From: Cytophagaceae bacterium
Lineage (GTDB): Bacteria; Bacteroidota; Bacteroidia; Cytophagales; UBA9547
Length of the DNA stretch: 64,000 nt
Assembly (NCBI GenBank): GCA_027488865.1
Contig: JAIYAU010000025.1
Location: forward strand, 254,359 to 318,358
Reading direction: 5' to 3'
The stretch's first letter is position 1. Each line of letters opens with the position of its first letter. Below are positions 1-64,000 of the stretch, in pieces. The notes under the pieces were generated by a model, which saw only the letters and a list, made by a program, of their open reading frames with translations, was not told where the DNA came from and made no database searches. A program made the position numbers and the translations under genes.

Positions 1-70
1 GTTGAGAATAGAATCAGATTAAAAATAGCAAAAGGCAAGTATTCCCTACAACTTCCACCATTCAATAATA

Positions 71-2533
71 ATGAAATTAACACTAATTTTAGTTGCATTC
101 CTTTTCATTAATTCCATCATCAACGCACAAAACCCATCCAGTTACAAAAACATAAGGTATAATGCTACTGAATATTATAGGCTTGAAGAATATCAAAAAG
201 CATTGCCATTGTTATTAAAAGTGGATAGCCTCAAACCAAACCAAGGAAGTATTATTTATAAAATTGGAGTAAGTCATTACAATATTGGACATCGTGTTTT
301 GGCATTTCCATATTTGAAAAAAGCAGCTGCACTAGGTACTAAAGATATGTATGTTGATTATTACTTAGGAAGGTGTTATCACCTTTTCCATAAATTTGAT
401 TCTGCAAAGCTTTATTTAGAACAATACAAAAAATTAATCTCAAAAAAGAAGAAACCAAAATACGATATTACACTGGTTAACAGATACATAACCATGTGTG
501 AGGTAGGAAAAGAACTCATAAGCAAGCCCGTTGAAGTTACAATAACAAACCTAGGAAACAAAATAAACTCAAAATATCCTGATTATGCCCCCGTTATTTC
601 AGCAGATGAAACTGTACTTATTTTTACCTCTAGGAGAACAAATACTATAGGAGGGCAAACTGATCCTGGCGACGACCAACACTTTGAAGATCTGTACATC
701 TGTACAAGGGAACATCCTGATTCTGCTTGGAGTGATGCTGTAAATATGGGGTCAAACATTAATACAGAGTCGCACGATGCTAGTATTGGTTTGTCACCTG
801 ATGGTCAAGAACTTTTTGTATATAGATCGTCAAACGACAATAAGTCGGGTATCTCAGGAGATATTTGGGTGAGTGACTTACGCGGAAGCGAATGGACACC
901 TCCATCCAAGATGCATAAAAATATTAATTCAACCTACTGGGAACCTAGCTGTAGCGTAACGCCGGACGAAAAAACCATGTATTTTTCAAGTAATAAACCT
1001 GGCGGAGTGGGCGGAAGAGATATTTATGTTTCTAAAAAAATAGCTGGAGACGATTGGACCGAGCCTCAGAACCTCGGCAATTCAATCAATACCGAACAAG
1101 ATGAAGACGCTCCTTTTATCCATCCAGATGGTAAAACGCTATTTTTTAGCTCTAGAGCACATCATAATATGGGTGGTTTTGATATTTTTACCTCCACTTT
1201 TGACGAAAAGTCGAATACTTGGTCCTCTCCACAAAATCTAGGATATCCAATCAATACCGCAGATGATGATATATTTTTTGTATGGTCACCTGATGGAACA
1301 AAGGCTTATTTTTCTTCTATTAGAGAAGACAGTTATGGGGATAAAGACGTTTATTTATTAAAAAGACCCGATATTCATAATTTTATAATTGTATTAAAAG
1401 GTAAAATTCTATCTAAAGAAAGCAAAAAACCAATAGCTGCTACTATTTCAATAACAGATTTAGGAACAAATCAGCTAGCTGGAATATTTAACTCAAATAG
1501 TTTTAATGGCAAATTCACCTCAATTATGAATCCGGGCAAGAACTACGCAATAACGATAGAAGCACCTGGACATCTTTTTTATTCCGAAAATATCAATATC
1601 CCTGATGAAAAAACCTTTAAAGAAATAACCAAAGAAATTTTACTAGAACCTATTAACGAAGGGAGTAAAACGGCACTTAACAATGTTTTTTTTGAAACAA
1701 ATTCTTCTACTTTGAAACCAGATTCTTATTTAGAGCTAGATAGAATTGCCAAAGTATTAAATGACAATAAAAATCTATTTGTTGAAATTGCTGGGCATAC
1801 CGACTCAACTGGTTCAAAGGAGGTTAATAAAAAATTATCACAACAAAGAGCCGATGCGCTTGTAAAATATCTTAATAATAAAGGAATAGATAAGGCTCGC
1901 TTTCAAGCCATTGGATATGGCGATCAATTTCCTGTAGCGAGTAATGCGACGGAGGAAGGAAGAGGCCAAAATAGAAGAACTGAAATGATTGTGGTAGAAT
2001 CGTTGCCTGAAAATAAAAAGTTTGATCAAATCATCTCTACCCTTGACAGTGGTTGGTATTATAAGCAAAAAAACCAAATCGAAAAGTTAATTGCTGCTGA
2101 AAAAGTACAAAAAAACCTAAATGAAAAAATTATTGAAGGAAAAAAACAAGATGTTGACCTAAAAACACCTGTTGTGCTACTTGACATTTCTAAGATCAAA
2201 GTTTCCAACTTATATTATCCACCAGCCAAATACGAGTTAAATGATACTGCAAAAATAATATTAGACTCCTTATCTCAACTTCTAAAATTACATCCTTTAG
2301 TTAAAATAAAACTCATAAGCCATACTGATGATATTAATACCATCAAGTTTAATTATCAATTGGCGGTAAAACGACTTGATATAATTATTAAATATCTAGC
2401 ATCCAAAGGAATTGACAAATCCAAGCTCAAAGCTATTCCTGTAGGTGAACTTTTACCAATATCCGACAATAGTACACCTGAAGGGCGAAAATTAAATAGA
2501 AGAGTGGAAATAAAAATAATTAGCAAAAAATAA
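71..2533 (+). CDS. PorE-like OmpA-family protein with TPR, PD40 and two OmpA domains
   Basis: An 820-residue exported protein starting with a signal peptide ending near SIINAQ. In order it shows a TPR-like helical region (about 30-130), PD40/WD40-like beta-propeller blades (about 165-430, with repeated YFSS...GGxDI motifs), a carboxypeptidase-regulatory-like beta domain (about 437-520), an OmpA C-terminal peptidoglycan-binding domain (GHTD around 575-578, ending in GRGQNRRTE) and a second, weaker OmpA domain (SHTDD around 750, ending in GRKLNRRVE). TPR-PD40-CRD-OmpA is the architecture of PorE, which anchors the type IX secretion machinery to peptidoglycan; the extra C-terminal OmpA domain is unusual. 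No other T9SS gene is visible here, so a general envelope-anchoring role is also possible. Family is sure, the T9SS role is inference. Confidence 0.85.
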   Translation: MKLTLILVAFLFINSIINAQNPSSYKNIRYNATEYYRLEEYQKALPLLLKVDSLKPNQGSIIYKIGVSHYNIGHRVLAFPYLKKAAALGTKDMYVDYYLGRCYHLFHKFDSAKLYLEQYKKLISKKKKPKYDITLVNRYITMCEVGKELISKPVEVTITNLGNKINSKYPDYAPVISADETVLIFTSRRTNTIGGQTDPGDDQHFEDLYICTREHPDSAWSDAVNMGSNINTESHDASIGLSPDGQELFVYRSSNDNKSGISGDIWVSDLRGSEWTPPSKMHKNINSTYWEPSCSVTPDEKTMYFSSNKPGGVGGRDIYVSKKIAGDDWTEPQNLGNSINTEQDEDAPFIHPDGKTLFFSSRAHHNMGGFDIFTSTFDEKSNTWSSPQNLGYPINTADDDIFFVWSPDGTKAYFSSIREDSYGDKDVYLLKRPDIHNFIIVLKGKILSKESKKPIAATISITDLGTNQLAGIFNSNSFNGKFTSIMNPGKNYAITIEAPGHLFYSENINIPDEKTFKEITKEILLEPINEGSKTALNNVFFETNSSTLKPDSYLELDRIAKVLNDNKNLFVEIAGHTDSTGSKEVNKKLSQQRADALVKYLNNKGIDKARFQAIGYGDQFPVASNATEEGRGQNRRTEMIVVESLPENKKFDQIISTLDSGWYYKQKNQIEKLIAAEKVQKNLNEKIIEGKKQDVDLKTPVVLLDISKIKVSNLYYPPAKYELNDTAKIILDSLSQLLKLHPLVKIKLISHTDDINTIKFNYQLAVKRLDIIIKYLASKGIDKSKLKAIPVGELLPISDNSTPEGRKLNRRVEIKIISKK

Positions 2534-2551
2534 TAAAAAAAGTTAATCCTA

Positions 2552-2583
2552 TTGCAGATTAGCCAAAAGCGTTCTTAAATTTG
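2552..2583 (+). promoter_or_regulatory. Bacteroidota-type promoter for the DUF1573-yajC operon
   Basis: A -33 TTG (2552-2554) and a -7 element TAAATTTG (2576-2583, matches TAnnTTTG) are separated by 21 nt. The predicted transcript starts near 2590, about 11 nt before the ATG at 2601. It lies just after the end of the upstream gene and would drive the five-gene run to 5296. Confidence 0.6.
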
Positions 2584-2600
2584 TACTAGAATTTAATAAT

Positions 2601-3056
2601 ATGAAAAAAGTAATAATTAGTATTGCACTAATAACTTCGTGTTTTGTTGGCTGTAAAAAAAGTGAAAGCCCAGTTGATAATAAAGGTACAGATAGCAATC
2701 CAAAACCTACTAACATTGAAGCCCCGAAGGACACCGTTAATTTACCAATAATTACTTTTGAGCAAGCAGACTTTGATTTTGGTACCATTAAACAAGGAGA
2801 ACTTGTAAAGCATGTATTTAAATTTACCAACACTGGAAAAGCAGCATTGATAATAGACCAAGCAGTTGCCTCTTGTGGTTGTACCGTACCAAAATGGCCA
2901 AAAGATCCCATCAAGCCTGGCGAATCAGGTGAAATATACGCAGAATTCAATAGTGCTGGAAAGCAAGGTGTTCAAAAAAAGACCATTTCCATCAAAGCCA
3001 ACACTAATCCTGATCAAACTGTAATTACGCTTACCGGAAAAGTAAATGTAGATTAG
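2601..3056 (+). CDS. DUF1573 domain lipoprotein
   Basis: A 151-residue protein with a lipoprotein signal peptide (lipobox cysteine C18, FVGC) and a low-complexity linker, followed by one DUF1573 domain (about 50-148). The domain carries the hallmark F-D-F-G-x-I-x-x-G near its start, a CGC motif, and the P-x-K-P-G-E-S-G turn. DUF1573 domains have an Ig-like fold and are abundant in Bacteroidota envelopes, with no defined biochemical role. It is first in the operon with yajC, an arrangement common in the phylum where nusB often precedes it; here nusB lies elsewhere, at 40290-41429. Confidence 0.9.
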   Translation: MKKVIISIALITSCFVGCKKSESPVDNKGTDSNPKPTNIEAPKDTVNLPIITFEQADFDFGTIKQGELVKHVFKFTNTGKAALIIDQAVASCGCTVPKWPKDPIKPGESGEIYAEFNSAGKQGVQKKTISIKANTNPDQTVITLTGKVNVD

Positions 3057-3092
3057 TGCTACGATTTTAACAATTAACTTAAATTTAAAACA

Positions 3093-3407
3093 ATGTTTAT
3101 TAATTCAATTTTATTACAAGCAGCAGGTGGTGGCATGGATTACAAAATGCTCATAATGATGGGCTTGGTGTTTGTAGTTTTCTATTTTTTCATGATACGT
3201 CCACAACAAAAAAAGCAAAAAGATGCTGTAAAATGGAGAAATGAACTAAAAAAGGGTGATAAGGTCGTAACCATAGGTGGATTATACGCTACTGTGGTAT
3301 CGGTTAATGATGACAATATCGTGATTGAACCAGATCCTGGGGTAAGATTAACATTCAGCCGTGAGTCTATCTCAATGGAAGCGAGCCAAAAAGCACAAAA
3401 AGCGTAA
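3093..3407 (+). CDS. yajC: Preprotein translocase subunit YajC
   Basis: A 104-residue inner-membrane protein with one transmembrane helix (about 17-36) followed by the YajC signature FFMIRPQQKKQK and a short cytoplasmic domain (KKGDKVVTIGG). YajC associates with SecDF and the SecYEG translocon. The length is typical. Its TAA overlaps the next ATG (TAATG), so the downstream YbbR-like gene is translationally coupled to it. Confidence 0.96.
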   Translation: MFINSILLQAAGGGMDYKMLIMMGLVFVVFYFFMIRPQQKKQKDAVKWRNELKKGDKVVTIGGLYATVVSVNDDNIVIEPDPGVRLTFSRESISMEASQKAQKA

Positions 3408-4108
3408 TGAGAAAACTTATATTCTGGCTACTTAATCCGGTTAGAAAATTTAAAAAAGGCGACTTTATTGTAGTCGCCTTTTGTATTTTAGCAGCAGGTA
3501 TATTTTGGTTTTTTAATGCCCTCAATCGAGAATATTCTACTGTAATAAATTACCCTATTAGGTTTTTATACAATAAAAATGAGATATGTCCAATATCAAA
3601 ATTACCAGCAAACATACCCATGAAAGTAAGTGGATATGGATGGAGATTATTAAATAGAAGCATTAACTCCCAATTTGTCCCTTTCGAATTTGAAGTAAAT
3701 TCTACTACAAAAAAGCCTGCTATTAATACTGGTTATTTGGCAACACAACTAACAGATCAACTTAATGGATTACAGGTAAATAAAATTTACAACGATTCAT
3801 TAGATATTATTTTTGAAAAAATTGTCACTAAAGAAATCATTTTAACCATTCACGAAAACGAGATTTCAATAGCCAAAAATCATAAAATAGACTCCAAGAT
3901 AATTATTGAACCATCCTCTATAATTGTTACAGGACCTTTGTCTGCCCTTAAACAAATTTCAGACACTGTAGTAATACCAATATACAAAAAAAATATAGAC
4001 TACTCTTATTCTGAAAGCCTTAATATAAACTACTTAGAAAAAAATCAGGTAAAGAGTAATCATTCTAAAATAAGAGTGAGTTTTGATGTAGTTAAACATG
4101 AAAATTAA
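3407..4108 (+). CDS. YbbR-like membrane-anchored protein
   Basis: A 233-residue protein with a cytoplasmic N-terminus, one transmembrane helix (about 20-37) and an extracytoplasmic beta-rich region. The segment with GPLSALKQI near residue 180 resembles the repeat of YbbR domains (small periplasmic beta modules, CdaR family), and Bacteroidota carry such a gene between yajC and coaE. Overlaps both neighbours by one base at TAATG junctions, giving a tight operon. Function in this phylum is not established; the YbbR assignment rests on fold-like features and position. Confidence 0.7.
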   Translation: MRKLIFWLLNPVRKFKKGDFIVVAFCILAAGIFWFFNALNREYSTVINYPIRFLYNKNEICPISKLPANIPMKVSGYGWRLLNRSINSQFVPFEFEVNSTTKKPAINTGYLATQLTDQLNGLQVNKIYNDSLDIIFEKIVTKEIILTIHENEISIAKNHKIDSKIIIEPSSIIVTGPLSALKQISDTVVIPIYKKNIDYSYSESLNINYLEKNQVKSNHSKIRVSFDVVKHEN

Positions 4109-4755
4109 TGAATAGCCCACTTCAAATTGGAGTAACTGGAGGAATAGGGAGTGGGAAAAGTACTATTTGTAAAATTTTTAATATACTAGGAATATCTAGC
4201 TATGACTCAGATAGCCGAGCAAAATGGTTAAACAACAACGACCAAAGAGTAATAGCCGAAATACAGAAAGTATTTGGGCCTATGATATATATTAATGGTC
4301 AACTTGATACCAAAGCATTATCCAAAGTAGTATTTGGTGATAAAATCCAACTCGAAAAGCTCAATAGTATTGTTCATCCAGCGGTGTCTAAAGATTTTGA
4401 ATATTGGGCAAGTGCTCGCAAGAATTCAGCTTATATTATTAAAGAAGCAGCGTTAATATTTGAAACAGGAATTAACAACAAACTTGATGCGGTAATTACA
4501 GTTTATTCCCCGTTAGAACTAAGGATAAAAAGAATTCAAAACAGAGACCATCAAAGATCAAAAGAACAAATTCTGAGTATAATAAACCAACAAATGGAGG
4601 ATGAAAAAAAGGTTGCATTAGCAGATTTTGTTATTTATAATAATGAGAAAAGTCTTATTATACCGCAAATTTTGAGTATTCATCAAGCTTTATCGACAAA
4701 GGTTCTTAGTAATAAAAATAATAAATTTAATGGAAGGTCATTTTCGCACAGTTAA
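4108..4755 (+). CDS. coaE: Dephospho-CoA kinase
   Basis: Catalyses the last step of CoA synthesis, phosphorylating the 3'-OH of dephospho-CoA. A P-loop GGIGSGKST occupies residues 11-19, followed by the DSDSRAKWL segment typical of CoaE, the IVHPAV lid region and the KEAALIFETG motif. The 215-residue length is normal. The gene starts inside the stop of the YbbR-like gene, and its last 26 bases overlap the start of the thioesterase gene, which suggests translational coupling of two CoA-related enzymes. Confidence 0.96.
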   Translation: MNSPLQIGVTGGIGSGKSTICKIFNILGISSYDSDSRAKWLNNNDQRVIAEIQKVFGPMIYINGQLDTKALSKVVFGDKIQLEKLNSIVHPAVSKDFEYWASARKNSAYIIKEAALIFETGINNKLDAVITVYSPLELRIKRIQNRDHQRSKEQILSIINQQMEDEKKVALADFVIYNNEKSLIIPQILSIHQALSTKVLSNKNNKFNGRSFSHS

Positions 4756-5296
4756 TTATTCTCGTACCACCATTACAGAGTTAATGATTCCTGCTTATGC
4801 CAACTTTGGTGGTAAAATACATGGTGGTATTATTTTATCCCTAATGGATAAAGTGGCTTACGCTTGTGCTTCCAAACACGCTGGAAACTATTGCGTAACA
4901 GCAAGCATTGATACGGTAGATTTTCTAAAACCAATTGAAGTAGGAGAAATGGTTTCACTTTTAGCCTCAATAAACCATGTAGGCAAAAGTTCGATGGTAG
5001 TCGGCATAAAGGTAGTTGCGGAAGATTTTAAAAAAGGTACTATTAAGCACACCAATACTTCCTTTTTTACAATGGTAGCTAAAGATGACGAAGGAAAACT
5101 CACAGAAGTACCAGGATTAATATTAGAAACAAGAGAGGACGTTCGTAGATTTCTAGAAGCGATTAAAAGGAAAGAAATCAAAAAGACGTACAAAACAGAA
5201 TTGGATAACGCCAAAACTAACCTTGAAATTGAGGATGAGTTTTATAAATTAGAAAAAGAACGTTGCCAAGTCGATTGGAACTTGAAAGCAGAGTAA
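4730..5296 (+). CDS. Acyl-CoA thioesterase (hotdog fold, YciA-like)
   Basis: A 188-residue hotdog-fold enzyme. The N-terminal half contains the family motif N-F-G-G-K-I-H-G-G, equivalent to the catalytic/CoA-binding turn of YciA/BACH acyl-CoA hydrolases, then D-K-V-A-Y-A and VDFLKPIEVGE. The C-terminal 50 residues are charged and helical and extend past the minimal domain. It would hydrolyse acyl-CoA to free acid and CoA in the cytoplasm. Last gene of the yajC-coaE operon; the chosen ATG overlaps coaE by 26 bp and gives the expected N-terminus. Confidence 0.9.
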   Translation: MEGHFRTVNYSRTTITELMIPAYANFGGKIHGGIILSLMDKVAYACASKHAGNYCVTASIDTVDFLKPIEVGEMVSLLASINHVGKSSMVVGIKVVAEDFKKGTIKHTNTSFFTMVAKDDEGKLTEVPGLILETREDVRRFLEAIKRKEIKKTYKTELDNAKTNLEIEDEFYKLEKERCQVDWNLKAE

Positions 5297-5321
5297 GTAC
5301 AACCAAATAAAATTGTGAATT

Positions 5322-7124
5322 TTATTCAAAAAAGACACCTTTTCTAATATAATCCTCAAGATAACTTCTTTTGATTTCTTTCCTAAGGTATTTTTCGATT
5401 ACTAAACTCGCCAAAGGGGCCGCAGCTGTAGCTCCCCATCCAGCATTTTCCATTACAACAGCAATGGCTATAGTAGGATTGTCTTTTGGAGCAAATCCAA
5501 AAAACAAGGAGTGATCTTTACCATGAGGATTTTCTGCTGTACCAGTTTTGCCACAAATGCTCATAACGGTTGACCTAGCCATGGTTGCAGTACCAGCACT
5601 TACCACATCTTCCATAGCTTCAACCATAGAATTGAAATAAATCTTATTAATATTTAATTCATGTTTTTCTACATATTCCTTTCTAATCATTCTTTTTTCT
5701 CCAATACTTTTGATTAAATGAGGGGTGTAGTAATAACCCCGATTTGCAAAAATACATGCTAGGTTGGCTAGTTGAATAGGCGTTTCAAGGATTTCTCCTT
5801 GCCCAAGCCCTAATGAATAGATGGTTTCAAATGCCCATCGGTTTTCTCCAAAATACTTATTGTAAAATTTAACTGAAGGCAAATTACCATTTTTTTCATT
5901 TGGAAGATCAATGCCTAACTTCTTTGCCAAGCCAAATTTAAGAGCATTTTCACGCCAAACTTCAAAACTCTTTCTAGTATCAACAAAGGCATTTGTAGAA
6001 AATCCTTGGTACATTAATTTTTTAAATACAAAATAGGCATAGGGATTACATGAATATTGCACACCTGTATGAAAATTAGCAGAAGAATGTCTCCCGTGGC
6101 AATTAACTAAACTTCGTTGGCAAGGAAAGACTTGATTGGTATCTAACAACCCAAGTTTAAGAGCAATCATATAATTAATAGGTTTAAAAGTAGACCCAGG
6201 AGGATACATCGCCATAAGTGGCCTATTAAATAATGGCTTGAGACTATCCAAAACTAATTTCCGATAATTTTTAGAAAAATCTTTACCAGTAAGCAAATTA
6301 GGGTCATAAGAAGGGCTAGACACAAAGGCAAGCACTTCCCCAGTTTTAGGTTCAATGGCTACTATACTACCAATCTGGCCTTGCATTAATAGCTCCGCAT
6401 ATTGTTGAAGTTCAATATCAATTGTGGCTTTTAGATCTTTGCCAGCCACAGATAAGGTATCAAATTTACCTTCTAGAAATGAGCCCTTTTCTACTCCTTT
6501 TACATTGACCATCACGTACTTTACTCCACGTTGTCCTCTTAATTCTGGTTCATATTTTTCTTCTATGCCACTTATACCTACATAATCACCTGCGCGGTAG
6601 TTATTAACACCTAGAAGTTCTATTTTTTCTTGACTTACCTCCCCAATGTAACCCAAAGCGTTGGCGAGACATTTGTAAGGATAGTTACGAACTGACCTTG
6701 CTTGAACATAAAAACCAGGATAGTTAACTAACTTATCTTGAATGCGAGCAAAATCTTCGTTACCTAAGGTTGGTAAAAAAACAGATGGCTTAACCTGGGA
6801 GTATTTTTTTGCTGCTAAAAAAGTTTTAATATAATCTTCCTTACTTAAATTGAAATTTTGTAAAAATTGTGCCGTATCACCAATATTAACTTTTCTAGGC
6901 ACCATCATGATATCAAATACAGGTGTATTGGCTACCAACATTTTATTATTTCTATCAAAAATTACACCTCTGTAAGGATATACTATTACCTTATGAACAG
7001 CATTGTTCATGGCGTCTTCTTTGTACTTACTATCAATTACCTGTATAAAGAAAAGTTTCACCAAAAAAGCAAAACTAATCAAGATTATAGCCAATTGAAT
7101 CAATTGCTTTCTGTTTTCTCTCAT
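5322..7124 (-). CDS. mrdA: Penicillin-binding protein 2 (peptidoglycan transpeptidase)
   Basis: A 600-residue bitopic membrane protein with an N-terminal transmembrane helix (about 9-27), a PBP dimerisation domain (about 45-215) and a transpeptidase domain. The active-site SxxK is S311-T-F-K314 in PPGSTFKP, the SxN motif is SCN in YSCNPYAYF, and the KTG motif is in GKTGTAEN. PBP2 crosslinks lateral-wall peptidoglycan as the partner of RodA in the elongasome. Its ATG overlaps the mreD stop (ATGA). RodA is not found in the window; in related genomes it usually follows. Confidence 0.95.
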   Translation of the reverse strand: MRENRKQLIQLAIILISFAFLVKLFFIQVIDSKYKEDAMNNAVHKVIVYPYRGVIFDRNNKMLVANTPVFDIMMVPRKVNIGDTAQFLQNFNLSKEDYIKTFLAAKKYSQVKPSVFLPTLGNEDFARIQDKLVNYPGFYVQARSVRNYPYKCLANALGYIGEVSQEKIELLGVNNYRAGDYVGISGIEEKYEPELRGQRGVKYVMVNVKGVEKGSFLEGKFDTLSVAGKDLKATIDIELQQYAELLMQGQIGSIVAIEPKTGEVLAFVSSPSYDPNLLTGKDFSKNYRKLVLDSLKPLFNRPLMAMYPPGSTFKPINYMIALKLGLLDTNQVFPCQRSLVNCHGRHSSANFHTGVQYSCNPYAYFVFKKLMYQGFSTNAFVDTRKSFEVWRENALKFGLAKKLGIDLPNEKNGNLPSVKFYNKYFGENRWAFETIYSLGLGQGEILETPIQLANLACIFANRGYYYTPHLIKSIGEKRMIRKEYVEKHELNINKIYFNSMVEAMEDVVSAGTATMARSTVMSICGKTGTAENPHGKDHSLFFGFAPKDNPTIAIAVVMENAGWGATAAAPLASLVIEKYLRKEIKRSYLEDYIRKGVFFE

Positions 7125-7642
7125 CGATTGTTACTAGGAGGATAAATCAAAAATTCACCAATAGTGAGTAATAGCACCGTAAAAATGGTACTACAGAAAA
7201 TTTTCAACAACGTATAAAAAAATAAATGTAAAGAGGCTATTTCCAAAAAAAACAAAGCAAAATGATGAATAAATACAAATATAAATAGATATGGAATATA
7301 CCATGTTAAGCCTAAATCCTTAATAGACAAAGAGATATTGTTATCATAACCACCTGTTGGAGTAAGAAAATGTACAAGGTATTTTCTAAAATAGCATACC
7401 AGTACACAAGCCGCAGTATGCATCCCCAAAGTGTCGTAAAACAAATCCATTATAAACCCAATCACAAAACCTATGGTAATCAACACGGATCTATTTGTTT
7501 CTACAGGTAAAAAGGCAATCATACCTATGTATACAAAACTAAAAGCTACCCCAAATAGTACAAAATTTCTTACTAATAAGAGTTGTATCAGAAACAACAA
7601 TACCATTGAAACAATATGTTTCAAGATTATACTAGTGTTCAT
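7121..7642 (-). CDS. mreD: Rod shape-determining protein MreD
   Basis: A 173-residue, very hydrophobic integral membrane protein with five or six predicted helices. MreD sequences diverge strongly, but this one has the usual size and position between mreC and mrdA, and contains F-I-M-D-L-F-Y-D-T-L-G-M-H, matching the conserved G-x-x-x-D-x-x-x-x-x-x-G-x-H pattern. It belongs to the elongasome membrane complex with MreC, PBP2 and RodA. It overlaps both neighbours by 4 bases (ATGA), showing translational coupling. Confidence 0.9.
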   Translation of the reverse strand: MNTSIILKHIVSMVLLFLIQLLLVRNFVLFGVAFSFVYIGMIAFLPVETNRSVLITIGFVIGFIMDLFYDTLGMHTAACVLVCYFRKYLVHFLTPTGGYDNNISLSIKDLGLTWYIPYLFIFVFIHHFALFFLEIASLHLFFYTLLKIFCSTIFTVLLLTIGEFLIYPPSNNR

Positions 7643-8487
7643 TGTTTTTTTTCGTCTTTATCTGCTGTTGTCAATTTTTCTAGGGAGTCTTGTTGAAGTA
7701 CAAGATTATTTTTAACCAAATAGACATAATTGAGCCTGCTATAATCAGAGGACAATCTTAATCGAAGTCGATAGAAAGTTTCGTCACCTTTAATATCAAT
7801 TTTGTTTACAAACCCTATTAAAATGCCTTCGGGGTAAACCGCGCTATATCCAGAAGTAACAACCGTATCCCCCATTTTAACTGTTATATGCCTAGGAACG
7901 TACAAAAATGAAGCTTCTCTAAAATCAGCTCCTTCCCATCTTATTGTTCCGGATGCACCATTCTTTTGCAATTTAGCTGAAACGTACATTCCTGAATGTA
8001 AAACACTGTACACTGTAGAAAAGTGTTTGGAACAACTTTTAACTTTACCGACGATTCCATTAGGACCAGTTACTCCCATATCGGGAAGTACCCCATCTTG
8101 AGTTCCTTTATTTATTGTTAAGTAATTGTTATATCTCATTGTGGATAAATTTACAACTTTAGCCACTTGAAAATCAAACTTTTTCACAACTAACGAATCC
8201 GTACTTTTGGTTAATGAGCTGTCTATCATAAACTTACTTTGTTCAATTTTTCCTTTTAACAAAGCATTTTCTTCGGCTAAAGATTTGTTAACAACCGCAA
8301 GATTAAAATAGTCATTAAGACGATCAGAAAAAGTAAGAAAATTTCCTACATAATAGTTAGCAGTGTTAACAGCTGCAGTATTATGGTATTTGTTATTGAC
8401 CACCATAAGCCATATGGCCAATATTTCTAAGAGCAAAAAGTAAAAAAATGTTTTAAACCTATTAAAAAATAAAAGAAGGCGATACAT
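7639..8487 (-). CDS. mreC: Rod shape-determining protein MreC
   Basis: A 282-residue protein with a short cytoplasmic tail, one transmembrane helix (about 13-29), a coiled-coil segment (about 60-95, NKSLAEENALLKGKIEQ) and a beta-barrel extracytoplasmic domain with typical INKGTQDGVLPDMGVTGPNGIVG and YPEGILIGFV motifs. MreC dimers activate PBP2 and scaffold the elongasome. The last four bases overlap mreD. The start follows an 81-bp intergenic stretch after mreB that holds an inverted repeat. Confidence 0.94.
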   Translation of the reverse strand: MYRLLLFFNRFKTFFYFLLLEILAIWLMVVNNKYHNTAAVNTANYYVGNFLTFSDRLNDYFNLAVVNKSLAEENALLKGKIEQSKFMIDSSLTKSTDSLVVKKFDFQVAKVVNLSTMRYNNYLTINKGTQDGVLPDMGVTGPNGIVGKVKSCSKHFSTVYSVLHSGMYVSAKLQKNGASGTIRWEGADFREASFLYVPRHITVKMGDTVVTSGYSAVYPEGILIGFVNKIDIKGDETFYRLRLRLSSDYSRLNYVYLVKNNLVLQQDSLEKLTTADKDEKKQ

Positions 8488-8528
8488 TTTTGCAAACTAT
8501 TAAAGACCCATTAATGATGATTTGTTTT

Positions 8529-8552
8529 AAGGCTATTATCTTTAATAGCCTT
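8529..8552. repeat. Inverted repeat between mreB and mreC
   Basis: AAGGCTATTA (8529-8538) pairs perfectly with TAATAGCCTT (8543-8552) around a 4-nt loop. Neither strand shows a run of T after the stem, so it is not a standard intrinsic terminator. It could be an attenuator or an mRNA processing/stability element that sets the MreB:MreC ratio. Function is unproven. Confidence 0.6.
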
Positions 8553-8568
8553 ATTAATCATTACTTTG

Positions 8569-9594
8569 TTATACCATTAAAACGGATTTATAGGCATTGA
8601 GATTTTTAAGTGCAAGTCCTGTGCCACGAACCACAGCTCTCAATGGGTCGTCAGCAATGTGTATCTTAAGTTTAGTTTTCATAGCTAAACGCTTATCTAA
8701 CCCTCTTAACAGGGCGCCTCCTCCTGTTAGATGTATTCCATTGTCATAGATATCGGCAGATAGTTCAGGAGGGGATATTTCTAGAGCTTTTAATACAGCT
8801 TCTTCAATCTTAGATACCGATTTATCTAAAGCAAACGCAATTTCAGAATAGGAAACTTTGATTACTTTAGGTATTCCCGTCATTAAATCACGTCCACGTA
8901 TTTCAAAATCTGGTGGTGGATTTTCCAATTCTGTTAGTGCTGCTCCTACCTCAATTTTTACCCTTTCAGCTGACCTCTCGCCAATTAACAAATTATGTTG
9001 ACGACGCATGTAGTCCAAAATATCTCTATTAAAAACATCACCAGCTACCCTGATGGATTGGTCACAAACTATACCTGATAAAGCTATAACCGCGATTTCT
9101 GTAGTACCACCTCCAATATCAACTACCATTGAACCAATGGGTTGTTCTATATCGATGCCGATACCCAACGCTGCTGCTATTGGTTCATGTATCATATACA
9201 CCTCCTTGGCACCCGCATGATCCGCCGAATCACGTACAGCACGTTTTTCAACTTCGGTAATTCCTGAAGGAATACAAATTACCATTCTATGTGAAGGTGG
9301 AAATATGCGTCTTCCTTTGTCTATCATTTTTATCATTCCTCTTATCATGTGCTCGGCAGCGTTAAAATCTGCAATAACACCGTCCTTAAGTGGTCTGATT
9401 GTTTTGATATTTTCATGTGTTTTCTCGTGCATTTGCATTGCCTCTCTACCTATGGCGAGTACTTTACCCGTAAGTTTATCCATAGCTATTATAGATGGCT
9501 CATCTACAGCAATTTTATCGTTACAAATTATAAGGGTGTTAGCTGTACCCAAATCTATGGCGAGGTCACTTGTGAAAAAATCGAATAATCCCAT
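8569..9594 (-). CDS. mreB: Rod shape-determining actin homologue MreB
   Basis: A 341-residue bacterial actin that polymerises on the membrane and organises lateral-wall synthesis. The start was set at the ATG giving MGLFDFFTSDLAIDLGTANT, the standard MreB N-terminus with a membrane-binding amphipathic segment; the frame stays open upstream to 9657 but those residues match nothing in the family and lie beyond a -7-like element at 9612-9619. Visible motifs are phosphate-1 DLGTANT, phosphate-2 VDIGGGTTEIAV and the adenosine-binding GGGALLRGLDKRL. First gene of the mreBCD-mrdA cluster. Confidence 0.96.
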   Translation of the reverse strand: MGLFDFFTSDLAIDLGTANTLIICNDKIAVDEPSIIAMDKLTGKVLAIGREAMQMHEKTHENIKTIRPLKDGVIADFNAAEHMIRGMIKMIDKGRRIFPPSHRMVICIPSGITEVEKRAVRDSADHAGAKEVYMIHEPIAAALGIGIDIEQPIGSMVVDIGGGTTEIAVIALSGIVCDQSIRVAGDVFNRDILDYMRRQHNLLIGERSAERVKIEVGAALTELENPPPDFEIRGRDLMTGIPKVIKVSYSEIAFALDKSVSKIEEAVLKALEISPPELSADIYDNGIHLTGGGALLRGLDKRLAMKTKLKIHIADDPLRAVVRGTGLALKNLNAYKSVLMV

Positions 9595-9611
9595 GTTTAT
9601 GATAATGCCGA

Positions 9612-9646
9612 CAAAAATATCAGCCCATTTATTTAAAATCGTACAA
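9612..9646 (-). promoter_or_regulatory. Candidate mreB promoter
   Basis: On the minus strand a TATTTTTG (complement of 9612-9619) matches the TAnnTTTG -7 element, with a TTG (complement of 9644-9646) 24 nt upstream, slightly longer than the usual spacing. Transcription would start near 9606, about 12 nt before the chosen mreB ATG, which supports the short mreB start. Confidence 0.4.
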
Positions 9647-9852
9647 TGAAACGGCAAATTACAAATTTTCAGCTAAATCAAAGGCTTTGTGCTGGTATTT
9701 ATTATGTATTTTTTAAAATTAGATTCTACTCAATACAATTTAGCCTAATATGATTACTTAGGTGATAGATTTAGCACTACAAATAAGATTTCTAAACAAA
9801 AAAAGCAAAGAAAACGGATTTAGTTTTTTCATATTAATTACTCCAGTTAGAG

Positions 9853-9880
9853 TTTGTTGTGATTTATTTTAATATTTTTG
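9853..9880 (+). promoter_or_regulatory. Candidate promoter directly abutting the SAM hydrolase start
   Basis: TTTG (9853-9856) and TATTTTTG (9873-9880) are 16 nt apart; the ATG follows four bases later at 9885. If the -7 element is used, the transcript would begin at or next to the start codon, i.e. be leaderless or nearly so. Confidence 0.4.
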
Positions 9881-9884
9881 TAGC

Positions 9885-10667
9885 ATGGCCATTTTAACAT
9901 TTACTTCTGATTTTGGAACGCGTGACCATTACGTGGCGGCAGTGAAAGCAAAAATATCTGCTTACAACCCCAATATTAAAATAGTTGATATTACCCACGA
10001 TATAGAACATTTTAATATAGCGCACGGAGCTTTTGTTTTAAATGCTGTTTTTAGAGATTTCCCGATTGGTACTGTACATTTAGTGGCGATACATTCTCAA
10101 GGTAGAGAAAAAGATAAATTTATAGCTTTAAAACAAGAGGAACACTTTTTTGTAGGCGCAGATAATGGTCTATTTTCATTACTTAGTGAAAAAACACCTA
10201 CTGCTATAGCAGAACTTAACTATGACAAAAATTTGTCTTCTACTTTTCCTGAAAAAAATGTATTTGTACCTGCTGCAGTTTCACTAGCAAATGGCGCCTC
10301 AGTTTATGACCTTGGCAAACAGTTGCTGTCTATCAACAAATTGTATAATCGAAGCCCTATCGTTAAAAAAAATGCTTTGATTGGATATGTAATGCATGTA
10401 GACGACTACGGTAACTTAATTACAAATATTACAAGACAACTTTTTGAAAAAACTGCTCAAAATAGAGCCTACTTTATTAAGTTGAATAGAGAAAGTATTC
10501 ATCTCCTGTCAGAATCTTATTTTGATGTTGAAGATGGTGATTGGCTTGCTTTCTTCAACAGTTTAGGTACACTCGAAATAGCAGTTAAAAAAGGAGATGC
10601 TTCCAGGCTGCTTGGACTTAGATATGATAGTGAGATACTTATAACATTTACACCAGAAATAGATTAA
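9885..10667 (+). CDS. SAM hydrolase/halogenase family protein (DUF62, S-adenosyl-L-methionine hydrolase)
   Basis: A 260-residue protein of the DUF62 (duf62/fluorinase-like) family. It opens with L-T-F-T-S-D-F-G-T-R-D-H-Y-V, the family signature carrying the SAM-binding Asp, and has ITHDI, ADNGLFS and the C-terminal V-D-D-Y-G-N-L-I-T-N-I motif. Characterised non-halogenating members hydrolyse SAM to adenosine and methionine with a hydroxide nucleophile. Monocistronic, divergent from mreB and convergent with the pentapeptide gene. The assignment is firm; the physiological role of the reaction is unclear. Confidence 0.92.
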   Translation: MAILTFTSDFGTRDHYVAAVKAKISAYNPNIKIVDITHDIEHFNIAHGAFVLNAVFRDFPIGTVHLVAIHSQGREKDKFIALKQEEHFFVGADNGLFSLLSEKTPTAIAELNYDKNLSSTFPEKNVFVPAAVSLANGASVYDLGKQLLSINKLYNRSPIVKKNALIGYVMHVDDYGNLITNITRQLFEKTAQNRAYFIKLNRESIHLLSESYFDVEDGDWLAFFNSLGTLEIAVKKGDASRLLGLRYDSEILITFTPEID

Positions 10668-10680
10668 TTAATTAAAAGAT

Positions 10681-11556
10681 TTACTTTACCACCTCGCTTG
10701 TTACTTCCAACTTCTTTTGATATTTAATCTCCAATTCATTTTTCATTGGTTCATCTAACAAGGAAGAACTAAAATTCTTAGATACCAAAAGCTGATCCAC
10801 CGTTAGACCGCTTACATTTCGAAGATCACATTTATAAAAAACGGTGTTGGTTGTAATAGCTCCGTGAAAGTCAACTCCTTTAAGGTCACATTCTATAAAT
10901 TGCGCATTGGTGAGATTGGTCACAATCATGTAGGCATTATCAAAATCTGTTTTTAAAATGGTAGCATTTTCAAAATTTGTGCCACTTAGTCTTGCATTAA
11001 TAAAATTAGCATTTTGTATCTTGCTATCTTTAAGTATAGTTTGGTTTAACAAGGCATTTTCAAAATTAATCTCATGTAAAGTTGCACCTGATAGATTAGC
11101 ATAGTTTAAGTTGCTTTTTTGAAGTTTTACATAATTCAAGTTGGCATTTTCTAAAAAACAGAATGATAAATTAAGTTGAACAATCTTTAACTTATTGAGG
11201 CGCTTTATATTACCTACGGTTCTAAAAATAGATTCCTCTGATTTCCAATGCCTAAAATCATCAATTTCTTGTAAATAACTTCTAATACTTTTACGTGTAT
11301 CGGCATAAATGTTGAGCCAAAAAATCAAAATACCAATTATTAGTATATCCAACAACACACCATGCAATTCACTGGCAAGATTAATACTAAATTCTTCTTT
11401 TCCATAATAAGGTAAACTCACAGAAATTGTAAAAACGGTAAGTCCAATAAAAACTAAAAAGGTGAGTGCCACTGGGTTTTCAGGTAAAAACATCAGCCAC
11501 CTTTTTATTCCTACCAAAATCCATCTGGAAAAAATGATTTTTTCGTTCCTTTTCAT
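10681..11556 (-). CDS. Membrane-anchored pentapeptide repeat protein
   Basis: A 291-residue protein with two predicted transmembrane helices (about 29-51 and 64-88), a short charged linker, then roughly 20 pentapeptide repeats of the A(D/N)LxX type (about 125-265; e.g. ANLNY, ANLSG, ANFIN, TNFEN). Such repeats form a right-handed square beta-helix. The fusion of two helices and a quadrilateral helix is known from many genomes without an assigned function. It ends 13 bp from the convergent SAM hydrolase gene. Confidence 0.9.
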   Translation of the reverse strand: MKRNEKIIFSRWILVGIKRWLMFLPENPVALTFLVFIGLTVFTISVSLPYYGKEEFSINLASELHGVLLDILIIGILIFWLNIYADTRKSIRSYLQEIDDFRHWKSEESIFRTVGNIKRLNKLKIVQLNLSFCFLENANLNYVKLQKSNLNYANLSGATLHEINFENALLNQTILKDSKIQNANFINARLSGTNFENATILKTDFDNAYMIVTNLTNAQFIECDLKGVDFHGAITTNTVFYKCDLRNVSGLTVDQLLVSKNFSSSLLDEPMKNELEIKYQKKLEVTSEVVK

Positions 11557-11795
11557 ATTAATTGCACAGTCAAAAAATATTGATTATTAACCTATCGATA
11601 TAATTATAGGTAATTACTAATCCAATTTAGGTGTAGGAACATAGTACCATGAATCACTGGAAAAGGTTTTATTATTGGCGAATAAAAAAGAAATATTTTT
11701 CTTTATATCTCTGAATTAAATATGGTTTTTAAAAAATGAAGGTTAAAGATTAAAATTAGAGAGAATGTTAGATATAAAAAGTATATTCTCACGAA

Positions 11796-14186
11796 CTAAA
11801 ACCTAACCTCAACCCTCAGATTAACAAACCGTTGAGTAAGTGTTTGTGGAATGGCATATGATACATTATTAACATCTTTTATCCATAAAAACGAAAGAGT
11901 GTTATTTACACCTAACAAATTTAATACTTCTATACCCATCCATATAGTTTTAAAATAATTGGATTTTTTGGAACCTGGGTCGTTTAAACTAATTAGTTTT
12001 GAAAACCCAATGTCCACCCTTCTGTAGGCTGGTATTTTGAATTGTGTTCTATTTTGTAAATCGTTTGGTGGGCCGGTGGGTAATCCAGTGCCATAGAGGA
12101 GATTGAGGTACATTTTAATGCTAGGATACTTTGGTAAATGATCTTGTAAATAGACTGCCAACATAACCCGCTGATCTGTAGGCCTCCGAACATAATTTTG
12201 AGAGTCAAAAAACAGATTTTCTTTGGTAGATAAGAGGCCTAAGCTAAACCACGATTGTTCACCTCTTATAAACTCCCCAGCAATCCTCAAGTCTATTCCA
12301 GTGGCATATGCAGTAGCATTATTATTTGCAAAATACCTTATTCTTACATTTTCTACATCATAAGCATTTACATTTTCGAGATATTTATAATATGCCTCGG
12401 TGGTAAGAGTATATTCCTTTTTGCCAGTATTAAATTTATAATCCATTCCGGCAATCACATGATATGAGGTTTGAGCTTTCACATTCGTATGTACAATTCC
12501 CTGTTTATCACGTAATTCACGATAAAAAGGTGCTTGCTGATAAACCCCAGTCGAAACTTTTAATACAATATCTCTCGTCCAATTTGGTTTAAGGCTATAT
12601 TGCAATCTAGGACTAAAAAGGTGTTGATTATTAAGATCCCAATAAGCCCATCTTGCACCAATTGTCAGTTTTTGGGTTGAATCTATTTGATAAGTCATTT
12701 GTAAAAAACCTGCCATTCTGTTTGAAGACAAATTGCTTGAAGTGAACTTGGCTGCTGAGATATTTACGTAATCCGCTGAATCAACAAAACTATATTCAGA
12801 TAATTTGTCTTTTATACTTTCATGAGCATATTTAAACCCTGCTTCCACGTTTATTTTTTCAGATACAAACCAGTTATGCTTAGTTTCAAGTGCTAACACA
12901 TTTACATCAAGCCGATTACGTCCATAATTAAAAAGTGTACCAATCCCAAGATCATTGGCACATTCATTGATACCGCCTCCATTAGGGTCTATATTTACCT
13001 CACATAATCTGTAACCTGCCTCCAAATTACTATATTCTCGTTCTTTACTATTTACAGCAGATGCCACCCAAATTGTTTTGTATTTATTTGACAACCAATG
13101 TGTTAATTTCAAACCACCTTGATAGGTATCATAATTCATTTTTTCAAGACCATCAAATGCTATTTTAAGGTTGAGTGTCTTTTCTAAGGTACCAAATGAA
13201 GTTTGACTTGTGGTGGGAATTACCTCATACCTATTAATGGCAAAAGAAGATAAGATCCCTAGATAAGATTTTCCCTTTTTCCCGTCGTTTCTTTTTCCTG
13301 TTAAATCAATATTAACAAATGATTGTATGTCGTAAAAACGAGGTAAATATTGTCCTTTGGTAGGTTGAGAAACTAATAAATATTTGGAGTTCTTATGTCT
13401 TGCACCTAAAATATAGGATATTCGCTTGTTTTTATTTGTTCCTTCTAGATGGAAATTGCCCCCCAAAAACCCGCCTGTAGCCGAACCTCCAAATTTTTTG
13501 GGTGACTTATATTGAATGTTTAACACGGATGCAAGTTTATCACCATATTTGGCCTGCCATCCGCCACTAGAAAACTCGATAGTATTAACAAGATTAGGAT
13601 TTACAAAACTTAAACCTTCTTGTTGGCCTTGAGCAACAAGTAATGGTCGATATATGTCAATATCATTTACATAAACTAGGTTTTCGTCAAAACTACCACC
13701 CCTTACAGAATAGGTTGAGGATAATTCAGAGTTGCTGCTTACACCTGGTAGTGTGGTAAGAACTTTGTTAAAATCTCCAAAAGCTGATGGTAAATACCTT
13801 ACAGACTTAGGATCAATTGTTATTAAACTTGTTTCGTCCCGTCTGTCTAGTTGATTTATTATAGAGACCTCTTTTAGCTCTTTTGTATCCTCATCAAGTT
13901 TGAGTTGTAATTTGGTAGGGTAAGGATAGTTGATTTTAAGTGTCAAATCCACATAACCAAATAGTTTACAAAATAAAGTGAAAGTTTGGGTTTTATTTTC
14001 CTTTAAAACAAGTTTAAATTCACCGTTTTGGGAAGATCTAGTAGTGAGTGAATTTTCTTTAAGCCCAACCAAAACACCTGCAATTGGTTTCCCATTAACG
14101 TCAATTATACTACCGCTAATTGTACTTTGAGCAAAACAATGAGTGGAAATACAAAAGAAGGTTACATAATAAAGAATACAATGCAT
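11796..14186 (-). CDS. TonB-dependent receptor with N-terminal carboxypeptidase-like domain
   Basis: A 796-residue outer-membrane receptor. After a signal peptide (cleavage near HCFAQ) come a carboxypeptidase-regulatory-like beta domain (about 22-105, ISGSIIDVNGKPIAGVLVG), a plug domain (about 125-230, with L-P-G-V-S-S-N-S-E-L-S-S-T-Y-S-V-R-G-G and EFSSGGWQAKYGDKLASVL) and a 22-strand barrel ending VNLRVEVRF, with a terminal aromatic. It imports a ligand across the outer membrane using TonB energy. No SusD partner is adjacent, so it is more likely for a siderophore, cofactor or oligomer than part of a glycan (SusCD) system. The substrate is unknown. Confidence 0.9.
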   Translation of the reverse strand: MHCILYYVTFFCISTHCFAQSTISGSIIDVNGKPIAGVLVGLKENSLTTRSSQNGEFKLVLKENKTQTFTLFCKLFGYVDLTLKINYPYPTKLQLKLDEDTKELKEVSIINQLDRRDETSLITIDPKSVRYLPSAFGDFNKVLTTLPGVSSNSELSSTYSVRGGSFDENLVYVNDIDIYRPLLVAQGQQEGLSFVNPNLVNTIEFSSGGWQAKYGDKLASVLNIQYKSPKKFGGSATGGFLGGNFHLEGTNKNKRISYILGARHKNSKYLLVSQPTKGQYLPRFYDIQSFVNIDLTGKRNDGKKGKSYLGILSSFAINRYEVIPTTSQTSFGTLEKTLNLKIAFDGLEKMNYDTYQGGLKLTHWLSNKYKTIWVASAVNSKEREYSNLEAGYRLCEVNIDPNGGGINECANDLGIGTLFNYGRNRLDVNVLALETKHNWFVSEKINVEAGFKYAHESIKDKLSEYSFVDSADYVNISAAKFTSSNLSSNRMAGFLQMTYQIDSTQKLTIGARWAYWDLNNQHLFSPRLQYSLKPNWTRDIVLKVSTGVYQQAPFYRELRDKQGIVHTNVKAQTSYHVIAGMDYKFNTGKKEYTLTTEAYYKYLENVNAYDVENVRIRYFANNNATAYATGIDLRIAGEFIRGEQSWFSLGLLSTKENLFFDSQNYVRRPTDQRVMLAVYLQDHLPKYPSIKMYLNLLYGTGLPTGPPNDLQNRTQFKIPAYRRVDIGFSKLISLNDPGSKKSNYFKTIWMGIEVLNLLGVNNTLSFLWIKDVNNVSYAIPQTLTQRFVNLRVEVRF

Positions 14187-14194
14187 AGTGGCAT

Positions 14195-14208
14195 ATATAA
14201 CGTTATAT
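14195..14208. promoter_or_regulatory. 14-bp perfect palindrome upstream of the TonB receptor
   Basis: ATATAACGTTATAT is a perfect palindrome whose nearer edge is 8 bp upstream of the receptor ATG on the minus strand. It could be an operator or a small hairpin at the ribosome site. In AT-rich DNA such a palindrome can also arise by chance. Confidence 0.3.
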
Positions 14209-14293
14209 TATGTGATAAATTGTTTAAAAAAAGCAAAACAATTCTTTTGTATTTATGAGGTTTTTGAATCAAAGTAACAGTGTTTGTAACTTA

Positions 14294-15355
14294 TTATCTG
14301 TGAGTATATTGATCTTGATAATATTTCATGTATTCTCCAGAAGTAACGTTATCTAGCCATTCAGAATTATTGATATACCAGTCAATTGTGAGTTCAATGC
14401 CTTCTTCAAATTGCAAAGATGGTTCCCAGCCTAATTCCTTCATGATTTTATTGGCATCAATGGCATATCTTAGATCATGCCCTGCTCTATCTTTTACATA
14501 GGTGATAAGTTTTTCAGATTCACCCTCTGCCCTACCCAACTTTTTATCCATAGTTTTGCAGATAACTTTAATCAAATCGATATTAGTCCATTCGTTAAAA
14601 CCACCTATATTATAAGTTTCACCAATTTTACCTTTGTGAAAAACTGCATCAATGGCTCTTGCGTGATCCTTTACAAATAACCAGTCACGCACATTCTCAC
14701 CTTTTCCATATACTGGCAAGGGCTTGTTGTTCCTTATATTGTTGATAAATAGCGGAATAAGCTTTTCAGGGAAATGATTTGGTCCGTAGTTATTTGAACA
14801 ATTAGAGACTACAATTGGAAGCTTATAGGTATTATGATATGCTCTTACAAAGTGGTCAGAGCTAGCTTTAGAAGCAGAATAAGGGGATTGTGGATCATAA
14901 GAGGTTTCTTCTGTAAAAAAGCCACCATCATGTAAAGAACCATAAACTTCATCTGTGGAGACGTGGTAAAATAAATGACCAGTAAAATCATCCTTCCAGA
15001 GATTTTTAGCAGCATTTAATAAATTTACCGTACCCACCACATTTGTAAAGACAAAATCCATAGGATGTGTAATTGAACGATCTACGTGTGATTCGGCGGC
15101 TAAGTGAATTACAGCATCAAATTGGTGATTTGCAAACAATTCATTTATAAAAGTGCTGTCTACTATATCACCTTTCACAAATTGGTAATTAGAAGCATTT
15201 TCTATATCCACCAAATTTGCCAAATTTCCAGCATAGGTGAGTTTGTCTAAATTAAAAATTTGATATTGGGGGTACTTTGTTACAAACAAACGCACCACAT
15301 GTGATCCAATAAAACCTGCACCTCCAGTTATTAATATTTTTTTCTCGTACGCCAT
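14294..15355 (-). CDS. rfbB: dTDP-glucose 4,6-dehydratase
   Basis: A 353-residue extended SDR. It shows the NAD-binding TGGAGFIGS at residues 10-18, H-L-A-A-E-S-H-V-D-R-S, the S-T-D-E-V-Y-G catalytic segment with the D-E dehydratase pair, and YSASK with Tyr159 and Lys163. It converts dTDP-glucose to dTDP-4-keto-6-deoxyglucose, the branch point for rhamnose and other deoxysugars of surface polysaccharide. It follows the nucleotide-sugar dehydrogenase by 12 bp, an operon of surface-sugar enzymes; rfbA, rfbC and rfbD are not next to it. Confidence 0.96.
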   Translation of the reverse strand: MAYEKKILITGGAGFIGSHVVRLFVTKYPQYQIFNLDKLTYAGNLANLVDIENASNYQFVKGDIVDSTFINELFANHQFDAVIHLAAESHVDRSITHPMDFVFTNVVGTVNLLNAAKNLWKDDFTGHLFYHVSTDEVYGSLHDGGFFTEETSYDPQSPYSASKASSDHFVRAYHNTYKLPIVVSNCSNNYGPNHFPEKLIPLFINNIRNNKPLPVYGKGENVRDWLFVKDHARAIDAVFHKGKIGETYNIGGFNEWTNIDLIKVICKTMDKKLGRAEGESEKLITYVKDRAGHDLRYAIDANKIMKELGWEPSLQFEEGIELTIDWYINNSEWLDNVTSGEYMKYYQDQYTHR

Positions 15356-15367
15356 ATTTTAAAAAAA

Positions 15368-16663
15368 TTATAAACTCCAATAAGTTAAATCTTTGATTTT
15401 GTTTCTATATATACCTTTGACATCAATAAAAATAGCATTTTCTTGAGCTAAATCTTTAAAGAACTTTTCGGGCAAATTTAAATATTCCACATGACTTACA
15501 GCCAAAATAATCACATCATATTTACCCTCTGGTTCAGACTTAATTTTCAGATTGTATTCATGTTCATATTCAGCAGATGATGCATGTGGATCGATGGTGT
15601 CTACTTTTAAACTAAAAGAAGTTAGTTCATTAATTACATCCACCACTTTAGAATTTCTAATGTCTTGAACGTTTTCTTTGAAGGTAGCGCCCATTACCAA
15701 CACCCTTGAAAGTGAAATATCTTTACCCGCTTTTACTAAAAGTTGCACTGTCTTTTTAGCAATGTGGGCTCCCATACCATCATTTATCTCTCTACCGCTC
15801 AAAATTACCTTGGCTGTGTGGCCGAGTTCTTTAGACTTATATGTTAGATAATAAGGATCTACTCCAATGCAATGCCCTCCAACCAATCCAGGAAAAAATT
15901 TAAGGAAATTCCATTTTGTGCCTGCTGCTTCTAGTACTTCAAAGGTGTTAATGTGCAACTTATCACAGATAATAGAAATTTCATTCATTAAGGCTATATT
16001 TAGATCACGCTGAGTGTTCTCGATGATTTTGGCAGCTTCTGCTACCTTTATGTTACTAGCCCTGTGAACACCAGCATCAACCACCAACTCATATACCTTA
16101 GCAATATTATCCAATGAATCAGAATCACAACCCGCCACTACTTTTACAATTTTTCTTAAGGTATGTTCCTTATCACCTGGATTTATTCTTTCTGGAGAAT
16201 ACCCGACTTTAAAGTCTTTTATAAATTGAAGCGAAGATTCTTTTTCCAAAATGGGAATACAATCTTCTTCAGTACAACCTGGATAGACAGTTGATTCAAA
16301 AACTACATAATCACCCTTTTTAAGAGACCTACCTACGGTATTAGAAGCGCCTAAAAGTGGCTTGAGATCTGGTAAATTGTGGCTATCAATGGGTGTAGGC
16401 ACTGCCACAATAAAAAAGCTAACTTCTTTCAAATCATCTATATCCGCAGAAAATTCTATGTCCGTTCCTTCAAAATCTTCGGTAGACAATTCGCCACTCG
16501 GATCTTGATGATTTTTCATCATTTCTACTCTAGCACGATTAATATCAAATCCAACAACTTTGATTTTTTTAGCGAATTCTAGAGCTATTGGAAGTCCTAC
16601 ATATCCTAGGCCTATCACCGCTAATTTAGTTTCTTTATTTAATAATTTCTGATAAACTGACAT
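15368..16663 (-). CDS. tviB: Nucleotide-sugar 6-dehydrogenase (TviB/WbpA-type, UDP-N-acetylglucosamine/galactosamine)
   Basis: A 431-residue UDP-sugar dehydrogenase with the N-terminal Rossmann motif V-I-G-L-G-Y-V-G-L-P, AVPTPI, E-S-T-V-Y-P-G-C-T-E, the Y-S-P-E-R-I-N-P-G-D loop, KIIENTQRDLNIALMNE and the catalytic cysteine in G-G-H-C-I-G-V-D-P-Y-Y-L-T. The sequence pattern fits the Vi-antigen TviB/WbpA/WbpO group that oxidises the C6 of UDP-HexNAc to a uronic acid, rather than UDP-glucose dehydrogenase (Ugd). Together with rfbB it points to an acidic, deoxysugar-containing capsule or O-antigen. The exact substrate is inferred. Confidence 0.88.
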   Translation of the reverse strand: MSVYQKLLNKETKLAVIGLGYVGLPIALEFAKKIKVVGFDINRARVEMMKNHQDPSGELSTEDFEGTDIEFSADIDDLKEVSFFIVAVPTPIDSHNLPDLKPLLGASNTVGRSLKKGDYVVFESTVYPGCTEEDCIPILEKESSLQFIKDFKVGYSPERINPGDKEHTLRKIVKVVAGCDSDSLDNIAKVYELVVDAGVHRASNIKVAEAAKIIENTQRDLNIALMNEISIICDKLHINTFEVLEAAGTKWNFLKFFPGLVGGHCIGVDPYYLTYKSKELGHTAKVILSGREINDGMGAHIAKKTVQLLVKAGKDISLSRVLVMGATFKENVQDIRNSKVVDVINELTSFSLKVDTIDPHASSAEYEHEYNLKIKSEPEGKYDVIILAVSHVEYLNLPEKFFKDLAQENAIFIDVKGIYRNKIKDLTYWSL

Positions 16664-16755
16664 TAATTGTACTAATTGAAAGGAACTTTTACTTACAAAT
16701 ATTATTTTTTTTTATGAATATCAATACCGCAAAGGAAAATATTATGAAAAGTATA

Positions 16756-17145
16756 CTATTCCTCCTCTTCTAGTAGCTCTTTGATAGGTTCGACATATCC
16801 AAAATCCCAACCTTCAGCAATATTTTCAAAAGCTTCATCTGGAATGTTAGTATGCGTTATTTCTACTGAAGTTCCCTTTTTGTCAGTATGAAGTTTGATG
16901 GTTACAATGGATTCTTGACCTTCAGGATTTCCAAAATACCATTCTTGTACCATTTTTTTCCCTTGTTCAAACTCAAGATTTTTGCCAATAATATCCCCAT
17001 CATATAAGGAAAAGTCAGAATTTACAATTGGCTCCATTACTACCTCACTATCAGTCCATAACTCTATAACATCCTTGTTAGTGATCGCATTGTAGATGGC
17101 TTCGGGGGAGGCCTTAATCAAAAAGTATTTTTTAAAATTTTTCAT
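16756..17145 (-). CDS. SRPBCC (AHSA1/START-like) domain protein
   Basis: A 129-residue single-domain protein. It begins I-K-A-S-P-E-A-I-Y-N-A-I-T, the usual first strand and helix of activator-of-Hsp90-like (AHSA1) SRPBCC proteins, with W-Y-F-G-N-P-E-G near the middle and the closing helix GWDFGYVEPIKELLEE. These proteins form a helix-grip cavity for hydrophobic ligands, generally of unknown identity. It stands alone between the sugar-enzyme pair and the pirin operon. Confidence 0.85.
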   Translation of the reverse strand: MKNFKKYFLIKASPEAIYNAITNKDVIELWTDSEVVMEPIVNSDFSLYDGDIIGKNLEFEQGKKMVQEWYFGNPEGQESIVTIKLHTDKKGTSVEITHTNIPDEAFENIAEGWDFGYVEPIKELLEEEE

Positions 17146-17307
17146 TCAGCTGTAATTTGGCGAATCCTTGAAAGTATTAAAAACGCTTGCGAATTGATAA
17201 TATTTCAAATTGCGCCAAAAATACACTTAATAAATTAGAATTAATGCATTCTCTAGAAGATTTGTAAAAATTCAACCTTCGATAACAACCTAAATTCATT
17301 AATACTA

Positions 17308-18075
17308 TTATTCCATAGGAACTTCAATGATTAACAAATGAACATTTGTGGAGGCCACAATATTAATTTTATCAGTTGCCCATATACCAATAGCATCTCT
17401 CTTGGTTAGATTTTGGTTATTGATAACCGTTTCACCATCGATTATAAAAACATAAACCCCATTACCTTTAAAACGTAGGTTGTATTCTTTAATTTGACCT
17501 TGTTCTAACTTACCAATTGTGTAAACTGCATTTTGATTGATATGCAGGGTGTTAGGATCACTTGGCGATACTACAGTTTTTAAGGTGTTTTTATAATCTT
17601 CCTGTTTAAAAGTTTTTTGATCATACCTAGGCTCAATATTTTGTTTGGCTGGCAAAATCCAAGTTTGTAGCGTATTGGCCGTCAAGGTTTTAGAAGCATT
17701 ATATTCTGAATGTCTTATACCCGTTCCAGCTGACATAATTTGTATATCTCCCGCATTAATTACTCCATGGTTGCCTTTACTATCTTTATGTTCTAGGGCT
17801 CCTTCTAGCGGAATGGTAACAATTTCCATATTATCATGTGGATGTGTACCAAAACCTTTGCCGCCAGCAATAAAGTCATCATTTAACACCAATAATTTAC
17901 CAAAACCCATCTTTTGAGGATTGTAATAATCAGCAAAGGAGAACGAGAAATTAGCTTTAAGCCAACCATGATCTGAAGAACCTCTTGTATTGGCTTTATG
18001 AATTACAAAATTTTGTTGGGCTACCATTTTTAAAGAAAAGGCAATTGCAATAATTGAATAAAAGATAGTTCTCAT
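17308..18075 (-). CDS. Pirin-family protein with signal peptide
   Basis: A 255-residue cupin of the pirin family. The residues before Q-N-F-V-I-H-K form a signal peptide (hydrophobic MRTIFYSIIAIAF core, cleavage near MVAQQ), so this copy is predicted to be exported, unlike typical pirins. The pirin signature F-G-x-H-P-H-D-N-M-E-I-V carries two metal-binding histidines; the second set is in S-A-G-T-G-I-R-H-S-E. Pirins hold Fe and some have quercetinase activity. Last gene in the MarR-headed operon and a clear paralogue of the 18716-19432 gene, from which it differs mainly by the leader peptide. Confidence 0.9.
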   Translation of the reverse strand: MRTIFYSIIAIAFSLKMVAQQNFVIHKANTRGSSDHGWLKANFSFSFADYYNPQKMGFGKLLVLNDDFIAGGKGFGTHPHDNMEIVTIPLEGALEHKDSKGNHGVINAGDIQIMSAGTGIRHSEYNASKTLTANTLQTWILPAKQNIEPRYDQKTFKQEDYKNTLKTVVSPSDPNTLHINQNAVYTIGKLEQGQIKEYNLRFKGNGVYVFIIDGETVINNQNLTKRDAIGIWATDKINIVASTNVHLLIIEVPME

Positions 18076-18081
18076 GGTATG

Positions 18082-18309
18082 TTAAGACTCGTTTTCAAAA
18101 TATGTCAATGCTTTAGATGGACAACGCGAAACTTGATTTTTTATTATTTCTGTATCTGCGTTTTCTAGACGTATCCAAGGTTTAATTCTTGGATCAAAAA
18201 CCTCTGGCAATCCTCTAAAACAAACGCCAGAATGTGTACATAAACCAGAATTCCAAACTACAGTGATATCCTCATTTTTGTAGTGTTTAACAATATTTTT
18301 AGCATCCAT
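18082..18309 (-). CDS. YjdI-type (4Fe-4S) mono-cluster protein
   Basis: A 75-residue ferredoxin-like protein of the DUF1271/Fer4_19 family. The cluster ligands are visible in G-L-C-T-H-S-G-V-C-F-R-G and S-R-C-P-S-K-A-L. In many genomes this family sits next to OsmC or acetyltransferase genes, as here: it lies 11 bp after osmC and 6 bp before the second pirin. A redox role in stress metabolism is likely but untested. Confidence 0.9.
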   Translation of the reverse strand: MDAKNIVKHYKNEDITVVWNSGLCTHSGVCFRGLPEVFDPRIKPWIRLENADTEIIKNQVSRCPSKALTYFENES

Positions 18310-18320
18310 TTTATCTTTAT

Positions 18321-18707
18321 TTAAATATTTAACTTGGTGTTTATTTCTATATTATTAGTTAAGATCTTGTGTACAGGGCAAGCATTAGCAATTTGCAAAA
18401 GCCTCTCGTGCTGCTCATTAGATAATTTTTCACTAAAACTAATTTTCCTTTCGAAACTAGTGACTGACTCTTTTCTTAGCAAATCCAACTCTACTGAAAT
18501 TTGCCCTACCTCCCATCCCTTGCGCTGTACATACATTTGTAAGGTAATAACTGTACAGCTGCCTAGTGCCGAAAGTAAATACTCGAAAGGATTGGGACCC
18601 AAATCTTTACCACCTTTATCCACAGGCTCATCAGCCAACATCGTATGATTACCTGTATATATAACTACCTTATAATTTGTACCCGAACTTATAACTGTTG
18701 TATTCAT
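18321..18707 (-). CDS. OsmC-family peroxiredoxin-like protein
   Basis: A 128-residue OsmC/Ohr-fold protein with both catalytic cysteines: one in A-L-G-S-C-T-V-I-T and one in N-A-C-P-V-H-K-I-L. Family members reduce organic hydroperoxides with these thiols. The sequence (YLLSALGSCT, ACPVHKIL) is closer to the YhfA/OsmC-like group than to Ohr. Cytoplasmic, third gene of the MarR-pirin operon, 8 bp after the upstream pirin. Confidence 0.93.
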   Translation of the reverse strand: MNTTVISSGTNYKVVIYTGNHTMLADEPVDKGGKDLGPNPFEYLLSALGSCTVITLQMYVQRKGWEVGQISVELDLLRKESVTSFERKISFSEKLSNEQHERLLQIANACPVHKILTNNIEINTKLNI

Positions 18708-18715
18708 GGCTTAAA

Positions 18716-19432
18716 TTAAATGCTAAATTCCATAGGTATTTCTATCAACAGAATTTGTGCTTGGCTTTGTGCTGTTAATTGTAATTGTTCTAACTCCCAC
18801 AAACCTAGCGCATCTCTTTTTGCTAAAGTTTGATTATCAATTACCACCTCGCCATCAATAACAAAAACATAAACGCCATGTTGTTTATTCTGTAAATTAT
18901 AGCTTATAGAATTACCTTTCTCCAAAGTTGTCAAAGCAAAATAAGCATCTTGATTGATCCAAATTGCGTCTTGGTGGGTTGGAGAAACCACAAATTGCCA
19001 GTCATTTATTCTGTTATTGGGCGAAAATGTCTTTTGTTCATATCTTGGAGCAATATTTTTCTCTTTAGGAAAAATCCATATTTGGAAAAACTCTACTGCT
19101 TTATCTTTGTTATGGTTAAATTCTGAATGAGAAATTCCACTACCAGCGGACATAATTTGCACATCGTTTTGACGAATTATTTCATGCCTACCGGTACTGT
19201 CTTTGTGCTCAAGATCTCCAAATGTAGGAATTGAAACAATTTCCATATTGTTATGAGGGTGAGTTCCAAACCCCATTCCAGCTGCCACAGTATCGTCATT
19301 TAATACACGTAATGCGCCAAAATTCATTTTATCCTTATCTTGAAAGGTACCAAAGCTAAAGCTATGAAAACTCTTTAACCAACCGTGATTTACAAACCCT
19401 CTTTCGGTGCTTTTGTGCAATATAGTTTTCAT
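18716..19432 (-). CDS. Pirin-family protein (cytoplasmic)
   Basis: A 238-residue two-domain cupin of the pirin family without a signal peptide. It has G-F-G-T-H-P-H-N-N-M-E-I-V and S-A-G-S-G-I-S-H-S-E, with the His/His/His/Glu metal site of the N-terminal cupin, and the R-D-A-L-G-L-W motif shared by bacterial pirins (R-D-A-I-G-I-W in the neighbouring paralogue). Transcribed from the marR side; a 12-bp palindrome also found upstream of marR lies 23-34 bp before its ATG. Pirins are often induced by oxidative or electrophilic stress. Confidence 0.94.
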   Translation of the reverse strand: MKTILHKSTERGFVNHGWLKSFHSFSFGTFQDKDKMNFGALRVLNDDTVAAGMGFGTHPHNNMEIVSIPTFGDLEHKDSTGRHEIIRQNDVQIMSAGSGISHSEFNHNKDKAVEFFQIWIFPKEKNIAPRYEQKTFSPNNRINDWQFVVSPTHQDAIWINQDAYFALTTLEKGNSISYNLQNKQHGVYVFVIDGEVVIDNQTLAKRDALGLWELEQLQLTAQSQAQILLIEIPMEFSI

Positions 19433-19454
19433 AAAAGTACGTTTAATATTATAG

Positions 19455-19466
19455 TTGTATATACAA
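19455..19466. promoter_or_regulatory. Putative MarR operator upstream of the pirin gene
   Basis: TTGTATATACAA is a perfect 12-bp palindrome in the marR-pirin intergenic space. The same core occurs upstream of marR (19944-19955). Two copies flanking a MarR-family gene suggest autoregulation plus control of the pirin-osmC genes. Confidence 0.6.
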
Positions 19467-19485
19467 TTAAATTAAATAAAAAGTT

Positions 19486-19932
19486 TCATTCATTTCGTAA
19501 TTTATCTAACAATACACTTAACAGCTCTGCCTCAATATCACTAAGTCTATTTATCTCTTTGTTTATTGCAACATCATCAATTTTGTTTAATAATTTGAGC
19601 CCTTCGCTGGATATTGCTAACTGCACCTCTCTCCTATCTTCTTCTGATTGCTTCTTTTCAACTAGATTTTTAACTACAAGTTTATCAATAATTCGCGTTA
19701 CGTTTGAACCCCTGTCAATCATTCGCAAAGCAATATCTTTGGCGCACAGTAAATTAGGCAAAGAACCTTTTAAAATCCTAAGTACGTTAAACTGCTCTTC
19801 GGTTAGTTGAAACTGCTTTAAATACCTGTTGATGCGAGTATGAATCCAACTTGCTGTAAAAAGGACATTAACGGAAGCCTCTTGTTGTTTGCTTGCGAAA
19901 TGATTTACTCCTAATTCTTGTGCAATTTTCAT
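19486..19932 (-). CDS. MarR-family transcriptional regulator
   Basis: A 148-residue winged-helix regulator with the MarR DNA-binding core: helix L-T-E-E-Q-F-N-V-L-R-I-L-K, recognition region LCAKDIALRMIDRGSNVTRIIDKLV, and the wing with E-E-D-R-R-E-V-Q-L-A-I-S. The D-R-R wing motif is diagnostic. A single cysteine lies in the helix-turn-helix region (LLCAKD), not at the N-terminal redox position of OhrR, so the signal is not predictable. Heads the operon with two pirins, OsmC and YjdI; likely represses it through the paired palindromes. Confidence 0.93.
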   Translation of the reverse strand: MKIAQELGVNHFASKQQEASVNVLFTASWIHTRINRYLKQFQLTEEQFNVLRILKGSLPNLLCAKDIALRMIDRGSNVTRIIDKLVVKNLVEKKQSEEDRREVQLAISSEGLKLLNKIDDVAINKEINRLSDIEAELLSVLLDKLRNE

Positions 19933-19936
19933 TGCA

Positions 19937-19971
19937 CAAATATATGTATATACAATTATAATAAAAACAAA
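19937..19971 (-). promoter_or_regulatory. Candidate marR promoter overlapped by its operator
   Basis: On the minus strand, TATATTTG (complement of 19937-19944) fits TAnnTTTG and TTTG (complement of 19968-19971) lies 23 nt upstream. The ATG is only four bases past the -7 element. The palindrome at 19944-19955 sits between the two promoter elements, ideally placed for steric repression. Confidence 0.5.
19944..19955. promoter_or_regulatory. Putative MarR operator upstream of marR
   Basis: ATGTATATACAA contains the perfect 10-bp palindrome TGTATATACA shared with the site at 19455-19466; ten bases of shared core plus flanking AA. It lies between the -33 and -7 elements of the marR promoter candidate. 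Confidence 0.6.
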
Positions 19972-20168
19972 AATGCTCTAGTTTAATGTGATTTTAAAAT
20001 TTACATTTCTTTATTTGCACTAAAAAAATTGACTGAAATTTTAGTAGATTTTATTGCAAAAATATTCGAGTATGTAAAATGGCTAATACACTTAAACTTA
20101 ATTTAAGATTTTGAACAAAACCTTAAAAAATTAAACGAGTATAAATATTTACTTAAAATTATTAATTA

Positions 20169-21155
20169 GTGAACATAAAACTTTTATTCTTGCTTGTGTT
20201 AGGTGTGTTTTATCACCAAATTGTTAAGTGTCAAACTCCCACCATTGTAGACAGATATGGTCAACTTCGGGTAGAAGGAAGTTATATACTTGGTCAAAAT
20301 GGTGATACAGTACAACTTAGAGGCATGTCTATGTTTTGGAGCCAATGGATGGGCCAATATTATAATGCCAGCTGCATTAAATGGCTACGTGACGATTGGA
20401 ATTGTACCGTTGTGCGGGCTGCATTAGGTGTAGAAAGTGGTGGATATTTAGAAAATCCGTACGAGGAAGTACCCAAAATAAAAAGAGTGGTTGACGCGGC
20501 CATCAAAAATGGTATTTATGTAATTATAGATTATCATAGCCATGAGGCGCATAAAAACCCGGCAGCGGCAAAAAAGTTTTTTACAGAAATGGCCAAAAAA
20601 TATGGCACCTATCCCAATGTTATGTATGAAATATACAATGAACCATTGCAAGAAACCTCATGGAGTAAAGATATAAAGCCATATGCAGAGTCAATAATAA
20701 GTACAATTCGCACTTACGACCCTGACAATATTATTATTTGTGGTACGAGACAATGGTCACAGTTAGTAGACGAAGCTGCTAGTGACCCGATTAAAGATAA
20801 AAACACCGTATACACCTTACATTATTATGCAGCATCCCATGGTCAATCACTTAGAGATGAGGCAGAGGCTGCCATAAAAAAAGGCATCGCATTATTTGTT
20901 TCAGAATTTGGCACCTGCGACTATTCTGGTAATGGTACATTAGATTATGAAGCCTCAAAAATATGGTGGGACTTTTTAGATAAATATAAAATAAGTTGGT
21001 GCAATTGGTCAATTGCAGATAAAAATGAAACAGCCTCAGCTTTACAATTTGGAGTGTCTTGGAGCGGCAATTGGAAAATAGAAAAACTTAGTCCTTCTGG
21101 TAAATTTGTAAGAGAAGAAATTATCAAAAAGAATTCAATCTTATTTCAAAAATAA
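20169..21155 (+). CDS. Secreted GH5 cellulase (endoglucanase)
   Basis: A 328-residue glycoside hydrolase family 5 enzyme, likely subfamily 2, with a GTG start and a signal peptide ending near VKCQ; no ATG fits. The (beta/alpha)8 barrel shows L-R-G-M-S-M-F-W early on, D-Y-H-S-H-E-A-H, the acid/base E158 in Y-E-I-Y-N-E-P and the nucleophile E246 in F-V-S-E-F-G-T, followed by the C-N-W-S-I-A-D-K-N-E-T loop. It cleaves beta-1,4-glucan chains outside the cytoplasm. There is no carbohydrate-binding module or T9SS tail, and it is monocistronic. Confidence 0.94.
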   Translation: MNIKLLFLLVLGVFYHQIVKCQTPTIVDRYGQLRVEGSYILGQNGDTVQLRGMSMFWSQWMGQYYNASCIKWLRDDWNCTVVRAALGVESGGYLENPYEEVPKIKRVVDAAIKNGIYVIIDYHSHEAHKNPAAAKKFFTEMAKKYGTYPNVMYEIYNEPLQETSWSKDIKPYAESIISTIRTYDPDNIIICGTRQWSQLVDEAASDPIKDKNTVYTLHYYAASHGQSLRDEAEAAIKKGIALFVSEFGTCDYSGNGTLDYEASKIWWDFLDKYKISWCNWSIADKNETASALQFGVSWSGNWKIEKLSPSGKFVREEIIKKNSILFQK

Positions 21156-21238
21156 AAGTGGTTAAAATATACCCATGATTGAGATTTTCTTCTGCTTTTG
21201 TTGAATTTTATAAATTAACTTTAGCTTATCGAGTTAAT

Positions 21239-21299
21239 ATACGCTCCAAATGTTTAAGTTTTTATTTTAAACAAAGTGCTTAACATTTGGAGCGTGTAT
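21239..21299. repeat. Long inverted repeat between the convergent GH5 and sbtA genes
   Basis: A 20-nt arm (21239-21258) and a 21-nt arm (21279-21299) pair over nearly their full length, around CTCCAAATGTT/AACATTTGGAG, with one bulged A and a small mismatch near the end, loop 20 nt. It sits between two converging genes, so it may stop transcription both ways, but neither strand shows a T-tract after the stem. Alternatively a degenerate repeat element. Confidence 0.75.
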
Positions 21300-21354
21300 T
21301 ATTAGTTAATCTCTAAAATATTACCAAGTTTTAATCCAGTAGCATTAACTTAAT

Positions 21355-22317
21355 TTATAAATATTGCACAACTGCGTAATAAATTGGTATACCAATGCTT
21401 ATGTTAATTGGAAAAGTTATACCAAGTGCCATCGGAATATATAACCCAGGATCAGCTTTAGGTGCTGCAAGTTTCATAGCTGCTGGAACAGCTATGTAGG
21501 ATGCGCTGGCTGCTAGAATTGCGAAAATAAACCTATTACCAACATTATGTGTTACAAATTGGCTTAAATAAGCAACTACAACGCCATTTATTAAAGGTAC
21601 AACAATAGCAAAAAGGCTAACAAAAAGACCATATTTTTTAAATACAGAAAATCGTTGAGCAGTGACCATTCCCATTTCTAAAAGGAAAATAGCTAAAAAT
21701 CCTTTAAAAATATCGGTTGTAAAAGGTTTAATTCCTTCAGCTTGTTTAGAATCTGCAATCAATCCAATCACCAAACTCCCTATAATTAATAGCACACTTC
21801 CGTTAGTAAATGAATGTCTTATGATTTCGTGAAGTGGACCGTCATGTCCATCATTTTTTTCATAGTGTCGCATCAAAACCACCCCTACAATAATTGCAGG
21901 CGCCTCCATTAAGGCCATTACAGCCACCATATGTCCGTCAAATTTAATCTGTTGTGCATCTAAAAAGGCAACTGCGGATACAAAAGTTACTGCGCTTACT
22001 GATCCATAAGCCGCCGCCACAGCACCAGCGTCGCTAATACTTATTTTTCGCTTTAATATAAAAAAAGTGTATAACGGTATAATTGCCGCTACAAACAACC
22101 CAAAACAAATGGACAACAATATTTCAAACGAAAAGCTACTATGTGCAAGTTCCTGCCCTCCTTTAAAACCGATGGAAAACAATAGATATAATGAAATAAA
22201 CTTACTTGTACTAGAAGGAATTTGCAAATCGCTTTTTACTATGGTGGCTAACATGCCTAGTACAAAAAACAGCAAAGTAGGATTTGTAAGATTAGAAAGT
22301 AGAATTTGAATATCCAT
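21355..22317 (-). CDS. sbtA: Sodium-dependent bicarbonate transporter (SbtA family)
   Basis: A 320-residue integral membrane protein with ten or so predicted helices, including G-F-K-G-G-Q-E-L, the A-A-A-Y-G-S-V-S-A-V-T-F segment and A-S-A-S-Y-I-A-V-P-A-A-M-K, the latter two with small-residue helix breaks as in SbtA. SbtA takes up HCO3- with Na+ in cyanobacteria; homologues occur in heterotrophic Bacteroidota where they may feed carboxylation reactions. Downstream gene of a three-gene operon with a CutA/PII-like protein and a small helical protein. Confidence 0.9.
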   Translation of the reverse strand: MDIQILLSNLTNPTLLFFVLGMLATIVKSDLQIPSSTSKFISLYLLFSIGFKGGQELAHSSFSFEILLSICFGLFVAAIIPLYTFFILKRKISISDAGAVAAAYGSVSAVTFVSAVAFLDAQQIKFDGHMVAVMALMEAPAIIVGVVLMRHYEKNDGHDGPLHEIIRHSFTNGSVLLIIGSLVIGLIADSKQAEGIKPFTTDIFKGFLAIFLLEMGMVTAQRFSVFKKYGLFVSLFAIVVPLINGVVVAYLSQFVTHNVGNRFIFAILAASASYIAVPAAMKLAAPKADPGLYIPMALGITFPINISIGIPIYYAVVQYL

Positions 22318-22347
22318 TTTTGTATGTTGATCTAAGAAACTAAATTG

Positions 22348-22659
22348 TTAGGATTTTATAGTTGAATTTCTAATTAGGTCATCGAATGTATGGTTAGCTT
22401 GCGTAATAGGCATTGAAAAAATAGGCACATTTTCGCCATGTTTTTCTTGAATTAACCTTTCTATCTGGGAAAAAAGTAGTGATTTGGTCTGTGCGGTAAT
22501 TACAGAATGGATACTTCTTTCAATACGATCATCAGCTAATCTATACGATACATTGTCAATATCGATAGACGCGTTAGCTATGAGCTTAAGTGCTAATAGT
22601 TCGTTTACCACCTCTTGTGCTTCCTTAGCTTGTTCTAAATAGATTATAATATTTACCAT
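22348..22659 (-). CDS. CutA/PII-like small protein in the sbtA operon
   Basis: A 103-residue protein whose pattern resembles the CutA1 trimeric ferredoxin-like fold: E-A-Q-E-V-V-N-E-L-L-A-L-K-L-I-A-N-A-S at the start, an I-E-R-S-I-H-S-V-I-T-A-Q-T-K strand/helix, and a closing P-I-F-S-M-P-I-T segment where CutA has P-E-x-x-x-x-P. CutA and PII/SbtB proteins share this fold. It lies 30 bp before sbtA, the place SbtB (a PII-like inhibitor of SbtA) has in cyanobacteria. The CutA-like assignment is by eye; a role as regulator of SbtA is inference from context. Confidence 0.6.
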   Translation of the reverse strand: MVNIIIYLEQAKEAQEVVNELLALKLIANASIDIDNVSYRLADDRIERSIHSVITAQTKSLLFSQIERLIQEKHGENVPIFSMPITQANHTFDDLIRNSTIKS

Positions 22660-22686
22660 AAATTTTATTTAAGCAATTTAATTTTA

Positions 22687-22926
22687 CTACAACTCAACTT
22701 TCACATCCACGGTAACCGATTGTGTAATTTTCTTAAAATGTACATTAAGTTCATATAGGTCTTTTTGTAACTGGATAATTCTACTTTCGCGCATTTTTAT
22801 ATCTTCCTCTGAAGATTCACGAGTAATTTTATTTTCATGAAACTTGATTTTTACGTAAAGCATTTGTGTCAATATGATCTCAATTTCTTTGGGAGTAAAC
22901 GTTCCCTTTATCAAATTTATTTTCAT
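22687..22926 (-). CDS. Small helical protein of unknown function in the sbtA operon
   Basis: A 79-residue protein that I do not recognise. It starts M-K-I-N-L-I-K-G-T-F-T-P-K-E, has a charged helical stretch in the middle (about 30-58, RESRIIQLQKDLYEL) that could form a coiled coil, and a beta-like end. Upstream of the CutA-like gene by 27 bp, so probably co-transcribed with sbtA. No signal peptide or transmembrane segment. Size, codon use and operon position support a real gene. Confidence 0.6.
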   Translation of the reverse strand: MKINLIKGTFTPKEIEIILTQMLYVKIKFHENKITRESSEEDIKMRESRIIQLQKDLYELNVHFKKITQSVTVDVKVEL

Positions 22927-23000
22927 TGTAATTAGTTTAAGGCATTGATTTATAATTAATTATTTTTAGTAGCAAGTTATAGGAATGAATTGAGTCTATT

Positions 23001-23026
23001 AACAGTCCCTACCATGAGGGACTGTT
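23001..23026. repeat. Hairpin downstream of icd
   Basis: AACAGTCCCT and AGGGACTGTT form a perfect 10-bp stem with loop ACCATG, 10 bp past the icd stop and 74 bp upstream of the next minus-strand gene. No T-tract follows on either strand. It may terminate or attenuate icd transcription, or protect its 3' end. Confidence 0.65.
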
Positions 23027-23036
23027 GGCGTGTCAA

Positions 23037-24473
23037 TTATTGTCCTTGACCCAAAGAATAGGCCAATTTTCCATCAAACTTATATAAGTTCTCTGTTTTA
23101 ATTATGTCTAAACCATTGGCAACAAACTGGTTCATTATAGAAATCAGCTCATCCAACGTTACTGTTTGATCATCATCTGCTTTAAATCTACATCTCCAGT
23201 GATCAGTTAAAAAAGTCTCACTAAATCCATCTGGGTACACTTTTATACCTCTATTCGAAATCATATTTAGCTTAACTCTTGAAGTATTAAGTGCTTCCAC
23301 CTTGGCCCCTAGTTCGTTGGCATTATTCCCAGACCAGTGTAAAAATAAATCAAAACCAACAAGATCCTTTTTAGCAGGGGCTTTTCGCACATATGGCTTC
23401 AAAACCAATTCTTTAGAGTTTGCATAATTTACAGGTACTAATTTTTGAGGCTTTTGGCCTAGTCTAGCAATTACCGCCTGGGCAAATTCATGAGTTCCTA
23501 CCTTTTGAGTACTTATTCCTTCTTTATAGATGTCATAGGTGTGTATTCCATCTTCAAGTGTTTTTAGCCAAGCATTTTGAACCTTTTCTGCTATATCACT
23601 TTGTCCTATGTGTGTGAGCATTAAAATTGCACCTTGGAGTAGTCCCGACGGATTAGCTACATTTTGTCCAGCGCGCCTTGGAGCTGAACCATGAATAGCC
23701 TCAAACATAGCGCATTCTGTACCAATATTTGCTGAGCCTGCTAAACCAACTGAACCAGCTATTTGTGCAGCTATATCAGATAATACATCACCATAAAGGT
23801 TCAGTGTTACTATTACGTCGAATGCTTCAGGTGTATCCGCCATTTTAGCAGCACCAATATCTATAATCCAGTGTTCTTGCTCAATTTCTGGATATTCTTG
23901 TCCGATTTCGTTAAATATTTGGTGAAACAAACCATCTGTTTGCTTCATTATATTGTCTTTGGTAAAACATGTCACCTTTTTTCTGGCATATTGTTTAGCG
24001 TATTCAAACGCATATCGTATTATCTTTTCACAGCCTGGGCGACTAATTAATTTTAAACATTGTACTACTTCATCCGTCTGACGATGCTCTATGCCTGCAT
24101 ACAAGTCTTCTTCGTTTTCACGAATAATAACGATATCCATTTTTGGATGTTTAGTTTCTACAAAAGGATATAAACTTTGACATGGACGCACATTTGCAAA
24201 TAAACCTAACATTTTACGAGTAGTCACATTGAGGCTTTTATAGCCTCCTCCCTGAGGTGTGGTAATGGGTGCTTTTAAAAACACCTTGTTTCTTCTAATG
24301 ATGTCCCAAGATTCTTTGGCGATCCCAGAGGTATTACCAGATAAGTAAACTTTTTCTCCTACCTCGATTTCGTCAATTTCAATTTTTGCACCAGCAGCCT
24401 TGATAATATCGAGCGTGGCATCCATAATTTCCGGACCTATTCCGTCCCCTTTTGCAACGGTTACTTTTGTCAT
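23037..24473 (-). CDS. icd: NADP-dependent isocitrate dehydrogenase
   Basis: A 478-residue isocitrate dehydrogenase of the isopropylmalate-dehydrogenase superfamily. It shows V-A-K-G-D-G-I-G-P-E-I, K-A-P-I-T-T-P-Q-G-G-G-Y-K-S-L-N-V-T-T-R, the R-E-N-E-E-D-L-Y-A-G-I-E motif and E-A-I-H-G-S-A-P-R-R-A-G. The extra C-terminal domain (about 340-478) matches the Thermus/Bacteroidota long type. It converts isocitrate to 2-oxoglutarate and CO2. Divergent from the LysR gene, from which it is separated by 91 bp; the sbtA operon follows after a hairpin. Confidence 0.92.
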   Translation of the reverse strand: MTKVTVAKGDGIGPEIMDATLDIIKAAGAKIEIDEIEVGEKVYLSGNTSGIAKESWDIIRRNKVFLKAPITTPQGGGYKSLNVTTRKMLGLFANVRPCQSLYPFVETKHPKMDIVIIRENEEDLYAGIEHRQTDEVVQCLKLISRPGCEKIIRYAFEYAKQYARKKVTCFTKDNIMKQTDGLFHQIFNEIGQEYPEIEQEHWIIDIGAAKMADTPEAFDVIVTLNLYGDVLSDIAAQIAGSVGLAGSANIGTECAMFEAIHGSAPRRAGQNVANPSGLLQGAILMLTHIGQSDIAEKVQNAWLKTLEDGIHTYDIYKEGISTQKVGTHEFAQAVIARLGQKPQKLVPVNYANSKELVLKPYVRKAPAKKDLVGFDLFLHWSGNNANELGAKVEALNTSRVKLNMISNRGIKVYPDGFSETFLTDHWRCRFKADDDQTVTLDELISIMNQFVANGLDIIKTENLYKFDGKLAYSLGQGQ

Positions 24474-24564
24474 AGTGGTTTAATATTTTTTGTTTGTACA
24501 AAAATATGGCAGGACATTTATATATTTTTATTTATATTTGTTATAATATACATAAACATTATTT

Positions 24565-25494
24565 ATGAATTATACCTTACATCAACTTCAAGTGTTCATG
24601 AAAGTAGTGCAAGCCCAAAGCATTACAAGGGCTTCTGAAGAGCTTTTTATGAGCCAACCAGCTGTTTCAATACAACTTAAGAATTTTCAAGATCAATTTG
24701 ACATACCTCTCTCAGAAGTAGTAGGTAGAAAGTTGTTTATAACAGAATTCGGTTATGAAATATACCAAATGGCACAAAAAATAATGGATCAAGTCTATGC
24801 GATCAACTACAAAACCCAAATTTTTAAAGGATTTTTAGCAGGGAGGTTGTCCATTTCAGTGGTATCCACAGGAAAATATGTGATGCCGTACTTTTTATCA
24901 GGTTTTATTAAAAGTCATGAACATCTTGAGTTGGTAATGGATGTAACCAATAAAAGTAAGGTGGTACAAAGCCTCGAACAAAATCAAGTAGATTTTGCAT
25001 TGGTGTCGGTAATGCCTGAAGGACTTAATTTAAACACGGAATCATTACTTGGCAATCATCTATACCTAATTGGCAACAGTGAACTAGCTCATAATTTGGA
25101 TATTAATGATTTGGAACTTTTACAAAAAATACCCTTAATATATCGTGAGGAAGGATCAGGTACAAGAATGGCCATGGAACAGTTTCTTAAAAAAACCAAT
25201 TTACAAGTAAAAAAGAAAATGGAACTTACTTCCAATGAAGCTGTTAAACAAGCAGTTATAGCTGGGTTGGGGTTTTCGATTATGCCTATAATTGGAATAA
25301 AACAAGAATTACAACAAGGGAATCTACAAATTATAAAGGTTCCAAATTTTCCTATTGTAACTGAATGGCGACTTGTTTGGCTATCTACAAAAAATCTTTC
25401 ACCTGTGGCACAAGGTTTTATTAATTATTTACAACTAGAAAAAGAATTTATCAAGCAGAAAAATTTTAGTTGGATAAATCAGTATGTGTCTTAA
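24565..25494 (+). CDS. LysR-family transcriptional regulator (CbbR-like)
   Basis: A 309-residue regulator with the N-terminal LysR HTH (about 3-62, LHQLQVFMKVV, S-Q-P-A-V-S-I-Q-L-K-N-F) followed by a two-lobed periplasmic-binding-like effector domain (about 90-295; IPLIYREEGSGTRMAMEQFL in the CbbR/CysB-like style). CbbR-type LysR proteins sense carbon metabolites and control CO2 fixation or bicarbonate uptake genes. It is divergent from icd and close to sbtA, so it may regulate either. The ligand is unknown. Confidence 0.85.
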   Translation: MNYTLHQLQVFMKVVQAQSITRASEELFMSQPAVSIQLKNFQDQFDIPLSEVVGRKLFITEFGYEIYQMAQKIMDQVYAINYKTQIFKGFLAGRLSISVVSTGKYVMPYFLSGFIKSHEHLELVMDVTNKSKVVQSLEQNQVDFALVSVMPEGLNLNTESLLGNHLYLIGNSELAHNLDINDLELLQKIPLIYREEGSGTRMAMEQFLKKTNLQVKKKMELTSNEAVKQAVIAGLGFSIMPIIGIKQELQQGNLQIIKVPNFPIVTEWRLVWLSTKNLSPVAQGFINYLQLEKEFIKQKNFSWINQYVS

Positions 25495-25547
25495 AAAATT
25501 AACTTACCCTACCAACAAAGTTGTATAATGATCTAAAATTTTAGGAG

Positions 25548-26135
25548 ATGGAATTAAAAGATGGCATTAACACTTTTTATGCCTCTAGTCAAAGTGCATG
25601 GAGAGATTGGTTAGAAACAAACCATCAAACAGAAAAATCGGTTTGGTTGATTATTTATAGAAAAGAAAGTGGCAAACCCAGTGTGTATTATCAAGAGGCT
25701 GTGGATGAAGCCCTTTGTTTTGGTTGGATTGATAGCAAACCAAATAAAAGAGATCATGAAAGTTATTATCAATTTTTTGCAAAGCGGAATCCTAAAAGCA
25801 ACTGGAGCAAGGTAAATAAATTAAAAGTTGAAAGACTTTTAGCAGAAGGACTTATGACCGCCCAAGGCTTAAAGATGATAGAAATAGCCAAACAAAATGG
25901 CAATTGGTCGGCCTTAGATGAAATAGAAGAATTAACAATTCCTCAAGATTTACAATTATTGCTCAATTCAAATACCATTGCAACAGACAATTGGAATAAT
26001 TTTTCTCGATCTTCTAAAAGGGGAATTTTAGAATGGATATTAAATGCAAAACGCCCTGAAACACGACAAAAAAGAATTGAAGAAACTGTTACCCTTGCTG
26101 CTCAAAATATTAAAGCGAATCATTATCAAAAATAA
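25548..26135 (+). CDS. YdeI/OmpD-associated family protein
   Basis: A 195-residue protein with the YdeI pattern: F-Y-A-S-S-Q-S-A-W-R-D-W-L-E near the start, then E-A-V-D-E-A-L-C-F-G-W-I-D-S-K, and a C-terminal K-R-P-E-T-R-Q-K-R-I-E-E-T segment. The family is linked to stress resistance in Salmonella/E. coli, but the biochemical role is not settled. An AGGAG ribosome-binding site lies directly against the ATG, closer than usual. Single gene between the LysR regulator and an OmpA-like gene. Confidence 0.88.
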   Translation: MELKDGINTFYASSQSAWRDWLETNHQTEKSVWLIIYRKESGKPSVYYQEAVDEALCFGWIDSKPNKRDHESYYQFFAKRNPKSNWSKVNKLKVERLLAEGLMTAQGLKMIEIAKQNGNWSALDEIEELTIPQDLQLLLNSNTIATDNWNNFSRSSKRGILEWILNAKRPETRQKRIEETVTLAAQNIKANHYQK

Positions 26136-26205
26136 TGTTGATAGTTGCCAACTAGGTCTGTGGATAAGTTCTACTTAACTGCGCTTGTAAATTGCTTGGT
26201 TGAAA

Positions 26206-26859
26206 TTAGATTTTAAATGCTTTAAACTCAATTCTTCTGTTTTTGAGGCGGTTTTCTTCTGTGTCGTTTGGAACAATAGGTTGTGATTCGCCAAATCCTA
26301 TAGCGGATATCATGTTTTCGTCGACACCCATTTGAATCATTAATTCCTTGATTCGATTTACTCTTTTCATGGATAAATTCATGTTATAATCCTCAGCACC
26401 TCTATCATCAGTGTGTCCTTCAATTAATACCATGTAGCCTGACTTTGCATATTCTACTGCTTGCATAAATGACTCCATGTTGGCAACGGCTAATTCATCT
26501 TGATTATAATGAAAATTAATAGGAGGTAAAATAATGGGATCTAAATTGGCTAAATGATGCTCTTCTAAAATTTCTTTCTCGCTGGTTTTTACATTTGATT
26601 CTGTATGACTTACGGCAGCTTTTCTATTGTAACTTACTGGACTATAGTGCCCTCCAGAAGGATCTTTTAATTCATGTCTGGCAAATGCCCTATGTTGGTG
26701 ATGTGGATGATATTTCCCTTTTAATAACCCTCCGTAAGCACGCATAGAATAACAATGGTTAAGACCTTTGGTACCATGTAAGTGCGAAGCACTGTGTTGG
26801 GCTTGTGCTATATTAGAACACAATAGCAAAAAAAGTAACACATTTATAATGAGGGGCAT
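26206..26859 (-). CDS. OmpA-family cell-envelope protein
   Basis: A 217-residue exported protein with a signal peptide (LLFLLLCSNIAQAQ), a histidine- and lysine-rich non-conserved middle (about 22-95), and one OmpA C-terminal domain (about 110-215; IEGHTDDRGAEDYNMNLSMKR, GFGESQP and ENRLKNRRIEF) that binds peptidoglycan. No lipobox is visible. Probably a periplasmic peptidoglycan-associated protein. Monocistronic. Confidence 0.9.
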   Translation of the reverse strand: MPLIINVLLFLLLCSNIAQAQHSASHLHGTKGLNHCYSMRAYGGLLKGKYHPHHQHRAFARHELKDPSGGHYSPVSYNRKAAVSHTESNVKTSEKEILEEHHLANLDPIILPPINFHYNQDELAVANMESFMQAVEYAKSGYMVLIEGHTDDRGAEDYNMNLSMKRVNRIKELMIQMGVDENMISAIGFGESQPIVPNDTEENRLKNRRIEFKAFKI

Positions 26860-26959
26860 AAACCATACGATTATGAATATAGTTTATTTACGATTAAAAA
26901 ATAATATAGTTAATTAAAATCGACTAGCCCCTAAAAAAATGGCACTAGAATCTCAATTG

Positions 26960-28237
26960 TTAACTCTTGTTATAATCACTAAAATAATTTTTGCCATTAT
27001 TAAAAATTGCCAAAGCTTTGCCTTTGAGCTTTTTACCAATGAAAGGAGAATTTTTAGATTTAGATTTGATGATTTTTTCACCATATACCCATTCTAAATC
27101 AATAGAGAATAGGGTTAAATTAGCTCGATTGCCAACTTCAATAATGGGTTGATTAATTTTGAGTAATTGTCGAGGTTGATAACAAAATTTATCAAGCAAA
27201 TTATCTAATTCAAGTTTTTTACCCAAATAAGTATTTGCTACAGCAAATGCAGTTTCCAGACCCGTAATGCCAAACTCCGCTAAATCAAACTCTAATTTTT
27301 TACTTTCCACGTCCTGAGGACAATGATCTGAAACAATTACATCTATAGTGTTATCTATCAATGCCTTGACTAATGCATCATTATCTTCTTTGAGTCTAAA
27401 TGGCGGATTAATTTTTAAGTTGGTATCAAAATCAGCCATTACGGCGTCATCAAAAGCAATTTGATGGGCCGCAATATCACAACTCACTGCCAGTCCCTTC
27501 TTTTTAGCATTCCTTATAATGTCCACACTTTTGGCAGATGTTATTCTGCTAAAATGAATTTTACCTCCTGTATATTTAAGTAATTCCAAATCTCTAATGA
27601 TCATCATTTCTTCGGCAATTTTTGGAATACCTTTTAATCCTAATAAAGTACTGTGTTTACCTTCATTCATTTGTCCGTACTTAGTTAGATTGCTGTCTTC
27701 AGGATGATTGATTAAAAGTCCATCAAAAGTTTGTAAATATTGCAATGCTTTTGACAAAAGTCCTGTGTGCCATACTGCGTTTTCAGCATCTGTAAAGGCC
27801 ACTGCACCAGCCATATACATATCAATCATTTCTGTAAGCTCTTGTCCTTTTCCATCGACGGAAACATAACCCATTGGATACACATTCACTACCTGCTCAC
27901 GGGCCCTAGATTTCACATATTCAACTACATCTTTAGACTGTATACCAGGTTGTGTATTAGGCAAACAAACAATTTCGGTGAAGCCACCTTCTGCTGCGCA
28001 AGCTACGCCTGAATAAATATCTTCTTTAAACTCAAAACCTGGATCACGAAGGGAGCAACGCATGTCTAACCAACCTGGACTTAACATCAAGCCCATGCCA
28101 TAAACCGTCTTTTCTGCTGCTGGTTTTTCGTGTCCAATATATTCTATCAATCGATCATTAATTAAAATATTAACTTCCTTCTTATTCCAAGATGAATTTT
28201 TATCTGCAATTTCAACGGATTCAATTAATATTTTCAT
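26960..28237 (-). CDS. Dihydroorotase-like amidohydrolase lacking key metal ligands
   Basis: A 425-residue amidohydrolase of the dihydroorotase (PyrC type I) family with P-G-W-L-D-M, R-D-P-G-F-E, L-P-N-T-Q-P and S-D-H-C-P-Q-D. However the HxH metal motif of active DHOases (D-x-H-x-H) reads D58-M-R60-C-S62, and the histidine of the H-x-C-H-x-S motif is R231 (HFSRIT). These losses suggest no binuclear zinc site, as in non-catalytic PyrC' partners of aspartate transcarbamoylase. Such versions are widespread in Bacteroidota. It could still be a structural partner or have changed chemistry. Follows the BatA gene by 12 bp. Confidence 0.8.
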   Translation of the reverse strand: MKILIESVEIADKNSSWNKKEVNILINDRLIEYIGHEKPAAEKTVYGMGLMLSPGWLDMRCSLRDPGFEFKEDIYSGVACAAEGGFTEIVCLPNTQPGIQSKDVVEYVKSRAREQVVNVYPMGYVSVDGKGQELTEMIDMYMAGAVAFTDAENAVWHTGLLSKALQYLQTFDGLLINHPEDSNLTKYGQMNEGKHSTLLGLKGIPKIAEEMMIIRDLELLKYTGGKIHFSRITSAKSVDIIRNAKKKGLAVSCDIAAHQIAFDDAVMADFDTNLKINPPFRLKEDNDALVKALIDNTIDVIVSDHCPQDVESKKLEFDLAEFGITGLETAFAVANTYLGKKLELDNLLDKFCYQPRQLLKINQPIIEVGNRANLTLFSIDLEWVYGEKIIKSKSKNSPFIGKKLKGKALAIFNNGKNYFSDYNKS

Positions 28238-28249
28238 GTTATTTTATGA

Positions 28250-30280
28250 TTACAACCAACGAATAAGTACCACTTCAACGGCCAAAAACAATAAAGATAA
28301 GATAAGGCAATATTTCCAAAGCGCGATACCTTGCTCTTGTTCAGTCATTTGCATTATTACCTTATCTGATGATTTACCCTCAAACACCTTTACATTTTTT
28401 TGGTTTGAAAATATTTCCTTTAACTCGGTTGTAGAATAATATTGCAATTTTGACTCGGCTTTGTCATAATTTAATGCAAACGTCTCTACAGTATCATTCT
28501 TGTGTTTTAAATAATAATATCCTGCATCCAATTGTTCTTTTGGCAAATAAATCATAAGTGAATTACCTACAATTTTTTGTTCAGGAACATAATTTTTATT
28601 ACCATTTTCCAAAGTAAATAAATCAGTATATGTTTGATTATCAATAAATAAATTAACAATATTTTGATTTAGCGAAAATGCAAGCTGTTGCTGTGAGGAA
28701 ATGCTTTTAGTAGCTATTTTGTACATAATTGGCACAAAAAGTGCGTGCTTATATAATGTTGTGTATGAATCTTCGAGTTCAGTAGCTAATAAAAATATTC
28801 TACCAGTACCTTTTGTAACTTCAGTGAGTAATGGTACCTCATTTTTTAGCTCAAGAATTTTGGATCCCGGTAAATTAGTAATTAATGCCTTCGCCGTGGG
28901 CAAATCCAAATTATCCTTGATTGATTCAAAAATGTTACTAAAAAATGGATTTTTAATATCAGGTTTATCCATAGAAATGGCTGGTGATAAACCAGCATTT
29001 TCAACCATAGTAGGTTTAAAACCTAGGTGCTTTTGGTAAATTAATTTTGTGGTGGAGGTGGTAGCACTTGCAGAAGGAATTAATAACAAAGTGCCACCAT
29101 TACTTATATGTTTGTTCAAATAATCCCAGAGAAGGTTATTGATTTTATCAACACCTTCTATAACAATTAGTTGCGCAGTTTTCAACTTGCCGTAGTCTAT
29201 CGTGTTAAACCCAAAAGCATTCATTTTAAAAAAAGATTCATTGGCGAATACTTTTTCTATTGCCCGATTTGGATTATCTCCAATTGAAACAATATTAATA
29301 CTTGGAGTAGCATGTAGCACAAAATAATAGTTGTTATCAAAAGTAATTGGCTGGTCTTCAATGGCAAGCATACATAATTTGGTACTTACGCTACTGATAC
29401 TAAAATTTATTTTAGCCAAGGTGTATTGACCTGCTAAAATAGAGACCACTGCGCTGCTTACCGGTACATTGTCAATAAAAAATTTTATTTTAAAATCTTC
29501 AATAGGTTCATCTCCAGAATTGAATATTTTTATAACCAGTTCATTTGATTCACTTTGCATCAAAAATGGATTACTTAGCCAAACTGAATCAACAAAAACA
29601 TTATTTTGTTTGCTTGTGGCCAAGGGCATCAAGTTAAGTTGCTGGTTACTATCGAGTTTTAAAGTATTAATATCGTAAAAATTACTTTTTTGAAAATCCG
29701 AAATCCAGAATAGGTTTGCTTTTGCATTATTTGAGGTTCTGGTTAAATTATGTTTTTGTTTATCAAATATTTCGTTGGCACTTCTGGACTCGTTAGATAG
29801 TGTTAACTCCGTCAGTCTGTCTTTCAGCTTGTCCTTTGATATAACTAGCTGGTCTGAACTACTAAATGTATTATCAAGAAATTGAAATTTGGAATTAAAA
29901 TTTGCCTTGGTTGCGATTCCCTCCGCTACTTTTACACTTGTTTGCAACAAATCACCCTCTGCTGTCTCCCCTTGCATACTCAAAGAATTATCAACATAAA
30001 CTGATGAAACTACCTCACTAGGATAGACTTTGGAATTGTTGGTATTGATAATAGGTTGAGCAAAAGTGAGTACCAAAAATAACAAAAAAAGCATCCTAGC
30101 TATCAAAACTAACAAATGCTTAATTTTTAATCCTTTATTTACCTGTAATACAACTTGTTTTAAAAATTTTACATTGGTAAAATAAATTGTTTTGGAATTT
30201 CTAAAGTCAAATAAATGAATGGCTAGAGGAATAGCCAGAGCGGAAAGTGCAAATAAGAACCAAGGATATAAGAAACTCAT
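28250..30280 (-). CDS. BatA-like membrane protein (aerotolerance-type, degenerate vWA domain)
   Basis: A 676-residue protein. The ATG at 30280 is preferred to an upstream TTG because MSFLYPWFLFALSALAIPLAIHL is the canonical BatA-domain N-terminus (double transmembrane N-terminal domain). A second helix lies near 55-75 (KIKHLLVLIARMLFLLFLVL). A vWA-like segment follows (YVDNSLSMQGE, a shortened MIDAS-like DxSxS), then large extracytoplasmic beta-rich regions and a C-terminal helix (ALWKYCLILSLLFLAVEVVLI). BatA proteins are membrane scaffolds in Bacteroidota whose role is not well understood. Pairing with a dihydroorotase-like gene recurs in the phylum. Confidence 0.85.
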   Translation of the reverse strand: MSFLYPWFLFALSALAIPLAIHLFDFRNSKTIYFTNVKFLKQVVLQVNKGLKIKHLLVLIARMLFLLFLVLTFAQPIINTNNSKVYPSEVVSSVYVDNSLSMQGETAEGDLLQTSVKVAEGIATKANFNSKFQFLDNTFSSSDQLVISKDKLKDRLTELTLSNESRSANEIFDKQKHNLTRTSNNAKANLFWISDFQKSNFYDINTLKLDSNQQLNLMPLATSKQNNVFVDSVWLSNPFLMQSESNELVIKIFNSGDEPIEDFKIKFFIDNVPVSSAVVSILAGQYTLAKINFSISSVSTKLCMLAIEDQPITFDNNYYFVLHATPSINIVSIGDNPNRAIEKVFANESFFKMNAFGFNTIDYGKLKTAQLIVIEGVDKINNLLWDYLNKHISNGGTLLLIPSASATTSTTKLIYQKHLGFKPTMVENAGLSPAISMDKPDIKNPFFSNIFESIKDNLDLPTAKALITNLPGSKILELKNEVPLLTEVTKGTGRIFLLATELEDSYTTLYKHALFVPIMYKIATKSISSQQQLAFSLNQNIVNLFIDNQTYTDLFTLENGNKNYVPEQKIVGNSLMIYLPKEQLDAGYYYLKHKNDTVETFALNYDKAESKLQYYSTTELKEIFSNQKNVKVFEGKSSDKVIMQMTEQEQGIALWKYCLILSLLFLAVEVVLIRWL

Positions 30281-30362
30281 CAAAGGCCAAAAATAAAAAA
30301 AAGAACTCAACTTTCTTTAATTAATAAATTTTAATTTTTACCATTTTGTCACAAAAATAAAT

Positions 30363-30375
30363 TGTGTTAAACACA
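30363..30375. promoter_or_regulatory. 13-nt perfect palindrome upstream of divergent genes
   Basis: TGTGTTAAACACA (odd centre) lies in the intergenic space between the BatA gene (minus) and the 478-residue unknown (plus). It resembles a regulator half-site pair of the TGTG-N5-CACA kind, as bound by CRP/FNR-like proteins, but no regulator is tied to it. Confidence 0.4.
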
Positions 30376-30499
30376 TGTCACCATTATAATAACATCAAGA
30401 TGAACAGATATTAACAAATGGTTAAATTACCTAGTTGTAAAATTTGAAATTAAAATATTTTATTATATTCGAAAGATTTTTAAATTAACTAATATTTTT

Positions 30500-31936
30500 A
30501 TGGATTATTTGGTTTCAGCTATCCAAAAACTATCTCTCAAAGAAAGGGCGTTCTTGTTGAAGACTATTAAATCTCAACCAATGAAGATAAAACTTTATCA
30601 AAGCATCCTTGAAAATCCCTCTATCAATAATGCTGAGCTTAATGAAAAATTACTTTATAAAGATAAGTTTATTAATTTATATACCTTAAAAAACAGGCTG
30701 CTGGATGACATAATAGAATGCAAGTTGACTATTGAAAAAAATAGTGTAATCACAACTAGAGAAAGGATTCAAAATCTTCGAATGTTGGTATATCTTAAAG
30801 ATAATACGGTTTTAATAAGAGAATTGAATAAACTCCAAAAATCTTGTATGGCTTATGAGCTATTTCCCGAACTGAGCGAAATTTATTTTTGTTTTTTCCT
30901 CACATATAGGCATGATAGAAAAAAAGCAGATTATTATGACCTGTTATTACAAAAAAGCGATATAAACAAAAAAGCTTTTGCTGAACTTGAGAAAATTTTT
31001 TATACCTACATGCTTGATTCTCAAGATCTATTCTATTTTTCAAATTACAAGGCTTATAAACAAGGTAAAGAATGGCAAGTTTCAATTGACCAGCTTCACG
31101 AATTATTGGACTGCAAAACCTCTGATTTTATTAAGTTAAGTAGTGAAATAACCCTTCATCTTAATTTCATGAATGATACCCTTGACGATGAGGTGTTGTT
31201 GACAAAATTGAATCAATTGTGGGAAATTTACCAAAATCCATTTATGACCTATAAGTATCCAAATTGTACTTTGGCCATACAGTGTTTATATGCTAAGTTC
31301 TATTTTTTGGCTGGTGACAAAACAAATCTTGAAAAGTCCCTTAAAACAGTAATGGACAATTTATATAGAGTAAAAGATAACGTGATGTTTGAAGATTGTT
31401 ATTTTTTTACAATTTACCTTTCAGGAATTGGCTATCTCAACGAAAAAAGAACATCCCGTTTTGTTATTTTGGTGGAAGACATGTTAGGGTCTCAAACAGC
31501 AATCGAAGAGAAGGATGATAAAATGAAGTGTTATTACTACTATTTGTGGTGTTTAAAAGAATATTATTCTGAAAACTTAACTACTAAATTACTATATAAT
31601 TCGCGCAATTACTATAACAGCCTTGACGAGCGATCCTTTTGGGTTATTTGTGAAAATGTACTGTTATGTATCATCATACACCTTCACAATCTGGACTTTG
31701 ACCTTATTGATTCAGAGATCAACTATCTCAAACGACAACTAAAAAAATTCGAAATGGGAGAAGATTTCGGGGATATGTTTAAGGCACTTTTTAAAGGACT
31801 ACGCGAGTACGAAAAAAGTAAAAATGACGTATTTTTACGAAAAATATTTACTGAATTTAAATCAAGTCACGATTTGTTGAGGTTGCTGGATATTGACTTC
31901 GTATTTAACCTAAAACTCAGAAGCTCTTTAAACTAA
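30500..31936 (+). CDS. Large alpha-helical protein of unknown function
   Basis: A 478-residue protein, all predicted helices, no signal peptide, not recognised. It starts M-D-Y-L-V-S-A-I-Q-K-L-S-L-K-E-R-A-F-L-L-K and continues with repeated amphipathic helices (LKNRLLDDIIE, HELLDCKTSDFIKLSSEITLHL, YAKFYFLAGDKTNLEKSLKTVMDN) reminiscent of TPR-like or solenoid folds. Single gene, followed by an intrinsic terminator at its stop codon. Charge and helix periodicity suggest a cytoplasmic scaffold or regulatory protein. Function not inferred. Confidence 0.6.
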   Translation: MDYLVSAIQKLSLKERAFLLKTIKSQPMKIKLYQSILENPSINNAELNEKLLYKDKFINLYTLKNRLLDDIIECKLTIEKNSVITTRERIQNLRMLVYLKDNTVLIRELNKLQKSCMAYELFPELSEIYFCFFLTYRHDRKKADYYDLLLQKSDINKKAFAELEKIFYTYMLDSQDLFYFSNYKAYKQGKEWQVSIDQLHELLDCKTSDFIKLSSEITLHLNFMNDTLDDEVLLTKLNQLWEIYQNPFMTYKYPNCTLAIQCLYAKFYFLAGDKTNLEKSLKTVMDNLYRVKDNVMFEDCYFFTIYLSGIGYLNEKRTSRFVILVEDMLGSQTAIEEKDDKMKCYYYYLWCLKEYYSENLTTKLLYNSRNYYNSLDERSFWVICENVLLCIIIHLHNLDFDLIDSEINYLKRQLKKFEMGEDFGDMFKALFKGLREYEKSKNDVFLRKIFTEFKSSHDLLRLLDIDFVFNLKLRSSLN

Positions 31937-31964
31937 AAAATCCGAAATTAAAATTCGGATTTTT
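31936..31964 (+). terminator. Intrinsic terminator after the 478-residue gene
   Basis: AAAAATCCGAA (31936-31946) pairs with TTCGGATTTTT (31954-31964), an 11-bp stem with a 7-nt loop, ending in a T-run. The left arm starts at the last base of the stop codon. Confidence 0.85.
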
Positions 31965-32324
31965 AGATAGAATAAGTTTTAAATGTCCATGTTTAGGTTT
32001 TTACTTAAACAACCAAACTTGATAGTTCAAAATTGTGGCTTTAAGTTGACAGTAAAAATTAAACATTTAAAACGTACTTACAATAAGTCTATATTATGAA
32101 TATGTTATCTCAATGTTACTAACTTTTGGAAATTACATTTCAAATTGGTCGTGTTAGAAATAAAATGCCATAATAATTAATAAATTGTCTATATTGTAGT
32201 TTTAAAAATCCCTCTGAGACATATCCTTTGTTACTTTTGCGATATCATTTTTAATTATTTCAATATTTGTTTAGTTTTCTTTAAGAAATATTAAACAAAA
32301 TAAATAGATTATAGTTCATAAAGT
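31965..32324. other. Intergenic region upstream of the carotenoid operon
   Basis: About 360 bp between the terminator and crtI with no open reading frame worth calling. It contains a TACTTTTG (32232-32239), a match to the -7 consensus TAnnTTTG, roughly 85 bp before the crtI ATG, but no convincing TTTG/TTG about 20 nt upstream. The long leader could carry further regulation of carotenoid synthesis. Confidence 0.4.
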
Positions 32325-33815
32325 ATGTCTTTAAACAATTCTAAAAACATTTTTGTCATCGGGGCGGGATTTTCTGGATTAGCCGCTTCGGCATGTTTAG
32401 CAAAACAAGGCCACAGGGTTACCGTATTAGAAAAGAACGAAATGGCAGGCGGCCGTGCGAAACTTTTTAAATCAGATGGTTTTGTTTTTGACATGGGTCC
32501 AAGTTGGTATTGGATGCCGGATGTCTTTGAAAAATATTTTCAATTATTTGGAAAATCCACTTCAGACTTTTATAATCTGAAGCGTTTAAACCCTTCTTAT
32601 AGGGTATTTTTTGGAGAAGATGATTTTATGGATATACCTGCTTCAGAGGAGGGTCTGTATGATTTGTTTGAGTCTCATGAAAAGGGCAGTAGCAAATATT
32701 TAAAGAAATTTCTCGATGAAGCCAAATTTAAATACGAAGTTGGTGTAAATGACTTAGTATATCGCCCGGGCAGGTCTATAACTGAATTTTTAGACTGGAG
32801 ACTACTGTTAGGAGTTTTAAAACTTGACGTTTTTAATTCTTTTCATCAATATATTCGCAAATATTTTAAAAACCCCAAACTATTACAGCTTTTAGAATTT
32901 CCTGTACTATTTTTAGGAGCAAAACCTCAAGATACTCCAGCTTTGTATAGTTTAATGAACTATGCTGATATGTCTCTTGGTACTTGGTATCCAATGGGAG
33001 GCATGCACAAGATCGTAGAAGGGATGCAAAAACTAGCTGAAAATGAAGGTGTTATTTTTTTGTTTAATCATAATGTTACAGGTATTGAAGTTGAAAATAA
33101 TTTAGCCAAACGCATAACAACAAACCAAGGTACTTTTAACTCGGATATCATTGTAGGTTCAGCAGACTACAACCATGTTGAACAAGCTCTTTTACCTGCC
33201 AGTTCAAGAGTTTATTCTGATGATTATTGGCAAAAAAGGGTAATGGCTCCTTCCTCTTTGATCTTTTATTTGGGCATCTCTAAGAAATTAAAAAATCTTC
33301 TTCATCATAACTTATTTTTCGATCAAGATTTTGGAAAACACGCTATTGAGATTTATGACCATCCTCAGTGGCCAACCAATCCTTTGTTCTATGTTTCCTG
33401 CCCGTCATTGACTGACAATTCTGTAGCACCTGAAGGTCATGAAAATTTATTTATATTGATTCCTGTAGCCCCTGGGCTGGCCGACACAGATGAGATAAAA
33501 GAGAAATATTACCACCTAGTTATGGATCGTTTAGAAAAGCTTACAAAACAAAGTATTAAAGACGCTGTAATCTATAAACGTGCTTACGCTCACAAAGATT
33601 TTATTGCTGATTACAATGCTTTTAAAGGTAATGCTTATGGCCTAGCAAACACCTTAATGCAAACAGCGATATTAAAACCTTCATTAAAAAGCAAAAAATT
33701 GAACAACTTTTATTACACCGGCCAGCTAACTGTGCCTGGCCCGGGTGTGCCACCATCCATTATTTCAGGGCAAGTAGTGGCTAAAGAAATTAGTAAAGAC
33801 TTAAAATTTTTATAA
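32325..33815 (+). CDS. crtI: Phytoene desaturase
   Basis: A 496-residue FAD-dependent desaturase with the N-terminal dinucleotide-binding G-A-G-F-S-G-L-A-A-S and the R-A-K-L-F motif after A-G-G, plus the C-terminal bacterial-type desaturase signature around Y-T-G-Q-L-T-V-P-G-P-G-V-P-P-S-I-I-S-G. It introduces double bonds into phytoene to give lycopene or neurosporene. First gene of a crtI-crtB-(unknown)-idi operon; crtB starts 4 bp after its stop. No crtY or crtZ lies in the window, so the end product cannot be told. Confidence 0.95.
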   Translation: MSLNNSKNIFVIGAGFSGLAASACLAKQGHRVTVLEKNEMAGGRAKLFKSDGFVFDMGPSWYWMPDVFEKYFQLFGKSTSDFYNLKRLNPSYRVFFGEDDFMDIPASEEGLYDLFESHEKGSSKYLKKFLDEAKFKYEVGVNDLVYRPGRSITEFLDWRLLLGVLKLDVFNSFHQYIRKYFKNPKLLQLLEFPVLFLGAKPQDTPALYSLMNYADMSLGTWYPMGGMHKIVEGMQKLAENEGVIFLFNHNVTGIEVENNLAKRITTNQGTFNSDIIVGSADYNHVEQALLPASSRVYSDDYWQKRVMAPSSLIFYLGISKKLKNLLHHNLFFDQDFGKHAIEIYDHPQWPTNPLFYVSCPSLTDNSVAPEGHENLFILIPVAPGLADTDEIKEKYYHLVMDRLEKLTKQSIKDAVIYKRAYAHKDFIADYNAFKGNAYGLANTLMQTAILKPSLKSKKLNNFYYTGQLTVPGPGVPPSIISGQVVAKEISKDLKFL

Positions 33816-33819
33816 TCGA

Positions 33820-34662
33820 ATGACTAAGAAGGATCTATTTGACAAAGTTTCTCTTAAGGCTAGTAAAATAACTACCACCAACTACAGTACGTCTTTTTCG
33901 CTTGGAATTAAACTTTTGGACAAAAAATTTCATAACCCAATCTATTCCATATATGGTTTTGTGCGATTTGCAGATGAAATCGTTGATACTTTTCATGAAT
34001 TTGACAAACAACGGTTGTTACAAAAATTTAAAAATGATACCTACGAAGCACTAGAAGATAAAATAAGTCTCAATCCTATATTAAATAGCCTTCAAAATGT
34101 GGTTAATAAATATGATATTGATAGAGAACTCATCGATACATTTCTACATAGTATGGAGATGGATTTAAACAGACAAACCTATGACTTCGAGGATTTTAAG
34201 AAATATATTCTTGGTTCAGCAGAGGTAGTTGGCCTAATGTGTTTGCGAATATTTGTGGAAGGTGACAACCAGAAATATGAATATTTAAAACCTTATGCCA
34301 TGTCATTAGGATCGGCATTTCAAAAAATTAATTTTTTAAGAGATTTAAAAGCTGATTATGAACTTTTAGGAAGGGCTTACTTCCCTCATTTGGATGTATC
34401 TAGTTTTGATGAACCCACAAAAAAAGAAATTGAAAAAGATATAGAAAAAGATTTTAAACACGCTTATGAAGGTATTGTGAAACTCAATAAATCATCAAAA
34501 TTTGGTGTTTATGTCGCCTATGTATATTACCATTCATTATTTAATAAAATAAAAAGCCTTCCTTCCAGTAAAATCTTGGAAGAAAGAATCAGAATTCCAA
34601 ATCAACAAAAGTACGCGCTATTGGTGGGGTCTTATTTAAGGCATAGTCTTAACCTTTTATAG
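33820..34662 (+). CDS. crtB: Phytoene synthase
   Basis: A 280-residue trans-isoprenyl diphosphate synthase of the squalene/phytoene synthase type. The substrate-binding aspartates are in F-A-D-E-I-V-D (first D-x-x-x-D) and R-D-L-K-A-D-Y (second), flanked by the F-Q-K-I-N-F-L-R-D motif of the family. It condenses two geranylgeranyl diphosphates head-to-head to phytoene. It lies 4 bp after crtI and 8 bp before the next gene. Confidence 0.95.
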   Translation: MTKKDLFDKVSLKASKITTTNYSTSFSLGIKLLDKKFHNPIYSIYGFVRFADEIVDTFHEFDKQRLLQKFKNDTYEALEDKISLNPILNSLQNVVNKYDIDRELIDTFLHSMEMDLNRQTYDFEDFKKYILGSAEVVGLMCLRIFVEGDNQKYEYLKPYAMSLGSAFQKINFLRDLKADYELLGRAYFPHLDVSSFDEPTKKEIEKDIEKDFKHAYEGIVKLNKSSKFGVYVAYVYYHSLFNKIKSLPSSKILEERIRIPNQQKYALLVGSYLRHSLNLL

Positions 34663-34670
34663 GAAGATAA

Positions 34671-35168
34671 ATGAAATACGTTCTTTTACTAATTAGTATC
34701 ATGTATGTAGAAGTGTCAGCACAAAACTTAAGCATTTCTGAAGTAAGGCTTCTTTATCTCCAATCTGTTCAAAGTGAGGATCAGGCCAAAAATTTCCACA
34801 AAATACTCGGTAAACAAGATTTAAATAAAGACATGAGAATGCTTGGCTATAGTGGCGTTTCTACTTGTCTTCTAGCTAAATATGCATTTTTACCTACTAC
34901 TAAACTAACATTTTTTAAAGACGGGAAAAACTTAATTGAAAAATCAATTGTGGCAGCTCCAAATGAAGTCGAATTGCGCTTTTTGCGGCTCTCCATTCAA
35001 ATAAATGCACCAGCAATTTTGGGATACAAGGAGCATATTGAGCAAGATAAACAATTTGTGATTAAAAAATTTAATGAAAAAGGAGCCTTAGACCAAGATC
35101 TAAAAAAAATCATTTATGATTTTATGATTAATAACAAGTTATGTGCTTCGGGGGAGCTTATAAAATAG
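34671..35168 (+). CDS. Exported protein of unknown function inside the carotenoid operon
   Basis: A 165-residue protein with a short signal peptide (YVLLLISIMYVEVSAQ) and a mostly helical mature part, starting at an ATG with an AGGAAG ribosome-binding site. It contains MRMLGYSGVSTCLLAKYAFLP and the E-V-E-L-R-F-L-R-L-S-I-Q helix that I have no named family for; Bacteroidota carotenoid clusters often carry a homologous small exported gene at this place. Positioned between crtB and idi with gaps of 8 and 11 bp, so co-transcribed. Possible envelope role linked to pigment. Confidence 0.75.
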   Translation: MKYVLLLISIMYVEVSAQNLSISEVRLLYLQSVQSEDQAKNFHKILGKQDLNKDMRMLGYSGVSTCLLAKYAFLPTTKLTFFKDGKNLIEKSIVAAPNEVELRFLRLSIQINAPAILGYKEHIEQDKQFVIKKFNEKGALDQDLKKIIYDFMINNKLCASGELIK

Positions 35169-35179
35169 AATTTTAATTC

Positions 35180-35701
35180 ATGCAAAAAGAAATGGTAGTG
35201 TTGGTGAACACCAAAGATGAGGAAATTGGGATGATGGAAAAAATGGAAGCTCACCAAAAGGGCTTACTGCATCGTGCTTTTTCGATTTTCGTTTTTAACA
35301 ACCAGCAACATTTACTACTACAAAAAAGAGCTTTAAATAAATACCATTCTCCAGGGTTATGGACAAATACTTGTTGTAGCCACCCTAGACCCAACGAAAA
35401 TGTATTGGATGCTGCACATCGTCGATTACAAGAAGAAATGGGCTTTGATTGTACTCTAACATCTCAATTTAGCTTTATATACAAGGCTAGTTTTGACAAC
35501 GAACTAATCGAACATGAGTTGGATCATGTATTTTTTGGACATTTTCAAGAATTTCCAAAAATAAATACTACAGAAGTTGCTGATTTTAGATATGTTAGTA
35601 TTGAAGAAATTAATGAAGAACTAAAGATGAGCCCAAATTTATATACAGAATGGTTTAAGATTTGTTGGCAACAAGTGCAAGCCAAAATAAATAATATTTA
35701 G
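35180..35701 (+). CDS. idi: Isopentenyl-diphosphate delta-isomerase (type I)
   Basis: A 173-residue Nudix-fold enzyme interconverting IPP and DMAPP to feed isoprenoid chain growth. The active-site cysteine lies in T-N-T-C-C-S-H-P-R-P-N-E (C-C-S-H-P) and the catalytic glutamate in the Nudix-like R-L-Q-E-E-M-G and H-E-L-D-H-V-F motifs. The length is short but complete for the bacterial type. Last gene of the carotenoid operon. Confidence 0.95.
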   Translation: MQKEMVVLVNTKDEEIGMMEKMEAHQKGLLHRAFSIFVFNNQQHLLLQKRALNKYHSPGLWTNTCCSHPRPNENVLDAAHRRLQEEMGFDCTLTSQFSFIYKASFDNELIEHELDHVFFGHFQEFPKINTTEVADFRYVSIEEINEELKMSPNLYTEWFKICWQQVQAKINNI

Positions 35702-35842
35702 TTTCTAAATCAAATAAAACGTAGGCTTCAATTCTTGTCAAAATTTAATTACTTATACCATAATTTTCAGATAGTTAGAAAATAATTTACCTGTTTTTTA
35801 TATTATGTTTAAAATTAAAAAAGGTTTGGTTCATTATCCCAA

Positions 35843-37030
35843 TTAAGGATAGACCTCCTCAATGGACTTTAAAATTATCTTCACAGCTTTGTCTATTTCT
35901 TCGAAGGTAATAGTGAGTGGAGGAGCAAGTCGCATGGAGTTATTACAAAACAAAAACCAATCGGTAATGACCCCATTTTTTATACACTTGTCAATAATAG
36001 GTTTAAGTACTTCATAAGATTCAAACTCCGCTGCCATCATTAATCCTTTAGCTCTAAAATCCTTAATCAAAGGATGTTTTAATTTTTCTCTAAATCTCTG
36101 AGATTTTGTTGCCACTTGATCTACCAGATTTTCTTCAAGAATCACCTGAATGGTTGCTAATGCAGCCGCACAACTTACGGGATGACCACCAAATGTAGTG
36201 ATGTGCCCTAAGTAAGGTTGGAAAGAAAAATGATCCATGTTACTTTTAGAAGTAATAAGTGCAGCTATGGGCATTCCACCGCCCAATCCCTTCGCACTCA
36301 CCAACATATCTGGCACAATGTGATACTGCTCAAATGCCCAAAAACTTCCTGTGCGTCCTACACCTGCTTGGATTTCATCCAAAACTAACAATGTACCGGT
36401 TTGTGTACATTGTTCTCTTAATGAGATAAAATAATTATCGTCAGCTATCCTAATCCCAGCTTCCCCTTGCACCGTTTCTATGAATACTGCCGCCGTTTGC
36501 GAGGTAATTCTATTTAAATCATCAAAATTATTAAATCGAATGGTATTGCAATTTGGCAACAAAGGTCTGTAGGCTTGTTTAAAATATTCACTCCCCATTA
36601 TAGACAAAGGCCCATGGGTGCTACCATGATAGGCGTTTTCACAACTTAGGAACTGAGTTCTGCCAGTAATTCGTTTGGCTAACTTCATTGCAGCTTCTAT
36701 GGCCTCGGCCCCAGAATTAACAAAATAGACATTATCTAGTGGTTTAGGTAAAGTGGCACTAATTGCCTGAGCTAATAACACTTGCGGACTTTGTACATAC
36801 TCGCCATACACCATGAGGTGCATATAATTATCTACTTGTTTTTTAATAGCTTCCACCACTTTATAATGCCTGTGGCCCACACTGCTCACGCCAATGCCTG
36901 CTATCAAGTCCATATATTGTTCACCAGCTGCACCGTAGAGGTACATGCCTTCTGCCTTAACGATTTCAAGTAATAACGGCGCATCGGAAGTTTGACCTAC
37001 ATATCTTAAGAATAGCTCTCTGGTAGTCAT
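35843..37030 (-). CDS. Class III aminotransferase (aspartate aminotransferase family)
   Basis: A 395-residue PLP-dependent aminotransferase of fold type I, class III. Visible are G-I-G-V-S-S-V-G-H-R-H, F-V-N-S-G-A-E-A-I-E-A-A, the L-D-E-I-Q-A-G-V-G-R-T-G motif with the PLP-binding aspartate and S-A-K-G-L-G-G-G-M-P with the Schiff-base lysine. The group includes ArgD, GabT and related enzymes, so the acceptor cannot be named; no arginine genes adjoin. It ends 6 bp before an HsdR_N-like gene. Confidence 0.9.
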   Translation of the reverse strand: MTTRELFLRYVGQTSDAPLLLEIVKAEGMYLYGAAGEQYMDLIAGIGVSSVGHRHYKVVEAIKKQVDNYMHLMVYGEYVQSPQVLLAQAISATLPKPLDNVYFVNSGAEAIEAAMKLAKRITGRTQFLSCENAYHGSTHGPLSIMGSEYFKQAYRPLLPNCNTIRFNNFDDLNRITSQTAAVFIETVQGEAGIRIADDNYFISLREQCTQTGTLLVLDEIQAGVGRTGSFWAFEQYHIVPDMLVSAKGLGGGMPIAALITSKSNMDHFSFQPYLGHITTFGGHPVSCAAALATIQVILEENLVDQVATKSQRFREKLKHPLIKDFRAKGLMMAAEFESYEVLKPIIDKCIKNGVITDWFLFCNNSMRLAPPLTITFEEIDKAVKIILKSIEEVYP

Positions 37031-37036
37031 AATTAT

Positions 37037-37480
37037 TTACTCAAAATGTGGTATTTTGTCTATAAATTTGCCTTCGTGGGTATGAGTTGGCATTTGATAT
37101 ACAAAATGTTCTAGACCATTGGTTAAACAAAGATAAGTTGCGCCTATTTTATTATTATAGGTAGCAGCTTGAAAAAACACCGAATCTGAAAGTTTAATTT
37201 CATAAGATTTACATTCTATTAACATAAATGGTGCACCACTCCTACTATACACAATTATATCTGATCGTTTACGAAGTTTGTTGTATGACAACCCCGTTTC
37301 CAACTTAATTAAGGACTTTGGATATTGATGCTGGTTCAATAAAAACTGAACAAAATGTTGCCTAACCCACTCCTCAGGTGTCAAAAATAAATATTTTTTT
37401 CGGATAGAATCATAGATATAAGTTTTATGATTGTCTATCTTTATTTTATAATCGTATTGCGGAAGATGTAGTGCCTTCAA
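37037..37480 (-). CDS. HsdR N-terminal-like nuclease-fold protein
   Basis: A 147-residue protein with the PD-(D/E)XK-type core of the type I restriction R subunit N-terminal domain (HSDR_N/DUF4357-like): K-L-E-T-G-L-S-Y-N-K-L-R-K-R-S-D-I-I-V and the F-M-L-I-E-C-K-S strand with catalytic E-x-K. There is no methylase or specificity gene nearby, so it is a stand-alone protein, as is common in this phylum next to holA. The only usable start is TTG, since stops precede it in frame and family members start at this point. Co-oriented with the aminotransferase. Confidence 0.82.
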   Translation of the reverse strand: MKALHLPQYDYKIKIDNHKTYIYDSIRKKYLFLTPEEWVRQHFVQFLLNQHQYPKSLIKLETGLSYNKLRKRSDIIVYSRSGAPFMLIECKSYEIKLSDSVFFQAATYNNKIGATYLCLTNGLEHFVYQMPTHTHEGKFIDKIPHFE

Positions 37481-37638
37481 TAGCTTTTAATTTGCTAATA
37501 ATTTTTTAATTTATCCATTTTGTAATTGCCTCCAAGCACCAACAAAATTAACCACACAAGTTTTTACAATTTTTATACAAATGTAGTCTAAAACCAATAA
37601 CGAGAATAAAAAACTGACGTACACAATAAAAAACACTT

Positions 37639-38424
37639 ATGAAAACTAAAGAAGAGATTGTAAAAGATTGGTTACCTCGCTACACTGGTACTGCCTTAAA
37701 CCAATTTGGTGAGTACATTTTACTGACAAACTTTATAAACTATGTTAATATGTTTGCAACTCAGTTTAACGTAGAGATTATAGGTAAAGACAAACCCATG
37801 CAAACGGCCACTTTTGAAAACATTACCATTATTAACTTTGGAATGGGCAGTGCTATGGCAGCTACAGTTATGGATTTACTTTCGGCAATAGAGCCCAAAG
37901 CAGCATTATTTCTAGGTAAATGTGGCGGATTAAAAAAAACTAAGATTGGTGATTTGATTTTGCCAATAGCAGCTATAAGGGGCGAAGGCACAAGTAATGA
38001 TTATTGTCCACCAGAAGTACCTGCTTTACCGTCATTTAGGTTACAAATGGTAGTTTCTGCCATGATAAAAAAACATGAATTGGACTATTGGACGGGCACA
38101 GTTTATACCACAAATAGACGCGTGTGGGAGCATGATGATAAATTTAAGGATTATTTACGAGAAATTCGTACCATGGGCATAGATATGGAAACTGCCACGA
38201 TTTTTGTAGTTGGTTTTGTAAATAGCATTCCACACGGCGCTTTATTATTGGTTTCTGATAATCCTATGACCCCTGATGGCGTAAAAACTTCAGAAAGTGA
38301 TAAAAAGGTAACTGAAATTTTTGTTAAGAAACATCTTCAAATTGGTATCGATTCTTTAAAAGAATTAGCCAATTCGGGGGAATCTGTAAAACACTTGATT
38401 TTTGATCAAGGCATTAGCCAATAG
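37639..38424 (+). CDS. amn: AMP nucleosidase
   Basis: A 261-residue purine phosphorylase-fold enzyme of the short Bacteroidota AMP nucleosidase type. It has I-I-N-F-G-M-G-S-A-M-A-A-T-V-M-D-L, L-F-L-G-K-C-G-G-L-K-K-T-K-I-G-D and the G-I-D-M-E-T-A-T-I-F catalytic segment with the ligand-binding glutamate. It hydrolyses AMP to adenine and ribose 5-phosphate in purine salvage. It starts 158 bp from the divergent HsdR_N gene and is followed 38 bp later by the LytTR regulator. Confidence 0.92.
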   Translation: MKTKEEIVKDWLPRYTGTALNQFGEYILLTNFINYVNMFATQFNVEIIGKDKPMQTATFENITIINFGMGSAMAATVMDLLSAIEPKAALFLGKCGGLKKTKIGDLILPIAAIRGEGTSNDYCPPEVPALPSFRLQMVVSAMIKKHELDYWTGTVYTTNRRVWEHDDKFKDYLREIRTMGIDMETATIFVVGFVNSIPHGALLLVSDNPMTPDGVKTSESDKKVTEIFVKKHLQIGIDSLKELANSGESVKHLIFDQGISQ

Positions 38425-38462
38425 TTCGAATATTTCCGTGAGATTTTTACAACTTGTTTCGC

Positions 38463-39185
38463 ATGTATAATCAAGATCGACTTAAGGTTTTAATTATTGA
38501 AGATGACGAATTGTCTGCATATGCATTATGCCAAATTATGGAAAATAATTTTTCTAATATTTTTGAAAAATGTATTACTGTAACCAATGTGAACGAAGGC
38601 ATAAAAACCATCCATCAATTAGCGCCTGATCTAGTTTTTTTAGATATTGGTTTGCCTGAAAAAGACGGATTTCAACTATTTAATGAAATTAGTTGGGTTA
38701 AATTCTATACTATAATTACCTCCACCGATTCTTCGAGAGGATTAGATGCCATTAAAATTCAAGCTGTCGACTACCTCATTAAGCCTTTGGATTACCAGAA
38801 TTTAAGTCAGGCAGTTCATAAATTCTTATTAAAACGAATTAATCACCAATCATCGAAAGAGCCACGAATACGACTGGATAGTCCAAATGGGGTTTTAATA
38901 ACTGAACCTTCACACATTGTGTATTGCGAAGCTGTTGGTAACAATACACTACTATATTATGCCAATCGCATTTCTCAACAAATATCAAAGCCACTTAAAG
39001 AAATAGAGGAAATATTAGTAAAATACGGATTTTATAGAATTCAAAAATCGTTTTTAATCAACATGAACCATACCATTGAATACAATAAAACAGAAGGTGG
39101 TTTTGTAGTTTTAAAACATTATGAAGACATACGAATACCAGTTTCTAAAAATATCAAGGAGCATTTTTTGATGATTTTTTCTTAA
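38463..39185 (+). CDS. LytTR-family response regulator
   Basis: A 240-residue two-domain response regulator. The receiver domain (about 4-115) has the acidic pair E-D-D-E, the phosphoacceptor Asp in V-F-L-D-I-G-L-P-E and the conserved Lys in Y-L-I-K-P-L-D-Y; the LytTR domain (about 140-238) has C-E-A-V-G-N-N-T-L-L-Y and F-Y-R-I-Q-K-S-F-L-I-N, typical for this beta-sheet DNA-binding fold. ATG at 38463 was preferred over an in-frame TTG 9 bases upstream. No histidine kinase adjoins, so the partner is elsewhere. Confidence 0.93.
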   Translation: MYNQDRLKVLIIEDDELSAYALCQIMENNFSNIFEKCITVTNVNEGIKTIHQLAPDLVFLDIGLPEKDGFQLFNEISWVKFYTIITSTDSSRGLDAIKIQAVDYLIKPLDYQNLSQAVHKFLLKRINHQSSKEPRIRLDSPNGVLITEPSHIVYCEAVGNNTLLYYANRISQQISKPLKEIEEILVKYGFYRIQKSFLINMNHTIEYNKTEGGFVVLKHYEDIRIPVSKNIKEHFLMIFS

Positions 39186-40220
39186 CTATCGCAAGATTTT
39201 ATAAATTAACTCTTTCATAAGTTGCCCATCGCCCATAGCCAAAGCATCTACACCTTTGCTATTAATATCTGCTAGTTTTAATAGATGTATAATTTCTTCC
39301 AACTTGCTTAAGTTATAAAATCTAGCCGCTGCTTGATAGTCTTTTACAAAAAACGGATGTACCCCAAGTAGCGCAGCCAAATTTCGTTCATCTCTTTCTT
39401 TGCTTACATGAACCAAGATGATTTTGGAGAAATAAGAAAATAATTGAGGAATTAACAATATTAAAGGATTAGTTTTAGGATTTGCGGCAAAGTAATTAAC
39501 AATTCTATGAGCCTCTAATGCGTTTTTATTCCCAAGGGCTTTTTGAAGTTCGAACACGTTGTATTCTTTACTTATTCCAACAAAATTGTGCACGTGGTCT
39601 TCTGTTACTAAATCGCCATTTTTTAGATTAATTATAATTTTATCCGATTCATTTGTCAATCTACTAAGGTTACCACCCACATGTTCTGCCAAAAGGGCTA
39701 TTGCTTTGGGAGCAATTTTAAAACCTTTGTTTACAAAATATTGACTAATAAAATCTGGCAATTGATTATCATACAGTTTTTTAGAGTCAATACATACTGC
39801 ATGTTTATCTATTTTTTTTGATAGCGACCTACGTGCATCAAGCTTTTTATATTTATGGGCAAATACCAGAATAGTGGAAGGTAGGGGATTTACAAGGTAA
39901 GCTTCAAATTGTTTTAAAGGAGCATATTTTTCAATGTCTTTGTCCCAATCGGACATTTCTTGCGCCTCTTTTACTATGACCACCTGCTTGTCACTCATCA
40001 TCGGGAAACGCTTGGCATTAGATAACACTCCTGTCAGGTTGGTCTCTTTGCCATACATCACCATCTGATTAAATCCTTTTTCGCCGTCAGTCAATACATT
40101 TTGCTCAATCCAATCACTTATAACATCAATATAGTAAGGCTCTTCTCCTTGTAAAAAATAAATGGGTGCAAACTTTTTTGCTTTTAAGTCGGCTAGTACA
40201 CTCTCAAAGGCAACAGGCAT
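39186..40220 (-). CDS. holA: DNA polymerase III delta subunit
   Basis: A 344-residue clamp-loader subunit of the AAA+ fold. The N-terminal part shows F-L-Q-G-E-E-P-Y-Y-I-D (Walker-A-like region of HolA), the middle carries L-A-E-H-V-G-G-N-L-S-R-L-T-N-E and the C-terminal helical collar contains N-P-L-I-L-L-I-P-Q-L-F-S-Y-F. HolA opens the beta clamp within the gamma complex. It is convergent with the LytTR gene, whose stop it abuts, and downstream of nusB. Confidence 0.9.
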   Translation of the reverse strand: MPVAFESVLADLKAKKFAPIYFLQGEEPYYIDVISDWIEQNVLTDGEKGFNQMVMYGKETNLTGVLSNAKRFPMMSDKQVVIVKEAQEMSDWDKDIEKYAPLKQFEAYLVNPLPSTILVFAHKYKKLDARRSLSKKIDKHAVCIDSKKLYDNQLPDFISQYFVNKGFKIAPKAIALLAEHVGGNLSRLTNESDKIIINLKNGDLVTEDHVHNFVGISKEYNVFELQKALGNKNALEAHRIVNYFAANPKTNPLILLIPQLFSYFSKIILVHVSKERDERNLAALLGVHPFFVKDYQAAARFYNLSKLEEIIHLLKLADINSKGVDALAMGDGQLMKELIYKILR

Positions 40221-40289
40221 TTTTGGCTAATTTAAATAATACTTATTCTCGATGACAAAATTTAACACTAAATTTCTAATTATTAAAAT

Positions 40290-41429
40290 CTATTTATTAT
40301 CAATAAGGCCTCGACCGCTTTTCTTTATAACCCCACTAGCCGTTAGTTCAATGGCAATTACATCTAAAATACCATTGATAAAGTCCTTACTTTTGGGAGT
40401 ACTATATTCTTTGGCGATTTCTAAAAATTCATTGATGGTTACTTTGACAGGTATAGACGGAAAATGAATCATTTCTATGATGGCAATTTTCATAATCACC
40501 ATATCAAGTACAGTGATACGCTCAGCATCCCAATTTTGAAGTTTTTCACTAATTAACAAGTCCAGTTTTTCGTTTTCTTCAATAGTTAATGCAAATAATT
40601 GAGTCATAAATCTCTTGTCTTCGTCCCAATTGGGCGATAAGGACAGAGTAATTTCAGAAGGGGCTGTTTCCTCAGTGATGGATTTGATGGTCTTATAGAG
40701 CATATCCTTTACTATCTGCTTATTCTCTTGCCAGTCTAGATCTCTTTCTTCCATGTAAGAATTATACAACTCGTTTACCATCAGAAACTCCTTAGCAAAA
40801 TGACGAATAAGTTCTCTTTGCTTTTCAATATCGGTCGTAGGTGATTTAAAAAATTCATTGGTTACCAAATCCTTAATAAGTTGCTCTTTAACAATGACGT
40901 ATACAATTTCAAGTACTCGTTCCAAGTCTTCTTTTGCACCTGCTAATGTTCTTACTTTCGTATTTGAGCGTATTTTTTCAATCAATTCACAATTGACCAA
41001 TTGATACTTATACTTTTTGGAAAGCTCTTCATTAGCTACATCATATATTTTTATAATTATTTGAAGAGCATGTAAATAAGAATCGAAAATTCGCTCCGTT
41101 TCCCTTACCAAAGTAACAGCCATATTTTGGTTGTCCTTTTCTATATTTCGGGCATGTAATACCAAAGCCTCGTTTGCCGCCTTTTTAATTTCTAGGTGTG
41201 CTTCATCTTGTGCTGGTGTTGTGCCTTGTATCTTTTGCTCAAAAAGTTCTATAGCTTGATTTTTCTCAATTTCTAGTTTTTTAGTATCTTGAGGTATCAA
41301 AGAAAGCATGTCAGGAGCAAACTTTTCTTTAATATAATCAATTGAAATTTGATAGGTTGAATGACGTGCTTGTTGTAAACCATACATATATTGAACGGCT
41401 TTTGCACGTAATAATCTTCTATTGAGCAT
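40290..41429 (-). CDS. nusB: Transcription antitermination factor NusB (long Bacteroidota form)
   Basis: A 379-residue protein; the C-terminal part (about 255-365) is the NusB helical bundle with L-Q-N-W-D-A-E-R-I-T-V-L-D-M-V-I-M-K-I-A-I-I-E and V-T-I-N-E-F-L-E-I-A-K-E-Y-S-T-P-K-S-K-D-F-I-N-G-I-L-D. An N-terminal helical extension of about 250 residues, beginning M-L-N-R-R-L-L-R-A-K-A-V-Q-Y-M-Y, is typical for the phylum. NusB with NusE promotes antitermination in rRNA transcription. It lies 69 bp upstream of holA, away from the DUF1573-yajC genes that often follow nusB elsewhere. Confidence 0.93.
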   Translation of the reverse strand: MLNRRLLRAKAVQYMYGLQQARHSTYQISIDYIKEKFAPDMLSLIPQDTKKLEIEKNQAIELFEQKIQGTTPAQDEAHLEIKKAANEALVLHARNIEKDNQNMAVTLVRETERIFDSYLHALQIIIKIYDVANEELSKKYKYQLVNCELIEKIRSNTKVRTLAGAKEDLERVLEIVYVIVKEQLIKDLVTNEFFKSPTTDIEKQRELIRHFAKEFLMVNELYNSYMEERDLDWQENKQIVKDMLYKTIKSITEETAPSEITLSLSPNWDEDKRFMTQLFALTIEENEKLDLLISEKLQNWDAERITVLDMVIMKIAIIEMIHFPSIPVKVTINEFLEIAKEYSTPKSKDFINGILDVIAIELTASGVIKKSGRGLIDNK

Positions 41430-41775
41430 GAGAAAGAACTATGTTGTTATAGATGAACATAAGCTGCAAAAATAGACATTTTATTTGAAATGCCTTGTCA
41501 CTAGTAAGATTTACTGCCATTTTTTCAATTATTTGACAGATAAACTAAACCATCGCCGAATTTATAGCCACCATGTGTTTGTACATTTTTTTCGTAGAGT
41601 AATGAAATTCAGAATTTTAATTAGAGCTTTGTCTTTTAATTTATTTTTTGTATCGAAAACAAAAGTGAGAAAACTGCCCTATGCACGACCAAAATATCCT
41701 TTTATGTTTGAAAAAACAATAAAAAAAGGGTTAATCTATAAAGATTAACCCTTTTTAGTATTATTTAATTTGATA
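41430..41775. other. Intergenic region between nusB and gapA
   Basis: Holds the nusB 5' region on the left and the gapA terminator (41723-41756) on the right. A TATTTTTG on the minus strand (complement of 41467-41474) matches TAnnTTTG at a workable distance from the nusB ATG, without a clear -33 partner. An open frame of 87 codons here starts at TTG and runs into the terminator stem, so it is not called as a gene. Confidence 0.5.
41723..41756. terminator. Bidirectional intrinsic terminator near the gapA 3' end
   Basis: AAAAAGGGTTAATC (41723-41736) pairs with GATTAACCCTTTTT (41743-41756), a 14-bp perfect stem with a 6-nt loop. Read on the minus strand it follows gapA by about 20 nt and ends in a run of T; on the plus strand it also ends in T's. 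Confidence 0.92.
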
Positions 41776-42786
<1,011 letters not shown>

Positions 42787-43138
42787 TTAAAAATTTATGG
42801 TAAGACAAAATTTGATACAAAACTAATTAAATATCGATACGAATATGATACATTTTTCAAATATCAACAAATCTAAGGGTTAAGATATTGAAGAAATTCA
42901 TATTTATTTAAATTTTAAGTTGAATAATAATCTTTACTATACTCCTGCCGATATTAATTTTTATAAATTAGTGCAGTTAATTACTACTAGAATAATTAAC
43001 AAATTGAGTATTACTTACCAATTAACAAAAATCCGGTAAGCAAAAGTTTAGTTTTACATATTTAATTATTTACAAAACTCTAAACAACAAAAGTTTAGTC
43101 TATCCTGTAAAAATAATTGTTCATATTTTCTCAATTAT

Positions 43139-43169
43139 TTTGCAATTATAAAACAAATTTCTACCTTTG
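43139..43169 (+). promoter_or_regulatory. Near-consensus Bacteroidota promoter for tRNA-Glu
   Basis: TTTG (43139-43142) and TACCTTTG (43162-43169) are separated by 19 nt, matching the primary sigma consensus TTTG-N19-TAnnTTTG. Transcription would start near 43175, leaving a leader of about 22 nt before the tRNA, to be trimmed by RNase P. It lies at the end of the 414-bp gap upstream of gapA, otherwise empty of genes. Confidence 0.85.
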
Positions 43170-43197
43170 CAATCCCAAACGAAAACAGTGTCTTCAT

Positions 43198-43269
43198 GGT
43201 CGATTCGTCTAGGGGTTAGGACGTGTCCCTTTCACGGACAAAACACGGGTTCGATTCCCGTATCGACTA
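43198..43269 (+). tRNA. tRNA-Glu (anticodon UUC)
   Basis: A 72-nt cloverleaf: acceptor stem GGTCGAT/ATCGACT (first pair G-U), D-stem GTC/GAC, anticodon stem TGTCC/GGACA around the loop C-T-T-T-C-A-C with anticodon TTC, and T-stem ACGGG/CCCGT with loop TTCGATT. Discriminator A; CCA is not encoded (next bases CAA). A strong promoter precedes and a terminator follows. Confidence 0.97.
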
Positions 43270-43270
43270 C

Positions 43271-43305
43271 AAAAAGCCTTTGAATTAACTTTCAGAGGCT
43301 TTTTT
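43271..43305. terminator. Terminator shared by tRNA-Glu and the convergent TonB receptor gene
   Basis: AAAAAGCCTTTGAA (43271-43284) pairs with TTCAGAGGCTTTTT (43291-43304), with a single G-U wobble; each strand ends in a run of T. It starts two bases after the tRNA and overlaps the last base of the minus-strand receptor gene, so one hairpin likely ends both transcripts. Confidence 0.9.
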
Positions 43306-45352
43306 ATTGCCCTATATTCATAACTCTTACACCCAAAGAATAGGTAGGCTCAAGTCTATCCGCGAAAAATAATTGTGAGGTGTTATTTCCTAAAATGTTT
43401 CTAACATTTATATAAACTTCTAAGTTATTATGTTCATAAGATAACTTTGTATTCAAAATTTGTCTGAAATCAACCTTAGGAATTTCTCTTGTGTAAGGTT
43501 TAAGTAAATTGGTAAGCTCGAAAGCTGAAATATAATAATACCCAATATGAAATCGCCAATTGTTTAATTTAAACTGAGCAGTTCCGCCTCCATAATACGG
43601 AGGCGTTGAGGCGGTTTTATTTTCGGTGGTAGTATCATTTAAATAATAATTTTTAAACTTGGCATCTGAATAAGTAAAATGACCTGAAAGTTTAATACTC
43701 CTAGTAGCTTGATAATTAAGCATTAAACTTGTTCCTAACTGGGTATATTGGGTAGGCAAGTTCTGAAATTTGTAATAAAAAACCCCATTTGATTGTGATT
43801 CTAGCAACGGAGAAGAAAAATTTTGATATATGTTATAAAATGTTTCTAAATCACAATTTATCTTGCCAAAATCTGCTCTTGCACCAAACTCGGTAAGCGT
43901 ATTAGATGTTAATGGCAAATTTCTATTACCAGAAAATACGGCAGTTCCAAAATTTTGGGAATAGTAGGTGTTTAAGAATGCTGGGCTCCTATTGGCTTTG
44001 GAATGTACTACTCTTAGCAACAAATTATCAGCAACTTTATAAGAAATAAAATGGTGATGAGATAAGTACAAGTCATTAGGGTAATTATATTTATCTAATC
44101 GGATGGCAGAAATAATCCTAAACCTATCTATTACAAGCTCATTTTTAACAGACATCGACCCATTGTTTATTTCTCTTTCCCCTTTTAGCAATGCCCTATT
44201 TAAACCATATCGATCTATTGATGCTTGGTCATTGTATATGATAGATCGAGCGCTTGCGCCTATAGTAATCTGATAAGCTTTTAATGGCTTTATGGTATGC
44301 TCGCCCATTATTTCATAATTCCAAGTATCGTAAAGCCAACCTCGCATTCCATCAATTTCTTGTAACCCATTTTTAAGATACACTTGAAAATGACTATTCG
44401 AACCATTAGCTTGCAAATCAATATATTTAGAGGCAGATTTATTGGTCGAGAACATAGTAGTTTGGTTATCAACATAAATTTTCTGTACTTTTGATTCCTG
44501 CCATCCAGCATCAAGCGATAAAGTAGCTTTATGAATGGAATAACTACAAACAACATTAGCAAAGTGTGATCGTTGAGACAAATCAGGTTCAGAATACCGT
44601 TTATCGGCGCTTAACCCTAAAAACCGAATAGAATCTAGTGGCAAATAAAGCTGTTTTGTTCTGCCATAATATTTGGTTTCCGTTCGCCGTTGTTGATTAA
44701 AATTAGTATTTGCCACTATCGTAAGCTTTTCATTTATTTTTTTTGAAAAAGCTGCACCAATGCGGTAAAACTCAAAATTCCCCACTTCTGCATGTGTGCT
44801 AAGAAGATTTTCTTTATACTTTTTGGTTAAGATATTTATTACACCACTGACCGCGTTAGGACCGTACAAAGCAGACGATGGCCCCCTAATTACCTCAATT
44901 TTATCAATTTCTTCTATACTCACAGGCAAGGTTTCCCAAAATGTGGCTCCATCAAAATAATCATATACGGGCCGATTATTGATCATTACCAATGTTAAAC
45001 TATTCTCCGATATTGTAAATTGTTCTCCAAAATTTCGAGTGTTGTCTGCTCCACGTATATGAAAATCGTAACTACCGTTTGCCGTTTCCCTAATGATAAT
45101 TCCAGGGACTAATCTTAAGGCTTCTAAAATATTACGTGCGCCAGAAGCCTTGATTTCTGCATAGGTAATAGATGAAATCGACAAAGGCGCATCTATTATT
45201 TTCTCCTGTTTTTTAGAGGCAGAATAAACTTCCTTTTTTATTAACGAAGCTAAATCATAGGTAAACAGTAGCTCCTTATTAATAGAATCCAACTCTTGTG
45301 CTGTTAATAAAATACAACAAAATAAGCCGAGCATTAATAGTTTAACTCTCAT
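43304..45352 (-). CDS. TonB-dependent receptor (siderophore/vitamin type)
   Basis: A 682-residue outer-membrane receptor with signal peptide (MLGLFCCILLTAQE), no N-terminal carboxypeptidase domain, a plug domain (about 38-175: A-P-L-S-I-S-S-I-T-Y-A-E-I, R-L-V-P-G-I-I-I-R-E, H-I-R-G-A, I-E-V-I-R-G-P-S-S-A-L-Y-G-P-N-A-V-S-G-V-I-N-I) and a barrel ending LGVRVMNIGQ. The short plug-first layout resembles siderophore or cobalamin receptors more than the longer receptors elsewhere in the window. Substrate unknown. Convergent with tRNA-Glu. Confidence 0.9.
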   Translation of the reverse strand: MRVKLLMLGLFCCILLTAQELDSINKELLFTYDLASLIKKEVYSASKKQEKIIDAPLSISSITYAEIKASGARNILEALRLVPGIIIRETANGSYDFHIRGADNTRNFGEQFTISENSLTLVMINNRPVYDYFDGATFWETLPVSIEEIDKIEVIRGPSSALYGPNAVSGVINILTKKYKENLLSTHAEVGNFEFYRIGAAFSKKINEKLTIVANTNFNQQRRTETKYYGRTKQLYLPLDSIRFLGLSADKRYSEPDLSQRSHFANVVCSYSIHKATLSLDAGWQESKVQKIYVDNQTTMFSTNKSASKYIDLQANGSNSHFQVYLKNGLQEIDGMRGWLYDTWNYEIMGEHTIKPLKAYQITIGASARSIIYNDQASIDRYGLNRALLKGEREINNGSMSVKNELVIDRFRIISAIRLDKYNYPNDLYLSHHHFISYKVADNLLLRVVHSKANRSPAFLNTYYSQNFGTAVFSGNRNLPLTSNTLTEFGARADFGKINCDLETFYNIYQNFSSPLLESQSNGVFYYKFQNLPTQYTQLGTSLMLNYQATRSIKLSGHFTYSDAKFKNYYLNDTTTENKTASTPPYYGGGTAQFKLNNWRFHIGYYYISAFELTNLLKPYTREIPKVDFRQILNTKLSYEHNNLEVYINVRNILGNNTSQLFFADRLEPTYSLGVRVMNIGQ

Positions 45353-45434
45353 ATATGTTAGTTTGGTGTATAAAAATAATAACTTAAAAGAATTATTCCT
45401 AATAATTAAATTCGACGTTGAAATGATTGATACA

Positions 45435-45463
45435 TTTGTGGGTAAGTGTTTTTTTTAGTTTTG
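45435..45463 (+). promoter_or_regulatory. Candidate promoter abutting the ispE start
   Basis: TTTG (45435-45438) and TAGTTTTG (45456-45463) are 17 nt apart and the ispE ATG is at 45465, one base further. If used, the transcript would lack a normal 5' leader, as seen also at the SAM hydrolase and marR genes. Confidence 0.45.
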
Positions 45464-45464
45464 C

Positions 45465-46271
45465 ATGATCGTATTTCCTAATGCCAAAATCAATCTAGGT
45501 CTAAACGTTACTTCGAAACGTGAAGATGGATATCATAACCTTGAATCAGTTTTTTATCCTATTGAATGGAAGGATATATTAGAAATTATCGAATCCAAAG
45601 AGCTCGTTTTTGAGTCATCAGGTATTTCTATTCCTGGCAACCCCAAAGACAATTTATGCCTTAAAGCCTACGAACTAGTTAAAAAAGATTTTCATATTAG
45701 CCCAGTTCACATACATCTGCATAAAGTAATCCCAATAGGTGCTGGCCTTGGTGGAGGATCAGCTGATGCTGCATTTACTTTAAAACTTCTGAATCAGTTG
45801 TTTGAGCTAAATATTTCAACGAATCAGCTGGTGGAATATGCTAGAAATCTTGGCAGTGATTGTGCATTTTTTATTGAAAACGTCCCAGTCTTTGCCATGG
45901 GTAAAGGTGATGAATTTGAACCAGTAAAAATCAACTTAGAGGATAAAAAAATAATATTAGTAAATCCAAATATACACATTTCTACCTCAGAGGCATATGC
46001 AGGAATTTTACCACAAGTTCCTGACGTTTCTATAAGAGACCTAATTCAACAACCGATTGCCACTTGGAAAGCTAGTATAAAAAACGATTTTGAAAGCGCA
46101 CTAGCTCGCAACTTTCCTCAAATAGAAGAAATTAAACAGGAATTATATAACCAAGGTGCAATCTATGCAGCCATGACAGGAAGTGGATCTACAGTATATG
46201 GGATATTCGATTCTAAACCAATATTGACATTTCCAAAGGATTATTATATTTGGACGAAATTAGAAAATTAA
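45465..46271 (+). CDS. ispE: 4-diphosphocytidyl-2-C-methyl-D-erythritol kinase
   Basis: A 268-residue GHMP kinase of the non-mevalonate isoprenoid pathway. It starts F-P-N-A-K-I-N-L-G-L, the family N-terminus, and has the ATP loop P-I-G-A-G-L-G-G-G-S-A-D-A-A and the C-terminal M-T-G-S-G-S-T-V-Y-G. It phosphorylates CDP-ME. The pathway feeds the carotenoid genes at 32-36 kb. Single gene; GH31 starts 106 bp later. Confidence 0.96.
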   Translation: MIVFPNAKINLGLNVTSKREDGYHNLESVFYPIEWKDILEIIESKELVFESSGISIPGNPKDNLCLKAYELVKKDFHISPVHIHLHKVIPIGAGLGGGSADAAFTLKLLNQLFELNISTNQLVEYARNLGSDCAFFIENVPVFAMGKGDEFEPVKINLEDKKIILVNPNIHISTSEAYAGILPQVPDVSIRDLIQQPIATWKASIKNDFESALARNFPQIEEIKQELYNQGAIYAAMTGSGSTVYGIFDSKPILTFPKDYYIWTKLEN

Positions 46272-46377
46272 TTTAACGACCAAATATTCTAGTTGAAAAA
46301 CAGATTTTAATTTTTATTTTTGACCATTATCAAAAAACTATTATTTGTATATTGTTTACTCTAAATTATAAATTTCA

Positions 46378-48759
46378 ATGAATACCATTGATAATCAAAA
46401 AGTTGGTAAACAGTACCCTACCAAAATTGAAACTGTTCATCAAAATGGGGGGATTTTTACTTTTGAAACTTCCGACGCTACCCTACGGTTAGAAGTAATT
46501 TCGGACAAAATCATAAGATTTAGATTTTCTACGATGGGACTTTTTGAGCGAGATTTTTCTTACGCTATTGACTCAAATTTTGACAAGCAAGAGGTATCCC
46601 CGCTTTTGGTAGACGAAGAAGCACAATATATTATCAAAACCCCAATGATCAGTTGTTTGTTAAATAAAACGAATCTGCTCATTACTATAGTTGATCAGAA
46701 CAATAAAGTAATTCTGGAAGACGAGACAGGATTTCACTGGGAAGAGCATCCTGAATTTGGAGGGAATTACGTTTTCAACAGCAAAAAAATACAAATAGAT
46801 GAACACTTTTACGGTCTGGGTGATAAACCGACTGATCTAAATCTAAAGACAAGAAGGTTTGTTAATTGGTGCTCAGACACTTACGGTTTTGAACGAGATC
46901 AAGACCCCATTTATCGAAGTATTCCTTTCTATCTAGGTTTGCATGCCGAAGCAGCCTACGGTGTATTTTTTGACAACACTTTTCGATCCTATTTTGATTT
47001 TGGTCTTGAAGATGATGACACCTTAAGTTTTTGGGCAGAAGGAGGAGAAATGAATTACTACTTTATATATGGACCTGATTTATTGAAGGTTACATCACAA
47101 TATACCTTACTTACAGGTGTACCTGAACTCCCTCCTCTTTGGGCACTTGGTTTTCAGCAATGCAAGTGGAGCTATTATCCTGAGGCTAAAGTAAGAGAAA
47201 TTGCAAATGAATTCAGATCAAGAAAAATACCCTGTGATGCAATCTATTTAGACATAGACTACATGGACGGTTTCAGATGTTTTACATGGAACAATACCCA
47301 TTTCCCTGCACCCAAACAAATGATATCTGAACTTAAAGACCAAGGTTTTAAGACTGTATGTATCATAGATCCAGGCATAAAAGTTGACAAAAACTATTCT
47401 ATATGGAAAGACGGCTTTGAGAAAGGGATGTTTTGCAAGCGTACCGACGGTCCGTTAATGACAGGCAACGTTTGGCCGGGCGAATGTAATTTCCCTGATT
47501 TCACCAATCCTAAAGTACGGGAGTGGTGGTCATTATTATTTGGGGGGCTATTGGCAGACGGTGTTGCGGGTATTTGGAATGACATGAACGAGCCCGCCGT
47601 TTTTGGCCTAGGAACTTTCCCTTTGGATGTACGTCATGATTATGACGGAGACCCATGCAGCCACCGTAAAGCACATAACATCTACGGTATGCAGATGGCC
47701 AGAGCAACCCGACAAGGTTTAAAACACTTTAGACCTAACGAACGCCCATTTTTAATAACTAGGGCTAGTTATGCGGGTTTTCAAAAATATGCTAGTGTTT
47801 GGACCGGTGACAACATTGCTACCTGGGAACATCTTTGGATTGCCTCCGTTCAATGTCAACGTCTTTCTGTTTCAGGGGTTTCTTTTTGTGGTTCGGACAT
47901 AGGAGGTTTTATTGGAGAGCCTGACGGTGAACTATTTACTCGATGGATACAACTTTCAATGTTCCATCCATTTTTTAGGGCTCACTCTTCTGGTGACAAT
48001 GGAGAAAAAGAACCTTGGGTATTTGGGCAAGAAACTGAAGAAATTGTAAAAAAATTCATAGAATTACGATACCAATTGATCCCTTATTTGTATTCGGCCT
48101 TTTGGCAATACATTACAAGAGGGACTCCAATTATTAGGCCTTTAGTTTTTTTAGACCAAAATGATCCTGACACCTGGCATAGGCAAGACGAGTTTGCTGT
48201 TGGCGATCATATACTTACCTGCCCAGTAACCGTTCAAGGAGCTATTGGTCGTTGGTTGTATCTGCCTGCTGGTGTGTGGTATAACTTCTGGACAGATGAG
48301 CCTTATAATGGTGGTGTTGAAATATGGGCAGATGCTCCAATTGAATCTACACCCATTTTCATAAAATCAGGTGCGGTTGTGCCAAATTATCCTGTGCAGC
48401 AGTTTATTGGAGAGGTTGAAATAAAAGAAATTACTTTACATATATATTATACTGACCTTAGCACCAAAAGTGAGTTATACCAAGATGGTGGTGAGGGTTT
48501 TGAATATAAAAACAATGGTTTTGTAATTTATACTTTCAACACCCGTGGTAATCATGAGCATTTTGAAATCACGTGTAAAACAGAAGGACACTTTCAACCT
48601 ACTTGTAAGGATTTTCTCTTAAAAATACATGGCTTGCCGTTTGACCCAAAATCATGTTTTATTGATGAAAAGGAAATCAGTATTAAAACAGATAAAATCG
48701 TAAAAAAGGTATTTGAAGTGCAAGTGCCCACTACTTTTAACAAAATAAAATTCATTTAA
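46378..48759 (+). CDS. GH31 alpha-glucosidase
   Basis: A 793-residue glycoside hydrolase family 31 enzyme, cytoplasmic as no signal peptide is visible. It has an N-terminal beta-sandwich (about 30-230, FYGLGDKPTDLNLKTRRFVNW), the catalytic barrel with W-A-L-G-F-Q-Q-C-K-W-S, the nucleophile D402 in G-I-W-N-D-M-N-E-P and the acid/base D478 in W-T-G-D-N, then C-terminal beta domains. It releases glucose from alpha-1,4-linked oligosaccharides or glycogen. Its stop is directly followed by the start of the RmlC-like gene (TAAATG), suggesting an operon with 3' sugar genes. Confidence 0.95.
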   Translation: MNTIDNQKVGKQYPTKIETVHQNGGIFTFETSDATLRLEVISDKIIRFRFSTMGLFERDFSYAIDSNFDKQEVSPLLVDEEAQYIIKTPMISCLLNKTNLLITIVDQNNKVILEDETGFHWEEHPEFGGNYVFNSKKIQIDEHFYGLGDKPTDLNLKTRRFVNWCSDTYGFERDQDPIYRSIPFYLGLHAEAAYGVFFDNTFRSYFDFGLEDDDTLSFWAEGGEMNYYFIYGPDLLKVTSQYTLLTGVPELPPLWALGFQQCKWSYYPEAKVREIANEFRSRKIPCDAIYLDIDYMDGFRCFTWNNTHFPAPKQMISELKDQGFKTVCIIDPGIKVDKNYSIWKDGFEKGMFCKRTDGPLMTGNVWPGECNFPDFTNPKVREWWSLLFGGLLADGVAGIWNDMNEPAVFGLGTFPLDVRHDYDGDPCSHRKAHNIYGMQMARATRQGLKHFRPNERPFLITRASYAGFQKYASVWTGDNIATWEHLWIASVQCQRLSVSGVSFCGSDIGGFIGEPDGELFTRWIQLSMFHPFFRAHSSGDNGEKEPWVFGQETEEIVKKFIELRYQLIPYLYSAFWQYITRGTPIIRPLVFLDQNDPDTWHRQDEFAVGDHILTCPVTVQGAIGRWLYLPAGVWYNFWTDEPYNGGVEIWADAPIESTPIFIKSGAVVPNYPVQQFIGEVEIKEITLHIYYTDLSTKSELYQDGGEGFEYKNNGFVIYTFNTRGNHEHFEITCKTEGHFQPTCKDFLLKIHGLPFDPKSCFIDEKEISIKTDKIVKKVFEVQVPTTFNKIKFI

Positions 48760-49221
48760 ATGTCTCAAATACTCATACCTGGTGTAGTGGTAACTCCATT
48801 AAAACGCATTCCAGACGATAGAGGAAGAATAATGCACATTGTAAAGTCTAGTGATGATATTTTTACACAATTTGGAGAGGTATATTGCTCTACCATCTAT
48901 CCTGGCGTGGTAAAAGGCTGGCACATTCACGACCTAATGACCCTTAACTATGTGGTTATTAAAGGAATGATAAAATTTGTTTTGTACGACGATAGAGAAG
49001 ACTCTACTACAAAAGGTAAATTCCAAGAAGTATATATAGGTGATCACAATTACGTGCGTGTGACTGTCCCTCCGCGCGTTTGGAATGGTTTTATGGGTAT
49101 AGGAACTGAAGAAGCGTTGGTCATTAATTTTACTGATATTCCTCATGACCCCAACGAAATCCACAGACTAGATCCACACGAAGGGGGTATTCCTTACAAC
49201 TGGGCAGTGAAAGACAGATAA
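48760..49221 (+). CDS. RmlC-like sugar epimerase (dTDP-4-dehydrorhamnose 3,5-epimerase family cupin)
   Basis: A 153-residue cupin of the RmlC fold. It carries D-D-R-G-R-I-M-H-I-V, the G-W-H-I-H-D sequence where RmlC has its catalytic histidine, and R-V-T-V-P-P-R-V-W-N-G-F. RmlC epimerises C3 and C5 of dTDP-4-keto-6-deoxyglucose, the product of RfbB. This shorter form lacks some C-terminal parts of canonical RmlC, and could act on another keto-sugar or as an isomerase. First base directly follows the GH31 stop. Confidence 0.82.
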   Translation: MSQILIPGVVVTPLKRIPDDRGRIMHIVKSSDDIFTQFGEVYCSTIYPGVVKGWHIHDLMTLNYVVIKGMIKFVLYDDREDSTTKGKFQEVYIGDHNYVRVTVPPRVWNGFMGIGTEEALVINFTDIPHDPNEIHRLDPHEGGIPYNWAVKDR

Positions 49222-49222
49222 C

Positions 49223-50161
49223 ATGAAATTATTAATAACTGGTGGCTACGGTAACCTTGGCTCTTGGCTTGTCAGGCACTTTAGTGATATTGCTTCCATT
49301 GAGATTTATGTGATTTCAAGAACAAAAAAATCTTTTCTTGATCAATATCAGCATACCTTCATACAGTGCGATATTAGCAATCTGGACGATTGTAAAGCCA
49401 AGTTAACTCAACTTAACTTTGATTATATAATTCACGCTGGTAGTGTCAATGATACTTTTGAACAGAGTTATGCCCAAAATGCGCTCTTAGTAAATACTCT
49501 TGGCACAAGAAATTTACTAGAATGTATTAACAAAAATGATCTGAAAAACTTTATATATTTATCAACCTTTCATGTTTATGGTGCTTCTGAGGGAATTATA
49601 ACAGAAAATACACCAACTTCACCTAAAAATGATTATGCCAGCACCCACCTATTCGCCGAGTACTATGTAAAACAATTTCATCAAACTCATAATTTACCTT
49701 TCACAATCATTAGATTAAGTAATAGTTACGGTTGTCCTATCGATGTCCAATCCAGCAAATGGTATTTAATTTTAAATGATTTGGCAAGAATGGCTTACGT
49801 CGAAAATAAAATTGTTCTTAAAAGTAATGGAAAAGCCAGTAGAGATTTTATTTGGATGGGAACAGTCTGTCTAGTTTTTGAAAAAATTGTGCATTTAGCA
49901 AAAGCGCCCAACGATATTTTTAATTTAAGTGCTGAAAAAAGTTTTCAATTAATTAAAATCGCAAATGATGTGAAAGAGGCCGCCATCTCACACTTGAATA
50001 AATCCATTTCTGTGGAGGTCAATAATTTAGACTTGTCTGAACACCACCAAAGTTTAGAAGTAAGTGCACATAAACTCAAAATGCTTATAAATTATACCCC
50101 GGAAGTAAGGTTTAAAGAAGAAGCTATAGCTATATTTACGCTCTTAATGCAGAATTATTAA
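49223..50161 (+). CDS. Extended SDR sugar epimerase/dehydratase with YxxxH in place of YxxxK
   Basis: A 312-residue NAD-dependent epimerase/dehydratase family protein with the glycine-rich T-G-G-Y-G-N-L-G-S at residues 6-14, L-S-T-F-H-V-Y-G and the active-site Tyr138. The lysine of the normal Y-x-x-x-K is H142 (Y-A-S-T-H), so proton relay and cofactor binding may differ. Probably a sugar reductase or epimerase acting after the RmlC-like enzyme, one base of spacing away. Possible product: a deoxyhexose for surface polysaccharide. Not proven. Confidence 0.85.
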   Translation: MKLLITGGYGNLGSWLVRHFSDIASIEIYVISRTKKSFLDQYQHTFIQCDISNLDDCKAKLTQLNFDYIIHAGSVNDTFEQSYAQNALLVNTLGTRNLLECINKNDLKNFIYLSTFHVYGASEGIITENTPTSPKNDYASTHLFAEYYVKQFHQTHNLPFTIIRLSNSYGCPIDVQSSKWYLILNDLARMAYVENKIVLKSNGKASRDFIWMGTVCLVFEKIVHLAKAPNDIFNLSAEKSFQLIKIANDVKEAAISHLNKSISVEVNNLDLSEHHQSLEVSAHKLKMLINYTPEVRFKEEAIAIFTLLMQNY

Positions 50162-50507
50162 TTTAAGAACTTGATCTTTATGCAAACAGGTATGTAGAAT
50201 AATGTTTTTAAAGCTTACTTCGTTATTAAAATATCCACAGAATTCCTTTAGAGTAACATTTATTAGCCTTTAGCAAATTATTTCAAAATCAAATTACGGC
50301 CAAATGAACTAACAAATGGGAAATTAAACCACTTATAATTTTTTTTAGCTCATGAATCCAAGTGAGGTCTAGAATTTTATCAAAACAATAAATGTTATTG
50401 GTTAATTTAAAACTGATTTTAAGTTAGTATTGCCGCCTAAATAAAATATACACTTTATACTGACCCTTGTAATCTTTGCCACAAAATTCCTCATTTCATA
50501 AAATGAA
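50162..50507. other. Intergenic region after the SDR gene
   Basis: Some 346 bp with no convincing gene on either strand. A TAATCTTTG near 50470 resembles a -7 element with an extra base, but the plus-strand frame behind it is the antisense of the Lys/Pro repeats of the minus-strand gene and is not called. Nothing else stands out. Confidence 0.4.
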
Positions 50508-50954
50508 CTACTCAGTTGGAGGTTTTTTCATAATTGGCTTTATAACTGGTTTCATAATTGGTTTTTTATCAGAAGGTGTTTCGGAGTTGGTTATGTTAGT
50601 AGGCGTTTCAGTACTTTCCACCTTTTTTATTACAGGTTTTATAACAGGTTTAGCTATTTTAGGTTTAGCAGCCTCTACCCCACTTTGTGGCTCAATGGTC
50701 TCATCATTAGTTTTTTGATCATTGTTTTTTAATATTTTAGGCGTTATGGATTCTATAACTTCCTTGGGCTTTTCAATTACAGCCAACGGGTATCTACGCC
50801 TTATTTCATTAATATAAAATAGTTTTTGACTGGTAAAACTGTTTGGATGCATTTGCATAAATTCTGATTCCCAAATGGTAAATCGTTCATTATCTTCTTT
50901 TTTAAAAGTATTAAAATCGATTTTTTTGCCAATGCAGTACGACTCAAAGTCCAT
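50508..50954 (-). CDS. Small protein with Lys/Pro-rich repeat tail, unknown function
   Basis: A 148-residue protein, no signal peptide. The N-terminal 60 residues look folded (FTIWESEFMQMHPNSFTSQK, then Y-I-N-E-I-R-R-R-Y-P-L), a pattern seen in small Bacteroidota proteins without a name. The rest is a low-complexity tail of K-P-V-I-K-P repeats and acidic spacers (KPVIKPVIKK, KPIMKPVIKPIMKK), basic and proline-rich, suggestive of nucleic-acid or wall binding. It is the ORF behind the folded N-terminus, in preference to the antisense hydrophobic frame. Divergent from the hemerythrin gene. Confidence 0.65.
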   Translation of the reverse strand: MDFESYCIGKKIDFNTFKKEDNERFTIWESEFMQMHPNSFTSQKLFYINEIRRRYPLAVIEKPKEVIESITPKILKNNDQKTNDETIEPQSGVEAAKPKIAKPVIKPVIKKVESTETPTNITNSETPSDKKPIMKPVIKPIMKKPPTE

Positions 50955-50964
50955 AAATGAATGA

Positions 50965-50994
50965 TTGAATTTTGGTGTAAAAATACTAACTTTG
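50965..50994 (+). promoter_or_regulatory. Promoter of the hemerythrin-ruvX cluster
   Basis: TTG (50965-50967) and TAACTTTG (50987-50994, TAnnTTTG) are 19 nt apart. The start would be near 51000, about 26 nt before the ATG at 51026. It lies in the 71-bp divergent space with the Lys/Pro-rich gene. Confidence 0.65.
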
Positions 50995-51025
50995 TGTTTA
51001 GGTTAAAAATATTATCCAATATACA

Positions 51026-51772
51026 ATGCTTCAAAAAAAAATTACTGAAATTGTATCTGGCAATTATATCTTTGCTTCAGTGCTGCATTATTTTGGTATT
51101 TCATTTTTTGCATATTCCGATCAAACCTTAGAAGAAGTTTGCTCACAAAAGGGATTAGACGCTACCATGGTAAGCAAAAAACTAGAATCCGCTGTTTCTT
51201 CTAATAATCATCAGGCCATGGCCGATTTGCCCGATTATCCCATTGAACTCATCATTGCCTACCTCAAACACGCCCATCACAAGTTTGTAAAACAACGTCT
51301 CCCTTATCTTGCAGAATTAATCAATAGCTTAAATGCTGAAACGCATCCTAACGCTACCTTTGTAAAGGATTTAAAATTCATATTTCCTGTTTTTGTAAAA
51401 GAGTTTATAGAACATATTTATGAAGAAGAAGATGAACTCTTTTCTTATGTATTAAAACTGAGCGGAGCACTCAACAACAAAAAAACTAATACTTTTGAAA
51501 TCTTACAGTGTATCTCAAAACATGCACTGCAAGAACATGCCTTGGACCACGACACGCACGAAAACGGGATGGAAGGCATAAGAAAATTTACAAATAATTA
51601 TGAAGCTCCATTAACAGATTTACATCTTCAGGTAATTTTTTCAGAATTGCGTTCTTTAGAAAAAGAATTAATAGACCATGCAAAAATCGAAAACGAAGTT
51701 TTTTTTCCAAAAGCTTTGAGCATTGAACGTGAAGTATTTAAGATGGCAACTTCTAAAACCTCTTATAATTAA
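51026..51772 (+). CDS. RIC/ScdA-like hemerythrin-domain protein without the cysteine pair
   Basis: A 248-residue protein. The N-terminus (about 1-50) matches the ScdA_N helical domain, with T-L-E-E-V-C-S-Q-K-G-L-D, but where RIC proteins (YtfE/ScdA) have F-C-C-G-G this one has F27-F28-A29-Y-S, so the cysteine pair is lost. A HHE/hemerythrin helical bundle follows with H-A-H-H-K, H-I-Y-E-E-E-D-E-L-F, E-H-A-L-D-H-D-T-H-E-N and D-H-A-K-I-E-N-E-V, which can bind a di-iron center. RIC proteins repair Fe-S clusters damaged by NO or oxidants; the cysteine loss suggests a changed role. Overlaps ruvX at TAATG. Confidence 0.85.
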   Translation: MLQKKITEIVSGNYIFASVLHYFGISFFAYSDQTLEEVCSQKGLDATMVSKKLESAVSSNNHQAMADLPDYPIELIIAYLKHAHHKFVKQRLPYLAELINSLNAETHPNATFVKDLKFIFPVFVKEFIEHIYEEEDELFSYVLKLSGALNNKKTNTFEILQCISKHALQEHALDHDTHENGMEGIRKFTNNYEAPLTDLHLQVIFSELRSLEKELIDHAKIENEVFFPKALSIEREVFKMATSKTSYN

Positions 51773-52188
51773 TGGCTAGGATATTGGCCATAGATTATGG
51801 CCGCAAACGAACAGGCCTTGCCGTAACCGACCCATTTCAAATTATAGCCTCTTCACTAGACACCATTCATACCAAAGATCTAATCTTATTTTTAAAAAAA
51901 TACCAAGAGTCAGAAGAACTTGAGGCCATTGTAATTGGGTATCCTCGTAACTTGAACAACGAACCTACAGACGTTACTAATGATGTAGAAATAGCCATTA
52001 AACATCTTAAAAAAGCATTCCCTACCCTACCAATTCACAAAATTGATGAAAGGTTTACTTCCAAAATTGCATTTCAGACGATTTTAGATGCTGGTAAAAA
52101 CAAAAAATTCAGAAAAGATAAATCAAATATTGACAAAGTAAGTGCTACTATTATCTTGCAGTCTTTTTTAGAACAGAAAAAGACATAA
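51772..52188 (+). CDS. ruvX: Holliday junction resolvase-like RuvX (YqgF)
   Basis: A 138-residue RNase H-fold nuclease with the Y-G motif D-Y-G-R-K-R-T-G-L-A-V-T-D-P near the start, I-V-I-G-Y-P-R-N in the middle and the D-E-R-F-T-S-K motif. It is implicated in maturation of 16S rRNA and/or Holliday junction resolution. Start overlaps the hemerythrin stop by one base, indicating coupling; def follows by 45 bp. Confidence 0.93.
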   Translation: MARILAIDYGRKRTGLAVTDPFQIIASSLDTIHTKDLILFLKKYQESEELEAIVIGYPRNLNNEPTDVTNDVEIAIKHLKKAFPTLPIHKIDERFTSKIAFQTILDAGKNKKFRKDKSNIDKVSATIILQSFLEQKKT

Positions 52189-52233
52189 TTTTGTATTTGA
52201 TATAATATAATTATAAAAATTTGACATTCAATC

Positions 52234-52788
52234 ATGATATATCCAATAGTGGCCTATGGTGATCCAGTTCTTAAAAAGGTGGCCCAAGATATTAAAAAAG
52301 GCGAGATAGACTTAAAACAATTAGCTTCTGACATGTTTGAGACCATGTATGAAGCAGGAGGAGTTGGTCTTGCAGGCCCACAAATTGGCAAAAGCCTAAG
52401 AATTTTTGTGGCAGATGGCAGCCCTTTAGAAAAAGAAATTCAAGGTGATTTTAAAAAAGTTTTCATCAATCCTATTATTGTAGAAGAAAGTGAGGAAGAA
52501 TGGGGTTATGAAGAGGGTTGTCTAAGTATTCCAGGCATTCGCAGAGAAATAATGCGCCCCAACAAATTGGTTATTCAATACTTTGACGAAAACTGGAAAG
52601 AATACAAAGAAGAATATACAGGAATTAAGGCTCGTATCATACAACATGAATATGACCACATCGAAGGAATACTTTTTACAGATCATCTTACTTCTTTACA
52701 AAAACAATTGATTAAAGGGAAACTTGTTGAAATAAGCAAAGGCAAGGTAGACGCTGATTATAGAATGAAATTTCCGTTAAAAAAATAA
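52234..52788 (+). CDS. def: Peptide deformylase
   Basis: A 184-residue metallohydrolase that removes the N-formyl group from new proteins. All three motifs are present: G-V-G-L-A-G-P-Q-I-G, E-E-G-C-L-S-I-P-G with the metal-binding cysteine, and Q-H-E-Y-D-H-I-E-G with the HExxH-type histidines and catalytic glutamate. Standard length. It stands after ruvX, a frequent arrangement in this phylum, and before a small exported protein. Confidence 0.97.
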   Translation: MIYPIVAYGDPVLKKVAQDIKKGEIDLKQLASDMFETMYEAGGVGLAGPQIGKSLRIFVADGSPLEKEIQGDFKKVFINPIIVEESEEEWGYEEGCLSIPGIRREIMRPNKLVIQYFDENWKEYKEEYTGIKARIIQHEYDHIEGILFTDHLTSLQKQLIKGKLVEISKGKVDADYRMKFPLKK

Positions 52789-52801
52789 ACCCTATTCTAC
52801 C

Positions 52802-53359
52802 ATGAAAATAGTTTTATCAAGTATCTTTATTGTATTATCACTTCAACTAAATGCACAAGAAGCTGATTTTAATAGTTTTATTGCAAATTTTATTACTGCC
52901 AAGTCTCCTTTGACTTGTTGCAACAAAACCAACAAAGTAATAGTAGTTAACACTGTAAATAAATTTTTGGCTTCGCAACCCAAAGCATCTTCATTGAAAC
53001 TATTCAACTCCATTAGTTACGAATATGGCTATGTTTGTTTTAATGATGGAGGGCATATACTTATTACTATCTACGCCAAAGATCCCGAAGATTTAAAAAC
53101 GAATTATCATTACTTACTTGTCTTTAATCAAGCAGGCCTGTTATTAGATGGAAGAATAGCCAACGGACGTATTACCAACGTTGTGAATGGAAATGCTGAA
53201 ATAAACGATATAAGCTCTATTATAAGTATCGATGGTATGGTTACCATAACTACACGCATTTCTGTGCCTGAGGTAGATTCTAATGAACTTCGACTAAGAG
53301 AAGAAATTGTAGAAAAACTAAAAATAAGTACTAAGGGAACTTTAGTTGAAGTAGATTAA
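52802..53359 (+). CDS. Exported protein of unknown function after def
   Basis: A 185-residue protein with a signal peptide (VLSSIFIVLSLQLNAQ) and a mixed alpha/beta mature part without a recognised domain. It contains F-N-S-I-S-Y-E-Y-G-Y-V-C-F-N-D-G-G-H-I and two glycine/asparagine-rich turns (GRIANGRITNVVNGNAE) that look like beta-hairpins. Starts 13 bp after def and is likely in the same transcript. No function inferred. Confidence 0.6.
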   Translation: MKIVLSSIFIVLSLQLNAQEADFNSFIANFITAKSPLTCCNKTNKVIVVNTVNKFLASQPKASSLKLFNSISYEYGYVCFNDGGHILITIYAKDPEDLKTNYHYLLVFNQAGLLLDGRIANGRITNVVNGNAEINDISSIISIDGMVTITTRISVPEVDSNELRLREEIVEKLKISTKGTLVEVD

Positions 53360-53382
53360 TTCTGCAATCCCCATATATTCCC

Positions 53383-54453
53383 ATGTCACTAAAAAAAAGT
53401 AAACGACCTTCAAACAAAGCAGGATTAGAGGCAGGCACATTGTTCTATGTTGGTGATAAACAATTTAATGATGTCAAAATTACCATTTTTAATTATAACC
53501 AACACCATATAGCTGAATTTACAGCACAAAATATAGACCAATGCACCTTTGATCATACCGAACCAATGATCAAGTGGATCAATGTGGATGGCGTACATAA
53601 AACGGAAATTATTAGTGCTTTAGGTAGCCAATATGCGCTTCATCCTTTATTGCAAGAGGATATAATAAATACAGAACAAAGACCCAAATTTGACGATTTT
53701 GACACCCATCTTTATGTGGTGCTTAAAATGCTCAATTATAATCAACAAACTCAAACTGTAGAATATGAACAGGTAAGTTTAATTTTGGGCAATAACTTCG
53801 TCATTTCCTTTCAAGAAGATAAAGCAGGGGATATTTGGGAAGAAATACGCAACCGATTGAGAAATCCCAATAGCAAAAGTCGTAAATCGGGAGCCGACTA
53901 TCTGCTCTATTCTCTTTTAGACGCAATTGTAGATCACTATTTTATAATAATAGAAAAAATAGGTGATCAGATAGAAGAAATAGAAGAAAAAATAATGTAC
54001 CATGCCAATAACGAATTGCTAAAGCAGATATATAAATTACGAAGAGAACTTATTTTTTTACGAAAATCCATTTGGCCATTGCGCGAAGTATTAAGTAGAT
54101 TGGATAAATCTGAATCAACCTTAATTAGTCCACCAATTGCTATATTTTTTAGAGACACCTATGACCATACCATTCAAATCATCGATACTATAGAGGTTTA
54201 CAGGGAAATTTTATCTGGCGTTTTAGAAGTTTATTTATCTAATATAAGCTTAAAAATGAATGGAGTAATGAAGGTGCTTACTGTAATTTCCACTATTTTT
54301 ATGCCGCTTACCTTTATAGCCGGAGTGTATGGTATGAATTTTGACATGATGCCAGAGCTACATTGGAAATATGGGTATATTTTTGTTTGGGCCATCATGT
54401 GTGCCGTGGTAGCGGCCATGATTTATTATTTTAGAAAAAAGGGCTGGTTTTAA
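53383..54453 (+). CDS. corA: Magnesium/cobalt transporter CorA
   Basis: A 356-residue CorA family channel. A large N-terminal cytoplasmic domain is followed by two transmembrane helices near the C-terminus, with the signature Y-G-M-N-F-D-M-M-P-E-L in the loop between them (GMN pore motif). The stalk helix with K-I-G-D-Q-I-E-E-I-E-E-K is typical. Imports Mg2+ (also Co2+, Ni2+). The TTG of related start sites is not needed; the ATG chosen has a folded N-terminus. Monocistronic or tail of the def run. Confidence 0.96.
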   Translation: MSLKKSKRPSNKAGLEAGTLFYVGDKQFNDVKITIFNYNQHHIAEFTAQNIDQCTFDHTEPMIKWINVDGVHKTEIISALGSQYALHPLLQEDIINTEQRPKFDDFDTHLYVVLKMLNYNQQTQTVEYEQVSLILGNNFVISFQEDKAGDIWEEIRNRLRNPNSKSRKSGADYLLYSLLDAIVDHYFIIIEKIGDQIEEIEEKIMYHANNELLKQIYKLRRELIFLRKSIWPLREVLSRLDKSESTLISPPIAIFFRDTYDHTIQIIDTIEVYREILSGVLEVYLSNISLKMNGVMKVLTVISTIFMPLTFIAGVYGMNFDMMPELHWKYGYIFVWAIMCAVVAAMIYYFRKKGWF

Positions 54454-54592
54454 TTTTAAACAAAGTTGAATGATTTCGTTTTAAATGAAACATTTAATAA
54501 AAACCCTATATTGATAGGCTAAAAGATAAGTCATTATTCATTAACATTTTAAATTTTTTCTTAACTTGTAACTAAGATTTGTCTATCTTTCA

Positions 54593-54913
54593 ATGAATAA
54601 TTTTTACGAACAAGTCTATGAGGTGGTAAAATTGATTCCGAAAGGGCGAGTTACTTCTTATGGAGCTATTGCTAGTTTTTTGGGTTCCAAAGGTAGTGCA
54701 AGGCTAGTAGGTTGGGCAATGAATCAAGCACATGCTTTGGTAGATGTACCCGCTCATAGGGTGCTTAATCGAAATGGTCTACTCAGTGGCAAACATCATT
54801 TTCCTACCCCCACCGCCATGCAACAATTGCTAGAAGATGAAGGAATTACTGTTGTGAACGATCAGGTTGAAAATTTTGATAAAGTTTTTTGGAGTCCAAA
54901 CGAACTAATTTGA
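54593..54913 (+). CDS. Alkyltransferase-like protein (ATL)
   Basis: A 106-residue MGMT-fold DNA-repair protein. Where O6-alkylguanine transferases have the alkyl-accepting P-C-H-R, this one has P53-A54-H55-R56, so it cannot accept alkyl groups but keeps the recognition elements: Tyr23 and Arg37 (nucleotide-flipping pair, in V-T-S-Y-G-A and S-A-R-L-V-G). ATL proteins bind O6-alkylguanine lesions, bend DNA and flag them for nucleotide excision repair. Length fits ATL. Single gene between corA and an SDR. Confidence 0.93.
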   Translation: MNNFYEQVYEVVKLIPKGRVTSYGAIASFLGSKGSARLVGWAMNQAHALVDVPAHRVLNRNGLLSGKHHFPTPTAMQQLLEDEGITVVNDQVENFDKVFWSPNELI

Positions 54914-54965
54914 TTAATTAAACTATTATCCAACAATATATTTTTAACTTTTAATACTAACAGAA

Positions 54966-55787
54966 ATGGCAAATTCAATTGTAATTACAGGTGCTAGTAG
55001 TGGTATTGGCAAGGCAACTGCTAAATTTTTTCATGAAAAAGGCTGGAACGTAATAGCTACTATGCGAAATCCTGAACGCGAGGAGGATTTAAAAGAAGAT
55101 AGCAGACTAAAAATAGTTAAGCTAGATGTACAAGACAAATCAAGCATTGCCGAGGCAATTCGTATATCTCTTGGCCATTTTGCTAAAATTGATGTTTGGT
55201 TAAACAATGCGGGCTACGGTGCATACGGTCCAGTAGAGGCAGGATCAGAAGAAGAAATAAGAAAACAATACGATGTGAACTTTTTTGGTGTAATTGACTG
55301 TATCAAAGCAATTTTACCCCATTTTAAAGCCAACAAATCTGGCACTTTTATCAATATCAGCTCTGTTGGAGGCTTAATGACCTTGCCGTTATTCGGAGTA
55401 TACAATTCTTCAAAATTTGCTTTGGAAGGTCTTTCAGAAGGCATGTGGTACGATCTCCAACATTGGGGTATTAAGGTAAAGTTGATCGAACCAGGTGGAA
55501 TAAAAACTGATTTTGCAGGAAGATCTTTAAATGCCTTTGACCTTACTCATTTCCCTGAATATGCTCAATACAATAAAGTTATTTTAGATAAATTTAGTGA
55601 TCCAGCATTTGTCAAAAATTTTGGAACTGCTGAAATGGTTGCTTCGGTAATCTATACTGCTGCTACAGATGGTAAATCAACATTGCGCTACCTTGCAGGT
55701 AATGACGCAAAGCAATTTTGGTTTATGCGTAGATGGTTTGGATATAAATTCCAAATGGGTATGGTGAAAAAATACTTTGGTATTTAA
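54966..55787 (+). CDS. SDR-family oxidoreductase
   Basis: A 273-residue classical short-chain dehydrogenase with T-G-A-S-S-G-I-G at residues 8-15, N-N-A-G (the NNAG motif), catalytic S-S-V, and Y-N-S-S-K with Tyr/Lys. Substrate cannot be named; the C-terminal extension and lack of a specific signature are those of the broad family. It starts 52 bp after the ATL gene and is followed by a strong intrinsic terminator. Confidence 0.93.
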   Translation: MANSIVITGASSGIGKATAKFFHEKGWNVIATMRNPEREEDLKEDSRLKIVKLDVQDKSSIAEAIRISLGHFAKIDVWLNNAGYGAYGPVEAGSEEEIRKQYDVNFFGVIDCIKAILPHFKANKSGTFINISSVGGLMTLPLFGVYNSSKFALEGLSEGMWYDLQHWGIKVKLIEPGGIKTDFAGRSLNAFDLTHFPEYAQYNKVILDKFSDPAFVKNFGTAEMVASVIYTAATDGKSTLRYLAGNDAKQFWFMRRWFGYKFQMGMVKKYFGI

Positions 55788-55826
55788 ATCAAAGTTGAAG
55801 CATTTAACATCCACAATGTTTTAATT

Positions 55827-55868
55827 AATCCTGTTAGGTATTTGGATATACTTAACAGGATTTTTTTT
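55827..55868 (+). terminator. Intrinsic terminator after the SDR gene
   Basis: AATCCTGTTA (55827-55836) pairs with TAACAGGATT (55853-55862), a 10-bp perfect stem, followed by a run of T. It is 39 bp after the SDR stop and faces the convergent WD40-caspase gene, which begins its 3' end at 55953. Confidence 0.88.
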
Positions 55869-55952
55869 GATAATTTCTTTACACACTATTGGTTTTTCTC
55901 AAAAAATTTATTGGTGTGAAATAAAAACCTAACAAAATTTTCTAGCGAAATT

Positions 55953-58900
55953 TTACCATTTTACAATTGGGAAATCTTGCCCTCGGCTAAAAGTAAATGG
56001 ATATTGTGTTTTACCACTGTATTTGTTATTGAGTTCAGGTACTTGATCATCAAGGTAAGATTTTAATTCATAAATGGTCACTTTACCATCTTTTGGAGCT
56101 CCGTCTGCCTTACCGGCCAAAGCTTCCAGCAAAACGTAGGTAAAAAGTCCATGTTTTAATTCATTTATTTCTTTGGCATTTTGTTCGCTTCCAGCTGATG
56201 CCATCACATGTATACCTGCACTTCGTGAAAGTTGAGCAATGGCTTTTTCTTCCATAGCCCCACGCACAGCAAGCAATTCCACAGATCCGCCTGACTGACA
56301 GGCATCCATGATAATCATTTGTTTTAATGCTTTAATATTTTTAAATTTTTCTTGAATTTCCGTGGCTTCTATACCATACAGGTTCAAACTACTTTGGTCA
56401 AAAAGTCGAATACAATCGGTGGGAATAAAATAAAACTTATTGTCGACCATGCTTCCATGGCCTGCATAATAAAAAATAAAAACATCATGAGATGATGCCT
56501 TGGCAACTATTTTTTGCAAGGTATCTAAGATGGCCTGTTTGGTAGCGTTAGCATCATACAAAGCGTGTACATTTATTTTAGAAAAAAGTGCTTGGCCTTT
56601 TTCTTCTATATTGCGAACAAAAGCTTGAGCATCGTCTTTGGCGTAGCTAAGGGTAAGCTGTGGGTTTTTATATTGGTTAATCCCTACTGCCATAATGTGG
56701 CAGACCATTTCGTTAGGTGCTTTATTAGAATACACTTCTACCTTTACAGGTGTTGATTCTAGTTTACCTTTACTTACTCCAATAGCGGTAAAAGTATTTA
56801 GCCCGTGTACTAATGCTACCGTTTGTTTATAAACAGTAGAATTGTCTTTACCTGATGGAAATTGCAAGCGCTCATTGTCAAAATTAATAGATTTGCCATT
56901 ATGGGTCAATTTTAAATCGGCCACTCCTCCCCCATTATCTTGCAGTTTAATAACCACTTCAGTTTCAAGACCTGACTCAATGGGTCTCAAATACATTTTA
57001 ATAATAGGAGGTGGAGATTTAGCCAATTTTTGATCAATGCCTTCAATACTTCCTGTAGGTACGCCTCTATTTTTTAACAATTTAGGCATAAGATCCGGTC
57101 GGTAAAACTCCTCAAAAAATTGATCTGGTTGGTAGACATCCATTCCTTTTACAAAGTGAATCTGTTGCCTTGCTTCATGTGTGGCATTAAAAAAGCCTTC
57201 TTTGGTACGAGCCATCCACTCGTTTTCACTGATATGAATATGTTCAAAAAATTCAATGCCCTTTTCCAGATTCCAAAATTTAATAACACCATCTAAGCTA
57301 TATGATACTAAAAGCTTTCCATCTTTGCTAGCTTGCAAACTAGTGATTTCGGCCTGATGACCAATCAATTGTGATATTAATTTACCACTTTTAGCGTCCC
57401 AAAGCTTTATTATTCGGTCGTCGCCAGCAGTTATAATGGTCTTTCCCTCATTGGCAAAAATTGCACTGTACAACGCACCTTTATGTCCTTTAAACTTTTG
57501 AACCATAAGCCCTGTACTTAAGTCCCAAATACGTGCTGTACCATCCCAAGAAGAGGTCAACATCTTATACTTATCCGTACCAAATTGAATAGAAGAAACC
57601 ACATCAGTATGGCCCACAAAGTTATATACCACCTTTTTGCTATCAGGCTCAAGTAAAATTAATGTTTTGTCAAGTTTTCCTAAAGCCAAATAGAGACCAT
57701 CTGGCGAAAAAGCAGCGCTTAAAGCAGAATAATTATTTAAGTCAATCTTTGCTTCCTTTTTGCCAGTAGCAATATTCCAAACTATTGCAGACGCGTCCCA
57801 TGAGGAGGTAAGAATGGTTTCTCCGTTTGAATTAAATTTAACCTCAAAAAGCGGATCAAGATGTCCCTTAAAAGTCTGTAACTTTTTTCCCGTTGCTATA
57901 TCCCAAACAATGGCCATTCCGTCACCGTCGCCGGTTAATAACATTTTGCCATCAGCACTTAAGTCAAAACAAATCACAGCTTTGTTATGCCCTACTAGCA
58001 TTTGCTCAGGTTCGCCACTGGCAATATTCCATCGAAGGCATTTAGTCCCCATTTTACCAGTAAAAAATGAGTTATCGTCTTTACTTAGCAAGAGTAAATT
58101 TTTAAGTCGAATATACTTTGCAATGTGTGATTCCCAATAATTGTCTGCATCGTAATTAAGGCCGCCTTTGTCAATTTGATTTATCACTCCACTTAGTACT
58201 AGTGAAGGTGATTTTTCATTAAGATTATAAACCAAGGCTATGTTCTTACTACATGCGGCCAGAATTTGAGTAGAAGTAGCGTTATAAATGAGTTCGTTAA
58301 CATCTCCTACTGAATCAATTAAAATTGAATCCAGTAATGTTTTCGAGGCCACATCCCATTGATAGGCCTTATTTTCAGCACCTACCAACAATTTTTTGTT
58401 ATCTTGACTCCATTTTATTAAATGTATTTTATCTACTTGTTTGCCTAAGCTTGCAACCATTTTGCCAGTATTAAGGTCATAAATGCTGGCATTGTCGTTA
58501 TGTGAAAGTTTGGCCAAATATTTACTATCATTACTAAAAGCAACGTGTGTACCGCAGCCACCACACCAACCTAGGTCTGGCTTAAAAGAATAGACTAATT
58601 TATGATCTAACAGTGAGTAAACATTGGCCGTTTTGTTGTCTTCACCAAAGGCAATATACTTCCCATCAGGACTATAGGCCACACTACTGCCGTAGCCGGA
58701 GCCTTGATCGGCATTGATGGGATATTGTTTTACAATTTTACCTGTTGTCACGTTGTATACTTGTGCCGAATCGTTGTACCCTGTGGCGACAAAAACATTC
58801 CCATTAGGAGAAAAAGCTACATCAGTTAAATATTTGTTTTGTTCAGGGGTTGTAAAAATTGATTCTCCTGTTAGCACATTCCATAGTTTGGCCGTATTAT

Positions 58901-59177
58901 CTGCACTGCTGCTGAGGAGGTATTTTCCGTCAGGGCTAAATTCAACACCATTTACCGTGTGGCTATGTCCAGAGAAAGTACGAATTTCAGCACCAGTTTG
59001 TAAATTCCATATTTTGAGGGTTTTATCTCTACTACCAGTGGCTACATACTTTCCATCTGCACTTACGGCAACAGCCTTTACGGAAGCAGAATGACCTTTT
59101 TGAACTACTGTTTCCATGCTATTTTGACCAAATAAAATGGAAGATGATATTAAACAGTAAATAAAAATTTTCGGCAT
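55953..59177 (-). CDS. Exported WD40-repeat protein with C-terminal caspase (C14) domain
   Basis: A 1074-residue protein with a signal peptide (MPKIFIYCLISSSILFG). Residues about 25-640 form roughly 14 WD40 blades (repeated S-x-D-G-K-x-x-x-T-G-x-x-D-x-x-x-x-x-W-D/N), i.e. about two seven-bladed propellers. After a linker with a beta-rich segment (about 690-830), a caspase-like domain (about 840-1050) carries the catalytic His in Y-Y-A-G-H-G (H about 907) and Cys in D-A-C-Q-S-G-G (C about 958). WD40-caspase proteins occur in several Bacteroidota; function is not established, and secretion makes a cell-surface or defense/processing role possible. Single gene. Confidence 0.92.
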   Translation of the reverse strand: MPKIFIYCLISSSILFGQNSMETVVQKGHSASVKAVAVSADGKYVATGSRDKTLKIWNLQTGAEIRTFSGHSHTVNGVEFSPDGKYLLSSSADNTAKLWNVLTGESIFTTPEQNKYLTDVAFSPNGNVFVATGYNDSAQVYNVTTGKIVKQYPINADQGSGYGSSVAYSPDGKYIAFGEDNKTANVYSLLDHKLVYSFKPDLGWCGGCGTHVAFSNDSKYLAKLSHNDNASIYDLNTGKMVASLGKQVDKIHLIKWSQDNKKLLVGAENKAYQWDVASKTLLDSILIDSVGDVNELIYNATSTQILAACSKNIALVYNLNEKSPSLVLSGVINQIDKGGLNYDADNYWESHIAKYIRLKNLLLLSKDDNSFFTGKMGTKCLRWNIASGEPEQMLVGHNKAVICFDLSADGKMLLTGDGDGMAIVWDIATGKKLQTFKGHLDPLFEVKFNSNGETILTSSWDASAIVWNIATGKKEAKIDLNNYSALSAAFSPDGLYLALGKLDKTLILLEPDSKKVVYNFVGHTDVVSSIQFGTDKYKMLTSSWDGTARIWDLSTGLMVQKFKGHKGALYSAIFANEGKTIITAGDDRIIKLWDAKSGKLISQLIGHQAEITSLQASKDGKLLVSYSLDGVIKFWNLEKGIEFFEHIHISENEWMARTKEGFFNATHEARQQIHFVKGMDVYQPDQFFEEFYRPDLMPKLLKNRGVPTGSIEGIDQKLAKSPPPIIKMYLRPIESGLETEVVIKLQDNGGGVADLKLTHNGKSINFDNERLQFPSGKDNSTVYKQTVALVHGLNTFTAIGVSKGKLESTPVKVEVYSNKAPNEMVCHIMAVGINQYKNPQLTLSYAKDDAQAFVRNIEEKGQALFSKINVHALYDANATKQAILDTLQKIVAKASSHDVFIFYYAGHGSMVDNKFYFIPTDCIRLFDQSSLNLYGIEATEIQEKFKNIKALKQMIIMDACQSGGSVELLAVRGAMEEKAIAQLSRSAGIHVMASAGSEQNAKEINELKHGLFTYVLLEALAGKADGAPKDGKVTIYELKSYLDDQVPELNNKYSGKTQYPFTFSRGQDFPIVKW

Positions 59178-59277
59178 AAAAGTTGTGATTAGCTGAGTAA
59201 AAATAGCTATATTTTATTGATAATTAAGTCAAGATTCAATAAATGACTTTGATAAAACTCTATTAAAAAAAATTAAG

Positions 59278-59853
59278 CTATAATTCCACAAGGATATCGT
59301 ATTTGTCCAAAAGTCCAACAATATTTTGTAAGGAAAATCGAGCTTTTTTAATTCTATTTAATTCAGGATCTATGGTATAATTGTAAGAGGTTCTAAAATC
59401 TACTTTTTCCAGTATTGTGTTATCAAACTTTACTCCAGCCAAGTCACAATTATCAAAAATCGAGCTGGTCAAATCACATTCTGTAAAGTCTACTTCACTA
59501 AGATGTGAATTTACAAATGATGTTTTTTTGATTTTTCTTTGGTAAAAAGAAGAGTGACTAAGATTACAGTTTTCAAAGCTTACAGCCAACCCAAATTCGT
59601 TGCAGTGGTTAAAAAGTAGTCCCAACATTTTGCAATCCTGAAATTTTACATCTCTAAATGTGGTTCTATCTAATTTGGTTAGACTTAAATTACACCCAAT
59701 AAAATTACAATCAATAAATTTATAATCACTAAGGTTATAATTTAAAAAGTCGCATCTGTTAAAAGTACAAATCTCATATTCACCTTTAACCAATTGATTT
59801 AATAAGAAATTGGTTTTGTCAAAAGTTATGTTTTCTAGGTAAATAGATTCCAT
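59278..59853 (-). CDS. Pentapeptide repeat protein
   Basis: A 191-residue cytoplasmic protein almost wholly made of pentapeptide repeats (about 10-160; CDFLN, CNFIG, CNLSL, VDFTE) that fold into a square beta-helix, capped by a helical tail with N-R-I-K-K-A-R-F-S-L. The tail pattern is shared by Qnr-like and other stand-alone bacterial pentapeptide proteins; quinolone protection cannot be concluded. No N-terminal membrane helices, unlike the protein at 10681. Between the WD40-caspase and the SH3 lipoprotein genes, all on the minus strand. Confidence 0.88.
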   Translation of the reverse strand: MESIYLENITFDKTNFLLNQLVKGEYEICTFNRCDFLNYNLSDYKFIDCNFIGCNLSLTKLDRTTFRDVKFQDCKMLGLLFNHCNEFGLAVSFENCNLSHSSFYQRKIKKTSFVNSHLSEVDFTECDLTSSIFDNCDLAGVKFDNTILEKVDFRTSYNYTIDPELNRIKKARFSLQNIVGLLDKYDILVEL

Positions 59854-59901
59854 TCCGCAAAATATTTAAAACAATTCCATTTACAAACCAAGAAAAACGT
59901 A

Positions 59902-60753
59902 CTAATCAGCCACACTGTATCGTTCAATATAAACACCATAGGTCGTGTCTTTAATAGTGAAAGTTGTAGCCCCACCTTCATAAGCTATTTGGTTGGTAAT
60001 TTTATTTATTTTACCATCCTTTGATTTTATTAAACAAAGACTTCCTCCGTAAGAATAATCATTCCTTTTGTCTATTATAGCACAGTTTGACTCTGGTGTA
60101 TCTTGCGTCATTTTGCTTCCAAGATTTACTTGTTTAAGATCACTTACCATCCACGATCTTGCCAAAACATACCCTTGATAAAGTGTTAAACGAGGCACAA
60201 TCACTTGATCAACTCCAACCATTTCGCTAGATTTATTGCAAAAACTAGCATGATTGTCATATTTTTGAATTCTAACATTGTAATTTTCGGTATATGTTTC
60301 TGATATCCTTTCAGCAAGCGTACTTGTAGATTCTGAACCAATCGCGTTAAAATTTTTTTTCATAAATGCCTTCAAATCAGATCTAGATGATTCATCCAAT
60401 AGTGGAACAAAAGGGAGAACAAACCCATTAAATACATACCCTTCTTTGGTACCATCAGACACCTTAATCCACTTGCCATGAATACCTTCTACCGTGATTT
60501 CAATAGAGGTGGTTTGAATTATGCTTAATTTTGTACCAAAAGCTAGTGTAGAAATAGTGTTAGCTTTCATATCAGGGTCTACCCTTAAGTTAAGACCACT
60601 TTCACTGTAAACAAACCCAACTTCTTGCAGTGGGGGTTGTTCGACTGTAACAGGACTTTTAGTGGTATTCTGTTTTGTTAGAGTTTCGTTATCAGCAGGT
60701 TTGCATGACCAACCTATTACAAACAAAATTAGGATTAAATAAAGGGCTTTCAT
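59902..60753 (-). CDS. SH3-domain lipoprotein
   Basis: A 283-residue lipoprotein. The start is placed at M-K-A-L-Y-L-I-L-I-L with a lipobox cysteine in I-G-W-S-C; the upstream open frame reaches 60861 but would overlap the rhodanese-like gene and mask the signal. After a linker, an SH3_3-like domain (about 55-120: L-N-L-R-V-D-P-D, E-G-Y-V-F-N-G-F) is followed by a beta-rich C-terminal part of unknown family. SH3_3 domains bind cell-wall peptides. Probably an envelope protein. 67 bp after the rhodanese-like gene. Confidence 0.82.
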   Translation of the reverse strand: MKALYLILILFVIGWSCKPADNETLTKQNTTKSPVTVEQPPLQEVGFVYSESGLNLRVDPDMKANTISTLAFGTKLSIIQTTSIEITVEGIHGKWIKVSDGTKEGYVFNGFVLPFVPLLDESSRSDLKAFMKKNFNAIGSESTSTLAERISETYTENYNVRIQKYDNHASFCNKSSEMVGVDQVIVPRLTLYQGYVLARSWMVSDLKQVNLGSKMTQDTPESNCAIIDKRNDYSYGGSLCLIKSKDGKINKITNQIAYEGGATTFTIKDTTYGVYIERYSVAD

Positions 60754-60820
60754 TAGAATTATTTTTATTACCAAATTAGCAATAATATTGGCAATAAAAG
60801 AAATTAAAAAGCCCAAAAAA

Positions 60821-61249
60821 TTACTGCATTGGATATCCTTTGTTGGTCCAATCAGCGGCAAGTTCCGTAGGCAAGTTAAGTATTTTGTACTTTTTATGTC
60901 CTGATTTTAGTAATTGCTCTCTCGCAGATTTGACGTTTGGACAATCCACTAATTTGCAACAACCACAGTAGATTACAACTTCCTTTTCTTTAGAAAACCT
61001 ACTCATTAAACGATTAAAAATATCTACGCCATCTCCTGAGGTAATCGTATTTATATTTACGGCATATTTTATATCTGCCATAGGTCCTACGTTTACCACT
61101 AAAGGTTTTATCGATTTATCATCTTTTAATATTTTTGATAAAGTTTCTGGAGAAATTAATTCTTCCTCCCTAAAAGTATTTTGGTCTCCAGAAAAAGAAA
61201 ACAGCGAGAAAGCAATAATGGATAAAATAACTACATTTAATCGATTCAT
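60821..61249 (-). CDS. Exported rhodanese-like protein with Cys-rich active-site loop
   Basis: A 142-residue protein with an N-terminal hydrophobic leader (about 5-20) and a small rhodanese-like domain. The active-site segment Y-C95-G-C97-C98-K-L-V-D-C103-P-N carries a C-x-C-C cluster with a further cysteine, as in a Bacteroidota group related to sulfurtransferases; the C-terminal part ends N-L-P-T-E-L-A-A-D-W. It may transfer sulfur or bind metal in the periplasm. First of the three-gene minus-strand run, which continues with SH3 and pentapeptide genes. Confidence 0.85.
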   Translation of the reverse strand: MNRLNVVILSIIAFSLFSFSGDQNTFREEELISPETLSKILKDDKSIKPLVVNVGPMADIKYAVNINTITSGDGVDIFNRLMSRFSKEKEVVIYCGCCKLVDCPNVKSAREQLLKSGHKKYKILNLPTELAADWTNKGYPMQ

Positions 61250-61484
61250 ATTACAAAATATTATTAATAAGGAAATTTAAAATATCAACAGGAATTACCT
61301 TTTGGTAGTTTCAAAATTAACAAGTATTTGTTAAAAACAGGATTTAATAAATTATTTCTAGAAACTACTCAATAAATAAAAATAATAAATTTTAAGAAAT
61401 AAAACAATTTTATATTGTTATAATTATATAAATCTATAACATATCTCGATTTACACAAATAAAATCAAAAATATCGATATTAAA

Positions 61485-61516
61485 TTTGGTTAATATGTTT
61501 TTGGTATTTAGTTTTG
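61485..61516 (+). promoter_or_regulatory. Promoter of the right-edge TonB receptor
   Basis: TTTG (61485-61488) and TAGTTTTG (61509-61516, TAnnTTTG) are 20 nt apart. The start would fall near 61522 and give a leader of about 140 nt before the ATG. Confidence 0.65.
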
Positions 61517-61536
61517 TCTATCAATATTATAGACAA
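61514..61536. promoter_or_regulatory. Operator-like dyad at the promoter start site
   Basis: TTGTCTAT (61514-61521), a 7-nt spacer, then ATAGACAA (61529-61536): a perfect 8-bp inverted repeat covering the end of the -7 element and the predicted transcription start. Suits a dimeric repressor. Confidence 0.55.
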
Positions 61537-61579
61537 TATATGTATACTAGTCTTTTTACAATAGTTTTAAATCCTTTTT

Positions 61580-61643
61580 TATATAGTAAGTATTGCTGTT
61601 GGTAGCATTAAAAAAATTTGCACAATACTCTACTTACTATATA
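61580..61643 (+). promoter_or_regulatory. Structured 5' leader of the right-edge TonB receptor
   Basis: TATATAGTAAGTATTG (61580-61595) can pair with two blocks of a downstream arm (61623-61643, CAATAC and TTACTATATA), with a 5-nt bulge and 27-nt loop. The stem ends 18 nt before the ATG, so it could control translation or mRNA stability. Confidence 0.45.
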
Positions 61644-61661
61644 GGCTTAATTATAAATTAC

Positions 61662-64000
61662 ATGAAAGAAATATTATTTACCACCACAACATTATTATTA
61701 ATTAGTCAATTGGTTTATTCCCAAAGAATAACTGGCACTATAAAAGACCAAACAAACAAGGCGATTTCTGGTGCAGTAATTATTGTAAAGGGAACTTCAC
61801 AATATAGTGAGACTGACTCTCTTGGAAAATTTAGTATAACTACAAAACATAAATTTCCTTTAACGCTCCAGTTAAACCTAATTGGGTATCAAAACAAAGA
61901 TACTGTATTGGCTGAATCACCGTCAGGCGAACTTTCGTTCAGATTAATTGAATCTGGTGCGTTATCAGAAGTAGTTGTAACTTCGAGAAGAAGACAAGAA
62001 GTAGCACAAGAAATTCCAATACCGATAACTGTAATCAGTGGGCAACAAGCTGAAGATGCAGGGGCGTTTAATGTAAACCGATTGAAGGAATTGGTTCCAT
62101 CTGTACAGTTGTATTCATCTAACGCAAGAAATACCACGCTGAATATAAGAGGCTTAGGTTCTACATTTGGCCTTACTAATGACGGAATAGACCCAGGTGT
62201 AGGTTTTTACATAGACGGTGTTTACCATGCAAGACCTGCAGCAACTTCTTTAGATTTTGTAGATATTGATCAAATTGAAGTATTAAGAGGTCCGCAGGGA
62301 ACACTATTTGGAAAAAACACCACAGCAGGTGCTTTTAACATTACAACAAAAAAACCAAGCTTTAAGCCAGGAGGAACAGCAGAAATAAGTTATGGTAACT
62401 ATAATTTCATTCAAGCAAAAACAACCTACACTGGCGCCATTGCACCAAATCTAGCGGCAAGATTCTCATTTTCTGGAACACAAAGACAAGGAACCATTTA
62501 TAACCCTATTGATCGGCAACACTATAATGGTCAGAATAACTTAGGATTTAAAGGACAGTTGTATTACAATCCAACCAACAAATTGGAAATATTGGTTTCA
62601 GGTGACCAAAACATTCAGCGTCCTGACGGCTTTTCTCTTGTACCAGCTGGTATCACTTCTACCATGAGAAGTGACTTTAGACAATACAACAAAATAATCA
62701 CTGATTTGGGTTATGGAGAAATTAAAATTGATCCTTTCAAAAGAAATGTTTTAACAAATACACCTTGGAGACATGATCAAGAAATAGGTGGAGTGTCGTT
62801 GAATATTGATTATAAAATTGGTAAAGGAACTTTAACTTCAACAAGTGCTTGGAGATATTGGAACTGGAGACCAGTAAATGACAGAGATTTTACGCAGGTA
62901 GCTGCTTTAACTAAATCACAAGCCAATTCACGTCATGATCAATTTTCTCAGGAAATTAGATATGCTGGAAATATTACCGAAAAAATAAGCGGGGTGGTTG
63001 GTTTATATTTACTAAGTCAAAATTTACAAGGTCTTGATCAAACCGAAGAGGTAGGAAAAGATCAATGGAGATTTCAACAGAGAGACAATTCAGCCGCTCA
63101 AGCGGGTTGGTCTACTCCTGGTTTGTTAGATGGATTTGGTACAAGAACAAATTCTACAATTAAATCCACCAGTGCAGCAATATTTGCTCAAGCTGATTGG
63201 GAATTTCTAAAAGGATTCCATTTCTTGCCAGGTATTAGATATACTTATGACAGCAAAGAGGTAGATTATGATAGACAAACATATGGTGGATTAGAAACTA
63301 CCAATAGTACGTTGTTAGGATTTAAAAGACAAGTGTACACCCCACAAGCATTTAAAGCAAATACTACAAATAATAACATTTCTGGTAATATTACAGTATC
63401 ATATAGACCTTCTGATAAATTAAATACGTTTGTCACCTACTCTACTGGCTATAAGCCAATAGGTGTAAACGTGGGCGGCTTGCCAACCATTAATGGAAGA
63501 CCAGACTCTACAGTAGCTGTAGTAAAGCCTGAGTTTGTACAACATTATGAACTTGGTATCAAAACCAAACCTTTTAAAGGCGCTTTTATTAATGTGACTG
63601 TGTTTAATACGGACATCAAAGATTATCAAACCAGTGTACAATCACAAGAACTAGGTGCAGGTAGAGGCTATTTAGCAAATGCGGAAAAAGTCAACGTGAA
63701 AGGTTTGGAAGTGGACGGAAGTTATCAATTGAAGAAGTTTTTAACCCTCAATGCCGCTTTGGCTTATACAGATGGCAAATACGTTACTTTCAAAAATGCC
63801 CCTTTACCTCTGGAGGATACAGGTAACACTGCTGCGACAGCACAAAATTTTAAAGATATTTCTGGTGGGGTATTGCCAGGTATTTCTAATTGGAATGTAT
63901 CTGGAGGTGCGGACATAAGTATAAAAGGTAACTTATTTGGTAAACAAGGAAGATTCTTTGTAGCTTCTGATGCATCTCATCGTTCAAAATATTCTTCAAA
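61662..64000 (+). CDS. TonB-dependent receptor (truncated at window end)
   Basis: The reading frame runs off the right edge, at least 779 codons. It starts M-K-E-I-L-F-T-T-T-T with a signal peptide ending near V-Y-S-Q, then a carboxypeptidase-regulatory-like domain (I-T-G-T-I-K-D-Q-T-N-K-A-I-S-G-A-V), a TonB-box-like segment (L-S-E-V-V-V-T-S) and the plug (T-V-I-S-G-Q-Q, L-N-I-R-G-L-G, I-E-V-L-R-G-P-Q-G-T-L-F-G-K-N-T-T-A-G). The plug resembles the family with G-K-N-T-T-A-G found in sphingomonad- and Bacteroidota-type receptors for diverse small compounds. Strong regulation by the upstream signals is suggested. Confidence 0.92.
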   Translation, partial: MKEILFTTTTLLLISQLVYSQRITGTIKDQTNKAISGAVIIVKGTSQYSETDSLGKFSITTKHKFPLTLQLNLIGYQNKDTVLAESPSGELSFRLIESGALSEVVVTSRRRQEVAQEIPIPITVISGQQAEDAGAFNVNRLKELVPSVQLYSSNARNTTLNIRGLGSTFGLTNDGIDPGVGFYIDGVYHARPAATSLDFVDIDQIEVLRGPQGTLFGKNTTAGAFNITTKKPSFKPGGTAEISYGNYNFIQAKTTYTGAIAPNLAARFSFSGTQRQGTIYNPIDRQHYNGQNNLGFKGQLYYNPTNKLEILVSGDQNIQRPDGFSLVPAGITSTMRSDFRQYNKIITDLGYGEIKIDPFKRNVLTNTPWRHDQEIGGVSLNIDYKIGKGTLTSTSAWRYWNWRPVNDRDFTQVAALTKSQANSRHDQFSQEIRYAGNITEKISGVVGLYLLSQNLQGLDQTEEVGKDQWRFQQRDNSAAQAGWSTPGLLDGFGTRTNSTIKSTSAAIFAQADWEFLKGFHFLPGIRYTYDSKEVDYDRQTYGGLETTNSTLLGFKRQVYTPQAFKANTTNNNISGNITVSYRPSDKLNTFVTYSTGYKPIGVNVGGLPTINGRPDSTVAVVKPEFVQHYELGIKTKPFKGAFINVTVFNTDIKDYQTSVQSQELGAGRGYLANAEKVNVKGLEVDGSYQLKKFLTLNAALAYTDGKYVTFKNAPLPLEDTGNTAATAQNFKDISGGVLPGISNWNVSGGADISIKGNLFGKQGRFFVASDASHRSKYSS

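Follow-up and report, generated by a model that had tools for sequence, protein, structure and literature searches.

A predicted autorepressing MarR operon of pirin, OsmC and Fer4_19 genes in a Cytophagaceae bacterium

The described system that is nearest in logic to the operon presented here is MhqR of Bacillus subtilis and Staphylococcus aureus (mhqRED)—likewise an autoregulated MarR repressor heading a small detoxification operon—and its gene content, with a glyoxalase-fold dioxygenase and flavin reductases, is comparable to that of other loci of our MarR family (PMC6798810, PMC12893000). The MhqR operator is TATCTCGAA-ATCGAAATA (9-9 bp; PMC6798810, PMC12893000), and quinone sensing by MhqR requires His111 in helix 5 (PMC12893000); the word "pirin" is absent from the text of PMC6798810. 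Within the Bacteroidota, the pirins Pir1 and Pir2 of Bacteroides fragilis are induced by oxygen and iron limitation (PMC11304471); in the passages of that paper that we consulted, neither a link to a MarR operator nor an OsmC/Fe-S operon is described. Full-text searches of open-licence papers found no published description of a MarR–pirin operon or of a WTGTANNTACAW operator, a negative that is weak evidence. The OhrR–Ohr peroxide switch also joins a MarR-family repressor to a linked OsmC/Ohr-superfamily gene, and a cysteine is present there as it is here. The reactive cysteine of OhrR lies in the N-terminal helix 1.

The locus studied here lies in a 64-kb window (the whole stretch of DNA that was analysed) and is apparently an autoregulated MarR detoxification operon of a familiar kind, in a Bacteroidota subfamily that appears to be undescribed. 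Its anatomy is directly visible: five tightly packed genes, all on the minus strand, which are marR (19486–19932), pirin A (18716–19432), osmC (18321–18707), a YjdI-type Fer4_19 gene (18082–18309) and pirin B (17308–18075), the set and coordinates that the initial annotation had given. The intergenic gaps, in order from marR to pirin B, are 53, 8, 11 and 6 bp; the gaps of 8, 11 and 6 bp make it very probable that pirin A through pirin B form a single transcript, while marR may be either co-transcribed with this module or transcribed separately. An AHSA1-domain gene comes next, 162 bp after pirin B, and a gene for a GH5 cellulase is divergent from marR.

Two 12-mers, also located correctly by the initial annotation, are predicted operators, neither assigned to a strand: TTGTATATACAA (19455–19466) in the gap between marR and pirin A, and ATGTATATACAA (19944–19955) in the marR promoter. 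The palindromic core that they were said to share is indeed common to both; ATGTATATACAA is a perfect palindrome over 10 bp, with its outermost pair mismatched. No other inverted repeat was found within 17146–20168 under the settings used, and no further exact WTGTATATACAW match occurs in the window; allowing 2 mismatches gives 27 matches in the window where 28 would be expected, which makes the loose motif uninformative. The marR promoter (19933–19971, minus strand) is predicted to be of the Bacteroidota type, TTTG-N23-TATATTTG, by consensus match only; a sigma-70 promoter scan was set aside as ill-suited to Bacteroidota promoters. As had been noted, ATGTATATACAA falls between the promoter elements—it is flanked by TTTG and TAnnTTTG, 23 nt apart—and it overlaps the -7 element by one base, that element's first, on which the site ends. 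For a separate pirin promoter we could discern no clear -7 element.

We infer that, in all likelihood, a MarR dimer binds both palindromes and represses marR and the pirin–osmC–Fer4_19–pirin module until an inducer releases it. MarR would occupy both the TTGTATATACAA-type palindrome of the marR promoter, beside the -7 element, and the further copy that immediately precedes pirin A; the inducer, for which a quinone or another electrophile is the likeliest candidate, would be sensed by the ligand pocket, by Cys63 or by both, and by freeing MarR from the DNA would start a detoxification response confined to a single locus. That MarR controls itself and a stress module, as the initial annotation proposed, is strongly supported by operator conservation and promoter position, and weakly by the co-variation of residue 79 described below; as a prediction from sequence, an autorepressing MarR operon is strongly supported.

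The conservation of both operators can be observed directly among relatives. The MarR homologues come from two sources, 98 same-order genomes and a scan of GTDB species genomes, and removal of near-identical upstream regions left 102 homologous Bacteroidota marR loci; many of the records are metagenome bins, and the loci, being mutually related and picked by similarity to the window MarR, form a set biased toward the query. An exact WTGTANNTACAW lies within 120 bp upstream of marR in 58 of the 102 (57%), compared with 27/707 (3.8%) for the upstream regions of the loci's other genes and 22/335 (6.6%) for A+T-matched ones, and control palindromes of the same shape reach 8% at most. Of the 64 exact operators that precede marR, 50 are overlapped by a TAnnTTTG or have one no more than 15 nt downstream. 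The second operator recurs as well: the gene that follows marR could be identified at 79 loci and is a pirin at 35 of them, and the exact core NTGTANNTACAN is found in 25 of these 35 marR–pirin spacers as against 4 of 245 other same-strand spacers in the same loci (with one mismatch, 30/35 and 17/245), typically 22–26 bp past the marR stop. In L086 and L110, where a few kb separate the pirin gene from marR, the pirin is preceded by a site of its own, as is probably also true of L052, whose site lies about 150 bp from the pirin. Taken together, site conservation, spacing and promoter overlap fit a repressor that regulates itself and uses a second operator to regulate its target genes. Operator, repressor family and target set are recognisable in the sequences of many Bacteroidota, which offers a concrete route toward the role of bacterial pirins.

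The genes that accompany marR bear on the inducer. After or near marR in relatives we found pirins (of both C-terminal types), YceI, an OYE-type flavin oxidoreductase, FMN reductase, nitroreductase, a glyoxalase-fold dioxygenase, DoxX, OsmC and Fer4_19; the order in L104 is marR–pirin–pirin–yceI–osmC–pirin–FMN reductase, and L045 has the window's order, marR–pirin–osmC–Fer4_19, with the pirin split over two frames. With family roles taken from general knowledge, this mix suggests quinone, electrophile and nitro/flavin chemistry rather than peroxides alone. An electrophile or peroxide response, as first proposed, is plausible; the linked YceI, OYE, FMN reductase, nitroreductase and glyoxalase-fold dioxygenase favour its quinone/electrophile half over peroxide as the presumed inducer.

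The 148-residue window MarR scores 39.5 bits against the Pfam MarR domain (cut-off 24.6) and is modelled as a helical winged-helix protein with a pLDDT of 90.7. Its best PDB sequence match is 3u2r, a MarR-family regulatory protein (5e-23 with a profile), which lacks the conserved Cys63 in the alignment and is tied here to no operator or ligand. Among the NCBIfam MarR equivalogs, HpaR included, none was accepted, the best being HpaR itself at 40.4 against a cut-off of 121.2. Identity with MhqR was likewise rejected, TTGTATATACAA and ATGTATATACAA being unlike the TATCTCGAA type and no histidine lying beyond residue 31 (the only ones are at 11 and 31, and helix 5 spans about 109–121 in the model); the two differ in operator and pocket. 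F12, N22, T26, W29, Q47 and N49 are nearly invariant in homologues, and some of them could line a ligand pocket.

Cys63 is the sole cysteine of the window MarR and stands immediately before helix 3 in the model. Of the 102 homologues, 71 keep it; among the 34 whose locus includes a nearby pirin the number is 30, an association that may reflect common descent. This conserved cysteine, together with an osmC within the operon, speaks for a reading in which MarR controls both sites and senses organic hydroperoxides or hypochlorite through an OhrR-like thiol switch at Cys63, with no quinone pocket. We regard this as possible but rather unlikely: Cys63 is not at the helix-1 position of OhrR, where the window MarR has no cysteine, and the residue is absent in 31 homologues (30%), of which 21 still have the operator. 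The OsmC protein has both conserved cysteines of OsmC/Ohr peroxidases (Cys51 and Cys110), but the NCBIfam score for the Ohr type is 21.9 bits against a cut-off of 88.85, so that an Ohr-type OsmC was not accepted; an identification of the window MarR as OhrR was rejected on the position of its cysteine. Peroxiredoxin NCBIfam models also score below cut-off on OsmC, and the "thiol peroxidase" of the initial annotation is a putative one, based only on the Pfam OsmC family and the two cysteines.

Quinone or electrophile sensing also has to be weighed against the sensing of aromatics or flavonoids, as nutrients or toxins, with the pirins acting as quercetinase-type dioxygenases that would degrade them. 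Pirin A is of the YhhW/quercetinase type by its predicted domains (Pfam Pirin and Pirin_C_2) and metal ligands, His58, His60, His102 and Glu104 being in place in the alignment; its best likeness is to YhhW (PDB 1tq5, 3e-54), an entry deposited as quercetin 2,3-dioxygenase, and a glyoxalase-fold dioxygenase follows one homologous marR. We nonetheless judge this reading unlikely, as the linked genes examined include none for aromatic uptake or downstream catabolism, and OsmC and Fer4_19 fit poorly in a catabolic pathway. Pirin B (Pfam Pirin and Pirin_C_2) has an N-terminal hydrophobic leader, with a hydropathy peak of 2.34 at residue 4, and is probably exported. A marR-linked pirin in a same-family relative (L012:1996-2865) carries a Tat-like leader, which makes exported pirins a recurring companion of this MarR regulator.

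The Fer4_19 protein (Pfam Fer4_19, 84.6 bits) had been called a ferredoxin; the family membership holds, but with three cysteines (C24, C30 and C63) in place of four ligands the name is merely a family label. A histidine lies nearby in the protein, and a Fer4_19 homologue in L086 (8838-9263) is fused to a CDGSH (mitoNEET-type) domain. Three cysteines plus histidine, and this fusion, suggest that the window protein may hold an unusual cluster.

Residue 79 of MarR, second in the recognition helix that the structure model predicts at 78–87, is the best predictor of the operator's outer base among all 148 residues. Of 34 cases with Thr79, 31 have TTG..CAA, and of 41 with Pro79, 38 have RTG..CAY. 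Thr79 is the residue of the window MarR, and among the four half-sites of its two operators three are TTG and one is ATG. When the columns around residue 79 are left out of the tree, about four changes of the residue are counted, with only two well supported independent pairs, in which operator and residue are never opposed—too few for significance, so that the dependence of the outer base on residue 79 is suggestive. It yields a testable hypothesis of specificity set by one residue. More tentatively, and with more doubt than confidence, we propose that the window MarR belongs to an undescribed, phylum-wide family of Bacteroidota electrophile-response repressors that captures varied detoxification genes under WTGTANNTACAW, with Thr79/Pro79 as a TTG/RTG switch and Cys63 as a sensor in the pirin-linked branch.

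It is very improbable that the palindromes are bound by a different regulator and lie near marR incidentally: the site accompanies marR across the Bacteroidota whichever gene comes next, and its outer base follows a residue of the MarR recognition helix, even if some same-family marR–pirin loci have no site. The same-family relatives L011, L012, L024 and L030 show no clear operator before marR, L011 and L012 being marR–pirin loci all the same. In L011, L024 and L030 the MarRs have Pro79 and adjoin a pirin or DoxX.

Coincidence in AT-rich DNA is hardly credible as the origin of the palindromes, since they are conserved at homologous positions far more often than in the matched controls, although the motif shows no genome-wide excess. 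In the 4.33-Mb source genome, WTGTANNTACAW occurs at 40 sites, a majority within ORFs, as against 39 in a reversed control, and we found no convincing additional target among them; a wider regulon in this genome was therefore set aside, and the motif is credible only in context. Exact WTGTATATACAW occurs four times, the same number as in the reversed control, and two of the four are 489 bp apart in both gaps flanking one marR gene, where about 0.0014 such pairs would be expected by chance from four random sites in 4.33 Mb. The third genome site, of the TTGTATATACAA type (L151), is distant from every gene start. The fourth, TTGTATATACAT (L004:1501-1512; G000:C44:126970), lies directly against the start codon of a gene for a small HTH protein; it is probably a chance match, or alternatively a further target.

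The source genome also has a MarR paralogue (L149:2165-3348; gene at G000:C33:15667-16113) that is 40% identical, has Arg in place of Cys63 and is encoded directly downstream of yceI, with the operator absent from its upstream 200 bp. A search for WTGTAYATACAW in six genomes gave no excess in three Sediminibacterium genomes; in two large genomes of the same order (9 Mb; G013 and G061) the sites exceed the control, which hints at a wider regulon there, and several of them lie around marR.
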